The notes under the pieces were generated by a model. The model was given only the letters and a program-made list of their open reading frames with translations. It had not been told where the DNA came from and ran no database searches. From assembly GCA_009785215.1 (NCBI GenBank), contig WQWU01000015.1, positions 1 to 46,145 on the forward strand: a stretch of DNA of 46,145 nucleotides, read 5' to 3'. The DNA is from Treponema sp. Lineage in GTDB: Bacteria > Spirochaetota > Spirochaetia > Treponematales > Breznakiellaceae. Positions 1 through 46,145 of this stretch are shown here, in pieces (the stretch's first letter is position 1; the number at the start of each line of letters is the position of its first letter). Position numbers and translations under genes: made by a program.

Positions 1-65
<65 letters not shown>

Positions 66-197
66 TGAATTCATATAAGTTTTATGCCTCATTATGAATA
101 TACTACCATTTTTATGAGAAATAAACAAGAGGGAAAATTCTTCTCTGCGAGAAATCTTCTTGAAAATTTCCTCTTCTTCTTGCGCTACAGTACAAGC

Positions 198-223
198 TAT
201 GATAAAATTTAGTTTTATTATCA
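198..223 (+). promoter_or_regulatory. Candidate -10 box and A/T-rich dyad upstream of rubrerythrin
   Basis: TATGAT at 198-203 resembles a sigma-70 -10 element; no good -35 was found. It overlaps a dyad with ATAAAA at 202-207 facing TTTTAT at 213-218, and outer arms TGATAA (200-205) and TTATCA (218-223). An A/T-rich dyad over the -10 of an oxidative-stress gene would suit a Fur/PerR-type operator, but it does not match the classical PerR box closely. The regulatory reading is inference. Confidence 0.3.
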
Positions 224-241
224 ATTACAAGGAAGGTAAAT

Positions 242-787
242 ATGAAAAAATGGGTATGTTCAGTTTGCGGTTATGTTCACACAGGCGATAAAACGCCGGA
301 TGCTTGCCCTCAGTGTAAAGCTCCCAGTTCCAAGTTCAGCGTACAAGCTGCTGACGGCGGATATGCTTCCGAACACATTGTAGGTATTGCAAAAGACGCA
401 GATGCAGATATCGTAAAAGATTTACAGGCGCACTTTAACGGCGAATGCTGCGAAGTTGGCATGTATTTAGCCATGGCAAGGGTTGCAGAACGTGAAGGCT
501 ACCCGGAAATCTCCGAAGCTTTTAAACGCTATGCATACGAAGAAGCCGACCATGCGGCGCTTTTTGCAGAACTTCTTGGCGAAGTTATAACAAATAGTAC
601 AAAGAAAAACCTTGAAATGCGTGCAGAAGCCGAACACGGAGCTTGCGCAGGAAAGACCGATATTGCAAAAAGAGCCAAGGAAAAAGGCTATGATGCCATC
701 CATGACTCAGTCCACGAAATGGCTCGTGACGAAGCTCGCCATTGCGCTGGTTTTAAAGGGCTTTTAAAACGCCATTTTGGCGCATAA
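242..787 (+). CDS. Reverse-type rubrerythrin (peroxide-reducing di-iron protein)
   Basis: This 181-residue protein has a rubredoxin-like domain at the N terminus and a ferritin-like four-helix domain after it. The two Cys pairs (C6/C9 and C22/C25, in VCSVCGY and ACPQCKAP) should hold one iron. The helical domain shows the di-iron signatures EEADHA and RDEARHC. Domain order is swapped relative to classical rubrerythrin, as in clostridial 'reverse' rubrerythrins. The family reduces hydrogen peroxide in the cytoplasm of anaerobes using NAD(P)H-linked electron donors. The start has a strong ribosome-binding site (AAGGAAGG). It is the first complete gene in the window and lies 37 bases before an acyl-CoA synthetase with no obvious functional link. 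Family assignment is firm; the exact electron donor is unknown. Confidence 0.93.
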   Translation: MKKWVCSVCGYVHTGDKTPDACPQCKAPSSKFSVQAADGGYASEHIVGIAKDADADIVKDLQAHFNGECCEVGMYLAMARVAEREGYPEISEAFKRYAYEEADHAALFAELLGEVITNSTKKNLEMRAEAEHGACAGKTDIAKRAKEKGYDAIHDSVHEMARDEARHCAGFKGLLKRHFGA

Positions 788-824
788 ATTGCAACTTTTT
801 TCAATAAAAGGAACTCTAAATAGT

Positions 825-2465
825 ATGAAAAATCTAAGAGAAAAATTGGCTAATGCAACAATAGCGGATTTGTGCCTTTTAGCTTCGGCTGAGTACAAAG
901 ATAACCCTGCCTTTTCCATGTTAATAGAAGGCGAAATTACCAGAAAAGTTACCTACAAGCAGATGGGCAGCCGTTCAAGGCAGCTTGCATCAGCTTTAAG
1001 GCAATTAGGCATAGAAACAGGGGATAGGGTTTTACTTTTCTCGGACAATTGTCCTGAATGGCCTATTTCATATTTCGGCATTGCTCTAGCAGGAGCGGTG
1101 TCTGTTCCACTATTAACAGGTTTTTCTGCCGAACAGATTCAGCATATCTCTGAACATTCAGGTGTTAGCGCTATTTGTTTAAACAAAGATTCAGAAGAAA
1201 AATTTGCAGAAATAGCCAAGTTGCCAATGTTTTCTAAATTGCCGTTTATCTATATCGATACAATGCTAGAAGATGAAAACGCAAATTTAAATATGACAAT
1301 TTCCCAAAACGGCGAAAAAAAGCAGATTCAAGTTAATCCTTGCAATGAAAGCAAAGATTATGCGCTTCGCAGCCCTGACGATATGGCTACGATTATCTAC
1401 ACAAGCGGAACACAAGGCAACAGCAAAGGCGTAATGCTTTCAAGCAGAAACATTTTAGCAAGTTCACTTTCTTCGTTGGCTTATATAACAACTACAACAA
1501 AGGATAAATTCCTTTCTGTATTGCCTTTGGCTCATTCCTACGAATGCAGTTTAGGTTTTCTGGCTCCTGTATTCGGCGGTTCAAGCATTACGTATCTGGA
1601 TCGTCCGCCTGCACCATCGGTACTGCTTCCTGCTTTAAATGTTGTAAGACCAACAGCGATGATTTCTGTTCCTTTATTAATCGAAAAAGTTTATAAAAAT
1701 GCACTTGCGCCGAAACTTAGCAAAAATAAACTTTATAATTTCCCTCTCACTCGTCCGCTTGCGGCCAGAATTGCCGGAAAAAAATTAATAAAGGCTCTTG
1801 GCGGAAAGCTTAAATTCTTTGGAGTAGGCGGAGCGCCTCTTAATCCTGAAGTAGAAAACTTCCTGTATAAAGCAAGATTCCCATTCGCAGTTGGTTACGG
1901 TCTAACAGAAGCCGCTCCATTAGTTGCAGGCAATAAACCGTTAAATTTTGTTTTAGGTTCAGGTCTTTCTGCACCAGCTGGCGTTCAATTAAAAATCGAT
2001 AACGGCGAGATTCTTGTAAAAGGTCCGAATGTAATGCTTGGTTATTATAACGACAAAGAAAAAACTGACGAAGTTATAACATCAGACGGCTGGTTACGAA
2101 CAGGCGATATCGGCAGTATAAACGCCAAAGACAGGCTCTTTATCAGGGGCAGATTAAAAGCATTAATACTGGGACCATCCGGCGAAAATATCTATCCCGA
2201 AGAAATCGAAGGTCTTTTAGGTTCGAACCAAATTGTAGAAGAAGCGCTTGTATACCTTGGCAAAATGGGTGAGCTTATTGCAATGGTTCGAATAAACGAA
2301 GCTGCAAAAATAGCTACCGACTTAATCGATCAAACGCTGGAAGAACTGCGTGTATGGGTAAATAAAAAACTTGCCGCATTCTCCCGCTTAAGCAAGATCG
2401 AGATAAGATATGAACCGTTCGAAAAAACACCGACAATGAAAATTAAGCGGTACTTGTACGTTTGA
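825..2465 (+). CDS. AMP-forming acyl-CoA synthetase (long-chain fatty acid-CoA ligase family)
   Basis: This 546-residue member of the ANL adenylating superfamily shows the P-loop-like motif YTSGTQGNSKG, the GYGLTEAAP motif, the GWLRTGDIG hinge motif and a C-terminal catalytic-lysine region ending TPTMKIKRYLYV. The family activates a carboxylate to acyl-AMP and then acyl-CoA, probably for phospholipid remodelling or uptake of host fatty acids. The reading frame is open from 777, but ATG 825 is preferred because AAAAGGAAC lies at a suitable distance and the longer start would overlap the rubrerythrin gene. Chain-length specificity cannot be read from the sequence. It resembles the FadD/FAA type rather than acetyl-CoA synthetase, which is about 100 residues longer. 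Confidence 0.88.
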   Translation: MKNLREKLANATIADLCLLASAEYKDNPAFSMLIEGEITRKVTYKQMGSRSRQLASALRQLGIETGDRVLLFSDNCPEWPISYFGIALAGAVSVPLLTGFSAEQIQHISEHSGVSAICLNKDSEEKFAEIAKLPMFSKLPFIYIDTMLEDENANLNMTISQNGEKKQIQVNPCNESKDYALRSPDDMATIIYTSGTQGNSKGVMLSSRNILASSLSSLAYITTTTKDKFLSVLPLAHSYECSLGFLAPVFGGSSITYLDRPPAPSVLLPALNVVRPTAMISVPLLIEKVYKNALAPKLSKNKLYNFPLTRPLAARIAGKKLIKALGGKLKFFGVGGAPLNPEVENFLYKARFPFAVGYGLTEAAPLVAGNKPLNFVLGSGLSAPAGVQLKIDNGEILVKGPNVMLGYYNDKEKTDEVITSDGWLRTGDIGSINAKDRLFIRGRLKALILGPSGENIYPEEIEGLLGSNQIVEEALVYLGKMGELIAMVRINEAAKIATDLIDQTLEELRVWVNKKLAAFSRLSKIEIRYEPFEKTPTMKIKRYLYV

Positions 2466-2479
2466 CAACGTTCGTTTAA

Positions 2480-2537
2480 TTTAAAACGTATGTTTTAAAA
2501 CACTTGCCCGTTTTGTAACTTTCAAATATAGTTACAA
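2480..2537 (+). promoter_or_regulatory. Two inverted repeats in the hisS leader
   Basis: Two perfect 8-bp inverted repeats fill the gap before hisS. TTTAAAAC (2480-2487) faces GTTTTAAA (2492-2499) across a 4-nt loop. TTGTAACT (2513-2520) faces AGTTACAA (2530-2537) across 9 nt. The second ends 2 nt before the hisS ATG and occupies the place where a Shine-Dalgarno sequence should be; none is visible. It could be a translational operator or protein-binding dyad. The first could be an upstream terminator or operator. There is no T-box signature. Confidence 0.45.
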
Positions 2538-2539
2538 GT

Positions 2540-3895
2540 ATGGCATATATCGAACCCAAGGTTCTAAAAGGTTTTAGGGATTTTCTCCCAAATGCGGAAA
2601 TAATACGCCGAAACCTTACAGAAAAAATAGAAAACACTTTCCGTGAATTTGGTTTTGTACCAATAGATACGCCTGCAATGGAATATGCAGAAATACTTCT
2701 TGGCAAAGGCGGCGGCGAGACAGAAAAACAAATTTACCGCTTTAAAGATAACGGCGAACGTGATGTTGCGCTTCGCTTTGATCTTACAGTTCCCTTTGCA
2801 CGTTTTGTAGCACTTCACCGAAACGATCTTCTATTCCCTTTTAAACGATACCACATAGGCAAAGTATGGAGAGGCGAAAATACTCAGCGAGGGCGTTACA
2901 GAGAATTTACACAATGCGATTTTGATATAATAGGCAGCGACAGCCCTATTTCTGATTTTGAAATACTTCTTTTAATACGGACTACTCTTTTAAACCTTGG
3001 CCTTGATATTACAATCCATGTAAATCACCGAGGGCTTTTTAACCGGTTCCTTTCGTTTATTGGACAAAGAGATAATTCTGTTGAAATTCTTCGCACTGTC
3101 GATAAACTATCTAAAGTTGGAAAAGATGAAACATTAAAAAGTCTTTCTTTATTAACAGGCGGCGATAATGCAAATAAAATACTTGAGTTTATCGGAGCAA
3201 AGGGTACATTCACAGATGTATTAAATCGTATAATTGAATTATCCGGCGGTACATCTCCCGAATCTGATCGTTTACTTGCAATTAAGGATTACATGAATAT
3301 TTGCGTTAATAATGGCACAACAAACGAAAATAATAAAACAGAACCATTTATTTTAAACCCTTCTATTACAAGAGGTTTAGATTATTATACAGGTATTGTT
3401 TTTGAAACATTCTTAACCGAACTCCCTGATATTGGTTCTATTTGTTCAGGCGGAAGATATGACAACCTTGCAGAATTATACTCAAAAGATAAAAATTCGA
3501 TAAGCGGAGTTGGATCATCTATCGGGCTTGATCGAATGCTTGCAGCTCTGGAAACACTTGGTAAATTACCTGCCGCAAATACTTGTTCTATTGCAATAGC
3601 GTGTATAAATGCAGAAAAATCGGGTGAGTATCATAGTTTGGCATTACAATTGCGGCAGGCGGGAATTCCCTGCGAAGTGTTTATAGAGCCGTGCGGCGAA
3701 AAAAATCTTGTAAAGCAATTTGTTTTAGCAGAAAAGAAAGGCCTGCGTTTTGTAATTGTAACAGGAGAAAATCCTTTAAAAGATCCTATTACTCTGCGTG
3801 ATTTATCAACACGTTCAAATATAGAGATTTCTTCCATAGGCGAATTAATAAAAAAATTAACAGAGGAACTGTTTAAGGAGACAAAAAAAGTATGA
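2540..3895 (+). CDS. hisS: Histidyl-tRNA synthetase
   Basis: This 451-residue class II aminoacyl-tRNA synthetase charges tRNA-His. Visible marks are motif 2 with the GRYREFTQCDFD segment, the histidine-specific RGLDYYTGIVFE motif, the GGRYDNL motif and motif 3 GIGLDR-like SSIGLDRM. The last 95 residues form the HGTP anticodon-binding domain (IAIACINAEKSG onward). Length is typical to slightly long for bacterial HisRS (about 420-430). It ends in an ATGA overlap with the copper ATPase, so the two should be cotranscribed. The start is fixed by conservation (VLKGFRDFLP follows directly), although no ribosome-binding site is visible and an inverted repeat lies directly upstream. Confidence 0.97.
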   Translation: MAYIEPKVLKGFRDFLPNAEIIRRNLTEKIENTFREFGFVPIDTPAMEYAEILLGKGGGETEKQIYRFKDNGERDVALRFDLTVPFARFVALHRNDLLFPFKRYHIGKVWRGENTQRGRYREFTQCDFDIIGSDSPISDFEILLLIRTTLLNLGLDITIHVNHRGLFNRFLSFIGQRDNSVEILRTVDKLSKVGKDETLKSLSLLTGGDNANKILEFIGAKGTFTDVLNRIIELSGGTSPESDRLLAIKDYMNICVNNGTTNENNKTEPFILNPSITRGLDYYTGIVFETFLTELPDIGSICSGGRYDNLAELYSKDKNSISGVGSSIGLDRMLAALETLGKLPAANTCSIAIACINAEKSGEYHSLALQLRQAGIPCEVFIEPCGEKNLVKQFVLAEKKGLRFVIVTGENPLKDPITLRDLSTRSNIEISSIGELIKKLTEELFKETKKV

Positions 3896-5970
3896 GCTGC
3901 GCTTCCTGCTGCGCCCATATGGAAATAAAACTATTAAAAAGAAAGCTTTTATTTGCTGCATCTTTTACAATTCCCCTGTTTTACATTGCAATGGCTCCAA
4001 TGTTCTCACTGCCGGTTCCCGGCTTTTTTGCGCCGGATAAAGCGCCTTTTCTATATGCATTTATTCAATTATGTTTGCTTATTCCGGTTATTATTGCAGG
4101 AATTAAAATTTATACTTCCGGTTTTAAAAAAATATTTTTTTTAAAACCGGATATGGATTCACTTATTGCAATTGGCACAACTGCCGCTGTTAATTTCAGT
4201 TTATATAATACGTTTCAGATTATAATTGGAAATCATGGTGCGGCAAAATCATTATACTTTGAAACCGCGGCTGTTATTATCACTTTAGTTCTATTGGGTA
4301 AAACACTTGAAAACATATCACGCGGACGAACAGGAGAAGCAATAAAAAAATTAATGTCGCTGTCTCCAAAAACTGCAATTATTATTGAAAACGGAAAAGG
4401 AATACAAATTCCCATAGATAAAGTAAAACCGGGTCACATAATTTTTATTAAGCCGGGTATGAAGATTCCTGTAGATGGAATTGTAACAGAAGGTATTAGC
4501 GTTATTGATGAATCGATGCTTACAGGTGAAAGCATTCCTGCCGATAAAAAAGCCGGTGATTCTGTTTATGCAGGAACTATCAACTGTAATGGTATAATCC
4601 ATTTTAAAGCGGAAAAAACAGGCTCGGAAACTGCTCTTGCCCAAATTATCAAACTTATAGAAAATGCACAAAACTCAAAAGCGCCCATAGCGCGATTAGC
4701 CGATATTGCAGCAGGGCACTTTGTACCCATTGTCTGCGTTATTGCGTTTGTTTCAGCCATTTTCTGGTATGCGGCAGCTTCTGCAGGATTTGTAACTATT
4801 CCGCATTCACAGTCAGCGCTTGAATTTTCATTGATAATTTTTATATCTGTTTTGGTTATTTCCTGCCCCTGTGCGCTTGGGCTTGCTACTCCAACTGCCA
4901 TTATGACAGGAACCGGCAAAGGTATCGAAAACGGCATTTTAATAAAAAGCGGTCAGGCTCTGGAAACAATATGCAAGATACAAACTGTTGTATTTGATAA
5001 AACGGGAACAATTACAGAAGGAAAACTCGTTGTTACAGATGTTATTATCGGAAACAGTGAATGGGGCGTTGGAAACTGGAAAGATTCATCGGATATTCAA
5101 AATAATTTTTTACAGCTTGCGGCTTCAGCAGAAAAAGGAAGCGAACATCCGTTAGGACTTGCAATTATAAAAGAAGCGGAAAAACGCGGTATTGAATTAT
5201 CAGCCTTAAAAGAATTTAAGGCTTTACCAGGCCTCGGCATAGAAGCAGTTATTAACGATGTTCCTGTTATTACAGGAAATAAAAAACTTATGGAAAAATA
5301 CAACATTACCCTTGGTAAATTAGAAGCTGTTTCTGAAAGGCTTGCAATGGAAGGAAAAACTACTGTGTTTGCCGCTATTCATGGAAAAATTTCTGGAATC
5401 ATTGCCGTTGCGGATGTAATTAAAAAAAATTCGAAAGCTGCTGTAGGAAAGATTCAAAGTACAGGTATCGATGTACTTATGATTACTGGGGATAACAGGT
5501 TTACAGCCGACGCTATTTCCAAAGAAGCTGGAATTAAACGTGTAGTTTCAGAAGTTTTTCCGCAAGACAAAGCAACCATCATTAAAAACCTGCAGAAAGG
5601 AAACAGAAAAGTTGCAATGGTAGGAGACGGCCTTAATGATGCTCCCGCACTTGCTCAGGCAGACATTGGTATAGCCATAGGAAGCGGAACAGATGTGGCG
5701 CTTGAAGCGGCAGACATTGTCTTAATGCGAAATGATCCAATGGATGTTCCTGCCGCTGTAAATTTAAGCAAAAAAACAATGTTAATAATCAAACAAAACC
5801 TGTTTTGGGCATTCGGATACAATGCGCTTGGAATACCTGTTGCAGCTGGGGTTTTGTATCTTTTCGGCGGTCCTCTTTTAAATCCAATGTTTGCCGCTGC
5901 AGCTATGTGTTTAAGCTCAATATCTGTTTTGCTGAATGCTCTTAGAATAAAACGATTTGCCATTTACTAA
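3892..5970 (+). CDS. copA: Cu(I)-type P1B ATPase lacking a full N-terminal metal-binding domain
   Basis: This 692-residue inner-membrane pump has the P1B hallmarks: membrane CPC site (C325-P-C327), phosphorylation motif D369-KTGT, actuator TGES, SEHPLG of the nucleotide domain and [10 protein letters not shown]. The late helices carry FGYNALGIP and [12 protein letters not shown], the pattern expected of Cu(I) exporters rather than Zn/Cd pumps. Most CopA proteins begin with one or two HMA domains (GMTCxxC). Here the N terminus is only [10 protein letters not shown] followed almost at once by the first membrane helix, so a Cys-rich stub replaces the domain. AAGGAG precedes the ATG, which overlaps the hisS stop (ATGA). 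Copper export is inferred from motifs; no chaperone or copper regulator lies nearby. Confidence 0.9.
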
Positions 5971-5991
5971 CATTTGTATTTTTGCTATACT
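5963..5991 (+). promoter_or_regulatory. Candidate sigma-70 promoter for icd-carA-carB
   Basis: TTTACT (5963-5968) and TATACT (5986-5991) are separated by exactly 17 bases. The predicted transcription start is about 5998, giving a leader of roughly 11 nt before the icd ATG at 6009. It overlaps the last codons of the copper ATPase. Pattern match only. Confidence 0.45.
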
Positions 5992-6008
5992 CTGTAATTG
6001 AGGTTCTT

Positions 6009-7208
6009 ATGGCAAAAATCAATATGAAAACACCCCTTGTTGAGATAGATGGTGATGAGATGACCCGCGTTCTTTGGGGTATAATTAAGGAAAAACTGCT
6101 TTTACCGTTTATTGACCTAAAAACCGAATATTACGACCTTGGATTAAAAAACCGCGATGATACCAATGACGAGGTTACGGTAAAATCTGCCGAAGCAATA
6201 AAAAAATACGGCGTTGGAGTAAAATGTGCAACAATTACCGCCAATGCTGCAAGGCAAAAAGAATATGATCTTAAATATCTTTTACCAAGTCCTAATGCGA
6301 CAATCAGAGCAATTTTAGACGGCACAGTATTTAGAAAACCAATCTCTGTAAAACGAATACAGCCATCGGTAAGTACATGGAAAAAGCCGATAGTTATCGG
6401 ACGTCATGCATACGGCGATGTATACAAAGCTGCAGAAATGGAAATAAACGAGCCCGGTAAAGTTGAACTTGTTTATACAAAGCTTGATGGAACTGAACGC
6501 CGTATGATAGTTGCCGATTTTAAAGGAAGCGGTATTGTTCAGGGAATGCATAACCTTGATGAATCGATTAAAAGTTTTGCGCGCGCATGTTTTCTTTATG
6601 CTATAGCGGATAAAATCCCTCTTTGGTTTGCAACAAAAGATACAATTTCTAAAACCTATGACGGCAGGTTTAAAGATATATTTAACGAAATATACGAAAC
6701 CGAGTTTAAAGATAAATGCAAAAGTGCAGGTATAGAATATTTTTACACATTAATAGATGACGCCGTCGCCCGTGTTGTAAAAAGCGAAGGCGGTTTTTTA
6801 TGGGCATGTAAAAATTATGACGGCGATGTTCAAAGCGACATGATCGCAAGCGCCGCAGGAAGCCTTGCAATGATGACAAGCGTGCTTGTTTCTCCCACTG
6901 GTGTTTTTGAATATGAAGCGGCGCACGGAACAGTTCAGCAGCACTACTACCGCTGGCAGAAAGGCGAAAAAACAAGCACAAACCCTGCGGCATTAATTTT
7001 TGCTTGGTCTGGTGCGCTTTTAAAGCGTGCAGAACTTGACAATTTACCCGAGTTAGCTAACTTTTCTAAAAAACTAGAAAATGCAGTTTTATCCACGATA
7101 GAAGACGGCATTATGACAGGTGATTTAGCTAAACTTGCAGATCCGCCGCCCGTTAAAATTTTAAACTCATGGGAATTTATTGACGTTATAGCAGAAAGAT
7201 TAAAGTAA
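6009..7208 (+). CDS. icd: NADP-dependent isocitrate dehydrogenase, eukaryote-like homodimeric type
   Basis: This 399-residue enzyme oxidatively decarboxylates isocitrate to 2-oxoglutarate. Its motifs ([91 protein letters not shown]) follow human cytosolic/mitochondrial IDH closely as I remember it, and differ from the E. coli Icd type. The frame opens at 5982, but ATG 6009 is preferred because conservation begins there ([18 protein letters not shown]) and GAGG lies just upstream. It is followed after 22 bases by carA, so carbon skeleton (2-oxoglutarate) and carbamoyl phosphate production appear co-regulated. Confidence 0.94.
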
Positions 7209-7230
7209 GTAATCTAGAAGAGAGGAATAT

Positions 7231-8379
7231 ATGGGAAATAAAACAGAAAAACTTCAGGCAAAACTTGTTCTGGAAGACGGAAGCGAATATTTGGGATGGG
7301 CTTTTGGCAAGAACCGAAACATCGCAGGGGAAGTTGTTTTTAATACCGGCATGTCCGGGCTTATTCAGAACCTGACAGATCCTGGATGCAAGGGGCAAAT
7401 ATTTGTATCAACCTGGCCAATGGCGGGAAATATAGGCGTGCCTGTGAATAAAAACGGCGCGCCTTTTTTTGATGAATTTGGAATTCCCGATATTATTGAA
7501 TCGGAAAAAGTTCATGTTTCCGGTCTTATTGTTTCCGATCTTTGCGAAGAACCAAGCCATTACTCCATGAAAATGTCATTATCTGCCTGGCTGGAAAAGG
7601 AAAATGTTCCCGGCATTTACGGCATTGATACACGTTCCATTACTATCCGCCTGCGCGACCGCGGAACAATGCGCGGAAAAATCATTATAGAAAAAAAATC
7701 AAACGACGGTTTTGGCGATATTTCAATAAATAAAATAAATTCGTCAAACCACGACGGTGTAGATCTGAAAGAAATTAAAACATATCTTCCAGCTTCAAAA
7801 AAAGCAGGCGTAAAGATTGCCCTTATAGACTGCGGCGTTAAAGCAAATGTTATCCGCTGTCTTATAAACCGAGGCGTTGAGGTTAGCCGCATTCCCTGCA
7901 ATCACGATTTGGATAAAATTGATTATGACGGACTGATAATTTCCAATGGACCTGGGGATCCAAAAGAATATAAAAAATTAATTGAGTTTGTCCGTAAAGC
8001 ATTATCCTCGGATAAACCGGTTTTTGGTTTGGGGCTTGGAAACTTAATCATTGCACTTGCAATAGGAGCCGATACTTTTAAGCTGCCTTTTGGACACAGG
8101 GGGCAAAACCAGCCAAGTTATATTTATGATGCAGCCGAAGACGGCACAAACAAGTGTTATATCACTACGCAGAATCACGGTTATGCAGTACGCGCCGAGT
8201 CGCTTCCAAAAAACTGGAAGTTATGGTTCGTTAATGCCAATGATGGAACTGCCGAAGGAATTATCTGTGAAAACAAACCGTTTTCTGCCGTACAGTTTTA
8301 TCCTGAAGGATGCCCTGGTTCGAGAGATACAGAATTTGTTTTTGACCGCTTTATCGGACAAGTCAAGGAGAAAAAATAA
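7231..8379 (+). CDS. carA: Carbamoyl-phosphate synthase small subunit with inactivated glutaminase site
   Basis: The 382-residue protein has the N-terminal CPSase small-chain domain (about 1-150) and a class I amidotransferase domain (about 195-380). The usual nucleophile motif GICLGHQ reads G266-LGLGNL: Gly268 replaces Cys, and Asn271 replaces His of the GHQ. The catalytic His of the GHPE motif is Tyr357 (QFYPEG), while Glu359 remains. Glutamine hydrolysis should therefore be lost. Segments RGQNQPS, TQNHGYAV and VNANDGTAEGI resemble eukaryotic CPS, including vertebrate CPS I, which also reads GNLI here. It overlaps carB by one base (TAATG). AGAGAGG precedes the start. A structural, ammonia-only role is inferred; the residue changes themselves are read directly. 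Confidence 0.93.
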   Translation: MGNKTEKLQAKLVLEDGSEYLGWAFGKNRNIAGEVVFNTGMSGLIQNLTDPGCKGQIFVSTWPMAGNIGVPVNKNGAPFFDEFGIPDIIESEKVHVSGLIVSDLCEEPSHYSMKMSLSAWLEKENVPGIYGIDTRSITIRLRDRGTMRGKIIIEKKSNDGFGDISINKINSSNHDGVDLKEIKTYLPASKKAGVKIALIDCGVKANVIRCLINRGVEVSRIPCNHDLDKIDYDGLIISNGPGDPKEYKKLIEFVRKALSSDKPVFGLGLGNLIIALAIGADTFKLPFGHRGQNQPSYIYDAAEDGTNKCYITTQNHGYAVRAESLPKNWKLWFVNANDGTAEGIICENKPFSAVQFYPEGCPGSRDTEFVFDRFIGQVKEKK

Positions 8380-11300
8380 TGAAATCAGAAAATAAAAGAA
8401 AATTACAATTACCGCAGAAAATTCTTATCCTGGGATCAGGCGGATTAAAAATAGGACAAGCCGGAGAGTTTGACTACTCTGGTTCACAGGCAATAAAAGC
8501 GCTGCGCGAAGAAGGCATTAAAACAGTTTTAATTAATCCGAATATTGCAACAATTCAAACCAGCGAAGGAATGGCAGACTCTACTTATTTTCTTCCTGTA
8601 ACGCCGGAATATGTCCGCAAAGTAATAGAAAAAGAAAAACCGGACGCTCTGTTGCTTTCATTCGGCGGACAAACAGCGCTTAACTGCGGCGTTGCTCTTG
8701 AAAAAGAAGGCACTCTTGCAAAAAATAATGTAAAAGTTCTCGGCACTCCTGTAAAAACAATCGAAGACACAGAAGACCGTCAATTATTTGTTAAACGCCT
8801 TAACGAAATAGGCGCTCTTTCTCCAAGAAGCGTTGCTGTAACAGATACCGCAGCCGCTTTAAAAGCAGCAAATGAAATCGGCTTTCCTGTAATGGCGCGT
8901 GTTGCCTTTGCTCTAGGCGGCGCAGGTTCAGGCATTTGCCGCAACGAAGCCGAACTTACAAAAAGATGTACTATGGTTTTTGCCAGAAAAAACGAAATTG
9001 ACAGACCTCCGCAAATCCTTGTAGAAGAATGGCTTGGCGGCTGGAAAGAAATTGAATTTGAAATTGTCAGAGATGCCTACGATAACTGTATAACGGTTGC
9101 CAGTATGGAAAACTTTGATCCGCTCGGCATTCATACAGGCGAAAGTATTGTAGTATCCCCGGCGCAGACACTATCAGATTCAGAGCTTGGCAAATTAAGA
9201 AGAATTGGTATAGAGGTAATCCGTCACCTTGGTATAGTAGGTGAATGTAATATCCAGTATGCGCTTGATCCGTTCTCTGAAGATTACAGAATCATAGAAG
9301 TTAATGCAAGACTTTCACGAAGCTCTGCCCTTGCATCCAAGGCAACCGGCTACCCTCTTGCGTTTATCGCGGCAAAAATAGCCATTGGTTATTCAATGCT
9401 GGATATAGAAAACAGAATTACACACTCAACAAAATCATTCTTTGAACCGGCATTGGACTACATTGTAGCAAAAGTTCCACGCTGGGATTTAACAAAATTC
9501 AAAAATGTAGACCTTCGGATCGGTTCAGAAATGAAATCTGTCGGCGAGGCTATGTCCATCGCAAGAACATTCGAAGAAGTAATTCAAAAAGCTCTTCGTA
9601 TGACAGGAATCGGCGCACCTGGCCTTTGCGGCGATGATTTCCTCTGCGGAAGAAATTTTTCAGGTCCTGGTAGTATCGATGCTAAGATACGCGAAGGACT
9701 TCTAAGTCCTACAGACAGGCGAATATATGTCATTTACCGCGCTTTGGCCGAAGGCTGGACTGTAGACAAGATTCACAAATATTCAAGGATAGACAAGTGG
9801 TTTTTGCACAAAATTGCAAATATCAGAAAAACAGAAGAAAAACTGCGCGAAGCTGGAAAAAAAGGCATAACAAGAGAACTTATTGCTCAGGCTAAACAGT
9901 ATGGTTTTTCCGATGCTCAGATCGGCAGTTTTATAAAATTATCAGAAATGGAAGTCCGCGCGATCCGCAAGGAACACCGGGTCCTTCCTGCAATAAAACA
10001 AATTGATACGCTTGCAGCTGAGTATCAGGCAAAAAATAATTACCTTTATATGACTTACGGAAACGCATCTGCTCCGGGAAGTGCGCCTCAAATAGACGAT
10101 GTAACTTCTTCCGGGCGCGGCGTTATGGTTCTTGGTTCCGGTGTCTACAGAATTGGCTCCAGTGTAGAGTTTGACTGGTGTTGTGTAAACGCAGTGCAGA
10201 CAGCGCGTAATCTGGGGCGGTATTCGATCATGGTAAATTGTAATCCGGAAACCGTTTCTACAGACTATGACATGTGCGACAGATTGTACTTTGAAGAACT
10301 TACCCTTGAACGTGTTCTGGATATTTATGAAAGAGAAAACCCCAACGGCATAATTGTCTCAATGGGAGGACAAACCCCAAATAATCTTGCAACAAAACTT
10401 TCAGATGCAGGTGTTCATATTTACGGAACAACGCCAAAGTCCATTGATATGGCAGAGGATAGAAACAAGTTTTCTGCGCTTTTGGATGAACTTGGTATTG
10501 GTCAGCCGGAATGGAAAGAACTAACAGATCATGCTTCTGCAAAAGAATTTGCAAAAACTGCAGGTTATCCTGTTTTAATCCGTCCAAGTTATGTATTATC
10601 TGGCGCAGCAATGAATGTTGCATGGGATGATACAAGCCTTGAAAAATTCCTGAATCTAGCATCTGAAGTTTCGCCGGAACATCCTGTTGTCATTTCCAAG
10701 TTTGCAGAAAATGCCAGGGAAATAGAAATTGATGCTGTCGCGCGTAAGGGAGAAATTTTATTCCATGCCATTACAGAACACATTGAAAATGCCGGCGTTC
10801 ATTCCGGTGATGCTACAGTTGTTCTTCCTGCACAGCGTCTGTATATAGAAACATTAAGAAAGATTAAACAAATATGCGAAAAAATAGCAAAAGCGCTGGA
10901 TATTACAGGACCATTTAACATTCAGTTCCTTGCGCAAAGAGGTCAGGTTAGCGTAATTGAATGCAACTTGCGCTCCAGCCGAAGCTTCCCGTTCTGTTCA
11001 AAAGTAAGCCGCGTTAACATGATTGAACTTGCTGTTAAAGCAATGCTTGATGAACCTGTAGAAAAATCTACCGTTTCTGCTCTGGAATTGGGATGCGTTG
11101 GCGTAAAAGCGGCGCAGTTTAGTTTTTCCAGATTACATGGAGCAGATCCTGTCAGCGGCGTAGAAATGGCAAGTACCGGAGAAGTTGGCTGTATAGGCTC
11201 AAGCATTTCAGATGCTCTGTTAAAAGCGCTTGTTTCTGTTGGATATAAAATCCCAAAAGGAAAGGCAAAAGTTCTATTATCGACAGGTCCTATGGTAGAT

Positions 11301-11666
11301 AAAATTGACTTCCTTGATTCCGCGCGTAAACTTGTAAAAATGGGTCATGAACTTTATGCATCCCGCGGCACTGCTAAATTCCTTTCGGACAACAAACTGC
11401 CTGTAACAGCTCTTGCCTGGCCGCTGGAAAAGAAAGATCCTAACATTGCAGACATGATTAAAAAGCGCGGAATAGACCTTATCATCAATATTCCAAAAAA
11501 TAATGCAGAACTGGAATTAAAGAATGATTATACCATCCGGCGTATGGCGATTGACTTTGATATTCCATTATTTACAAACATAAAAGTCGCAAAGGAATTT
11601 ATCGATGCGCTTGAAACCCTGCATAACGGAGCAGAACTGGAAATCAAAGCCTGGGAAGAATATTAA
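8379..11666 (+). CDS. carB: Carbamoyl-phosphate synthase large subunit, eukaryote-like
   Basis: This 1095-residue subunit joins bicarbonate, ammonia and two ATP into carbamoyl phosphate. Two ATP-grasp halves are visible (FALGGAGSGIC near 175; RPSYVLSGAAMNV near 735), with the carboxyphosphate and carbamate sites in order. The C-terminal MGS-like regulatory domain (about 960-1095) contains ASRGT, ALAWP and INIPKNN. The AWP stretch and following IRRMAIDFDIPL resemble animal CPS I/CAD rather than E. coli CarB, where a Lys binds UMP. Length is slightly above E. coli (1073). Its stop lies beside the AGCTT tandem repeat and it converges on lolE. The product feeds arginine or pyrimidine synthesis; neither pyrB nor argF is in this window. 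Confidence 0.95.
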   Translation: MKSENKRKLQLPQKILILGSGGLKIGQAGEFDYSGSQAIKALREEGIKTVLINPNIATIQTSEGMADSTYFLPVTPEYVRKVIEKEKPDALLLSFGGQTALNCGVALEKEGTLAKNNVKVLGTPVKTIEDTEDRQLFVKRLNEIGALSPRSVAVTDTAAALKAANEIGFPVMARVAFALGGAGSGICRNEAELTKRCTMVFARKNEIDRPPQILVEEWLGGWKEIEFEIVRDAYDNCITVASMENFDPLGIHTGESIVVSPAQTLSDSELGKLRRIGIEVIRHLGIVGECNIQYALDPFSEDYRIIEVNARLSRSSALASKATGYPLAFIAAKIAIGYSMLDIENRITHSTKSFFEPALDYIVAKVPRWDLTKFKNVDLRIGSEMKSVGEAMSIARTFEEVIQKALRMTGIGAPGLCGDDFLCGRNFSGPGSIDAKIREGLLSPTDRRIYVIYRALAEGWTVDKIHKYSRIDKWFLHKIANIRKTEEKLREAGKKGITRELIAQAKQYGFSDAQIGSFIKLSEMEVRAIRKEHRVLPAIKQIDTLAAEYQAKNNYLYMTYGNASAPGSAPQIDDVTSSGRGVMVLGSGVYRIGSSVEFDWCCVNAVQTARNLGRYSIMVNCNPETVSTDYDMCDRLYFEELTLERVLDIYERENPNGIIVSMGGQTPNNLATKLSDAGVHIYGTTPKSIDMAEDRNKFSALLDELGIGQPEWKELTDHASAKEFAKTAGYPVLIRPSYVLSGAAMNVAWDDTSLEKFLNLASEVSPEHPVVISKFAENAREIEIDAVARKGEILFHAITEHIENAGVHSGDATVVLPAQRLYIETLRKIKQICEKIAKALDITGPFNIQFLAQRGQVSVIECNLRSSRSFPFCSKVSRVNMIELAVKAMLDEPVEKSTVSALELGCVGVKAAQFSFSRLHGADPVSGVEMASTGEVGCIGSSISDALLKALVSVGYKIPKGKAKVLLSTGPMVDKIDFLDSARKLVKMGHELYASRGTAKFLSDNKLPVTALAWPLEKKDPNIADMIKKRGIDLIINIPKNNAELELKNDYTIRRMAIDFDIPLFTNIKVAKEFIDALETLHNGAELEIKAWEEY

Positions 11667-11671
11667 ACCTA

Positions 11672-11701
11672 AGCTTAGCTTAGCTTAGCTTAGCTTAGCT
11701 T
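11672..11701. repeat. (AGCTT)6 pentanucleotide tandem repeat
   Basis: Six perfect copies of AGCTT run from 11672 to 11701 between the convergent carB and lolE genes, and overlap the first two bases of the lolE stop codon (TTA on this strand, 11700-11702). No classical terminator is visible in the 33-base gap. The repeat supplies overlapping AGCT/AAGCTT palindromes. Copy-number change would mostly affect the intergenic region and the end of lolE. Confidence 0.95.
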
Positions 11702-12962
11702 AATTCTTTCTTAGAAGTTCCATAGGTTTTAGTTTTCCGGCGCGTACAGCCGGAATCCATGATGCCAAAACCGAACAAAAGATGGTAGAAAGCCATATTA
11801 TTAATACGGCATTCCAGTCTATTATTATGGGGATTGTCTCAAGGTAAAAACCGGGATCCAGTATTTTTACTTCACTGCCGTTAAAAATACCGGTAAAAAA
11901 GCTTAAAATATTTTCCAGGGTACGTACAAGAAAGTTTATATTACTGCCTATCAGTAATCCCATGGAAATTCCAATGATACTGCCTGTAAGCCCTGTAAGA
12001 AAACTTCCCCAAAGAAATATTCCTGTAATATTTTTAACGGCAGCACCTGATACTTTTAAGACAGCAATGTCTTTTTCCCGCTCCAGAACAAGCATACTTG
12101 TCGCAGAAGAAACATTAATGGCGGCAACAATAACTATCAGTGCCATAATGAATAATAATAGCTGCTTTGTCGTTTTATATGATCTATACTGAGACCGTAA
12201 AAGATCCATCCATGTAAGAATATTAAATCCGCTTCCCAAAGATGAATATAATTCCAAAACAGTATCTTCGGCTCTTCTGTAAGGATCATTTATTTTTACA
12301 ATAAGACTTGAAGCCGATGACTGCTCGGCAGAAAGAACTCTTTTTCCGCCCTCCCAGTTAATAATACACCACAATGCATCAAGCTCATTATAACCGCAGG
12401 ACAGAATCCCCCTTACTGTAAACGAAGCTGTCCTTGGAGACATTCTGCCGCTTTCTAAAGGCCTTACAGTCATAAGGCGGACTGTATCCCCTACCCCAAC
12501 TCCGATATTTTCAGCCAATGTTTCGCCTAATACAATATCGCGATCTGTCTCCGGTTTTTGAATGCCAGCTATTATTTTTAATAAATTCATACTGCCCGGA
12601 TCCTCCCAAAAGGAAGATTCTACAGCGCGTACTGTAACTCCGGTTTTTCCACTTCGTCCTGCAATCACTCCCATACCGCGCTGTTCAGGCCAAACGCCTC
12701 TTATGCCGTTATGCTGTTTTATTTTTTCTATTATCTCATCTTCATTACCGGATCTCATTAAATCAAAAACCTGTATATGTCCTGTTCCCAATTCCAGATA
12801 ACGGTCCAGTATTCCTCTTATCATTCCATCCGAGACAATTAATGTTACAATTATCGGAATAAGACTAACTGCAATCCCAGCCGCGGCTCCTCTTAGGTAG
12901 CGTACGCCTTCCTGTGCCTTACTCCATAAATATCTTAAACCAATAAAAAAAGCTGCATTCAT
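11700..12962 (-). CDS. lolE: Lipoprotein-releasing ABC transporter permease (LolC/LolE family), downstream copy
   Basis: The 420-residue MacB/FtsX-type permease has one N-terminal membrane helix (after LRYLWSKAQEGVRYLRG), a large periplasmic domain (about 45-250) and three C-terminal helices with the FtsX core (SSATSMLVLEREKDIAVLKVSGA). With the adjacent LolD and second permease it should form LolCDE, which extracts lipoproteins from the inner membrane for transfer to LolA. The gene is last in its operon and separated from lolD by 2 bases. Assignment as LolE rather than LolC rests only on gene order. Its stop codon overlaps a pentanucleotide tandem repeat. Confidence 0.82.
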   Translation of the reverse strand: MNAAFFIGLRYLWSKAQEGVRYLRGAAAGIAVSLIPIIVTLIVSDGMIRGILDRYLELGTGHIQVFDLMRSGNEDEIIEKIKQHNGIRGVWPEQRGMGVIAGRSGKTGVTVRAVESSFWEDPGSMNLLKIIAGIQKPETDRDIVLGETLAENIGVGVGDTVRLMTVRPLESGRMSPRTASFTVRGILSCGYNELDALWCIINWEGGKRVLSAEQSSASSLIVKINDPYRRAEDTVLELYSSLGSGFNILTWMDLLRSQYRSYKTTKQLLLFIMALIVIVAAINVSSATSMLVLEREKDIAVLKVSGAAVKNITGIFLWGSFLTGLTGSIIGISMGLLIGSNINFLVRTLENILSFFTGIFNGSEVKILDPGFYLETIPIIIDWNAVLIIWLSTIFCSVLASWIPAVRAGKLKPMELLRKN

Positions 12963-12964
12963 TT

Positions 12965-13666
12965 TTAATTATTTTCCTCTCTAAGCTGCCCGTTTTCCAA
13001 AATAAGCTGTATGGAAGCCCTTTCTGCTACTTTTTTATCGTGAGTTACAACAATTAATGTTTTATCTCTTTTTTTTGCACTCTCATAAAGAAGCTGCGCT
13101 ACAATTTCACTGTTTTGCTGATCAAGATTTCCTGTTGGTTCATCTGCAAGTATTAATGCCGGGTTATTAACCATTGATCTCGCAACTGCCACCCTTTGAC
13201 GTTCTCCGCCGGAGAGCTGGGCAGGATAATGATTTTTCCTGTCTTCCATTTTTACATCTGCCAATAGCGATTTTGCCCTTTCTATTGCTTCTTTCTTTTT
13301 TAACCCTGCAATATATGCAGGAAGCATTATATTTTCCAGCGCAGTAAAATCTTTTAAAAGATAATGAAACTGAAAAATAAATCCAACTCTTTTTGAACGG
13401 TATAATGATATTTCTTTTTCCGACAATGCAGTAATTTCATCATCGCCGATAAAAACGCTTCCTTCGTTTGCATAATCAAGACCGCCGATAATATTCAAAA
13501 GCGTACTTTTTCCGCAGCCGCTCTGACCGCTGATTGCTACAGATTTTCCTTTTTCTATCCTGTAATTTATACCTTTTAAAATATGCAGCGTTTCAGTTCC
13601 GGAAATATAATTTTTTACTATATTATCAATTTTTATTAATATGCTGCTATTTTGTAAATTATTCAT
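12965..13666 (-). CDS. lolD: Lipoprotein-releasing system ATP-binding protein
   Basis: The 233-residue ABC ATPase has Walker A GQSGCGKST, the Q-loop region FIFQFHYLLKDFTALEN, signature LSGGERQRVAVARSM, Walker B LILADEPTGNLD and switch His in VVTHD. It belongs to the LolD/MacB/FtsE class. It overlaps the upstream permease by 8 bases and is followed by the second permease, so it should power the LolCDE complex. GAGG upstream of the ATG lies inside the end of the preceding gene, which implies translational coupling. Confidence 0.92.
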   Translation of the reverse strand: MNNLQNSSILIKIDNIVKNYISGTETLHILKGINYRIEKGKSVAISGQSGCGKSTLLNIIGGLDYANEGSVFIGDDEITALSEKEISLYRSKRVGFIFQFHYLLKDFTALENIMLPAYIAGLKKKEAIERAKSLLADVKMEDRKNHYPAQLSGGERQRVAVARSMVNNPALILADEPTGNLDQQNSEIVAQLLYESAKKRDKTLIVVTHDKKVAERASIQLILENGQLREENN

Positions 13667-14951
13667 AACGCAATACCTCTGCCGGTTGAATTTTGGTTAT
13701 TTTCTTTGATGCAAACCAAGCTGCAACAAGAGCCGATAAAAAACCAAATAAAAATATTATTGTTACATCACGCGGTAGTACACGCGATGGAATTTCCTTA
13801 ATATAAAACACAGTAGTCGGAAAAATAGAAAAACTTCCCGCTTTATTTATTCCAAGATAATTGGCAAGAGTATTTATCAAATTTATAATTGTATTTACTA
13901 TATGTTCAACAAATGAAAAAACCTCCTGGATATTAAACGCAACCAATAGGCCGAAAACAAGTCCAATAACAGCGCCGGCAAAACCTATTACTGCACCATC
14001 AAATATAAAAATAAGCTGAACTGCTTTTTCGCTGCCTCCTACTGCGCGTAAAAGCCCGATTTCATCGCGCCTTTGATAAACAAGCCTTCTTAATGCCTGA
14101 AATATATTAAGTCCAACAACAATAAATATTAATCCCACCAAAATAAACATAAATAATTTTTCTGTTCTTAAAGCGCCGAAAAATGAACGGTTATAGTCTC
14201 TCCAGCTTGTTAATTTAAAATCTTCATAACCTAATTCAGATATTTTTTTAAACGCCTGTTCAAGAATTACCCTGTCCTGAAAACGGTTAAATATTTTTAT
14301 GCCCAGTATTAAATTGCTGTCACTATCAAGCATTGATACTTTATCTATATTAACATATGCCCAATTGCAGTCATAATCATAATACCCTGTATTAAAAACA
14401 CCGGTAACAAGAAGGCTTTCGTCTCCTGCTTCATCTTCCGAAGATAAAATCCCTGTTAATGAAAATATCGTAACCCTGTCTCCGTCTCCTACTCCAAGAC
14501 GCATAGCAAGCACTGAACCCAATAAAATATTTTCCGGTTTAGAAAGATCAAAAAAACCTTCTTCAAATTCCAGCCTGGTCTTCATTGATTCATCTCTTTC
14601 CAGCGTATTATTATAAAGACCCCTTATTAAAACTGCCTGCTGATTTGCTCTCCTGCCCCTTGCAAGCGCTTGAAATTCCTTAAATGGAACAACAGCTTTA
14701 ACTCCGGGGATGGAAAGAAAAACTTCCCGCAGATCCTCAACATGCTCCTGTGGAAATGCTTCAAGACGCAGATGATAGGAAGACAGTTCCAGAATACTTT
14801 CTATAAAGCTTAACTGAAACCCGTTCATTACGGCAATAATTACAATAAGCGCAAGCACCCCAATTGCAATTCCTAAAACTGCAAGAACGGGCGAATTTGC
14901 CCTTCCTTTTAGGATATAACGGGATGCAACAAATAAAATCCAGGATTTCAT
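13659..14951 (-). CDS. lolC: Lipoprotein-releasing ABC transporter permease (LolC/LolE family), upstream copy
   Basis: The 430-residue permease has one N-terminal membrane segment (SPVLAVLGIAIGVLALIVII), a periplasmic domain and three C-terminal helices (FILVGLIFIVVGLN onward). The FtsX-type motif YQRRDEIGLLRAVGGSEKAV is conserved. ATG 14951 is chosen over a TTG one codon upstream because it forms a TGATG overlap with the preceding gene. It is first of the lolC-lolD-lolE set, all translationally coupled. The two permeases are clearly diverged, which supports a LolC/LolE heterodimer rather than a recent duplication. Confidence 0.85.
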   Translation of the reverse strand: MKSWILFVASRYILKGRANSPVLAVLGIAIGVLALIVIIAVMNGFQLSFIESILELSSYHLRLEAFPQEHVEDLREVFLSIPGVKAVVPFKEFQALARGRRANQQAVLIRGLYNNTLERDESMKTRLEFEEGFFDLSKPENILLGSVLAMRLGVGDGDRVTIFSLTGILSSEDEAGDESLLVTGVFNTGYYDYDCNWAYVNIDKVSMLDSDSNLILGIKIFNRFQDRVILEQAFKKISELGYEDFKLTSWRDYNRSFFGALRTEKLFMFILVGLIFIVVGLNIFQALRRLVYQRRDEIGLLRAVGGSEKAVQLIFIFDGAVIGFAGAVIGLVFGLLVAFNIQEVFSFVEHIVNTIINLINTLANYLGINKAGSFSIFPTTVFYIKEIPSRVLPRDVTIIFLFGFLSALVAAWFASKKITKIQPAEVLRYE

Positions 14952-16114
14952 CAATTTCTTGTCCTTGTTTCGGAGATTTTAATGCCGTCTTCCCAAACAG
15001 CGCGCAGAACCATAACATTATCCATAAAAAGTTCTTCTATTTCATTCTTTCCTTCTGTTCGTACAATCCGTTCTGTTACATTATTTTTTATATTTCTTTC
15101 GTATATCCTGTCTCCATTGGAATTATACTGAAACTCTGCAGTAAATACATTAATACCTTCTGTTTTTGTTGTAGAAATAATACGGTTATTTGACCACGTA
15201 TTGCGGATAACCCAGATTACTTCGTCATTTTCATTATATAAAGTCTGCCTGGAAATCCTGCCTCTATCATCAGCTTCAAAGAGCATTTTGGAACTGCTTC
15301 TTATATATACATTTCCAAAAAATGACGGATACAGATTTAATCTTTCACTTATAAAAATTGATTCTTTTGCCGCATCCATTAAAAACCTTGGAAAGGAAAC
15401 TCTTAAAGATTCATCATCGCTTTCCATATCTTTGTAAAATATCCTTTCTATTGATCTTAATGATAAAGACCTGTTATATCTGTAATAATCGGTAAATCCT
15501 TTATTGTATATATCTCCGTCTTCCCATAACAAAACTGTCGAGTTTATCAAAAGGTTATCATTATAAACATATTCTATTTTATTTATTCCGCCGTCTTCAA
15601 AAAACCTGTATTCAGATGAAAGATTTGTTTCTTCATCAAATATTTCCATAAACCCTTTAATATTATTTATACTGCCGGAATCTTCATTTTTCTTTTCTGA
15701 TTCAAGAAAAACAGCATTTAACCTGGTATTATCCCTTAAATCCTTAAACAGCCATTGCGCTCTTAATTGATTATTATTTTTATATAATGTGCGGACTTCA
15801 ATATAATATTCATCGTTATAATACTTTAATAAATATTGAGGAAGTTCATGATAATAGGCAGAATCTACAGAAAGTGCATATTCGTTCCGCAAAGCAATAA
15901 ACTTTGAATCTATTTCTTCCAGCGCCATACCTCCGGCATTGGAACGAAACCACCGAACCGGATTTTTGGCAGAAGACAAATTAAATAAATCGTCACTTTC
16001 ATTATTTTCTGAATTAAAGCCGGGGAAAAAAGTTTCCAGTTCCTGAGTCAGTGCAATAATACCTGCAAAAATGAGAAAAACAATAAAAACGGCAAGTAGT
16101 TTGTTTTTACGCAA
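14951..16114 (-). CDS. Membrane-anchored exported protein of unknown function in the ftsY-lol operon
   Basis: I do not recognise this 387-residue protein. After four basic or polar residues (RKNK) it has one hydrophobic segment (LLAVFIVFLIFAGIIAL), so it is a signal-anchored periplasmic protein. The rest is hydrophilic with repeated short 'Y-n-D-n-G/ED-G' turns (FEDGGINKIEYVYND, FEADDRGRISRQTLYNEND, AEFQYNSNGDRIYERN), which suggests a repetitive beta structure like YD/RHS-like or MORN-like repeats. TTG 16114 is preferred: it has GGGAG at a good distance and overlaps ftsY by only 8 bases, whereas the GTG at 16177 overlaps 71 bases and has no ribosome-binding site. Its place between ftsY and lolC suggests envelope biogenesis, which is inference. 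Confidence 0.7.
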   Translation of the reverse strand: MRKNKLLAVFIVFLIFAGIIALTQELETFFPGFNSENNESDDLFNLSSAKNPVRWFRSNAGGMALEEIDSKFIALRNEYALSVDSAYYHELPQYLLKYYNDEYYIEVRTLYKNNNQLRAQWLFKDLRDNTRLNAVFLESEKKNEDSGSINNIKGFMEIFDEETNLSSEYRFFEDGGINKIEYVYNDNLLINSTVLLWEDGDIYNKGFTDYYRYNRSLSLRSIERIFYKDMESDDESLRVSFPRFLMDAAKESIFISERLNLYPSFFGNVYIRSSSKMLFEADDRGRISRQTLYNENDEVIWVIRNTWSNNRIISTTKTEGINVFTAEFQYNSNGDRIYERNIKNNVTERIVRTEGKNEIEELFMDNVMVLRAVWEDGIKISETRTRN

Positions 16115-16973
16115 TTCCCGCAAACTCCCTGGCAAATTTTTTATTATCAAATTTTTCCATATCTGTATATTTTTCACCTGTGCAAATATATGTTACAGGC
16201 AGTTTTAATTCGGATGCAAGCGAAAAAACAACTCCGCCTTTTGCAGTTGAATCATATTTTGTCAGAATAACTCCGTCCAATGCAACTGCAGAGTTGAATA
16301 TTTCTGCTTGTGCAAATGCGTTTCTTCCTGTTGTTGCATCAAGAACAAGATACTTTAAATAACGCGCGCCGCCGGCTTTTGATTCAACTACCCTGTCAAT
16401 CTTGCAAAGTTCTTCCACAAGCGCAGATTTTGTATGCATTCTTCCTGCAGTATCCGCAATAATAACATCAGCGCCGCTTGATAATGCCGCATCCAATGCA
16501 TCATAAACAACTGCTGCAGGGTCTCCGCCCTGTTTATGCGCTACAACGCGCACATCAAGTTTCTGCCCGTGAATTTTTAATTGGTCTATAGCGGCTGCCC
16601 TGAATGTATCTGCAGCTGCAAGAATTATTTTTTTATTATAACTTGTTTTATATAAATATGAAAGTTTTGCCGCGGTAGTTGTTTTTCCAACGCCATTTAC
16701 GCCTAAAATTAAAATTGCGGTAAACTTATCTGAAATGGAAATATCTGCAGGTTTTGCCTTATTTAATTCATCTTCCAATAAAGAAGAAAGAATCTGCGGC
16801 ATATCTTCGTTAACATTATTTTTACACCGCATTTTCAGCATTTCTGCCATTTGATACGCCTGCGAAGCGCCAAAATCCCCTTCTATTAAAAGATCACAAA
16901 GATCGTCAAATACTTCATTATCTAAAATATTTTTACCGGAAAAAAAGTTTTTAATTTTATCGCTGAACTTCAT
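16107..16973 (-). CDS. ftsY: Signal recognition particle receptor FtsY
   Basis: The 288-residue SRP-family GTPase consists of only the NG domain, without the acidic N-terminal extension of E. coli FtsY. G1 is GVNGVGKTTTAAKL; DTFRAAAIDQL, DTAGRMHT and TKYDSTAKGG follow in the expected order. It docks ribosome-nascent-chain-SRP complexes at the inner membrane. It abuts the preceding gene (stop and start are adjacent, TAAATG), with GGAG inside that gene. It is followed by an overlapping anchored protein and lolCDE, so membrane targeting and lipoprotein sorting are encoded together. Confidence 0.95.
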   Translation of the reverse strand: MKFSDKIKNFFSGKNILDNEVFDDLCDLLIEGDFGASQAYQMAEMLKMRCKNNVNEDMPQILSSLLEDELNKAKPADISISDKFTAILILGVNGVGKTTTAAKLSYLYKTSYNKKIILAAADTFRAAAIDQLKIHGQKLDVRVVAHKQGGDPAAVVYDALDAALSSGADVIIADTAGRMHTKSALVEELCKIDRVVESKAGGARYLKYLVLDATTGRNAFAQAEIFNSAVALDGVILTKYDSTAKGGVVFSLASELKLPVTYICTGEKYTDMEKFDNKKFAREFAGIA

Positions 16974-18452
16974 TTATCTCCTGCCTGGCGCTATAGAAGG
17001 CGTTGCGCCTTTATTTGCTGTATATAAATATCTAACAAAACGGTAAACTCCATAAACAGAAATAACGCCTACTGCCATTAAAGTTCCGTTTAAAATATTA
17101 TACATATTGCCGTGATCATTGTAAAATTTCTGACTAAACGTACCTGTATTAAGATAATGATAGTTAATGGCAAAATCTATACTCATTAAATTATAATAAG
17201 CAAGCCATGCGGCAATTCCAGATATCCAGATACCGCCCCATGCCCAGTAAAAACCGCGCCGTTCCCTGTCTACACGGCCTCTTTGAAGAGGCACAGAAGT
17301 ACGCAAAGAAATTGATTGGGAATACTCTGCCGATCCCGGCGTTTGAAAAGCAATTGTTCCTCTTTTATTATCCGGTGTTTCTATTTCAATATATTCCAAA
17401 TGATTAATTGGAAGCCGCAATGTCAGCGGAATTTCTCCTACATATAAAGCGCCATGATAAACTCTGCTTCCCGTATTCCCCAAGATGCTTATTTCTCCGT
17501 ATTCAACCGGATTCAGATTAATTTTTATATTTGCCAGTTCCCCGGGAGCAAGCACAGTATCAAAAGTTAAACTGTCATGATTTAAAGCCGAAGCAGTTAT
17601 GGTTATTGTACCCGGAGGATATTCCAATACTTCAGTTCCGCTTCTTCCTGCAAATGATCTGTTAATAAGAACAAGCGTATCTTCTGGTTCTGTAGTTATT
17701 GCTACTGCGGCAGGACGGCTTCCGGATAACACAACCATAAGTCTTCTGATAATTTCATCAAGCGCACTTTCAAGCTCTTCATGTGAAAAAAGAATACTAT
17801 CCTGCCAGACAAATGACCTTGTATAAACAGTATAAAGTTTTACAGATAAAAAATATCTGCCGTGAAAATCAGATAATGAACTGACAAGAAACGCATCTGC
17901 CCCCTGAACAGAAGAAAATCTGTTTTCCTGACCTGCCGCAGGAGCAGACGGAAATGTAAAATTAAGATTTTCCTGTGTTAAATTAAACTCCGGCTCTTTA
18001 TTAATTAAAGGCGCACTGCCTTCTACATCTTCCAGCGCTGTTCTTAATTTTTCTATTTCTGAATCAATCCTTTTTATATTGCGCCTATACTGCCAATTCG
18101 CCTCACCGCGGTATAAAAACTGTGACCGTTCATTCATTTTAGCTTCAAGCGCTTTAGCTGCAGCTGAACGTTCCTGAGCCCACATATAACCTTCATAAAA
18201 CGCATATTCATGCGAGATACGGGTGCGGTAACTAATCATGACTATTTTCTCTGTCATTTTTCTTTGTATCAAATCTGAAATATTTATTTTATCCAAAGGC
18301 AGGGAACTGCTGTTTATCTCTGTTAAACAGAGTATCCATTCATTATTGTGTACTTTTCTGTCACTTTCCGATTCTTCTGCTCTTCCGCCGGCAAAAATCT
18401 GCGAGTACACCAAAAAGAAAAGAATAATTAAACAGCTTTTTTTAATCAGCAT
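16974..18452 (-). CDS. Exported PEGA-domain protein with C-terminal membrane helices
   Basis: This 492-residue protein starts with a signal peptide (KKSCLIILFFLVYSQIFAGG). Its middle contains a coiled-coil-prone stretch with ALEAKMNERS and IDSEIEKLRTALEDVEG, and a domain (about 190-245) reminiscent of other treponemal exported proteins. Two PEGA-like modules follow (about 250-315, AITTEPEDTLVLINRSFAG; about 318-370, GEISILGNTGSRVYHG). Two hydrophobic segments near the C terminus (YWAWGGIWISGIAAWLAYY; ILNGTLMAVGVISVYGVY) should place it in a membrane. ATG 18452 is chosen for its GGAG at 7-nt spacing, over GTG 18458. It lies 37 bases after prfB and directly before ftsY. Function unknown; PEGA modules often occur in cell-surface proteins. 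Confidence 0.75.
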   Translation of the reverse strand: MLIKKSCLIILFFLVYSQIFAGGRAEESESDRKVHNNEWILCLTEINSSSLPLDKINISDLIQRKMTEKIVMISYRTRISHEYAFYEGYMWAQERSAAAKALEAKMNERSQFLYRGEANWQYRRNIKRIDSEIEKLRTALEDVEGSAPLINKEPEFNLTQENLNFTFPSAPAAGQENRFSSVQGADAFLVSSLSDFHGRYFLSVKLYTVYTRSFVWQDSILFSHEELESALDEIIRRLMVVLSGSRPAAVAITTEPEDTLVLINRSFAGRSGTEVLEYPPGTITITASALNHDSLTFDTVLAPGELANIKINLNPVEYGEISILGNTGSRVYHGALYVGEIPLTLRLPINHLEYIEIETPDNKRGTIAFQTPGSAEYSQSISLRTSVPLQRGRVDRERRGFYWAWGGIWISGIAAWLAYYNLMSIDFAINYHYLNTGTFSQKFYNDHGNMYNILNGTLMAVGVISVYGVYRFVRYLYTANKGATPSIAPGRR

Positions 18453-18489
18453 CTGCACTCCGTGAATGCCAAGAAAACCTTAAATATTC

Positions 18490-19561
18490 TTAGATAAACG
18501 AATCGATATCTCCATCCATTACTGCCGCTATATTTCCTTTTTCTACTTTTGTCCTATAGTCTTTCACCATTGTATACGGCTGAAACACATAAGATCTTAT
18601 CTGGTGCCCCCACGAAATATCTTTTTTTTCCTGTGAAAACTTTGCATTTTCCTTTTCTTTCTCTTGACGGTAATGTTCATAAAGCCGCGCTTTAAGCATA
18701 CTCATGGCAATTGCGCGGTTTTTTATCTGACTGCGCTCATTCTGACATGCAACAACAATCCCCGTAGGAAGATGCGTAAAACGAACCGCGCTGTCGGTCT
18801 TATTTACATGCTGTCCTCCCGCACCGCCGGCGCGATAAGTATCTACCCTTAAATCTTCAGGTTTTACTTCTACTTCAATTGTATCATCAATAACGGGAAA
18901 AATGTAAACTGATGCAAAGGATGTATGCCTTCTTGCGTTTGAATCAAAGGGGCTTATCCTTACCAGCCGGTGTATGCCGGACTCTCCCTTTAGATAACCG
19001 TATGCAAAATCACCGTCTACTCTGCAAGTAGCCGATTTTATCCCGCCTTCGGCTTCCTGTCTGTCAACTTCTTCTATAGAAAAACCTTTTTGTTCTGCCC
19101 ACCGCAGATACATACGGTAAAGCATCTGAGACCAATCACATGCTTCTGTTCCGCCTGCTCCTGAGTGAACTGTTAAAAAGCAGGCATTTTTATCCATTTC
19201 GCCTGCCATTAACTCAAATATGTTTTGTTTTTCATAACGGGCAGACAGGTTTTTAAAAGACTTTTCTATACCGGCGCATTCACTCTCGTCCTTTGCTTCC
19301 ATAGCAAGTTCAAAAAGCGTCTGAAGATCTACAATTTCACCATTGAGCGTTTTCCACGGTTCGTACCGGTTTTTTAGACTTTTAAGGGAAGCCATTGTTT
19401 TATCAACATTATCCTGATCATTCCAAAAACCAGGTTCTGTAGTCTTGGCTTCGATTGCAGCTATGCGCTGTGAGAATTGAGCGTCTTCAAAGACGCCTCC
19501 AGGTTTCGTTTATTTTTTTAAATAAATCTTCAATGGGCGCACCCATTTCTGTAAGCAGCAT
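18490..19561 (-). CDS. prfB: Peptide chain release factor 2, made by programmed +1 frameshift
   Basis: RF2 terminates at UGA and UAA. The gene starts at ATG 19561 (AGGAG upstream). After 24 codons (MLLTEMGAPIED... ETWRRL) it meets an in-frame TGA at 19489-19487. Shifting +1 at CTT continues as EDAQFSQRIAAIE through to the stop at 18490, giving about 356 residues. Domain marks are the specificity motif SPF (VRISPFDSNARRH) and the catalytic GGQ (RAGGAGGQHVNK). The C-terminal frame alone (from 19395) would lack the first helices. Low RF2 favours the shift, so RF2 controls its own synthesis. It is first in the run leading to ftsY and lolCDE. The coordinates span both frames. Confidence 0.96.
19487..19500 (-). 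promoter_or_regulatory. RF2 programmed +1 frameshift site
   Basis: On the minus strand GGAGG (19500-19496) lies just upstream of CTT TGA (19492-19487). This is the classical RF2 arrangement: an internal Shine-Dalgarno sequence close to a slippery CUU followed by UGA. The P-site tRNA-Leu slips onto UUU and translation resumes at GAA. The site is at codon 25, against codon 26 in E. coli. Confidence 0.95.
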
Positions 19562-19582
19562 ATCTTACTCCTGTTTAAGGAA

Positions 19583-19611
19583 ATAATACCTGTTTTTTAT
19601 CTTTATTTCAA
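19583..19611 (-). promoter_or_regulatory. Sigma-70-like promoter for prfB and downstream operon
   Basis: On the minus strand TTGAAA (19611-19606) and TATTAT (19588-19583) are separated by exactly 17 bases. The predicted start is near 19576, about 15 nt before the prfB ATG. It lies between the small exported protein's stop and prfB, so prfB, the PEGA gene, ftsY, the anchored protein and lolCDE could form one transcript. Confidence 0.6.
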
Positions 19612-19959
19612 TTAATCCCAGTCAATATCTTCAAAAACGAATTCAATTCTTGCATTTGCAGTAATTGTTACACCCCATTTTGTATATGTGTCATTATCAA
19701 GATCGATAAGCATAAAATCGTAAACACTATATTGATTAATCGGATATTTTAGAGTAATTTCCAGCGATTGACCCGGAGTTATTGTCTGATCAACATCCAG
19801 CCAGTCTTCTCCCCAACTATCGTCTACATCCGGGCTGGCATAAACTTCATAGATTAAATATCCTGTATTGTTAACAATAGTAATTTTTGGAAGTTCCTGT
19901 GCTGATATAAATCCAGCCGCAAAAACTGATATTATCAGGCAAATAACAATTTTTTTCAT
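19612..19959 (-). CDS. Small exported protein of unknown function
   Basis: This 115-residue protein begins with a clear signal peptide (KKIVICLIISVFAAGFISAQ, cleavage likely after SAQ). The mature part (about 94 residues) looks all-beta: ITIVNNTGYLIYEVYASP, then LDVDQTITPGQSLEITLKYP, and a final strand IEFVFEDIDWD. It is acidic and has no Cys. I do not recognise a family; the pattern recalls small periplasmic beta-sandwich proteins common in treponemes. It has its own promoter and AGGAG, and lies divergent from uvrA. Confidence 0.75.
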   Translation of the reverse strand: MKKIVICLIISVFAAGFISAQELPKITIVNNTGYLIYEVYASPDVDDSWGEDWLDVDQTITPGQSLEITLKYPINQYSVYDFMLIDLDNDTYTKWGVTITANARIEFVFEDIDWD

Positions 19960-19983
19960 GTTTTTCTCCTGTTTAATGTATCT

Positions 19984-20034
19984 GTCACAAAAAAGTGACT
20001 ATAATCAATATAACCCAAAAAAATAATTTTTCAA
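19984..20034 (-). promoter_or_regulatory. Promoter and leader hairpin of the small exported protein
   Basis: On the minus strand TTGAAA (20034-20029) and TATATT (20012-20007) are 16 bases apart. The predicted leader then contains a perfect GTCAC/GTGAC hairpin (19999-19995 with 19988-19984) around a run of six T (in the RNA sense), followed by AGGAG and the ATG. The hairpin could protect the mRNA 5' end or act as an attenuator. Pattern match only. Confidence 0.5.
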
Positions 20035-20075
20035 GCCTTAATTTATGCTCTCTTTTATATATTTATAAAAATAGC

Positions 20076-20081
20076 TATACT
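20076..20081 (+). promoter_or_regulatory. -10-like TATACT directly before the uvrA start codon
   Basis: TATACT ends 5 bases before the uvrA ATG, and no Shine-Dalgarno sequence is present. If it is the real -10 element, transcription would begin at or within a base or two of the ATG, giving a leaderless mRNA. The -35 match is weak. Confidence 0.35.
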
Positions 20082-20086
20082 GATGT

Positions 20087-22921
20087 ATGGACAAATTAAT
20101 CATCAAAGGTGCGCGCGAGCATAATTTAAAAAATATCAATTTAGAGCTGCCCCGCGACAAACTTATCGTTATTTCCGGACTCTCCGGTTCTGGCAAAAGC
20201 TCACTGGCTTTTGATACAATTTTTGCAGAAGGACAAAGGCGTTATGTAGAAAGCTTATCCGCTTATGCCCGTCAGTTTTTAGGGCGGATGGATAAACCCG
20301 ATTTGGATTATATCGAAGGGCTGTCTCCTGCAATTTCCATTGAGCAAAAAACAACTCACAGAAATCCCCGCTCCACAGTCGGAACTGTTACGGAAATCTA
20401 TGATTATTACAGGTTATTATATGCCAGAATTGGCATCCCGCACTGCCCGATTTGCGGCAAGGAAATCCAGGAACAGCCGGTAGATTCGATTATCGAAACA
20501 ATCCTTCAATTTAAGGAAGGAACAAAGATTCAGCTTCTGGCTCCTGTTATCCGCGGAAAAAAAGGAGAACATACAAAAATAATCGCAGATGCACACAAAG
20601 CAGGTTTTGCGCGCGCGCGGATAGACGGCGTTCCAGTAAACCTGGACGAAAGTATAAAATTAGATAAGCAAAAAAAACACTCCATAGAAATTATTGTTGA
20701 CCGTTTAATAATTAAAAAGGGAATTCGAACGCAATTGGCAGAATCTGTAGAAACTGCAATGCAAACATCAGACGGCCTTATGATTGTACTTATAAACGAA
20801 GACGGAAAAAACTCAGAGCAGATTTTTTCGCAGAAAAACTCATGCCCGGACTGCGGTGTTTCAATTCCAGAATTACAGCCGCGTCTTTTTTCATTTAATA
20901 ATCCATTCGGCGCCTGCACCGGCTGTTCCGGCATTGGCACTAAATTGGAATTCGATCCCGATCTTGTAATACCGGATCGCACCCTTTCCTACAACGAAGG
21001 CGGAGTTATCCCGTATAACCCGGACAGCGCATGGCATTCAAGCCGTTTTAAAAGTCTTGCAAAACATTATGGTTTCAGTCTTGATACTCCAATTAACAAA
21101 CTGCCAAAAAAAATTGTTAATACAATTCTATACGGCACAGAAGATGAAATAAAAGTAAAATATGTAAACCGCGAAGGTACAGGACACTTTCAGTATCAGA
21201 CACAGTTTCAGGGAATTCTGGAAGAATTAAAACGGCGTTATCTGGAAACCCAATCGCAGGGTGTTAAGGACTGGCTGGAAAAATTTATGAGTCAAAAGGA
21301 CTGCGAAGACTGCGGCGGAAAACGCCTAAAACCGGAAACGTTAGCTGTAACTGTCGCCGGAAAAAATATTTGGGAGCTTTCCAGGCTTTCTGTAACAGAC
21401 TCGCTTAATTTCTTTAATACTGTTAAACTGAACAAAAATGAAAATAAAATCGCTAATCAGATATTAAAAGAAATTAACGCACGTCTTGGTTTTATGAAGA
21501 ATGTCGGTCTCGATTACTTAAGCCTTGAACGCAAAGCATCTACACTCTCCGGCGGTGAAGCCCAGAGAATAAGACTTGCAACTCAAATAGGTTCCAGCCT
21601 TGTAGGAGTGCTTTATATCCTGGACGAACCGTCTATAGGGCTTCACCAAAGAGACAACCAGCGCCTTATTGATACTCTTTTGTATCTTCGTGACCTTGGC
21701 AATACATTAATTGTTGTTGAACATGACGAGCAGACTTTACGGACAGCAGATCATATTGTCGATTTAGGGCCAGGCGCAGGCGTTCACGGAGGACAAATTG
21801 TCGCGCAGGGAAAAATAGAAGAAATAATAAAAGTAAAAGAAAGCCTTACAGGCCAGTATCTTGCCGGGAAATTAAAAATTGATATACCCAAAGAACGCAG
21901 GAAAGGAAACGGTGCTTTTATAAAATTAAAGGGTGTCAGCGAACATAATCTTAAAAACATTAATGTAGACATACCGCTTGGCATCTTTACCTGTATTACA
22001 GGTGTATCAGGTTCGGGAAAATCTACTTTACTTTCAGATGTTTTGTATCCTGCTTTGGCAAATGAAGTTTACGGTTCAAACCGCGCCGAGGGTGCATATA
22101 AAAAAATGTACGGTGCAGAACATATCGACAAAGTAATAGATATCGATCAAAGTCCAATCGGAAGAACACCGCGTTCAAATCCTATCACATATGTCGAAGG
22201 TTTTACCGCAATTAGGGATATGTTTGCCAATTTAACTGAATCAAGAATGAGGGGTTATAAACCTGGGCGCTTTTCGTTTAATGTCAAAGGCGGAAGATGC
22301 GAAAACTGCGAAGGTGACGGAACTATAAAAATAGAGATGAATTTTCTGCCGGATGTTTACATAACATGCGATGTCTGCCACGGAAAAAGATTTAACAAAG
22401 AGACTCTGGAAATCCGTTACAAGGGGAAAAATATCTGCGAAGTTCTGGATATGACCATAGAAGAAGCCGCTGAATTTTTTGCTCCTATTCCGCAGATAAA
22501 CCGCAAAATGCTAACTCTTTTATCTGTAGGTCTTGGGTATATAAAACTTGGTCAGTCTGCGCTTACCCTTTCCGGCGGAGAAGCTCAGCGCGTAAAACTG
22601 GCTCATGAACTTTCCAAGCGATCAACCGGCAGAACCATGTATATCCTTGATGAACCGACAACCGGGCTTCATTTTGCCGATGTAAAACAGCTTATGGATG
22701 TTATTCAGCGGTTGGTATCACAGGGAAATACTGTTATAATGATAGAACATAACCTTGATGTTCTTCTGCAGGCGGATCATATTATAGACCTTGGACCAGA
22801 GGGCGGCGAAAAAGGCGGTCAGGTAATTGTAACAGGAACGCCCGAACAGGTAGCAAAATGCGAAACTTCCTATACGGGCTTTTACATCGCGGATATGCTT
22901 AAAAGGAGCGCTCCACGTTAA
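20087..22921 (+). CDS. uvrA: Excinuclease ABC subunit A
   Basis: The 944-residue DNA-damage sensor of nucleotide excision repair has two ABC ATPase modules. First Walker A is GLSGSGKSS at 31-39; the second is GVSGSGKST near 640. Signatures [11 protein letters not shown] and [11 protein letters not shown] are both intact. Zinc-binding Cys pairs occur at CPICG, in the CPDCG...CTGC insertion, and at CENC...CDVC of the second module. Length matches the family (about 940). The start is set by [17 protein letters not shown]; no ribosome-binding site is seen. An LptD-like gene follows 11 bases later, an order I recall from Treponema pallidum. Confidence 0.97.
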
Positions 22922-22932
22922 TAAAAGAAACA

Positions 22933-25900
22933 ATGAAATTTAAACGGTTTCTTCTGCTGTTATGTTTTTTTTCTCTTTTTCTAACCCTGTATGCTCAGGA
23001 GGATGAGGAGGAGGAATTAAACTTTCAGCCTGTAATAATTGACGCTGAAGCGGAAGCTGCTTCTGCACAAAGACAAAGAACAGAGATGGAGATAAGAACC
23101 TCTACCATAAGCGAACTTGCATCATGGTGCAGAACCCTTGGACTTTCAGAAAGCGGCACAAGAGAGGAGCTTTCCAGGCGCTTAAGGGAATATTTTGATC
23201 TTCCTGCACCAGCAAACAGAGACACAAGTAATCAGAAAGTTATCACAATTGAATCCGCACAAACTACAGAATATTTTTCAATAGAAGTAATTGATGAAGA
23301 TTATGCCAGATTAAAGGGCGATGTAAGATTAAGTTTAAAAGAAGACGATGTCATTCATAGAATAAGCGCGAATGAAATTCTTTTTAACCGAACCAGAAAT
23401 ATTCTTACTGCCAGAGGCAATGTAATATACGAAAGAGTAGAAGCCGATAAAATCGAAACATTCCGGGGAGAAAATATAACCGTTAATATCGATGACTGGT
23501 CAAGTACATTCCTGGACGGAAATACATCTCATGAACTGGAAAGCGACGGTGCTGCCTACCTGTTTTCCGGCGCAGTCATTTCGCGTAACAATCAGGATGT
23601 AACTATCCTTCGTAAAGCTATAATAACAAATGCATCCAACGAAGAAGCGCTTTGGTCGATTAACGCAACAAGATTATGGCTTCTTCCTGGCTCTGACTTT
23701 GCAATCTTTAATGCTGTTTTAAAAGTAGGAGAAATACCCGTTTTATATATTCCCTTTTTCTACTTCCCGGGCGATGAACTTGTTTTTCATCCTGTTATAG
23801 GCTACCGCAGCAGAGAAGGCGGTTTTGTTCAAACAACAACTTATATATTAGGTCAGCCAAAACCGGATCCTTCCGAAACAAGTTCTATTTCCAGAATATT
23901 GGGAAATAATAATGATACAGAAAAAGAATTACATGGCTTATTCCTTAGAAGCACCGGCAGAAAAAGAGTGAATCAAAATGAAATCAGCCTAAAAGCATTA
24001 ATAGATTATTATGTAAATCTTGGAACATATATTGGGCTGGATCTTTCCGTTCCAAAAACAGGAATCCTAAACCAGAGCGAACTTACACTCGGCGTTGGTT
24101 TTACAAGAACAATTTCGCAGGTTGGAACAAATTTTACGCCGTTTGCACCGGATTATGACGGTTCATCGGACTGGAACCATTCCAGTTTTTTCTCGACAGA
24201 TGTTCCATTCCGTTACAGAATGCGGTTTAACAGTTCCATAAGCGGAAGATACGGAGGGCTTTTCTGGGATTTTCCATACTATTCCGATCCCTTTGTGGAT
24301 AATGACTTTGTATTAAACCGGTCAGAGAGCATGGACTTTATGAACATGATTCAGCAGGGCGCGGCCTTTGATGATTCAATATCCACAACAACGCAAATTG
24401 GTTCTTATCAATGGCACATAAACGGAAATCTTAATCCTTCGCTGCCTTTTCTTGCTCCTGCCATTACACGAATAACAATCTCCAATTTATCTTCTACTTT
24501 ATCTTTTAAAACGATCAGAGATGTTTCCTTTGGTTTAACAAGCGAAGCGCCCGGCCGTTTTTTCTATGCGCCGGATAAGTATACAATTTACAGCCTTTCA
24601 AGTTCCATAACAGGAACTCCTATAACCATAAATAGGGCGCAAAGAAACAATGAAACAGCAATTGAAAGAGTAAATCCGCTGGAAGGTATCGGTATACCGG
24701 TTTCTCCCTGGGGTAATAATGAAACATTAGATTCTGGAGTTCAACCGTGGGATGATTCAATAGTTTTATTTCCTCCTGTTTTAAATCAGAATTTTACCCT
24801 GCCTAGAACGGGAAACAACAGATTCAGCGTTGATTATACAATTGCTCCGACAAGTTCTTCCGAACTTCAATTTATGAATAATAAATGGGATACATATGAT
24901 CAGATAGACTGGAACGAGATACAATCTGTCCTTTATACATACGGCGGAACCAGCAATGTAAACTTCCGCCTGGATCACACAACCGGTCTTTACAGCAATG
25001 TAGTAACTTTTGCCGGAACGGGTACATGGAGAGATTATTCATTTTTAAATGAAGAAGCTTTTGCAAACCAGGAGGAAATAACAAGACTAAGAGAACAGCA
25101 GTACAGGCAGACAAACTATTCTACTTCTTATAATTATAACAGCACAGTTCGACCTTTTCATGAAAATCTGATTTTCAGACAAACAAACTTCCAGTATGGA
25201 TTTAGGGGAACTCTTGTAAGGTCTCAAAGATACACAGGAGGAGACGGCCCTGAACTTACACCGCAATGGGGAGCCTGGGTAAAAGAAAAACCGCACGAAG
25301 ATATATTCGGATTAAACAACCATCAGGTTGCTGCAAACCTTGCAGCTAATGTAATGGACATGGGTCAGAATATTTCTGTAAGCGCAGCTTTGCCTCCGCT
25401 TGACGGACTTGTTTCTACAAATGCGACATTCAGGGTTTGGATATCAGAAACAAATGTAAATTTCCGCGTAGAAAAACCGGAGCTTAGCGATGATTGGATT
25501 TACAGACCAATACATATTACAGAAACCCTAAAATTCGGCAATATAGGTTCATATTCATATTATATGGTGCTAGATCCGGAAGAAGATAATGAAATTACTA
25601 CCATAAGATCCATTTTAACGCTATGGGGTTTTAAAGCTGATTACTCTGCAATAAAAACAACTAAGTCCCATTTTGTTCTGGATCCTGATCTTGGCGGAAT
25701 GTGGGAACAAAAGGGAGAAGCGGTACTTAGACCAAGAGATTTAACTTTATCCTATACTCACATGTTCTCTAATTATGAAATAATCCAAAACCGTTTAATA
25801 ACAGGTTTTAACATAAACACATCTCTTTCATTTAACTTGCAGCAGCATACCAATTCGAATTTTCAATTATCGCTGGGTTATATCATTTTCCTTCCCGGCT

Positions 25901-26298
25901 TTTTAAGGCTTGAACTTGCGGCAACATCGCAAAATGCAGTTATTTGGCGTTATTTTAAAAACGTTCAGGGAATGGAACATTTAACTTTTATGTATCCAGA
26001 CGGCCCTCAAAATAATCTTTTTACTGATCTCATAGATTCATTTAATTTTGGAGATGAATCAAAACGGCGCAGAACAGGTTTTAAAATGCACAGCTTTGAC
26101 CTTTCTGCAATCCATTTTTTGGGTGACTGGCAGGCGGAGTTTAAGGTGAATGTTTTTCCGTACTCAAATCCGCAAATAGTTCCGCGAAGATATGAAATAA
26201 CTGCCGATATTTCCTTCCTGGTTCAATGGAAACCCATTACAGAAATTAAATCGCATGTAAATTATCATGGAAAAAATGACAGATGGGAAATACAGTAA
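22933..26298 (+). CDS. LptD/OstA-like outer-membrane protein with an N-terminal SAP-like segment
   Basis: This 1121-residue exported protein has a signal peptide (RFLLLLCFFSLFLTLYAQ), an acidic stretch, a SAP-like helix pair at about 55-90 (STISELASWCRTLGLS then REELSRRLREYF), an LptA/OstA-like beta domain (about 105-250: LKGDVRLSLKEDD, LTARGNVIYER) and a long beta-barrel-like region rich in alternating hydrophobic and aromatic residues. LptD inserts LPS into the outer leaflet in Gram-negatives. Treponemes generally lack LPS, so here it may export another glycolipid or serve as a porin-like barrel. It follows uvrA closely and lacks a strong ribosome-binding site, so coupling to uvrA is likely. 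Family confidence is good; substrate unknown. Confidence 0.8.
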   Translation: MKFKRFLLLLCFFSLFLTLYAQEDEEEELNFQPVIIDAEAEAASAQRQRTEMEIRTSTISELASWCRTLGLSESGTREELSRRLREYFDLPAPANRDTSNQKVITIESAQTTEYFSIEVIDEDYARLKGDVRLSLKEDDVIHRISANEILFNRTRNILTARGNVIYERVEADKIETFRGENITVNIDDWSSTFLDGNTSHELESDGAAYLFSGAVISRNNQDVTILRKAIITNASNEEALWSINATRLWLLPGSDFAIFNAVLKVGEIPVLYIPFFYFPGDELVFHPVIGYRSREGGFVQTTTYILGQPKPDPSETSSISRILGNNNDTEKELHGLFLRSTGRKRVNQNEISLKALIDYYVNLGTYIGLDLSVPKTGILNQSELTLGVGFTRTISQVGTNFTPFAPDYDGSSDWNHSSFFSTDVPFRYRMRFNSSISGRYGGLFWDFPYYSDPFVDNDFVLNRSESMDFMNMIQQGAAFDDSISTTTQIGSYQWHINGNLNPSLPFLAPAITRITISNLSSTLSFKTIRDVSFGLTSEAPGRFFYAPDKYTIYSLSSSITGTPITINRAQRNNETAIERVNPLEGIGIPVSPWGNNETLDSGVQPWDDSIVLFPPVLNQNFTLPRTGNNRFSVDYTIAPTSSSELQFMNNKWDTYDQIDWNEIQSVLYTYGGTSNVNFRLDHTTGLYSNVVTFAGTGTWRDYSFLNEEAFANQEEITRLREQQYRQTNYSTSYNYNSTVRPFHENLIFRQTNFQYGFRGTLVRSQRYTGGDGPELTPQWGAWVKEKPHEDIFGLNNHQVAANLAANVMDMGQNISVSAALPPLDGLVSTNATFRVWISETNVNFRVEKPELSDDWIYRPIHITETLKFGNIGSYSYYMVLDPEEDNEITTIRSILTLWGFKADYSAIKTTKSHFVLDPDLGGMWEQKGEAVLRPRDLTLSYTHMFSNYEIIQNRLITGFNINTSLSFNLQQHTNSNFQLSLGYIIFLPGFLRLELAATSQNAVIWRYFKNVQGMEHLTFMYPDGPQNNLFTDLIDSFNFGDESKRRRTGFKMHSFDLSAIHFLGDWQAEFKVNVFPYSNPQIVPRRYEITADISFLVQWKPITEIKSHVNYHGKNDRWEIQ

Positions 26299-26311
26299 TC
26301 ATTTGGGTTAC

Positions 26312-26339
26312 TTGACGGCTGTGTTTATAGAGATATAAA
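26312..26339 (+). promoter_or_regulatory. Sigma-70-like promoter for phoH operon
   Basis: TTGACG (26312-26317) and TATAAA (26334-26339) are 16 bases apart, close to consensus. The predicted start is near 26346, about 12 nt before the TTG start of phoH. It lies just after the LptD-like stop codon. Confidence 0.6.
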
Positions 26340-26357
26340 ATTACAAATGAGGTTTTT

Positions 26358-27296
26358 TTGAACGAAGGTATAACAATAGCATTTGACAACAAGGAGCTGC
26401 TTTCCGGAATTTGCGGAGCAAACGACGGGAATCTCCGTATAATAGAATGTACGCTTGGCGGTTTTATTACAGCAAGAGGCAACGAGATTCACTATGAAAG
26501 TCAGGACGAAGATGCTTCCAAACGCTTCAGATTGATGATGGATAATCTTATAACTGCAGTAAATGAAGGTGAACATCCCTCTCCTGCTTATATCCGCTCT
26601 CTGGCAGAAGAAAAAGGCAGCGATTTTACCCGTAATTCCATGATTCAAATACCGCATGGATTTAACCGTGTTTATCCGCGTACAAATAATCAGTCTTTAT
26701 ATATCCAGGGAATGAGAGAAAACGAAATTTGTTTTTGCATAGGGCCTGCAGGAACAGGCAAAACATACCTTGCAATCGCTCATGCTTTACAAATGCTGTT
26801 ATCAAAAAAAATGCGTAAACTTGTTTTAACAAGACCAGTTGTAGAAGCAGGTGAAAACCTCGGTTTTCTTCCCGGCGATCTTGCACAAAAAATAGACCCT
26901 TATTTAAAACCCCTTTATGATGCAATGGAATCACTTGTTCCATACGATGTTATAAACAGAATGGAAGAAACAAGAGCCATAGAAATTGCTCCGCTTGCAT
27001 ATATGAGAGGACGCAGCTTAAACGACTGCATGGTTATTTTGGACGAAGCGCAGAATACAACAAAAGAACAGATGAAAATGTTCCTTACAAGAGTTGGTAC
27101 CGGAACAAGAGCAATTATAACAGGAGATACAACCCAGATTGACTTGCCGCGCAAATCGGATTCGGGGCTTTTAAATGCCCTTGATATATTAAGAGAGATA
27201 GAGGGATTAAACTTTTCTTTCCTGCATACATGCGATGTTGCAAGAAATCCCCTAATAAAAAAAATTATACAGGCGTACAATGAAAACGAAAAATGA
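26358..27296 (+). CDS. phoH: PhoH-family ATPase/RNA helicase-like protein
   Basis: The 312-residue cytoplasmic P-loop protein has Walker A GPAGTGKT at 129-136, VILDEAQNTTKEQ as Walker B and TGDTTQIDLP as a sensor-type motif. The N-terminal 110 residues match the PhoH leader (GNLRIIECTLGG). The start is TTG 26358, supported by TGAGG 7 bases upstream. PhoH-family ATPases are linked to RNA metabolism and often sit beside ybeY, as here (phoH, HD protein, ybeY, corC). The gene overlaps the next by 17 bases. Confidence 0.9.
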   Translation: MNEGITIAFDNKELLSGICGANDGNLRIIECTLGGFITARGNEIHYESQDEDASKRFRLMMDNLITAVNEGEHPSPAYIRSLAEEKGSDFTRNSMIQIPHGFNRVYPRTNNQSLYIQGMRENEICFCIGPAGTGKTYLAIAHALQMLLSKKMRKLVLTRPVVEAGENLGFLPGDLAQKIDPYLKPLYDAMESLVPYDVINRMEETRAIEIAPLAYMRGRSLNDCMVILDEAQNTTKEQMKMFLTRVGTGTRAIITGDTTQIDLPRKSDSGLLNALDILREIEGLNFSFLHTCDVARNPLIKKIIQAYNENEK

Positions 27297-28740
27297 AAAA
27301 AATAAATACGAATTTTCCTTTATATTTAAAAAACTTCAGTCAGGCCCGGGTATTTTCAGTTTTATTTTATATTGTATAGCAGCTTTTATCATAATAGCCA
27401 GCCTTAATACAGATAGCTTAAATGATCCTGGAAATATTATCGGTGTACTGTTTCTTGTATTCCTTATTTACACATTATTTATAATTTTACGCGGGCGGAT
27501 TATTATTGGCAGGGAATTAAACAACAGAGAATGTTATCTGCTCGCATCTTTGACAGGCTCTTATATAATCGGAGCAGTATTGGTAAACAATCTTTCGCCT
27601 GGCCCGGAAGGTTTTCCTGTTGCGCTTGCATTTCCTACAGCACTGATAATTATGCTGCTAGCAGTTTTTATGGGAAAAAGACTTGCAATGATTATGTCTT
27701 TAGCGCTTCCCCTTGGCGTTTACTTTTCCGGCGCTTTTGACAATCATTCATACTTCATTGCCCTGGTATCGGGAGCTGCCGCATCTGCAGTGTTAAGCAA
27801 AGCGCAAAACAGAATGAGCCTTATAAAAGCAGGTTTAATAATCGCAATAGCGAATTGTTTTGCAGTTATTGTTGTTTTGCTTATCCGCCAGGCAAATATC
27901 TATGACTACCCTGTACTGCTGTTTTGGGCTGCTTTAAATGGAATCATATGCGGAATGCTCACTCTTGGGTTTTTACCTCCGCTTGAACATGCCTTAAATG
28001 CAGTAACTCCGTTCAGGCTTATGGAACTATCAGATTTAAACGCGCCGATTTTACGAAAACTATTTACGACAGCTCCAGGAACCTATACTCATTCTTTAAT
28101 GGTAGCAAATCTTGCAGAGCAGGCATGTCAGGATATTTGCTACAACGGCGGATCCGCCAATGCGCTTCTTGCCCGTGTAGGCGCATATTATCATGACATT
28201 GGAAAAATGGAAAACCCCGATTTTTTTGTAGAAAATCAAACCGGCTTTAACAGGCATGACGAAATAAATCCGCGGCTTTCTGCAACAATAATCCGCAGCC
28301 ATGTAAAACTTGGCGTAGAAAAAGCACATAACCTTGGACTTCCTAAAGATGTAATATCGATAATTGCAGAACATCACGGCAACTCGGTTATTTCCTGGTT
28401 TTATAATAAAGCAGCAGAAAATGATGAAACCGTAAACTCCGAAGATTTTTCCTATCCGGGAAGCCCTCCCCGTTCAATAGAGTCAGCAGTTGTAATGCTG
28501 GCAGATATCACAGAAGCGGCTGTAAGGACATTAACAAAACCAACAGCAACAAAAATAGAAAAATTTATACAGCAGCTTTTTGAGGCAAAAGTAGATCATG
28601 GTCAGCTTTCTGAATCAGATCTTTCCTTTAAAGATTTGGAAACAATCAAAAAAACATTTGTAAGAGTTCTTGCGGGTTACTATCATGCAAGGATTGAATA
28701 CCCTAACACTAAACAGCCCAAAGAGGAAAAAGATGAATAA
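27280..28740 (+). CDS. Membrane HD-domain phosphodiesterase (PgpH/7TM-HD family), short form
   Basis: This 486-residue protein has about seven membrane helices in residues 20-235 (FILYCIAAFIIIASL, VLFLVFLIYTLFIILRG and onward) followed by a cytoplasmic HD domain (about 265-430). The metal-site motif H305-D306-IGK, RHDEINPRLSA and AEHHGN are intact, so it should be an active phosphohydrolase. Relatives such as Listeria PgpH break down cyclic di-AMP. Those are about 700 residues and carry an extracytoplasmic domain before the helices; it is absent here. It overlaps phoH by 17 bases and ybeY by 8. Cyclic di-AMP as substrate is inferred from family only. Confidence 0.83.
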   Translation: MKTKNEKNKYEFSFIFKKLQSGPGIFSFILYCIAAFIIIASLNTDSLNDPGNIIGVLFLVFLIYTLFIILRGRIIIGRELNNRECYLLASLTGSYIIGAVLVNNLSPGPEGFPVALAFPTALIIMLLAVFMGKRLAMIMSLALPLGVYFSGAFDNHSYFIALVSGAAASAVLSKAQNRMSLIKAGLIIAIANCFAVIVVLLIRQANIYDYPVLLFWAALNGIICGMLTLGFLPPLEHALNAVTPFRLMELSDLNAPILRKLFTTAPGTYTHSLMVANLAEQACQDICYNGGSANALLARVGAYYHDIGKMENPDFFVENQTGFNRHDEINPRLSATIIRSHVKLGVEKAHNLGLPKDVISIIAEHHGNSVISWFYNKAAENDETVNSEDFSYPGSPPRSIESAVVMLADITEAAVRTLTKPTATKIEKFIQQLFEAKVDHGQLSESDLSFKDLETIKKTFVRVLAGYYHARIEYPNTKQPKEEKDE

Positions 28741-29203
28741 CGTTATCATCACTGCTAACGGGCTTCCCCTGCCGGAATGGAGCCAGGCCGCGTCCGCTTT
28801 TACACTAAAAATACTGGATGAGTTAAAATACAAAAACTGGGAACTTTCTGTGCTTTTTTGTGATGATAAAAAAATGACAGAGTTAAATCATCAATATAGA
28901 AATAAAAATGAACCTACAGATATACTCTCCTTTAACCTGGGCGAAACAATTCAGGAAGGAGATAAAACCGTCTATCTGCCGGGAGATATAGTAATTTCCC
29001 TTGATACATTAAGTGAAAATGCACAATATTTTAAAACCTCCAAAGATGAGGAGTTACGCAGATTGATAATTCATGGTATCCTGCACTTAGGCGGAATGGA
29101 TCATGAAACATTGAATCCGGACGAGCCAATGCTTTTATTACAGGAGGAAATATTGAACCGGCTTAAAAATGAACATATTATTCCCAATGGAGAAAAAAAT
29201 TGA
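28733..29203 (+). CDS. ybeY: Endoribonuclease YbeY
   Basis: The 156-residue metalloprotein is involved in 16S rRNA 3'-end maturation and ribosome quality control. The zinc motif HGILHLGGMDHE is complete, and the NxxYRNKNEPTDILSF region is typical. The frame opens at 28670, but ATG 28733 has GAGG directly upstream and starts the conserved region. It overlaps the HD gene by 8 bases and the CorC gene by 4. The phoH-HD-ybeY-corC order is a well-known bacterial cluster. Confidence 0.93.
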   Translation: MNNVIITANGLPLPEWSQAASAFTLKILDELKYKNWELSVLFCDDKKMTELNHQYRNKNEPTDILSFNLGETIQEGDKTVYLPGDIVISLDTLSENAQYFKTSKDEELRRLIIHGILHLGGMDHETLNPDEPMLLLQEEILNRLKNEHIIPNGEKN

Positions 29204-29961
29204 AATCGAACATTGTTCGCGCCCCATTTAAGATAAATTCACAGGCAATTAAAGATTTGGAAGAAGAACAGAAACAGATGATTCGCGGCGTTGTCGAACT
29301 GTCCGATACCACAGTAAAAGAAGTTATGGTTCCCAGGACAGATACCGTTTTCCTGTCTGCAGATGATTCAAAAGAAGAACTGCTTGTCAGGATAAGCGAA
29401 AGCGAACACTCCCGTTATCCTGTTTACAAAGATACTGTTGATAATGTAATAGGAATCCTCCATGTTAAGGATGTTTTAAAATCGCTTGTAAAAAACAACC
29501 CTATCAATATTAACGAACTTGTAAGAAAACCGTTTTTTGTTCCTGTTTCCAAACATATCGATGAACTTCTGCGGGAACTAAGGCGCAAAAAAGTACATAT
29601 CGCCGTAGTTGTCGATGAATACGGCGGCGTTTCCGGCATCGTGTCTATGGAAGATATAATAGAAGAAATAATCGGCGATATTCAGGATGAGTTTGATCAT
29701 GAAACAGAAGATGTAGTAAAAATAGGCGAAGGTATCTGGATTTGCGATGCAAGGGTAAACATGGATTATCTTGCAGAAGAAACAAACCTTCAGCTTCCTA
29801 TAGATGACTTTGATACTCTTGGAGGTTTTGTTTTTGACCTTTTTGGAAAAATACCGGTTAAAAACGAAAAGATTGAATATAAAGATTATGCTTTTATTAT
29901 TCATGAAATGGACGGACATAAAATAAATACGATAAAAATTGTTACTCAGAAGAAGGAATGA
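29200..29961 (+). CDS. CorC/HlyC-type CBS-domain protein
   Basis: This 253-residue cytoplasmic protein has a pair of CBS domains (about 45-165: VMVPRTDTVFLSADD, RYPVYKDTVDNVIGI, VVVDEYGGVSGIVSMEDI) and a C-terminal CorC/HlyC transporter-associated domain (about 175-250). It lacks the DUF21 membrane domain, so it is the soluble CorC form associated with magnesium/cobalt efflux or, in treponemes, named hemolysin-like. The start is TTG 29200, overlapping the ybeY stop (TTGA), with GGAG upstream. Ligand unknown. Confidence 0.85.
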   Translation: MKSNIVRAPFKINSQAIKDLEEEQKQMIRGVVELSDTTVKEVMVPRTDTVFLSADDSKEELLVRISESEHSRYPVYKDTVDNVIGILHVKDVLKSLVKNNPININELVRKPFFVPVSKHIDELLRELRRKKVHIAVVVDEYGGVSGIVSMEDIIEEIIGDIQDEFDHETEDVVKIGEGIWICDARVNMDYLAEETNLQLPIDDFDTLGGFVFDLFGKIPVKNEKIEYKDYAFIIHEMDGHKINTIKIVTQKKE

Positions 29962-29972
29962 TTGTTTACTAA

Positions 29973-29979
29973 GGGGGGG
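29973..29979 (+). promoter_or_regulatory. G7 tract in the ribosome-binding site of the TPR gene
   Basis: Seven G residues precede the TPR gene's ATG (29982) by two bases and take the place of the Shine-Dalgarno sequence. Change in tract length could alter spacing or strength of translation initiation. Phase variation by poly-G tracts is known in treponemes, usually with at least eight G. Confidence 0.5.
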
Positions 29980-29981
29980 TT

Positions 29982-31940
29982 ATGCGGTTAATTATACTTT
30001 TTCTTTTTTTATCATTTTCGTTAAACCTGGAAGCGCAGGTTCCTGCGCAGGCGTACTTTGAACGCGGCAGAAGTCATATGGCGGAAGAGAACTGGTATTC
30101 TGCAGTCGAATCCTTCCTTGAATGTTTAAGAATTAATCCTGCTCATGCAGAAGCAACAGCGGCTCTTGCAGAATGTTATTATGAACTTGCAGAATTTGAT
30201 GAAGCGCTGAATTGGGTAAGAAGGGCTAGGCAGCTTGCCCGCGGAAATATGTCTGTAGCCAACCTGGAAGTTTTTACGCTCATTGCGCTGGGACAGCTTG
30301 ATGCTGCAACAGTACTTGTTACAGAAATATTAACAAGGGAACCCTATAACAGAGAGGCTCTCTTCGCCGCCGGCGAACTTGATATAGCAAGAAACAGGCC
30401 GTCTGAAGCAATGATTCGTTACCGTGAAGCAGTAAGACGTTATCCTGATGATCGCAGACTATTAATCTCTTTGGCTTTGGTAACTCTTTCCCTCGGCGAC
30501 GGTGATACAGCTTTAACCTATATTAACACTGCACTTACTCAGCATGCCGGCGATTACCGTGTATATTACTATGCCGCATATATATATTCCATGAATAACA
30601 GAGTAACAGATGCCATTCGTTATGCAGAAAGAGCTCTGTATTTCAGACCAGGTCACCTTGCATCTCAATCGTTAATGGCAACGCTTCGTTACCGCAATGG
30701 ACAGTACGAAGAAGCGGCGCGGTTATGCGATATAGCAATTGCAAATAACAGACAGGATATGAGCGCATGGTATTTAAAAGGTTTATCATTTATCAGATTA
30801 GGAAGGAATCAGGAAGCAATAACCATTCTTACAACTGCCATTTCCATAAATGAACATGATGAATTCATCCGTGCCATTCTGGAAGAAACTTTAATATCTT
30901 CTACCAATCTGGAGGATCCGCGCCGCGCCAGATATGCACTGTGGCATTTTAACAGAGCAAGAAGTTTTCGTCAGCGCAACCAGGTTGAACAGGCATTATT
31001 TGAATACCGCAGAGGTTTAAGATTAAATCCATTTGCGCCGGACAGGCGTGAATATGCAGAACTGCTTAGAGTACAAGGTTACCCTGCCCGCTATCTGGAA
31101 GAACTTCTCTTTTTGCAGGATCAGGGAGAAGCAGACCGCAGTTTAAATGACGCAGTAGAGGCTTATAGTTCATTGTTGTCTAATGCACTTTTCAGACAAT
31201 GGCAGGTAAATCCTGTCGATCTTGCTGAACGCCACTGGAAAGTCGCTGTCTTTTCCATGGCAGGCCAGTCCAGTTTTTATCATGCCGATGCAGGCTCAGT
31301 TGCGGCAGGAGTTATAAGGGAACTATTTGTTCATGATCGCAACATCATGCCGATGAATTTAGAACATCGTCAGGCTTCCTTTTCACAGGCGTTCAGGCTG
31401 GCAAGGGAAAGCGGAGCAGATTATTTTTTAATGATTTCTGTAACAGAAAATGAACGCGATATATCGATTAAGGCTGAAGCCTTTGTAGGAAGAACTGGAT
31501 CTCCTGCCGGAACCTTTCATTCATTCCGTACAGGAACAGACAGACTGCGCGAAGCTTCCCGCGGCATTGTCACACAGTTATCATCGGTTATGCCTATACG
31601 CGGCAGATTATTAATTCGAAGACAAGGGCAGGCGCTTATAAACAAAGGAAGAGCAGACGGCATTCAGCAAGGCGCTGTTTTTGATATTGTTAAACGCGGA
31701 CGCCCTCAGGTTGCCAATGAGGGTATAAGACTTGTATACAATAACGATGAACTTGTCGGAACCTTCACTATTACCAGCGTTGACGAAGAAATAGCGATAG
31801 GAACACTTGTTAGAAACGGTTTCTTTGACCGCATAGAACCAGGAGACGAAATAATTTTACAAACAGCCAGAGAAGCCCGTCCTGCAGTTGAAACTGCAGC
31901 AAACCCGGAACTGCGCGCACTTCTTAGAACATTGCGGTAA
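29982..31940 (+). CDS. Exported TPR-repeat protein
   Basis: The 652-residue protein has a signal peptide (LIILFLFLSFSLNLEAQ) followed by about ten tetratricopeptide repeats to residue 370 (ARSHMAEENWYSAVESFLEC; LALVTLSLGDGDTALTYIN; FNRARSFRQRNQVEQALFEY). The C-terminal part has a domain near 415-530 (KVAVFSMAGQSSFY, ESGADYFLMISVTEN) and a final beta domain (540-630: LLIRRQGQALINKGRADGI, GIRLVYNNDELVGTF) that resembles the C-terminal domain of FlgT-like or LPP20-like proteins. It is presumably a periplasmic scaffold. It ends 8 bases before a convergent gene. No enzyme motif seen. Confidence 0.8.
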   Translation: MRLIILFLFLSFSLNLEAQVPAQAYFERGRSHMAEENWYSAVESFLECLRINPAHAEATAALAECYYELAEFDEALNWVRRARQLARGNMSVANLEVFTLIALGQLDAATVLVTEILTREPYNREALFAAGELDIARNRPSEAMIRYREAVRRYPDDRRLLISLALVTLSLGDGDTALTYINTALTQHAGDYRVYYYAAYIYSMNNRVTDAIRYAERALYFRPGHLASQSLMATLRYRNGQYEEAARLCDIAIANNRQDMSAWYLKGLSFIRLGRNQEAITILTTAISINEHDEFIRAILEETLISSTNLEDPRRARYALWHFNRARSFRQRNQVEQALFEYRRGLRLNPFAPDRREYAELLRVQGYPARYLEELLFLQDQGEADRSLNDAVEAYSSLLSNALFRQWQVNPVDLAERHWKVAVFSMAGQSSFYHADAGSVAAGVIRELFVHDRNIMPMNLEHRQASFSQAFRLARESGADYFLMISVTENERDISIKAEAFVGRTGSPAGTFHSFRTGTDRLREASRGIVTQLSSVMPIRGRLLIRRQGQALINKGRADGIQQGAVFDIVKRGRPQVANEGIRLVYNNDELVGTFTITSVDEEIAIGTLVRNGFFDRIEPGDEIILQTAREARPAVETAANPELRALLRTLR

Positions 31941-31948
31941 GTTAATTG

Positions 31949-33169
31949 TTAATAAACCATTGCCGTTAAGACAGCATCTATCCAGGTGTTGGCTTCCGGC
32001 AGATGGAACGATCTAAAAGAAAGAAATTCCATTAATGCCTGTCTGTAATTTCCTGTAAAGTAGAGAGTCTGTCCAAGATAAAAACGTGCGCGCGCTTCTA
32101 CTTCCCTTGAACGCGGCAAAGACAAATAGTGCTGCAAGCTGGTACGTGCAGTATCCCACTCGTATTTTACAAAATGTTCCATAACAATCTGAAACAACGC
32201 CGATTCTTCACCGCCTGTAGGCGCAACTAAATCAACGGCAAAAACGCGCGGTCTTCTTAAAACTAAAGGAGCTTTAGCCGGCATTTGTGTTTCGCGGATA
32301 ACTTCTCTGGATTCAATACTTAATGGAGTTTGTCCTGGTATTTCTGTAATAAAAAAACTTTCCGGCATTGTGTTATGCAAAGTCATAACCGGCAAAGGAA
32401 TCGGACGCAATGAACGTTCCTGAGTCTGCTCGCCTGTAATAATTACAGGAGAAACTGTTGTATTAATCCCCGGTTTTATCCCCATATTGCCAGATGCTAT
32501 TTCGTCTTCATAAATTACAGCATAATACCACGTAAGACCAGGAACAGGATAATCAACAAACGGAGATGAAATTCTTGATCTTACAATAACAGCATTAAGC
32601 AAATCATGCGGCTGCCGTACAGGCTGCGTACTGCGGTAAAGAATAGCATTTCTCTGCGTACCTGCAGTTTCAAAAGTGATAATTACTTTATCATCATCCT
32701 GATTCGCCCTTAAATTATAAATACCTTCTGTAAGCTCGGCTGGCATAAAACCGGACGGCGGAACTGCAATAATTGATGCAGAATCATCCAACATCTGGGA
32801 AATTATCAAACTTGTACTATTAATTCTGGGAAGGATAATATCATACCGCTGCCCCGATGTATCACTTGCAGCAATGAAGTAATAAAGATTCTGCATGTCA
32901 TCGGTATCGTCAACATAAGACTGTTCCCCGTATCTTACAATAACAGGACGGATATTCGCAGGAATGGAACCGCTGAAAGGCCGTGCAGATCTGAATATAA
33001 ATACAGGCCCGCGCGCATCGGGAGAATCTACCCAGGTAAGTCTTATTAAATTATTCCTGATCTCTACACTAATTTGTGATACATAAGGCGTAAAATCCCT
33101 GTTTTGCGCGGAAATTAAACCACAAGCAAAAAAGAGAAGAAAAAATACTGTAAAAAACTGTTTTTTCAT
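31949..33169 (-). CDS. Exported protein with two FN3-like modules and a C-terminal TPR
   Basis: This 406-residue protein has a signal peptide (KKQFFTVFFLLFFACGLISAQ) and two similar beta modules (about 30-125 and 165-245). Both carry the pattern 'fLYRS-P...I....S.fVDy....l.YYav', as in FN3-like folds. A short Pro-rich linker follows, and the last 75 residues form a TPR-like pair (FVKYEWDTARTSLQHYLSL; YLGQTLYFTGNYRQALMEF). It is the last gene of the run from cheW and lies 12 bases after an ABC exporter gene. It is likely a periplasmic or outer-membrane-associated scaffold. Function unknown. Confidence 0.75.
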   Translation of the reverse strand: MKKQFFTVFFLLFFACGLISAQNRDFTPYVSQISVEIRNNLIRLTWVDSPDARGPVFIFRSARPFSGSIPANIRPVIVRYGEQSYVDDTDDMQNLYYFIAASDTSGQRYDIILPRINSTSLIISQMLDDSASIIAVPPSGFMPAELTEGIYNLRANQDDDKVIITFETAGTQRNAILYRSTQPVRQPHDLLNAVIVRSRISSPFVDYPVPGLTWYYAVIYEDEIASGNMGIKPGINTTVSPVIITGEQTQERSLRPIPLPVMTLHNTMPESFFITEIPGQTPLSIESREVIRETQMPAKAPLVLRRPRVFAVDLVAPTGGEESALFQIVMEHFVKYEWDTARTSLQHYLSLPRSREVEARARFYLGQTLYFTGNYRQALMEFLSFRSFHLPEANTWIDAVLTAMVY

Positions 33170-33181
33170 CCTACTTTAATT

Positions 33182-34960
33182 TTAATCCTCATATTGCAAT
33201 CTGTAAAGACCTGTATATATTCCATTTTGAGAAACAAGCTCCTCGTGCCTGCCCTCCTCTACAAGACGGCCATTGGAAAGAACAAAAATTACAGCAGCGT
33301 CTTTTATGGTTGAAAGCCTGTGAGCAATTACAAAAGATGTCCTTCCTGTTAGAACTTTTTTCATGCCAAGCTGAATCAGCCTTTCTGTTTCTGTATCTAC
33401 AGAACTTGTAGCTTCATCAAGAATGACAACCTGCGGATTATGAGCTATAACACGCGCAAAACTTATAAGCTGCCTTTGACCTGTAGAAATATTCGCCGCT
33501 CTCTCCGAAAGAACAGTATCATACCCATCCTTTAGACCGCAGATAAATTCATGCGCATGAACTGCTTTTGCAGCTTCGATAATTTCTTCCTGCGGAATAT
33601 TCAAACCAAGGGTGATATTCTCTGATATAGTTCCGGAAAATAAAGTTACATCCTGCGTTACAGGCATAATGGAAGTACGAAGCTGATCAATAGAAATATC
33701 TTTAACAGGAATACCGTCTATCCGGATTTCCCCGGAATTTATATCCCAAAGACGTGTAAGCACATTAAAAATTGTTGTCTTCCCGGCTCCTGTATATCCA
33801 ACTATAGCTGCCATCTGTCCTGGTTTAACAGAGAACGAAAGCCCTTTTAATACTTCTTCACCTTCTTTATACGAAAAATGCACATTGTCAAATTCGATAT
33901 GTCCTGATATGTTTTCTTTATTATTTTCATTAAATTGATGTATCCCTTTATCCGGAATTTGCTCTTCTGTATCCAATAGGTTAAAAACTTTTTCTGCACC
34001 AGCCATCGCCGATTGAAGCATCGTATACTTTTCTGCAATGTCCGTTAAAGGCTGAAAAAGCATCTGAACAAGGTTTATAAAAGCAATAAGCGTACCTAAA
34101 GAAATCGAAACAGACAGCATCATATTACTTCCTGCAACTATAACTACAGCCATTGTTAATGTAGAAAACCATTCAACCATCGGCCTAAATGTTGCAAACA
34201 CATACATCTCGCCAAGATTTGCATTTAAAAGTTCCTGATTATTTTCTTTAAATTCGCTTAAACTTTTTTTCTCCTGCCTGAAGAGCTGAACAACCTGCAT
34301 TCCTGCAAGTCTTTCAGCCAGATACGCAAATACTTTGGAGGACGCTGTCCTTTGTTTTCTGAATGCATCACGCGCTTTAACACGGCTTATTAAGGTTATA
34401 ACAAGAACAGGCGGCAGAGTAATTAATACCATAACAGCAAGCTGCGGCGACAGTATAAACAGCGTTACAAGCGTACCTGCCATTATGGCTATATCTTTCA
34501 TAAAAGCGACAAGCACTGTTGTGAAAAATTCATCCATTGTCTGCACATCACTTGTAAGCCTTGTAACAATTCTCCCGACAGGATGCCGCGAAAGATAGCC
34601 GGTAGACTGAGACAGTGTTTTTTTAAAAAGACCGATGCGCATATCTTTCATTACACGCTGGGTAATAAGGTTTGCTGTCCATGTCTGCACAAATGAAAAA
34701 CAAAATACGCAAGAAAGAATAATAAAGTAAAACAAACAACCCTGAAAAAGAAAAGAAATATTTTTCTGCAATAAACCATTGTCAATAATCCGCTGAATCA
34801 ATACAGGAATAAACAGTTCACCAAGTGTAGAAATGCCAAGAGCAAGAAGCGTTATTACAGCCAAAATTTTATATGGTTTTAAATAGGAAAGAATGCGTTT
34901 AAAAAGAAGGGTGTCATATTCTTTTGTTATTTCTTCTGTATCAAAATAACTTTCAGCCAT
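33182..34960 (-). CDS. ABC exporter half-transporter with a consensus nucleotide site
   Basis: The 592-residue protein fuses a six-helix membrane domain (about 30-320) to an ABC ATPase domain (about 350-590). Walker A is GYTGAGKTT, Walker B VVILDEATSSVD with the catalytic Glu, and the switch His is in IAHRLST. Its signature reads ISTGQ instead of LSGGQ. Together with the overlapping partner gene (8 bases) it should form a heterodimeric exporter of the LmrCD/TM287-288 type. This subunit's Walker motifs and the partner's intact LSGGQ would make the working ATP site. Substrate unknown: drugs, peptides or lipids are all possible. Confidence 0.88.
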   Translation of the reverse strand: MAESYFDTEEITKEYDTLLFKRILSYLKPYKILAVITLLALGISTLGELFIPVLIQRIIDNGLLQKNISFLFQGCLFYFIILSCVFCFSFVQTWTANLITQRVMKDMRIGLFKKTLSQSTGYLSRHPVGRIVTRLTSDVQTMDEFFTTVLVAFMKDIAIMAGTLVTLFILSPQLAVMVLITLPPVLVITLISRVKARDAFRKQRTASSKVFAYLAERLAGMQVVQLFRQEKKSLSEFKENNQELLNANLGEMYVFATFRPMVEWFSTLTMAVVIVAGSNMMLSVSISLGTLIAFINLVQMLFQPLTDIAEKYTMLQSAMAGAEKVFNLLDTEEQIPDKGIHQFNENNKENISGHIEFDNVHFSYKEGEEVLKGLSFSVKPGQMAAIVGYTGAGKTTIFNVLTRLWDINSGEIRIDGIPVKDISIDQLRTSIMPVTQDVTLFSGTISENITLGLNIPQEEIIEAAKAVHAHEFICGLKDGYDTVLSERAANISTGQRQLISFARVIAHNPQVVILDEATSSVDTETERLIQLGMKKVLTGRTSFVIAHRLSTIKDAAVIFVLSNGRLVEEGRHEELVSQNGIYTGLYRLQYED

Positions 34961-36782
34961 TTTTTATCTCCGTTCCGCATTCAAGCCGCTGAAACGCTGC
35001 CATACGGCTGTAATAACCGCCTGCAGAAACAAGCTCAGCCGGAGAACCGTATTCGAGTATTTTTCCTTTATCCAAAACCAAAACATTATCAGCATATTTT
35101 AAACTGGAAACACGGTGCGAAATTATTATAGTAGTGCAGTTTTTTCCGGAAGCAGCGTTTTTTCTTTCGTTTAATAAATTTAAAAGTATTTTTTGCTCTG
35201 TTTCATTGTCTACTGCAGAAAGAGAATCATCCAAAACTAAAAACTCGGCATTCATTATAGCCGCTCTTGCAATGGCAGTGCGCTGTTTTTGCCCGCCGGA
35301 AAGAGTTAAGCCCCTCTCCCCTACAAGAGTATCTTTACCATATTGAAAATTCTCCATATCTTTATTTAACGATGCCAGATTTATTGCATTATTTAAAACT
35401 GATTCTTCTTCCCTAATAACCTCTGTGTCTTCACCTTTACCATACATAATATTATTCGCAATGGTATCAGAGAAAAGATAGCTGTCCTGCGGGCTTACAG
35501 CAAAAAGAGAACGCAAACTTTCTAAAGGCCAATCCCGCACATCAAGACCAAAAATTTTTACGCAGCCTTGAGGAGGATCTATCATTCTCATAAATGTTTT
35601 TGCAAGCGTCCATTTTCCAGAGCCTGTTTTTCCCATTATACCAAGCCACTGCCCCCGCTCGATTTTTAGATTTATTCCGTCTAAAACCTTTTTATCGTTA
35701 TAGGAAAACTCTAAATCTGTTATTTCAACCGCCGGCGTTAAAGATTCACTAAAAAGCAGTTTTGGTAAATCATCTTCTGGTTTATCCTTAAAATTATCTT
35801 TAATGGAAGGTTCGGTTTTCATTATTTCATTTATTCTTCCAAGGCTTACAGCGCCTCTTTGAATCATATTAACCATAAAACCTGCGCCCATAAGAGGCCA
35901 TATCAGCATTCCAAGATAACGAAACATTGCTACAAGGCTTCCCGGAGTCATAAGACCGTTAATAACACGCACGCCGCCAACTGCAAGCATAATTAAAATG
36001 GTAAGACCGGAAAGAAAAGAAACAAACGGAAAGAAAAAACCAAAAAGGCGGACAAGCTCCATATTAGCCTTTCTGTAATCATCATTTGAATCGGCAAATT
36101 TTTTAATAAACCACCATTCTTTTCTAAAAGATTTAACCACACTAATACCGGAAAAAGTTTCCTGTGTTCTATCGCTTAGTTTGGAATACGCTTCATGAGA
36201 AACGCGGAACTTTTTTCCAACAAGTCCTCCAAAAACAAGTATTAACACAGTAACAAGCGGCAAAGGAATAATAGACACAATAGCGGAATCTGCATCCTGA
36301 ACAAAGATAATAATTAAAATTGCAGTAGCCATAAAAATAAAATCAAAAAACGCAACAAGCCCCATGCCGATAGCCATACGAATGCCATGCAGATCATTTA
36401 TGGAACGTGCCATTAAATCGCCGATTTTATTCTTTTGATAAAAATCCCAGGATAATTTCTGCATATGTTCAAAAAGATCTTCACGAAGCTGCGCTTCTAT
36501 CCGCCTTGAAGAGCCATTTATAAAGTAACGCCAAAAAAAACGCCCAACAGAAACAAGCGCCATTATTCCTGTCATACATATAGAAAGAAAAATAATGCGG
36601 TTCCATTCAAAATCACCCGTAGAGATCATATCGATAATAATACGAACAAACTGCGGAATGGCAATTTGCGCAGCATCAACAATGATAAGGAAAATAATAC
36701 CAATCAGATAGCGGTTTTTATAACGTGCCAGATACGGAAGAAGCAGTTTATATTCTTTTAAAGACGCACTTGGACGGCTCAT
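34953..36782 (-). CDS. ABC exporter half-transporter with a degenerate nucleotide site (Walker A Trp)
   Basis: The 609-residue partner has a six-helix domain and an ATPase domain (about 360-600). Walker A reads G384-KTGSGKW391: the Ser/Thr that binds Mg after the Lys is Trp (codon TGG, one change from TCG). Walker B ends LDD instead of LDE, the known mark of the non-catalytic site in heterodimeric exporters. The signature LSGGQKQRTAIARA and switch His in ISHRVSS are intact. Trp in Walker A goes beyond usual degeneracy and may reduce nucleotide binding itself. It overlaps the genes on both sides, so stoichiometric expression is likely. A sequencing error cannot be excluded. Confidence 0.87.
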   Translation of the reverse strand: MSRPSASLKEYKLLLPYLARYKNRYLIGIIFLIIVDAAQIAIPQFVRIIIDMISTGDFEWNRIIFLSICMTGIMALVSVGRFFWRYFINGSSRRIEAQLREDLFEHMQKLSWDFYQKNKIGDLMARSINDLHGIRMAIGMGLVAFFDFIFMATAILIIIFVQDADSAIVSIIPLPLVTVLILVFGGLVGKKFRVSHEAYSKLSDRTQETFSGISVVKSFRKEWWFIKKFADSNDDYRKANMELVRLFGFFFPFVSFLSGLTILIMLAVGGVRVINGLMTPGSLVAMFRYLGMLIWPLMGAGFMVNMIQRGAVSLGRINEIMKTEPSIKDNFKDKPEDDLPKLLFSESLTPAVEITDLEFSYNDKKVLDGINLKIERGQWLGIMGKTGSGKWTLAKTFMRMIDPPQGCVKIFGLDVRDWPLESLRSLFAVSPQDSYLFSDTIANNIMYGKGEDTEVIREEESVLNNAINLASLNKDMENFQYGKDTLVGERGLTLSGGQKQRTAIARAAIMNAEFLVLDDSLSAVDNETEQKILLNLLNERKNAASGKNCTTIIISHRVSSLKYADNVLVLDKGKILEYGSPAELVSAGGYYSRMAAFQRLECGTEIKNG

Positions 36783-37591
36783 TTTCGTTTTTTTGCTTCT
36801 TCTTGCTTCTTCAGATCAGTCTCAAGTTTTTGCGACCAGATAGCAAGTTTTTTCTTTATTTCCTGGGATTCATCGCTTTCTGCAAGAACAATATGAAGCC
36901 GCCGTAATGCAGATAAAAAGTTTATTCCGGTTTTAAAATCCAGTGTTTGGCTGGTAGAAAGCTCATATTTTTCCCTGTAGCGATCCGCAGCCTGGGATAA
37001 AAGTTTTTTTATTAATCTAAGGTGATAAACGCTGGAATCATAATAAGGAGATTCCATGCTCATATTTGTATAAACATTTTTTAAATCGATAATATTTTTG
37101 GCAACCGCAGCAAATCGTCCTTCTATTTCTACGAATGTCCATCTCCATTTTGAATTATCGCCGTATGCCTGTTCAAGCATATCAATGGCAAGACCCATCT
37201 TGCAGATAAGATTATAACGCTGATTCGGATCAAAAGATTCAATCGGTACCAATTTTTCTTCATAATCAGAAAACGGAGCATCTATCATATTACTTACAAC
37301 TTCTTCCAGATAAATAACTGCCTTATAAAGGGATTTTCTTGCATCATTTAATGCTTCTTCGTTTTTGTTTTTTATAACGGATTGAGATATACCGCTGATT
37401 GCCATGTAATATGATGAAAGATTCAGCATTTCATCGGCGAGGGTCAATTTCTGCAAAGGAGCCTGAGGAGTATTTTTTTTAGCTTCTACAAGCAATTTTT
37501 TTTCTGATTCCAATAATGCTTTTGTCATGGAAACATAAATTTTTACCTTATCGTGATACATCTGTCTGTCTAAATCAGAAGTTTTCGCCAT
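36779..37591 (-). CDS. Conserved-looking cytoplasmic helical protein of unknown function
   Basis: I do not recognise this 270-residue protein. It has no signal peptide or membrane segment, is rich in Lys, Glu and Leu, and looks almost all alpha-helical with a basic tail (KKQEEAKKRK). Segments such as RKSLYKAVIYLEEVVSNMI and HLRLIKKLLSQAADRYREKYE suggest antiparallel helix bundles. It lies 12 bases after recN and overlaps the ABC exporter start (ATGA). Given the position, a treponemal lineage-specific gene is likely. Confidence 0.75.
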   Translation of the reverse strand: MAKTSDLDRQMYHDKVKIYVSMTKALLESEKKLLVEAKKNTPQAPLQKLTLADEMLNLSSYYMAISGISQSVIKNKNEEALNDARKSLYKAVIYLEEVVSNMIDAPFSDYEEKLVPIESFDPNQRYNLICKMGLAIDMLEQAYGDNSKWRWTFVEIEGRFAAVAKNIIDLKNVYTNMSMESPYYDSSVYHLRLIKKLLSQAADRYREKYELSTSQTLDFKTGINFLSALRRLHIVLAESDESQEIKKKLAIWSQKLETDLKKQEEAKKRK

Positions 37592-37603
37592 CTCTACTCC
37601 GTT

Positions 37604-39358
37604 TTATCCGTGAGCTTTAAGGTTCCCGTATTTCTTAATTAAATCGTCAGCATGGGCAAGCGCTGCTTCTCCAGCATCCCCTGCCAGCATCCTGGCGATT
37701 TCCTTCCTTCGCCCTTCTGCGCTTAAAGGCCCGATACCCGTATAAGTCCTTCCGCTCTCTGTTTTTTTATCTACCTTAAAATGATTATCGGCGCGAACAG
37801 CGATACTCGCAAGGTGTGTAACGCAGAAAATTTGCTTAAATTGCCCGATTTTAGTTAAATATTCACCTACTTTAAGCGCAACTTCACCGCCAATCCCCGT
37901 ATCGATCTCGTCAAAGACAAGTGTTTCAACTCCGCCTGTTTCTTCCTGTTTTTCACTGGATAAAAGGGCAGTTTTAATCGCAAGCATTACCCTGGAAAGT
38001 TCACCTCCGGAGGCAATTCTGGCCAAATCTTTTAACGGTTCACCTGTATTGGCAGAAATCAAAAACTCGATATCTTCGCTTCCGTAAGGGCCAAATGAAG
38101 GCAAACCTGCCTCATTCTGTTTTGGATTTACAGCGATTTTAAAATTCGCATTCGGCATTCCAAGATGTTTTAAAATACCGGTAATTAATGAACTTAATTT
38201 AACAGATGAAGCCGTTCTTTTCTCCCTTAAAGACAACGCCTTTGTTATAACTGCCTTTTCCAAAGCGCTTATTGCGGCTTTTAACTTTTCCCTGTTTTCC
38301 TCTGCGCAGCAAAGGGTTTCTATCTCTGCCTCTGCTTCTATTTTGTAAGAAAGAATCGCTTCTTCGTCACTCGCCTGAATACCGCCAACTTTAACATATT
38401 TCTTTTTAAGTTTATACAATAATGCAAGCCTGTCATTTACTTCTTCCAGCCTTTGCGGATCAAATGTTAGTTTGCTTCTGTAAGCGCGGAAATCTCCTGC
38501 AATATCCTCTATTTCGTAATAAAGGTTTTCGAACCTTCTGTTAATTTCACAAAGAGATGTATCAACAGAGGATGCGCTGTCCATTGCATTTTTTGCACGG
38601 CGTGTTAGGCTTATTACCGAAACTTCAGCCTCTGAAAAGCTTTCAGAAGCAGTATTAATAAAACCAATTAATTTTTCAAAATCTGTTAATTTCTGCCCTT
38701 CCTGTTCAAGTTCGCGTATTTCTCCGGTTTTAATATTTGCTTTTGTTATTTCTTCTACAGCAAAATTTAAAAGTTCCAGCCTTTCTTCCCTTTCGCGGTC
38801 GCTTTTTAATGATACTTCCATCGCTTTGCGTTTTTCAGAAAGCTCCAAAAATGTTTTAGAAAAATCTGACACATCGTCTTCAAGTTCTGCAAATCTGTCC
38901 AAATAACGGCGATGACTTTCTTTTCTTAGCAGCGATTCATGATTATGCTGACCGTGCAGATCAAATAACAGAGACATAAACTCGGTTAAATCCTGCCTTG
39001 TAACGGGAATATTCTGTATAAATACTGATCCTCTTCCTGTTGTTTTTATATTTCTCCGCACAATAATAGTCTGGCTTAAATCTCCATCTTCCTCACATTC
39101 GATATCGCGGGTTTTTAACCATTCTAAAACATCTTTATTATTTTTATTAACAGATATAACTGCCGACACTGACGCCTCTTCGCAGCCGGAACGGATAACA
39201 TCAACCTCGGTCTTTCCTCCCAATAAAAAACTTAAAGAACCGACAATTATCGATTTACCTGCGCCGGTTTCTCCGGTTAACACATTAAAGCCAGGACGGA
39301 AAGACAGATTGATAGAATCAATTAATGCATAATTTCTGATTGATAGTTCTTCAAGCAT
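37604..39358 (-). CDS. recN: DNA repair protein RecN
   Basis: The 584-residue SMC-like ATPase acts in double-strand-break repair. The N-terminal part begins LEELSIRNYALID and has Walker A LTGETGAGKS; the middle is a coiled coil (about 150-370); the C-terminal part has the signature region LARIASGGELSRVMLAIK and Walker B LVFDEIDTGIGG. ATG 39358 is chosen because AAGGAGG lies 7 bases upstream and conservation starts there. The longer frame to 39499 reads only the tandem repeats of nadK in another frame. It overlaps nadK by 8 bases. Confidence 0.95.
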   Translation of the reverse strand: MLEELSIRNYALIDSINLSFRPGFNVLTGETGAGKSIIVGSLSFLLGGKTEVDVIRSGCEEASVSAVISVNKNNKDVLEWLKTRDIECEEDGDLSQTIIVRRNIKTTGRGSVFIQNIPVTRQDLTEFMSLLFDLHGQHNHESLLRKESHRRYLDRFAELEDDVSDFSKTFLELSEKRKAMEVSLKSDREREERLELLNFAVEEITKANIKTGEIRELEQEGQKLTDFEKLIGFINTASESFSEAEVSVISLTRRAKNAMDSASSVDTSLCEINRRFENLYYEIEDIAGDFRAYRSKLTFDPQRLEEVNDRLALLYKLKKKYVKVGGIQASDEEAILSYKIEAEAEIETLCCAEENREKLKAAISALEKAVITKALSLREKRTASSVKLSSLITGILKHLGMPNANFKIAVNPKQNEAGLPSFGPYGSEDIEFLISANTGEPLKDLARIASGGELSRVMLAIKTALLSSEKQEETGGVETLVFDEIDTGIGGEVALKVGEYLTKIGQFKQIFCVTHLASIAVRADNHFKVDKKTESGRTYTGIGPLSAEGRRKEIARMLAGDAGEAALAHADDLIKKYGNLKAHG

Positions 39359-40298
39359 TATGTCCTCCTTCAATCGCAGATTGCTCAATCCCTGATTGCT
39401 CAATTCCTGATTGCTCAATCCCTGATTGCTCAATTCCTGATTGCTCAATCCCTGATTGAGACCAGAAAAGTTTACTGCGTAATGCCGAGTAATATGCATA
39501 CTTTCCGTTTATAATAAGCTTTGCAGAATAAGGAGCCTGTTTAATAAAAATACGATCCGATTCTTCCAGCGTAAAAGTATCCTGCCCGTCGATAGTAAGC
39601 ATAACGCCGGAACCAGCAGTTCTGGATCTTTTTTTATCTGCAACAGTTATAGAAAGTGTCTGCCGCGACGGAAGCACAAAAGGTCTATTGGAAAGCGAAA
39701 ACGGGCATATTGGATTTAAAATTAAAGCTTCCATTTCGGGATCAATTATCGGGCCGCCTGCCGCCATGGAATATGCAGTTGAACCAGTAGGGGTTGCAAC
39801 AATAAGCCCATCACAGCGATAAGAACCCAATGTTATTTTTTCATCGATATGAACATCAAGATTGATCAATTTTGCAATTCCTGTAGCGGAAATTACAGCA
39901 TCGTTAAGACAAACCATATTCACTATATTTTTACTATCGCGGAATACTGATATTTCCAGCATACAGCGGCGCGAGGGAATTATTTCTCCATTATTCCATT
40001 TTTTAAAAACATTAATCCAATCATCTTTGTTAACCTCGGCAATAAAACCCAATGTTCCAAGATTAACAGGAAGTATTGGCACATCTAAAGGAGCCATACT
40101 TCGCGCTGTATAAAGAACAGTACCGTCTCCGCCCAAAGAAAAAGCAATATCCCATTTGCCTTCTGGCAGTTTTTCGGGTTTACCCTCGAACGAAAAAATT
40201 ACAACATTAATATTTAATTCTTTTAGATCATCTTTTATCTTAAAAGCCAATTCTGCGGCATTAATTTTTAAATTATTAACGAATAATACCGCATTCAT
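39351..40298 (-). CDS. nadK: NAD kinase with a C-terminal QSGIE repeat tail
   Basis: The 315-residue enzyme phosphorylates NAD to NADP. The GGDGT motif (FSLGGDGTVLYT), the NDAVI motif and STAYSMAAGGPIIDP are present. The catalytic core ends near residue 283. It is followed by an unusual tail made of five tandem copies of QSG/AIE plus a final GGHNA, encoded by a 15-bp DNA repeat. Length is otherwise typical (about 285-290). The repeat tail should be disordered or helical and is probably not needed for catalysis. It lies between the DegT-like gene and recN. Confidence 0.92.
   Translation of the reverse strand: MNAVLFVNNLKINAAELAFKIKDDLKELNINVVIFSFEGKPEKLPEGKWDIAFSLGGDGTVLYTARSMAPLDVPILPVNLGTLGFIAEVNKDDWINVFKKWNNGEIIPSRRCMLEISVFRDSKNIVNMVCLNDAVISATGIAKLINLDVHIDEKITLGSYRCDGLIVATPTGSTAYSMAAGGPIIDPEMEALILNPICPFSLSNRPFVLPSRQTLSITVADKKRSRTAGSGVMLTIDGQDTFTLEESDRIFIKQAPYSAKLIINGKYAYYSALRSKLFWSQSGIEQSGIEQSGIEQSGIEQSGIEQSAIEGGHNA
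39371..39460. repeat. Six 15-bp tandem repeats in the 3' end of nadK
   Basis: Six 15-bp units run from 39371 to 39460. The four central ones alternate perfectly between CAATCCCTGATTGCT and CAATTCCTGATTGCT, which makes a 30-bp higher-order repeat; the first and last units are degenerate. Each unit contains a small CAATY...GATTG dyad. The length is a multiple of three, so copy-number change keeps the nadK frame. The array ends 12 bases before the recN start codon. Confidence 0.95.
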
Positions 40299-40308
40299 AA
40301 ATCACCCC

Positions 40309-41358
40309 TTATGGAAGTGTCATAATAAGACGGCTGATTCGTTCCACATCCTGCGAACGCAGGCGCGGATACATCGGAAAAATGACAGTTCTTAAAACCA
40401 GAGAATTACTTACAGGGCAATCATGGCATACGCCGGTATTTGCAATTGTATTTTCAAACGCATTTTCTATTTCTATTTCCTTCTTTTTGGCATATGTTAT
40501 AACATCTTTCAGCCCTGTTTCCAAAACAAGAGAAAAGGAATAATTACAGTATTCATTTTCATTTGCCGCAATAAAACGCTTATGTTTTGTTCTGGAAGCA
40601 AGCGATAAACTTGCATGAACAAAAACATCGGCAATATCGCGTCTTCTTTCGATATTACGCTGTATTTCCTTAAATTGCACAATGGCAAGCGCAGCATTAA
40701 TATCGGGAAGGCAGTATTCATTTGTTATATCGGAAAAATTGCGTAAAAGAGAACCTTCTTTTCTGTTCATTGCAAAAAGAAGCGCTCCTCCGCCGGATGT
40801 AAGCATATCCCTTTCTTCCAGACCTATAATACAAAAAACATTGTCTGTTTTTGGCTGCGCTGCTTCTTTTAAAAGCCAGCTGCCGTAACTTTGCGAAATA
40901 TCTTCTATAACAGGAAACCCCAATTCTGCAATTGCCGCAGTATCCGGCACAAATCCAAGAGTGTGATGCAGAACAACAGCACAAACCTGAACATCATCCT
41001 GCTTTCTGCTGATAGTATTTTCGATTAATTCCCTGTTCATACACGGAAAGTCATAAGTAGTATCGCAATAAAGCGGTGTTAACTGCAAATCATTCAATAC
41101 CTGCAGATAATAACGCGGAGAAAGGGCAGAAATAACAACAGCCTGGCCTGTTTTTACATTTAATGCAGAAAGGGCAATGTGCAATGCAACAGCAGGACTT
41201 CTTAGAGCGAGTGCATAATCAAAACCAAGCTGTTCTTTTGCTGTTTGTATTAATAACTTGCTTCGTTCGCCAGGACCTATTTTTTCTTCTACCATTGCAG
41301 TTAAAACTGCGTCCATTTCCTTGCGTCTTATCGTGGGAGAATGAATTTCGACTTTCAT
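40309..41358 (-). CDS. DegT/DnrJ/EryC1-fold protein lacking the PLP lysine
   Basis: This 349-residue protein has the fold-type I aminotransferase pattern of sugar aminotransferases: ALRSPAVALHIALSAL, VVISALSPRYYLQVLND, PVIEDISQSYGSWL, and the GGGALLF loop after the active-site lysine position. In the family that position reads 'HPTKxxTTGEGG'. Here it reads GLEERDMLTSGGG, with Arg183 where Lys should form the Schiff base, and no Lys nearby. It should not be an ordinary transaminase; a dehydratase-like or regulatory role is possible. It lies between cheW and nadK in a long minus-strand run. I faintly recall 'SpsC-like' genes at this place in T. pallidum. Confidence 0.75.
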   Translation of the reverse strand: MKVEIHSPTIRRKEMDAVLTAMVEEKIGPGERSKLLIQTAKEQLGFDYALALRSPAVALHIALSALNVKTGQAVVISALSPRYYLQVLNDLQLTPLYCDTTYDFPCMNRELIENTISRKQDDVQVCAVVLHHTLGFVPDTAAIAELGFPVIEDISQSYGSWLLKEAAQPKTDNVFCIIGLEERDMLTSGGGALLFAMNRKEGSLLRNFSDITNEYCLPDINAALAIVQFKEIQRNIERRRDIADVFVHASLSLASRTKHKRFIAANENEYCNYSFSLVLETGLKDVITYAKKKEIEIENAFENTIANTGVCHDCPVSNSLVLRTVIFPMYPRLRSQDVERISRLIMTLP

Positions 41359-41387
41359 ATTAACCTAAATTAAACCTTGTTAAAGCC

Positions 41388-41882
41388 TTATCTTCGCAGT
41401 TCGGCAATTTTTTGAAGTTCTTTTGGATTAAAGAGATCCCTAATATCAAGGATTATAAGATACCCCTCTTCCTGACGAACAACCCCTTGAATATATTCAG
41501 CGCCGATTCCTGAAAACATCTGCGGCGGCGGCTGAATATCTTCTTTTTCTACTGTTACAACGCGGGAAATCCTGTCAATAATAATACCAAGCTTCATGCC
41601 GTCAATATCTACAATAATAAAACCGGATAATAATTCATCTTCTTCAGTAGAAACAAGTTTCCTTAAATGAAACCGCTTGTGTAAATTTATAATGGGAATA
41701 ATCTCGCTTCTAAGATTAAAAATTCCTTCTACGTATGAAGGAGCATTGGGAATGGGACGGATCGATTGTACTCGGACAATCTCCTTAACATCCATAATAT
41801 TAACACCATACAATTCCTCTCCAAGCTGGAAAGTTACTAATTGTCTGGATTCTGTTTTATTGACATCCGCACGTACAGTCAT
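41388..41882 (-). CDS. cheW: Chemotaxis coupling protein CheW
   Basis: The 164-residue protein links chemoreceptors to the CheA kinase. The SH3-like beta-barrel pattern is clear: LVTFQLGEELYGVNIMDVKEIVR, the receptor-binding segment IPNAPSYVEGIFNLRSEIIPIINL, and LGIIIDRISRVVTVEKEDIQPPP. GGAGG precedes the ATG. It is alone, without cheA or cheY beside it, and heads a run that continues to the DegT-like gene, nadK, recN and the ABC exporter. Spirochaetes often have more than one CheW. Confidence 0.93.
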   Translation of the reverse strand: MTVRADVNKTESRQLVTFQLGEELYGVNIMDVKEIVRVQSIRPIPNAPSYVEGIFNLRSEIIPIINLHKRFHLRKLVSTEEDELLSGFIIVDIDGMKLGIIIDRISRVVTVEKEDIQPPPQMFSGIGAEYIQGVVRQEEGYLIILDIRDLFNPKELQKIAELRR

Positions 41883-41905
41883 TGTGGATATCCTCCCTAT
41901 ATTCT

Positions 41906-41934
41906 AATTTATCATTAAAATAGCGAATGTTCAA
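41906..41934 (-). promoter_or_regulatory. Candidate promoter for the cheW-led operon
   Basis: On the minus strand TTGAAC (41934-41929) and TAAATT (41911-41906) are 17 bases apart, in the 58-base gap between the RlpA-like gene and cheW. Transcription from here could run through cheW, the DegT-like gene, nadK, recN, the hypothetical gene, both ABC genes and the FN3/TPR gene. Confidence 0.45.
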
Positions 41935-41940
41935 GTGTTA

Positions 41941-43323
41941 TTATTCTCTAACCCAAATTTGAGAAAATCCCAAAGCTCCCAATCTGACAGATGCAGCATG
42001 AACATCAGGAGCGGCAATCCGGCAAGCCATAACTCTGTAAATGGAACCGGAAAATTCGATAGAAACCTCAAATCCTGCGCTTCTTAAAAGCTGAGCAGCG
42101 CCATTCGCCGCTTCCTGGGCAGAAAATGAACCTACCTGCAAATTGTAGATTCTATTGGTATTTCTGTCTGGTAAACCCGGAATTATCTGAATTGCGTCCG
42201 GTCTGACAGGCGCTGGCTGAACAGATGGAGCTTGATTTTGAACCGGCGGAGCCTGATTTGCCGCAACTCTTAAATCCGGAACCAATGAATTGATATTTGT
42301 CGAAAATGGCTGAGAATTTACCGATGCCGGCGTTGATGCTGATGGCACAGGTGTTGCAATAGATGTTGATGCCCTGGAATTCAAGGGCTGATTCGATGAA
42401 ATTGGAGTAGAACTGCCGTTATTATTGTTATTTGTACCAGATTCTCTGGCTTCACGGGCTTCTCTGGCTTCACGAACTTCTCTTGCCTCACGAGTTTCTC
42501 TAGCTTCACGAGCTTCTCTGGCTTCACGGGCTTCCCTGGCTTCACGAGCTTCTCTTGCTTCACGGGCTTCCCTTGCTTCTCTGGATTCCCGGGTATCTCT
42601 CGCATCACGAGCTTCCCTGGCTTCTCTGGCTTCCCGCTGCTCTCTGGCTTCACGCAGTTCTCTTGCCTCTCTGGCTTCTCTCGCTTCTCGGGCTTCGCGG
42701 ACTTCCCTTGCTTCACGCGCTTCTCTGGCTTCACGAGCCTCCCTGGCTTCCCTTGCATCTCTTGCGTCCATAGTCATTGCCATCATCCATGCAAGAAATT
42801 CAGGGGAATTATTACCAGAAGGAACTCCGATAAAATCAGGATCCCTTCGTCCTCTATCATCTGGCGGCGCTTGTACAACTTCTGCAGGCGGAGGAGGAGG
42901 CGGTTCCGGCGGAGGCGGAGGAGGTGCCTCAACAACAGTAACTGGTTCTATAATATCTATAATTTGATCTTCCTGAACAGGAGCAGGACGTGCAGGACGT
43001 GAAGGCGCACTTACAGTAAGAACAACATTGCTGCCTGCATTCATACCTAACGCTTGAAGCGCCGCAGGTGAAAGATCGACAATACGGTTTAAAGATGGTT
43101 CAATACGTCCAACAATGGTAATTTCTACTTCTCTTCCATTATCAGGGTTGGTTATTGTAGCCCGGGAATTTAAAGGAAGACTTGGATGAGCTCCAACTAA
43201 TCCATCATTACTCATTTCCTGACTTGCAGCTCCGCGCATGGTAAAATCACCAAGTCTTGCCTGGCCAAAAACAGGAAATAATATTAATACTGCACAAAAA
43301 AGGGCGAAAAAGAGCCGTTTCAT
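41941..43323 (-). CDS. RlpA-like/SPOR protein with a long Arg-Glu-Ala helical rod
   Basis: The 460-residue exported protein has a signal peptide (RLFFALFCAVLILFPVFGQ), a double-psi beta-barrel-like domain (about 25-110: GAHPSLPLNSRATITNPD, NRIVDLSPAALQALGM), a Pro-rich stretch (about 133-160), an Arg-Glu-Ala repeat (about 186-294), a Ser/Thr/Pro/Asn linker and a C-terminal SPOR domain (about 385-460: IYNLQVGSFSAQEAANGAAQ). RlpA cleaves peptidoglycan strands at the septum. Here the catalytic motif usually NDRGP reads VGRIEP, so the Asp is missing and lytic activity is doubtful. SPOR binds denuded peptidoglycan. ATG 43323 has AGGAGAGG upstream; the frame opens at 43344. The gene is monocistronic by its flanking promoters. 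Confidence 0.82.
   Translation of the reverse strand: MKRLFFALFCAVLILFPVFGQARLGDFTMRGAASQEMSNDGLVGAHPSLPLNSRATITNPDNGREVEITIVGRIEPSLNRIVDLSPAALQALGMNAGSNVVLTVSAPSRPARPAPVQEDQIIDIIEPVTVVEAPPPPPPEPPPPPPAEVVQAPPDDRGRRDPDFIGVPSGNNSPEFLAWMMAMTMDARDAREAREAREAREAREAREVREAREAREAREARELREAREQREAREAREARDARDTRESREAREAREAREAREAREAREAREAREARETREAREVREAREAREARESGTNNNNNGSSTPISSNQPLNSRASTSIATPVPSASTPASVNSQPFSTNINSLVPDLRVAANQAPPVQNQAPSVQPAPVRPDAIQIIPGLPDRNTNRIYNLQVGSFSAQEAANGAAQLLRSAGFEVSIEFSGSIYRVMACRIAAPDVHAASVRLGALGFSQIWVRE
42442..42768. repeat. 9-bp-based repeat coding for (Arg-Glu-Ala)n
   Basis: About 327 bp made of imperfect 9-bp units (sense strand near GCN-CGN/AGA-GAR) encode about 36 REA-type triplets with scattered variants (REV, REL, REQ, DAR, DTR, RES, RET). 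Synonymous codon variety between GAA/GAG and CGT/CGA/AGA shows that the array is old or purged of perfect identity, so selection acts on the peptide. The opposite strand and one other frame are also stop-free for this reason only. Confidence 0.95.
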
Positions 43324-43344
43324 CGTGATTCCTCTCCTTATCAT

Positions 43345-43388
43345 CCCCCCCCTATATATATTTTAAGAAATAAAAAACCCAATTGCAA
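43345..43388 (-). promoter_or_regulatory. Promoter and G8 tract of the RlpA-like/SPOR gene
   Basis: On the minus strand TTGCAA (43388-43383) and TAAAAT (43365-43360) are exactly 17 bases apart. The predicted transcription start (about 43353) falls on or beside a run of eight G (43352-43345), followed by the ribosome-binding site. Poly-G tracts of this length near the start site of T. pallidum tpr genes alter transcription by slippage, so length variation here could switch expression. Confidence 0.55.
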
Positions 43389-43464
43389 ATAATAATCAAT
43401 ATTTTTTATATATTTTTACTTGATATCTAACATAAAACAGCGCTTAAAATTACCCTCGATATTA

Positions 43465-43491
43465 TTGACAAAAAAAGAAAAAATGTATATT
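43465..43491 (+). promoter_or_regulatory. Candidate promoter for the CDP-alcohol phosphatidyltransferase
   Basis: TTGACA (43465-43470) is a perfect -35 box. A -10 box is TATATT at 43486-43491 (15-base spacing) or TATTTT at 43488-43493 (17 bases). The leader then includes AAGGAG before ATG 43516. It lies divergent from the RlpA-like gene's promoter in a 192-base A/T-rich gap. Confidence 0.5.
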
Positions 43492-43515
43492 TTCTTTAAA
43501 AAGGAGAGCTTTTTT

Positions 43516-44151
43516 ATGGAAAAACCAAAAGCTGTTGGATTTAAAAAACACCTGCCTAATATAGCTTCGATTATTCGCCTTATTGGCTCCTTTTCACTTC
43601 TATTTTTGATGGATTTCCAGAAAGACATAGGTTTATTAAAAGCTGTTCCATATATTTGGCTTTGTACCTATATCTTTCTGTCAGTAACAGATTCAGTCGA
43701 CGGCACACTAGCCCGAAAACTCAATGCAAAAAGTAATCTTGGCGCATTTTTAGACGCTTTAGGCGACACAGTGCTGCTTGTAATAGGAGCTGCAACTGTC
43801 TTTACTGTATTTGCAGCCGAAAACCTTTCAGATTTTGAAGGCTGGCTCTATATTGGTTTATTGATATTATGCGCAGTTAACAAACTCGGCATGAATCTGG
43901 TTTCTAAGATATTCTTTGGTGTTCCCAATATGCTGCACTCCTATCCTCAAAAAGCATTTGCTATTGGCTGTTATATTGGAATTGGGTTTTGGGCGCTTAT
44001 CCGCGATGTTCCGTGGTGGTCAGTTGCTTTTCTTGTATCGATAAACTTGTACGCCACCATCGATGAAATCGTTTATTGCGCCCGTGCCGAAAAATACGAT
44101 GTCGATTTTAAAGGACACTTTTTTCAGAAATACGAGACAAAAAAGAAATAA
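43516..44151 (+). CDS. CDP-alcohol phosphatidyltransferase family protein
   Basis: The 211-residue membrane enzyme has the complete CDP-alcohol signature DSVDGTLARKL...GAFLDALGD (D-x2-DG-x2-AR-x8-G-x3-D-x3-D), so it should join a CDP-activated lipid to an alcohol. About five membrane helices are visible (IRLIGSFSLLFLMD; VPYIWLCTYIFLSVT; VLLVIGAATVFTVFA; WLYIGLLILCAVNKLGMN; KAFAIGCYIGIGFWALI). Whether the alcohol is glycerol phosphate, inositol or choline cannot be told. The frame opens at 43420 but ATG 43516 has AAGGAGAG and starts before the conserved part. Confidence 0.85.
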   Translation: MEKPKAVGFKKHLPNIASIIRLIGSFSLLFLMDFQKDIGLLKAVPYIWLCTYIFLSVTDSVDGTLARKLNAKSNLGAFLDALGDTVLLVIGAATVFTVFAAENLSDFEGWLYIGLLILCAVNKLGMNLVSKIFFGVPNMLHSYPQKAFAIGCYIGIGFWALIRDVPWWSVAFLVSINLYATIDEIVYCARAEKYDVDFKGHFFQKYETKKK

Positions 44152-44165
44152 AGTTTTCAGGGATT

Positions 44166-45719
44166 TTATTTATCATGTTCATTAAATGTTGTCTCTTCTA
44201 AAGTTTCAGTTATTACAGGCACCTCTTCTTTTGTTATTGGCCATTGACTATACTTTATTACACCAAAATAATTACTCATTGCAACAAAATGACCATTTCC
44301 ATAAGTTATAGCATTAAAATTAAATCTATCCTCTGGTCTGCTTGCAAGCCAGTAACTTTCACCTAAATTGTTCCAATTTATACCATCTTTAGAAAACGCT
44401 GTTTTATCAGCTCCAATTGCAACGAAATATCCTTCGTTAAAAATAATTTTTCTTATCCATGACCATTCTCTTTCATATCTGGAAGGAGTTACATTAAACC
44501 ATGTTTCACAATCATTGGAATATGCCATTTTATAACTATCAGGATCCCAAAATTCGCCATACTTATACGCGACTGCCAAATAACGCCCATTACCGTAAGA
44601 AATGTTAATTATCGAATGAGAATCAAATATTTCGTTCTGTACTGTTCTTTGTATAACTCTCCATGTTTTTCCGTCATCAGAAATAAATATTTCACCTTCA
44701 ACATTACAGGCAAAAAAATGATTGTTAACATATGCGATATAATATATCTGCGATGAACTAAAGTTTTCTATAATAGACCACGATTCACCATTACTGGAAT
44801 ATATAAGTTCTCTTCCATTACTTGTTATAAAATAATTATTTCCATAAATAATTTCTCTGAAACTTCCGGTAAATTCATTATCTGCAGGTATCCATGTTTT
44901 AACATCAGTCGAATATGCTATTATCCCATTAGTACCTACAGCTACAAAGCGGCCGCCGCCGTATGCCACTGCATTAATTGTATTTCCATAAATGTTAAAA
45001 GGATTATCTTCTATAATGTTCCATACTTTACCATCGATGGAATATAAAATTCTGCCAAAACTGCCAACAGGATGACTATTAGAAAACCACCGCTGCCGGT
45101 CTCCTACAATAACAAAATATCCGTTTCCGAATGTTATATCATTTAATCTCATAAATCTTATAGGATCGCCTACAAATACTCTGTATGAAAATTGATTTAT
45201 ATCAGCAGTTGACCATGATCTTAAAGGATGTCTGATTATTGTTATAACAGCATGATCACTTACTGCCTTAAATGTTTTACTGCCGTCTGCAGATGTACTT
45301 GTTACTACGCAAACGTATACAGCCGACCTATTTGATTGAATGTTAAAATTTTGATTAGTTGCTGCACGAATTTCTTCGAATAATGATTCACCAAGATCAC
45401 TGTTTATTAATTTTTCAATTTCTGATAAAACCTGCTTTTCAACAGATTCTTTGTATATTACATTTTCCCAATAAAAATTATCCAAGGCGTACCATTGATA
45501 CGATAAATTAAATCCTTCTTTCACAGAGACATTTATTCTTAATTGCTCTAATGTATCATCATCAAGATAAGTTGCGCTTTTTGGCTGTTCTGTAATTATT
45601 GGAAATCCCTTCGGCAAAGAAGCATTTTTACCGCAAGACAAACAAAAAACACAGATCAGAATGATAAATAAGCCAGGTATTTTGTAAAAGAAATTCATAT
45701 TTGATTTTAACATATGCAT
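44166..45719 (-). CDS. Surface lipoprotein with Ig-like domain and beta-propeller-type repeats
   Basis: This 517-residue protein has a lipoprotein signal ending LSC-G (hydrophobic part IPGLFIILICVFCLS), a bacterial Ig-like domain (about 40-165: QPKSATYLDDDTLEQLRINV, YVCVVTSTSADGSKTF) and about seven repeats of roughly 45 residues with 'ItYGNGhFVAvg..g.i.YS.DG.tW' (e.g. VAYGGGRFVAVGTNGIIAYS; ISYGNGRYLAVAYK; ITYGNGHFVAMSNYFG). The repeats resemble BNR/sortilin-like propeller blades. No ribosome-binding site is visible for ATG 45719, 45713 or 45698, so the start is uncertain; the last gives the most typical signal. It probably displays a binding domain at the cell surface; ligand unknown. Confidence 0.8.
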   Translation of the reverse strand: MHMLKSNMNFFYKIPGLFIILICVFCLSCGKNASLPKGFPIITEQPKSATYLDDDTLEQLRINVSVKEGFNLSYQWYALDNFYWENVIYKESVEKQVLSEIEKLINSDLGESLFEEIRAATNQNFNIQSNRSAVYVCVVTSTSADGSKTFKAVSDHAVITIIRHPLRSWSTADINQFSYRVFVGDPIRFMRLNDITFGNGYFVIVGDRQRWFSNSHPVGSFGRILYSIDGKVWNIIEDNPFNIYGNTINAVAYGGGRFVAVGTNGIIAYSTDVKTWIPADNEFTGSFREIIYGNNYFITSNGRELIYSSNGESWSIIENFSSSQIYYIAYVNNHFFACNVEGEIFISDDGKTWRVIQRTVQNEIFDSHSIINISYGNGRYLAVAYKYGEFWDPDSYKMAYSNDCETWFNVTPSRYEREWSWIRKIIFNEGYFVAIGADKTAFSKDGINWNNLGESYWLASRPEDRFNFNAITYGNGHFVAMSNYFGVIKYSQWPITKEEVPVITETLEETTFNEHDK

Positions 45720-45762
45720 TAGAATAAAGAGAAGACGTTTAAATTAACATTTCCATTTGAGC

Positions 45763-45770
45763 AAAAAAAA
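45763..45770 (-). terminator. T8 tract directly after 5S rRNA
   Basis: On the minus strand eight T follow directly after the 3' end of the 5S gene, whose terminal helix I could serve as the stem. This is a plausible intrinsic end of the rRNA transcript. Confidence 0.5.
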
Positions 45771-45887
45771 GTTTGGCAACGACCTACTTTCCCACGCCTT
45801 AGAGGCGTAGTATCATCGGCGCAGAAGGGCTTGACTTCCGAGTTCGGAAAGGGATCGGGTATGCCACCTTCGCAATAGTCACCAAAC
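45771..45887 (-). rRNA. rrf: 5S ribosomal RNA
   Basis: The minus strand reads GTTTGGTGACTATTGCGAAG at the 5' end and GTAGGTCGTTGCCAAAC at the 3' end; GTTTGG pairs with CCAAAC to form helix I. The conserved CCGAACTCGGAAGTCAAGCC loop C region and GATGATACT segment lie between. Length is about 117 nt, as usual for 5S. The 23S gene is expected at higher coordinates but is not within the remaining 258 bases, which hold only the structured element. Confidence 0.95.
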
Positions 45888-45924
45888 ATTAATACTAATT
45901 AAAACTATACAAGGTATCTTTTCA

Positions 45925-46078
45925 TACAGGCACTGCGCAGGCTGCTAGCCAGAAAAACTCTGGATGAACCCGCTTCCGAGCCTTCACTTTGGTCTTTACT
46001 TTGTAAAGCCCCGCTCGGTCTCTACAGCGGAGAACTCCAGAAAATGTTTTTCTGTCTAGCCCCCGCTCTGTGCCTGTA
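45925..46078 (-). other. Long nested hairpin element upstream of 5S rRNA (unknown; RNA element or MITE)
   Basis: Seven nested perfect helices span 152 bases: 45926-45933 with 46070-46077 (8 bp), 45944-45948/46056-46060 (5), 45950-45958/46046-46054 (9), 45959-45964/46036-46041 (6), 45970-45974/46026-46030 (5), 45976-45981/46013-46018 (6) and 45994-45999/46003-46008 (6). No open reading frame is present. Two readings are possible: a structured RNA in the rRNA transcript (processing stem or small RNA), or a palindromic mobile element, since TA flanks both ends (45925-45926 and 46077-46078) around CAGGCAC/GTGCCTG ends, as for IS630/Tc1-type insertions. The strand is given as that of 5S. Confidence 0.7.
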
Positions 46079-46101
46079 ACAAATTTAACTTGATACAGTT
46101 A

Positions 46102-46130
46102 TATATCGCTGCCGGGATAATATTTTACAA
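46102..46130 (-). promoter_or_regulatory. Weak candidate promoter reading toward the hairpin and 5S
   Basis: On the minus strand TTGTAA (46130-46125) and GATATA (46107-46102) are 17 bases apart, about 25 bases before the hairpin element. If real, the hairpin and 5S could be transcribed separately from the 23S gene. A/T-rich sequence makes chance matches likely. Confidence 0.25.
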
Positions 46131-46145
46131 TAAAATCCTTTCAGC

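Follow-up and report, generated by a model that had tools for sequence, protein, structure and literature searches.

A carbamoyl-phosphate synthase clade of Treponema that has lost its glutaminase nucleophile and is probably fed by free ammonia

The carA and carB genes of the window

The window, by which we mean the whole stretch of 46,145 nucleotides of a Treponema sp. contig that was analyzed, carries on its + strand a carA gene (7231..8379, an open reading frame of 382 aa) for the small subunit of carbamoyl-phosphate synthase (CPS), with a glutaminase domain that lacks its nucleophile, followed by carB (8379..11666, + strand) for the large subunit, in which all domains are present (CarB domains over cut-off and a TIGR01369 match). 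As a whole protein CarA passes TIGR01368 with 375 bits against a cut-off of 307, and both of its domains, PF00988 and PF00117, are over cut-off as well. The first-pass annotation of this DNA had described frame and domain as intact and carB as overlapping by a single base, and the reading frame, the profile matches and the carB start at 8379 bear this out. A predicted CarA structure, calculated from a six-row alignment, had a mean pLDDT of 52.7 and was too weak for use.

The region of the CarA nucleophile reads VFGLGLGNLIIALAIG, with Gly268 encoded by GGG at 8032..8034 (+ strand) in place of the nucleophilic Cys (E. coli Cys269), and the region of the catalytic His reads QFYPEGCPGSRD, with Tyr357 encoded by TAT at 8299..8301 (+) in place of that His (E. 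coli His353). GLGLGNL is therefore found where Cys-type relatives mostly have GICLGNQ, and FYPE where they have FHPE. Three further residues are replaced: Gly52 (GGA, 7384..7386, +) stands for Ser (E. coli Ser47, Ala in human CPS1), Leu272 (TTA, 8044..8046, +) for Gln (E. coli Gln273), giving GNL as in human CPS1, and Ser364 (TCG, 8320..8322, +) for Pro (E. coli Pro360). We take Ser47, Gln273 and Pro360 of the E. coli protein to be glutamine-site or tunnel residues; Cys269 mutants of the E. coli enzyme retain ammonia activity. Glu359 is kept, so that of the Cys-His-Glu glutaminase triad of TIGR01368 small subunits two members are gone, exactly as had been annotated. The annotation was mistaken in counting Asn271 as a lost His, since Asn occupies this position in 85 of 98 Cys-type genes too and is thus ancestral; the derived change next to it is Gln272 to Leu. 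It had also allowed for a misread TGC at 8032..8034 while arguing against a decayed gene. GGG is read there and the same Gly recurs in 12 species of the genus, ruling out sequencing error, chance or a single decayed gene.

Changes in the large subunit lie at the ammonia gate, with Ala241 (9099..9101, +) at the position of E. coli Cys232 and CPS1 Cys648, and Ser260 (9156..9158, +) at that of E. coli Ala251 and CPS1 Ala667. The gate residues of CPS1 given in PMC4655335, Cys648, Ala667 and Ala729, map to positions 241, 260 and 323 of the window CarB. Of 12 rows of the Gly clade (one of which, G002, has its nucleophile off the contig and is placed by a short CarA fragment together with CarB) nine have Ala at position 241, one has Ser and two, from G017 and G007, have Cys; six have Ser at position 260. 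Cys241 and Ala260 are kept in all 18 Cys-type CarB rows, and the gate is likewise kept in E. coli, in human CPS1 and in the canonical CarBs that were read. Ala323 is unchanged wherever it could be read, row L016 being X at most gate positions, and changes at 242 and 262, which mostly restore the E. coli letter, were excluded from the gate changes. Departures from conserved CarB columns concentrate near the gate (9/43 vs 19/563, p 5e-5 for a region picked post hoc; best-window permutation p 0.013).

Survey of the order and descent of the Gly-type genes

Our survey was confined to the order of the window, where 304 of 390 genomes gave a CarA match and a subset of the matches was read; within the genus there was a match in 31 of 39 genomes. 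The complete alignment has 130 rows, made up of 111 genes of the subfamily, 18 canonical genes and L041, and the 111 comprise 12 Gly species, 3 Cys orthologues of the genus, 6 rows contributed by five further genomes of the order, 19 loci from the order search, 11 operon stretches and 60 genes fetched for the purpose. At the nucleophile site of the subfamily genes there are 13 Gly and 98 Cys, while all 18 canonical genes have Cys; L041 ends before this site and has Ala for Ser52. The genus accounts for 12 of the Gly species and for three orthologues with Cys (G051, G049 and G023). Cys, His, Glu, Ser52, Gln272 and Pro364 are intact in 98/98 Cys-type genes read and the GNQ motif in 85/98, and Glu359 is retained in every one of the 13 Gly genes. 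Two canonical CarA genes, in G053 (L042) and G021 (L025), have Cys together with Leu at the Gln position of GHQ. A literature search of titles and abstracts returned no report of a bacterial ammonia-only CPS or of a CarA without its Cys.

The thirteenth Gly gene, L215, comes from a genome of another genus (G334, 6% contamination) and reads Gly52, Ala272 and Gln357; it has kept Pro364, and its CarB gate is unaltered. It falls beside L041 in a free tree, but a test of a single clade did not reject such a clade (p 0.90), so that one origin and two are both compatible with the trees. L215 and L221 of G334, together with L222 of G041, where Ala replaces Ser52 and the gene leaves the contig before the nucleophile, may represent a second lineage with loss of the glutaminase pocket.

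The other 12 Gly genes, all of the genus, form one clade with support of 100/98 in a tree from which the trait columns had been removed (30 rows, 18 Cys and 12 Gly, G016 being represented by CarA alone and G054, G150 and G002 left out with one subunit missing). The clade is sister to G049, G051 and G023, and within it G017 and then G007 branch first. In one tree human CPS1 appeared inside the Gly clade, which we treat as an artefact in view of its long branch of 3.7 and unsure placement; its highest identity in that tree was 49%, to the Cys-type row L016, and later trees were built without it. The alignment with spirochaete CarA and CPS I that had been proposed in the annotation places the Gly/Tyr loss in a clade of orthologues, and within the genus the loss has diversified across at least twelve species.

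Gene order and reading frames are well preserved. In all 10 Gly-type relatives compared carA and carB are adjacent, and in 7 carA is immediately preceded by an isocitrate dehydrogenase gene. As for the remaining three, this gene is nearly 2 kb further off in G007, G018 starts at a contig edge and none is found in G017 within the 1.3 kb available. The stretches compared of the Cys-type sisters G051 and G049 have no isocitrate dehydrogenase gene. An open, full-length carA is present in 11/12 Gly species (G018 has two pieces at contig ends), and carB is free of in-frame stops in 12/13 genomes, with G002 and G016 seen in part only. Values of dN/dS for the glutaminase domain, to be read with several saturated dS values in mind, are 0.04-0.17 in five Gly pairs and 0.02-0.16 in five Cys pairs.

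Erosion of the glutamine pocket is apparent throughout the clade, where Ser52 is changed in 11/11 genes, Cys268 in 12/12, Gln272 in 11/12 and His357 in 11/12, and where Pro364 is also among the columns conserved in Cys-type genes and changed; counting every Gly-type gene read at position 52, non-Ser residues are found in 12/12. The residues of human CPS1 at positions 52, 268 and 272 are Ala, Ser and Leu, and its His is retained. In two of the Gly-type genes, from G008 and G018, there is a Cys at position 271, away from the place of the nucleophile. Of 179 CarA columns conserved in 20 Cys-type rows, 27 differ in half or more of the Gly-clade members, compared with 28/606 in CarB (Fisher p 8e-6). 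Single pocket changes are weak markers and prove little, because Leu272 (2/18) and Gly52 (1/17) occur in canonical genes that keep their Cys.

Relation to known enzymes and metabolic setting

The liver CPS of land vertebrates runs on free ammonia. Human CPS1 (PDB 5dot/6uel) is the best PDB match of both window subunits, and the likeness to CPS I put forward in the annotation holds, with Ser at the nucleophile of human CPS1 and its GNL motif seen in the alignment. As in CPS I, the nucleophile is lost from an otherwise complete CPS, and also shared are a non-Ser residue at the place of Ser47 (Ala in CPS1), the GNL motif and a tunnel-plugging Gln, window Gln292 by alignment, which corresponds to CPS1 Gln318 in PMC4655335. 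This Gln is found in 96/98 Cys-type genes too and is no marker of the Gly clade. Unlike CPS1, a single fused eukaryotic polypeptide, the window enzyme consists of two chains from separate genes on a bacterial contig, has Gly and not Ser for the Cys, has lost the catalytic His and has an altered CarB gate, whereas CPS1 keeps both His and gate. Several N-acetylglutamate contact residues differ as well: judged by residue count on the alignment against the CPS1 contacts listed in PMC4655335, Thr1394, Trp1410, Asn1437, Pro1439 and Arg1453 are matched, Thr1391 is Ser, and Gln1368, Thr1443, Phe1445 and Asn1449 are unmatched. All rows that have letters there, Gly-type and Cys-type alike, retain the Trp and the Asn-x-Pro of the allosteric domain of CPS1.

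The window CarB scores 1171 bits to human CPS1 vs 821 to E. coli CarB, and a canonical Treponema CarB behaves in the opposite manner (772 vs 1017). In the PDB search the window CarA gave 320 for human CPS1 vs 203 for E. coli. CarA BLASTP does not separate the subfamily cleanly: with filler in the E. coli row and only one stretch scored, 3/4 canonical genes likewise gave a higher score to CPS1. The subfamily claim therefore rests on CarB. The CarB scores, the tunnel-plugging Gln and the Trp/Asn-x-Pro residues together make it look as if the subfamily already had a CPS I-like ground plan when the Cys disappeared, a statement of similarity and not a dated history. E. coli CarAB resembles the window enzyme in subunit make-up, domain families and TIGR01368 and TIGR01369 matches; unlike it, the E. 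coli enzyme keeps Ser47, Cys269, Gln273, His353 and the gate and is glutamine-fed. A review gives glutamine as the physiological donor for E. coli CPS, and PMC6245113 describes use of ammonia at very high concentrations only, a point against an ammonia-fed reading of the window genes. Cys-type CarAB of the same family and order belong to the same subfamily, but their glutaminase site and gate are intact. The CPS III of Alcolapia fish, a eukaryotic enzyme, shifted from glutamine to ammonia via loss of a glutamine-binding residue, according to PMC7657897; unlike the Gly-type CarA, it has kept its triad.

The window assembly (1.9 Mb, 75% complete, 54 contigs) has one CPSase_sm_chain gene. A second, canonical carA, the presence of which the first-pass annotation had considered, was not found in this 75% complete genome; canonical CarAB does occur in 4/12 Gly-type genomes of the genus. 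The Gly-type enzyme is the sole CPS found in 8/12 genomes (G000, G016, G020, G012, G008, G007, G005 and G017), of which four, G007 among them, are 93-94% complete; G020 has 6% contamination, and most genomes surveyed are incomplete MAGs. A canonical CPS lies alongside the Gly-type in G006, G018 and G046, each with a CarA over the TIGR01368 cut-off, and in G013, where the canonical carA is broken over two contig ends, neither piece reaching that cut-off, and CarB is whole; in these four genomes the Gly-type enzyme could consequently be dispensable. The canonical CarBs of G013, G046 and G048 (L063, L065 and L068) have a C-terminal extension that resembles diaminopimelate epimerase, named by eye, in stop-to-stop ORFs of 1345, 1319 and 1357 aa. 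G039 (92% complete) has a CarB of 1087 aa (L224:6484-9744), 40% identical to that of the window, with no CarA over cut-off in the genome and none beside it by eye; this may be a large subunit without a partner.

By motif, the window genome (75% complete) has an ornithine carbamoyltransferase and no aspartate carbamoyltransferase (ATCase) match. Over 13 genomes, the twelve plus G002, both carbamoyltransferases are found in 10, and G000, G012 and G018 have the ornithine enzyme only. A third carbamoyltransferase-like gene of ~400 aa with the motif FRDN/QSTRTR is present in G007, G039 and G023 (L123, L132 and L134). argG passes in 7/13 genomes, so that use of carbamoyl phosphate for arginine may not extend to all genomes; it was not found in G000, G008, G007, G016 and G002. 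No carbamate kinase was over cut-off in the 13 genomes in a profile search. A genome-wide loss of glutamine use is unsupported, since PyrG and PurF of the window genome, named by eye, retain the Cys and the genome also has a glutamine synthetase.

Soil-feeding termite hindguts are high in ammonia. Five Gly-type relatives (G016, G020, G012, G006 and G008) are linked to named records, all Treponema MAGs, with sample codes Emb289P3 (four) and Co191P1 (one). According to PMC7024585, the code Emb289 denotes Embiratermes neotenicus, which feeds on humus, and Co191 denotes Cornitermes, which feeds on litter. The gut niche suggested in the annotation draws support from the termite-gut sample codes of these relatives, not from the window itself.

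An ammonia-fed enzyme and its alternatives

From the sequence comparisons we infer, with a probability of roughly 0.8, that carAB encodes a working carbamoyl-phosphate synthase that is unable to hydrolyse glutamine and takes free ammonia. This ammonia-only reading, already favored in the first-pass annotation, gains support from the clade of orthologues, the eroded pocket, the CPS1 parallels, the gate change in most CarBs, the open frames, the purifying selection and the lack of a second CPS in the 75% complete window genome; counting against it, the gate change is absent in G017, G007 and G334. The best explanation of the likeness is that the Gly-type CPS would have reached ammonia use in parallel with vertebrate CPS I. 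CarA would remain as a structural, perhaps regulatory, partner of CarB, ammonia would enter through a side route or through a tunnel that has loosened, and the carbamoyl phosphate would feed ornithine carbamoyltransferase and, where an ATCase is found, aspartate carbamoyltransferase. Because of the states in the two lowest branches an order of steps can be proposed, in which Cys would have changed to Gly along with loss of Ser47 (as in G017), followed by Gln272 to Leu with loss of the His (as in G007), and then by the gate changes and by Tyr357 and Ser364, each of these two residues being present in most members.

It is conceivable, if improbable, that CarA is a dead subunit en route to loss from a CPS that is little used, carbamoyl phosphate being derived from canonical CarAB or another source. 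Canonical CarAB is indeed present in four of the twelve genomes, and G007 provides two observations that favor such decay and count against an ammonia-fed enzyme, namely an in-frame TGA that splits its carB (L053) and a likely carbamate kinase at 355.8 bits, just under the cut-off of 358. The third carbamoyltransferase-like gene of this genome lies on the same contig as the latter. A dying subunit is hard to reconcile with the frames that are open in the other carB genes and in carA, with the low dN/dS, and with the eight genomes in which no other CPS was found; apart from G007, three of these are 93-94% complete.

Less probable still is that a separate glutaminase partner supplies CarB with ammonia, leaving the enzyme glutamine-fed. 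Such an arrangement would fit with retention of the small subunit, which in E. coli bears the entrance of the tunnel, but only two genes with a class I glutaminase domain were found in the window genome (75% complete), CarA and a PyrG-like one, and no glutaminase is seen among the scanned genes next to carAB. We give as little credence to the idea that CarA now serves chiefly in regulation or ligand sensing, ammonia use being secondary; purifying selection on a glutaminase domain with a lost active site would suit this role, but a subunit that packs on CarB would be under such selection in any case.

If the enzyme is ammonia-fed, a broader proposal follows that we advance tentatively, at somewhat less than even odds: that this is the first bacterial counterpart of CPS I, obligately ammonia-fed, that gut spirochaetes evolved it, by steps whose order can be read in both subunits, out of a subfamily that stands closer to CPS I of eukaryotes than to the E. 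coli enzyme, that it may be the only source of carbamoyl phosphate in several species, and that it perhaps had two origins, in the genus of the window and in G334. Were this true, the clade would show the switch from glutamine to ammonia evolving a second time, with living intermediates in G017 and G007 and an alteration of the ammonia gate not seen in human CPS1, and the order of the steps and the route of free ammonia would become testable in a two-subunit enzyme.
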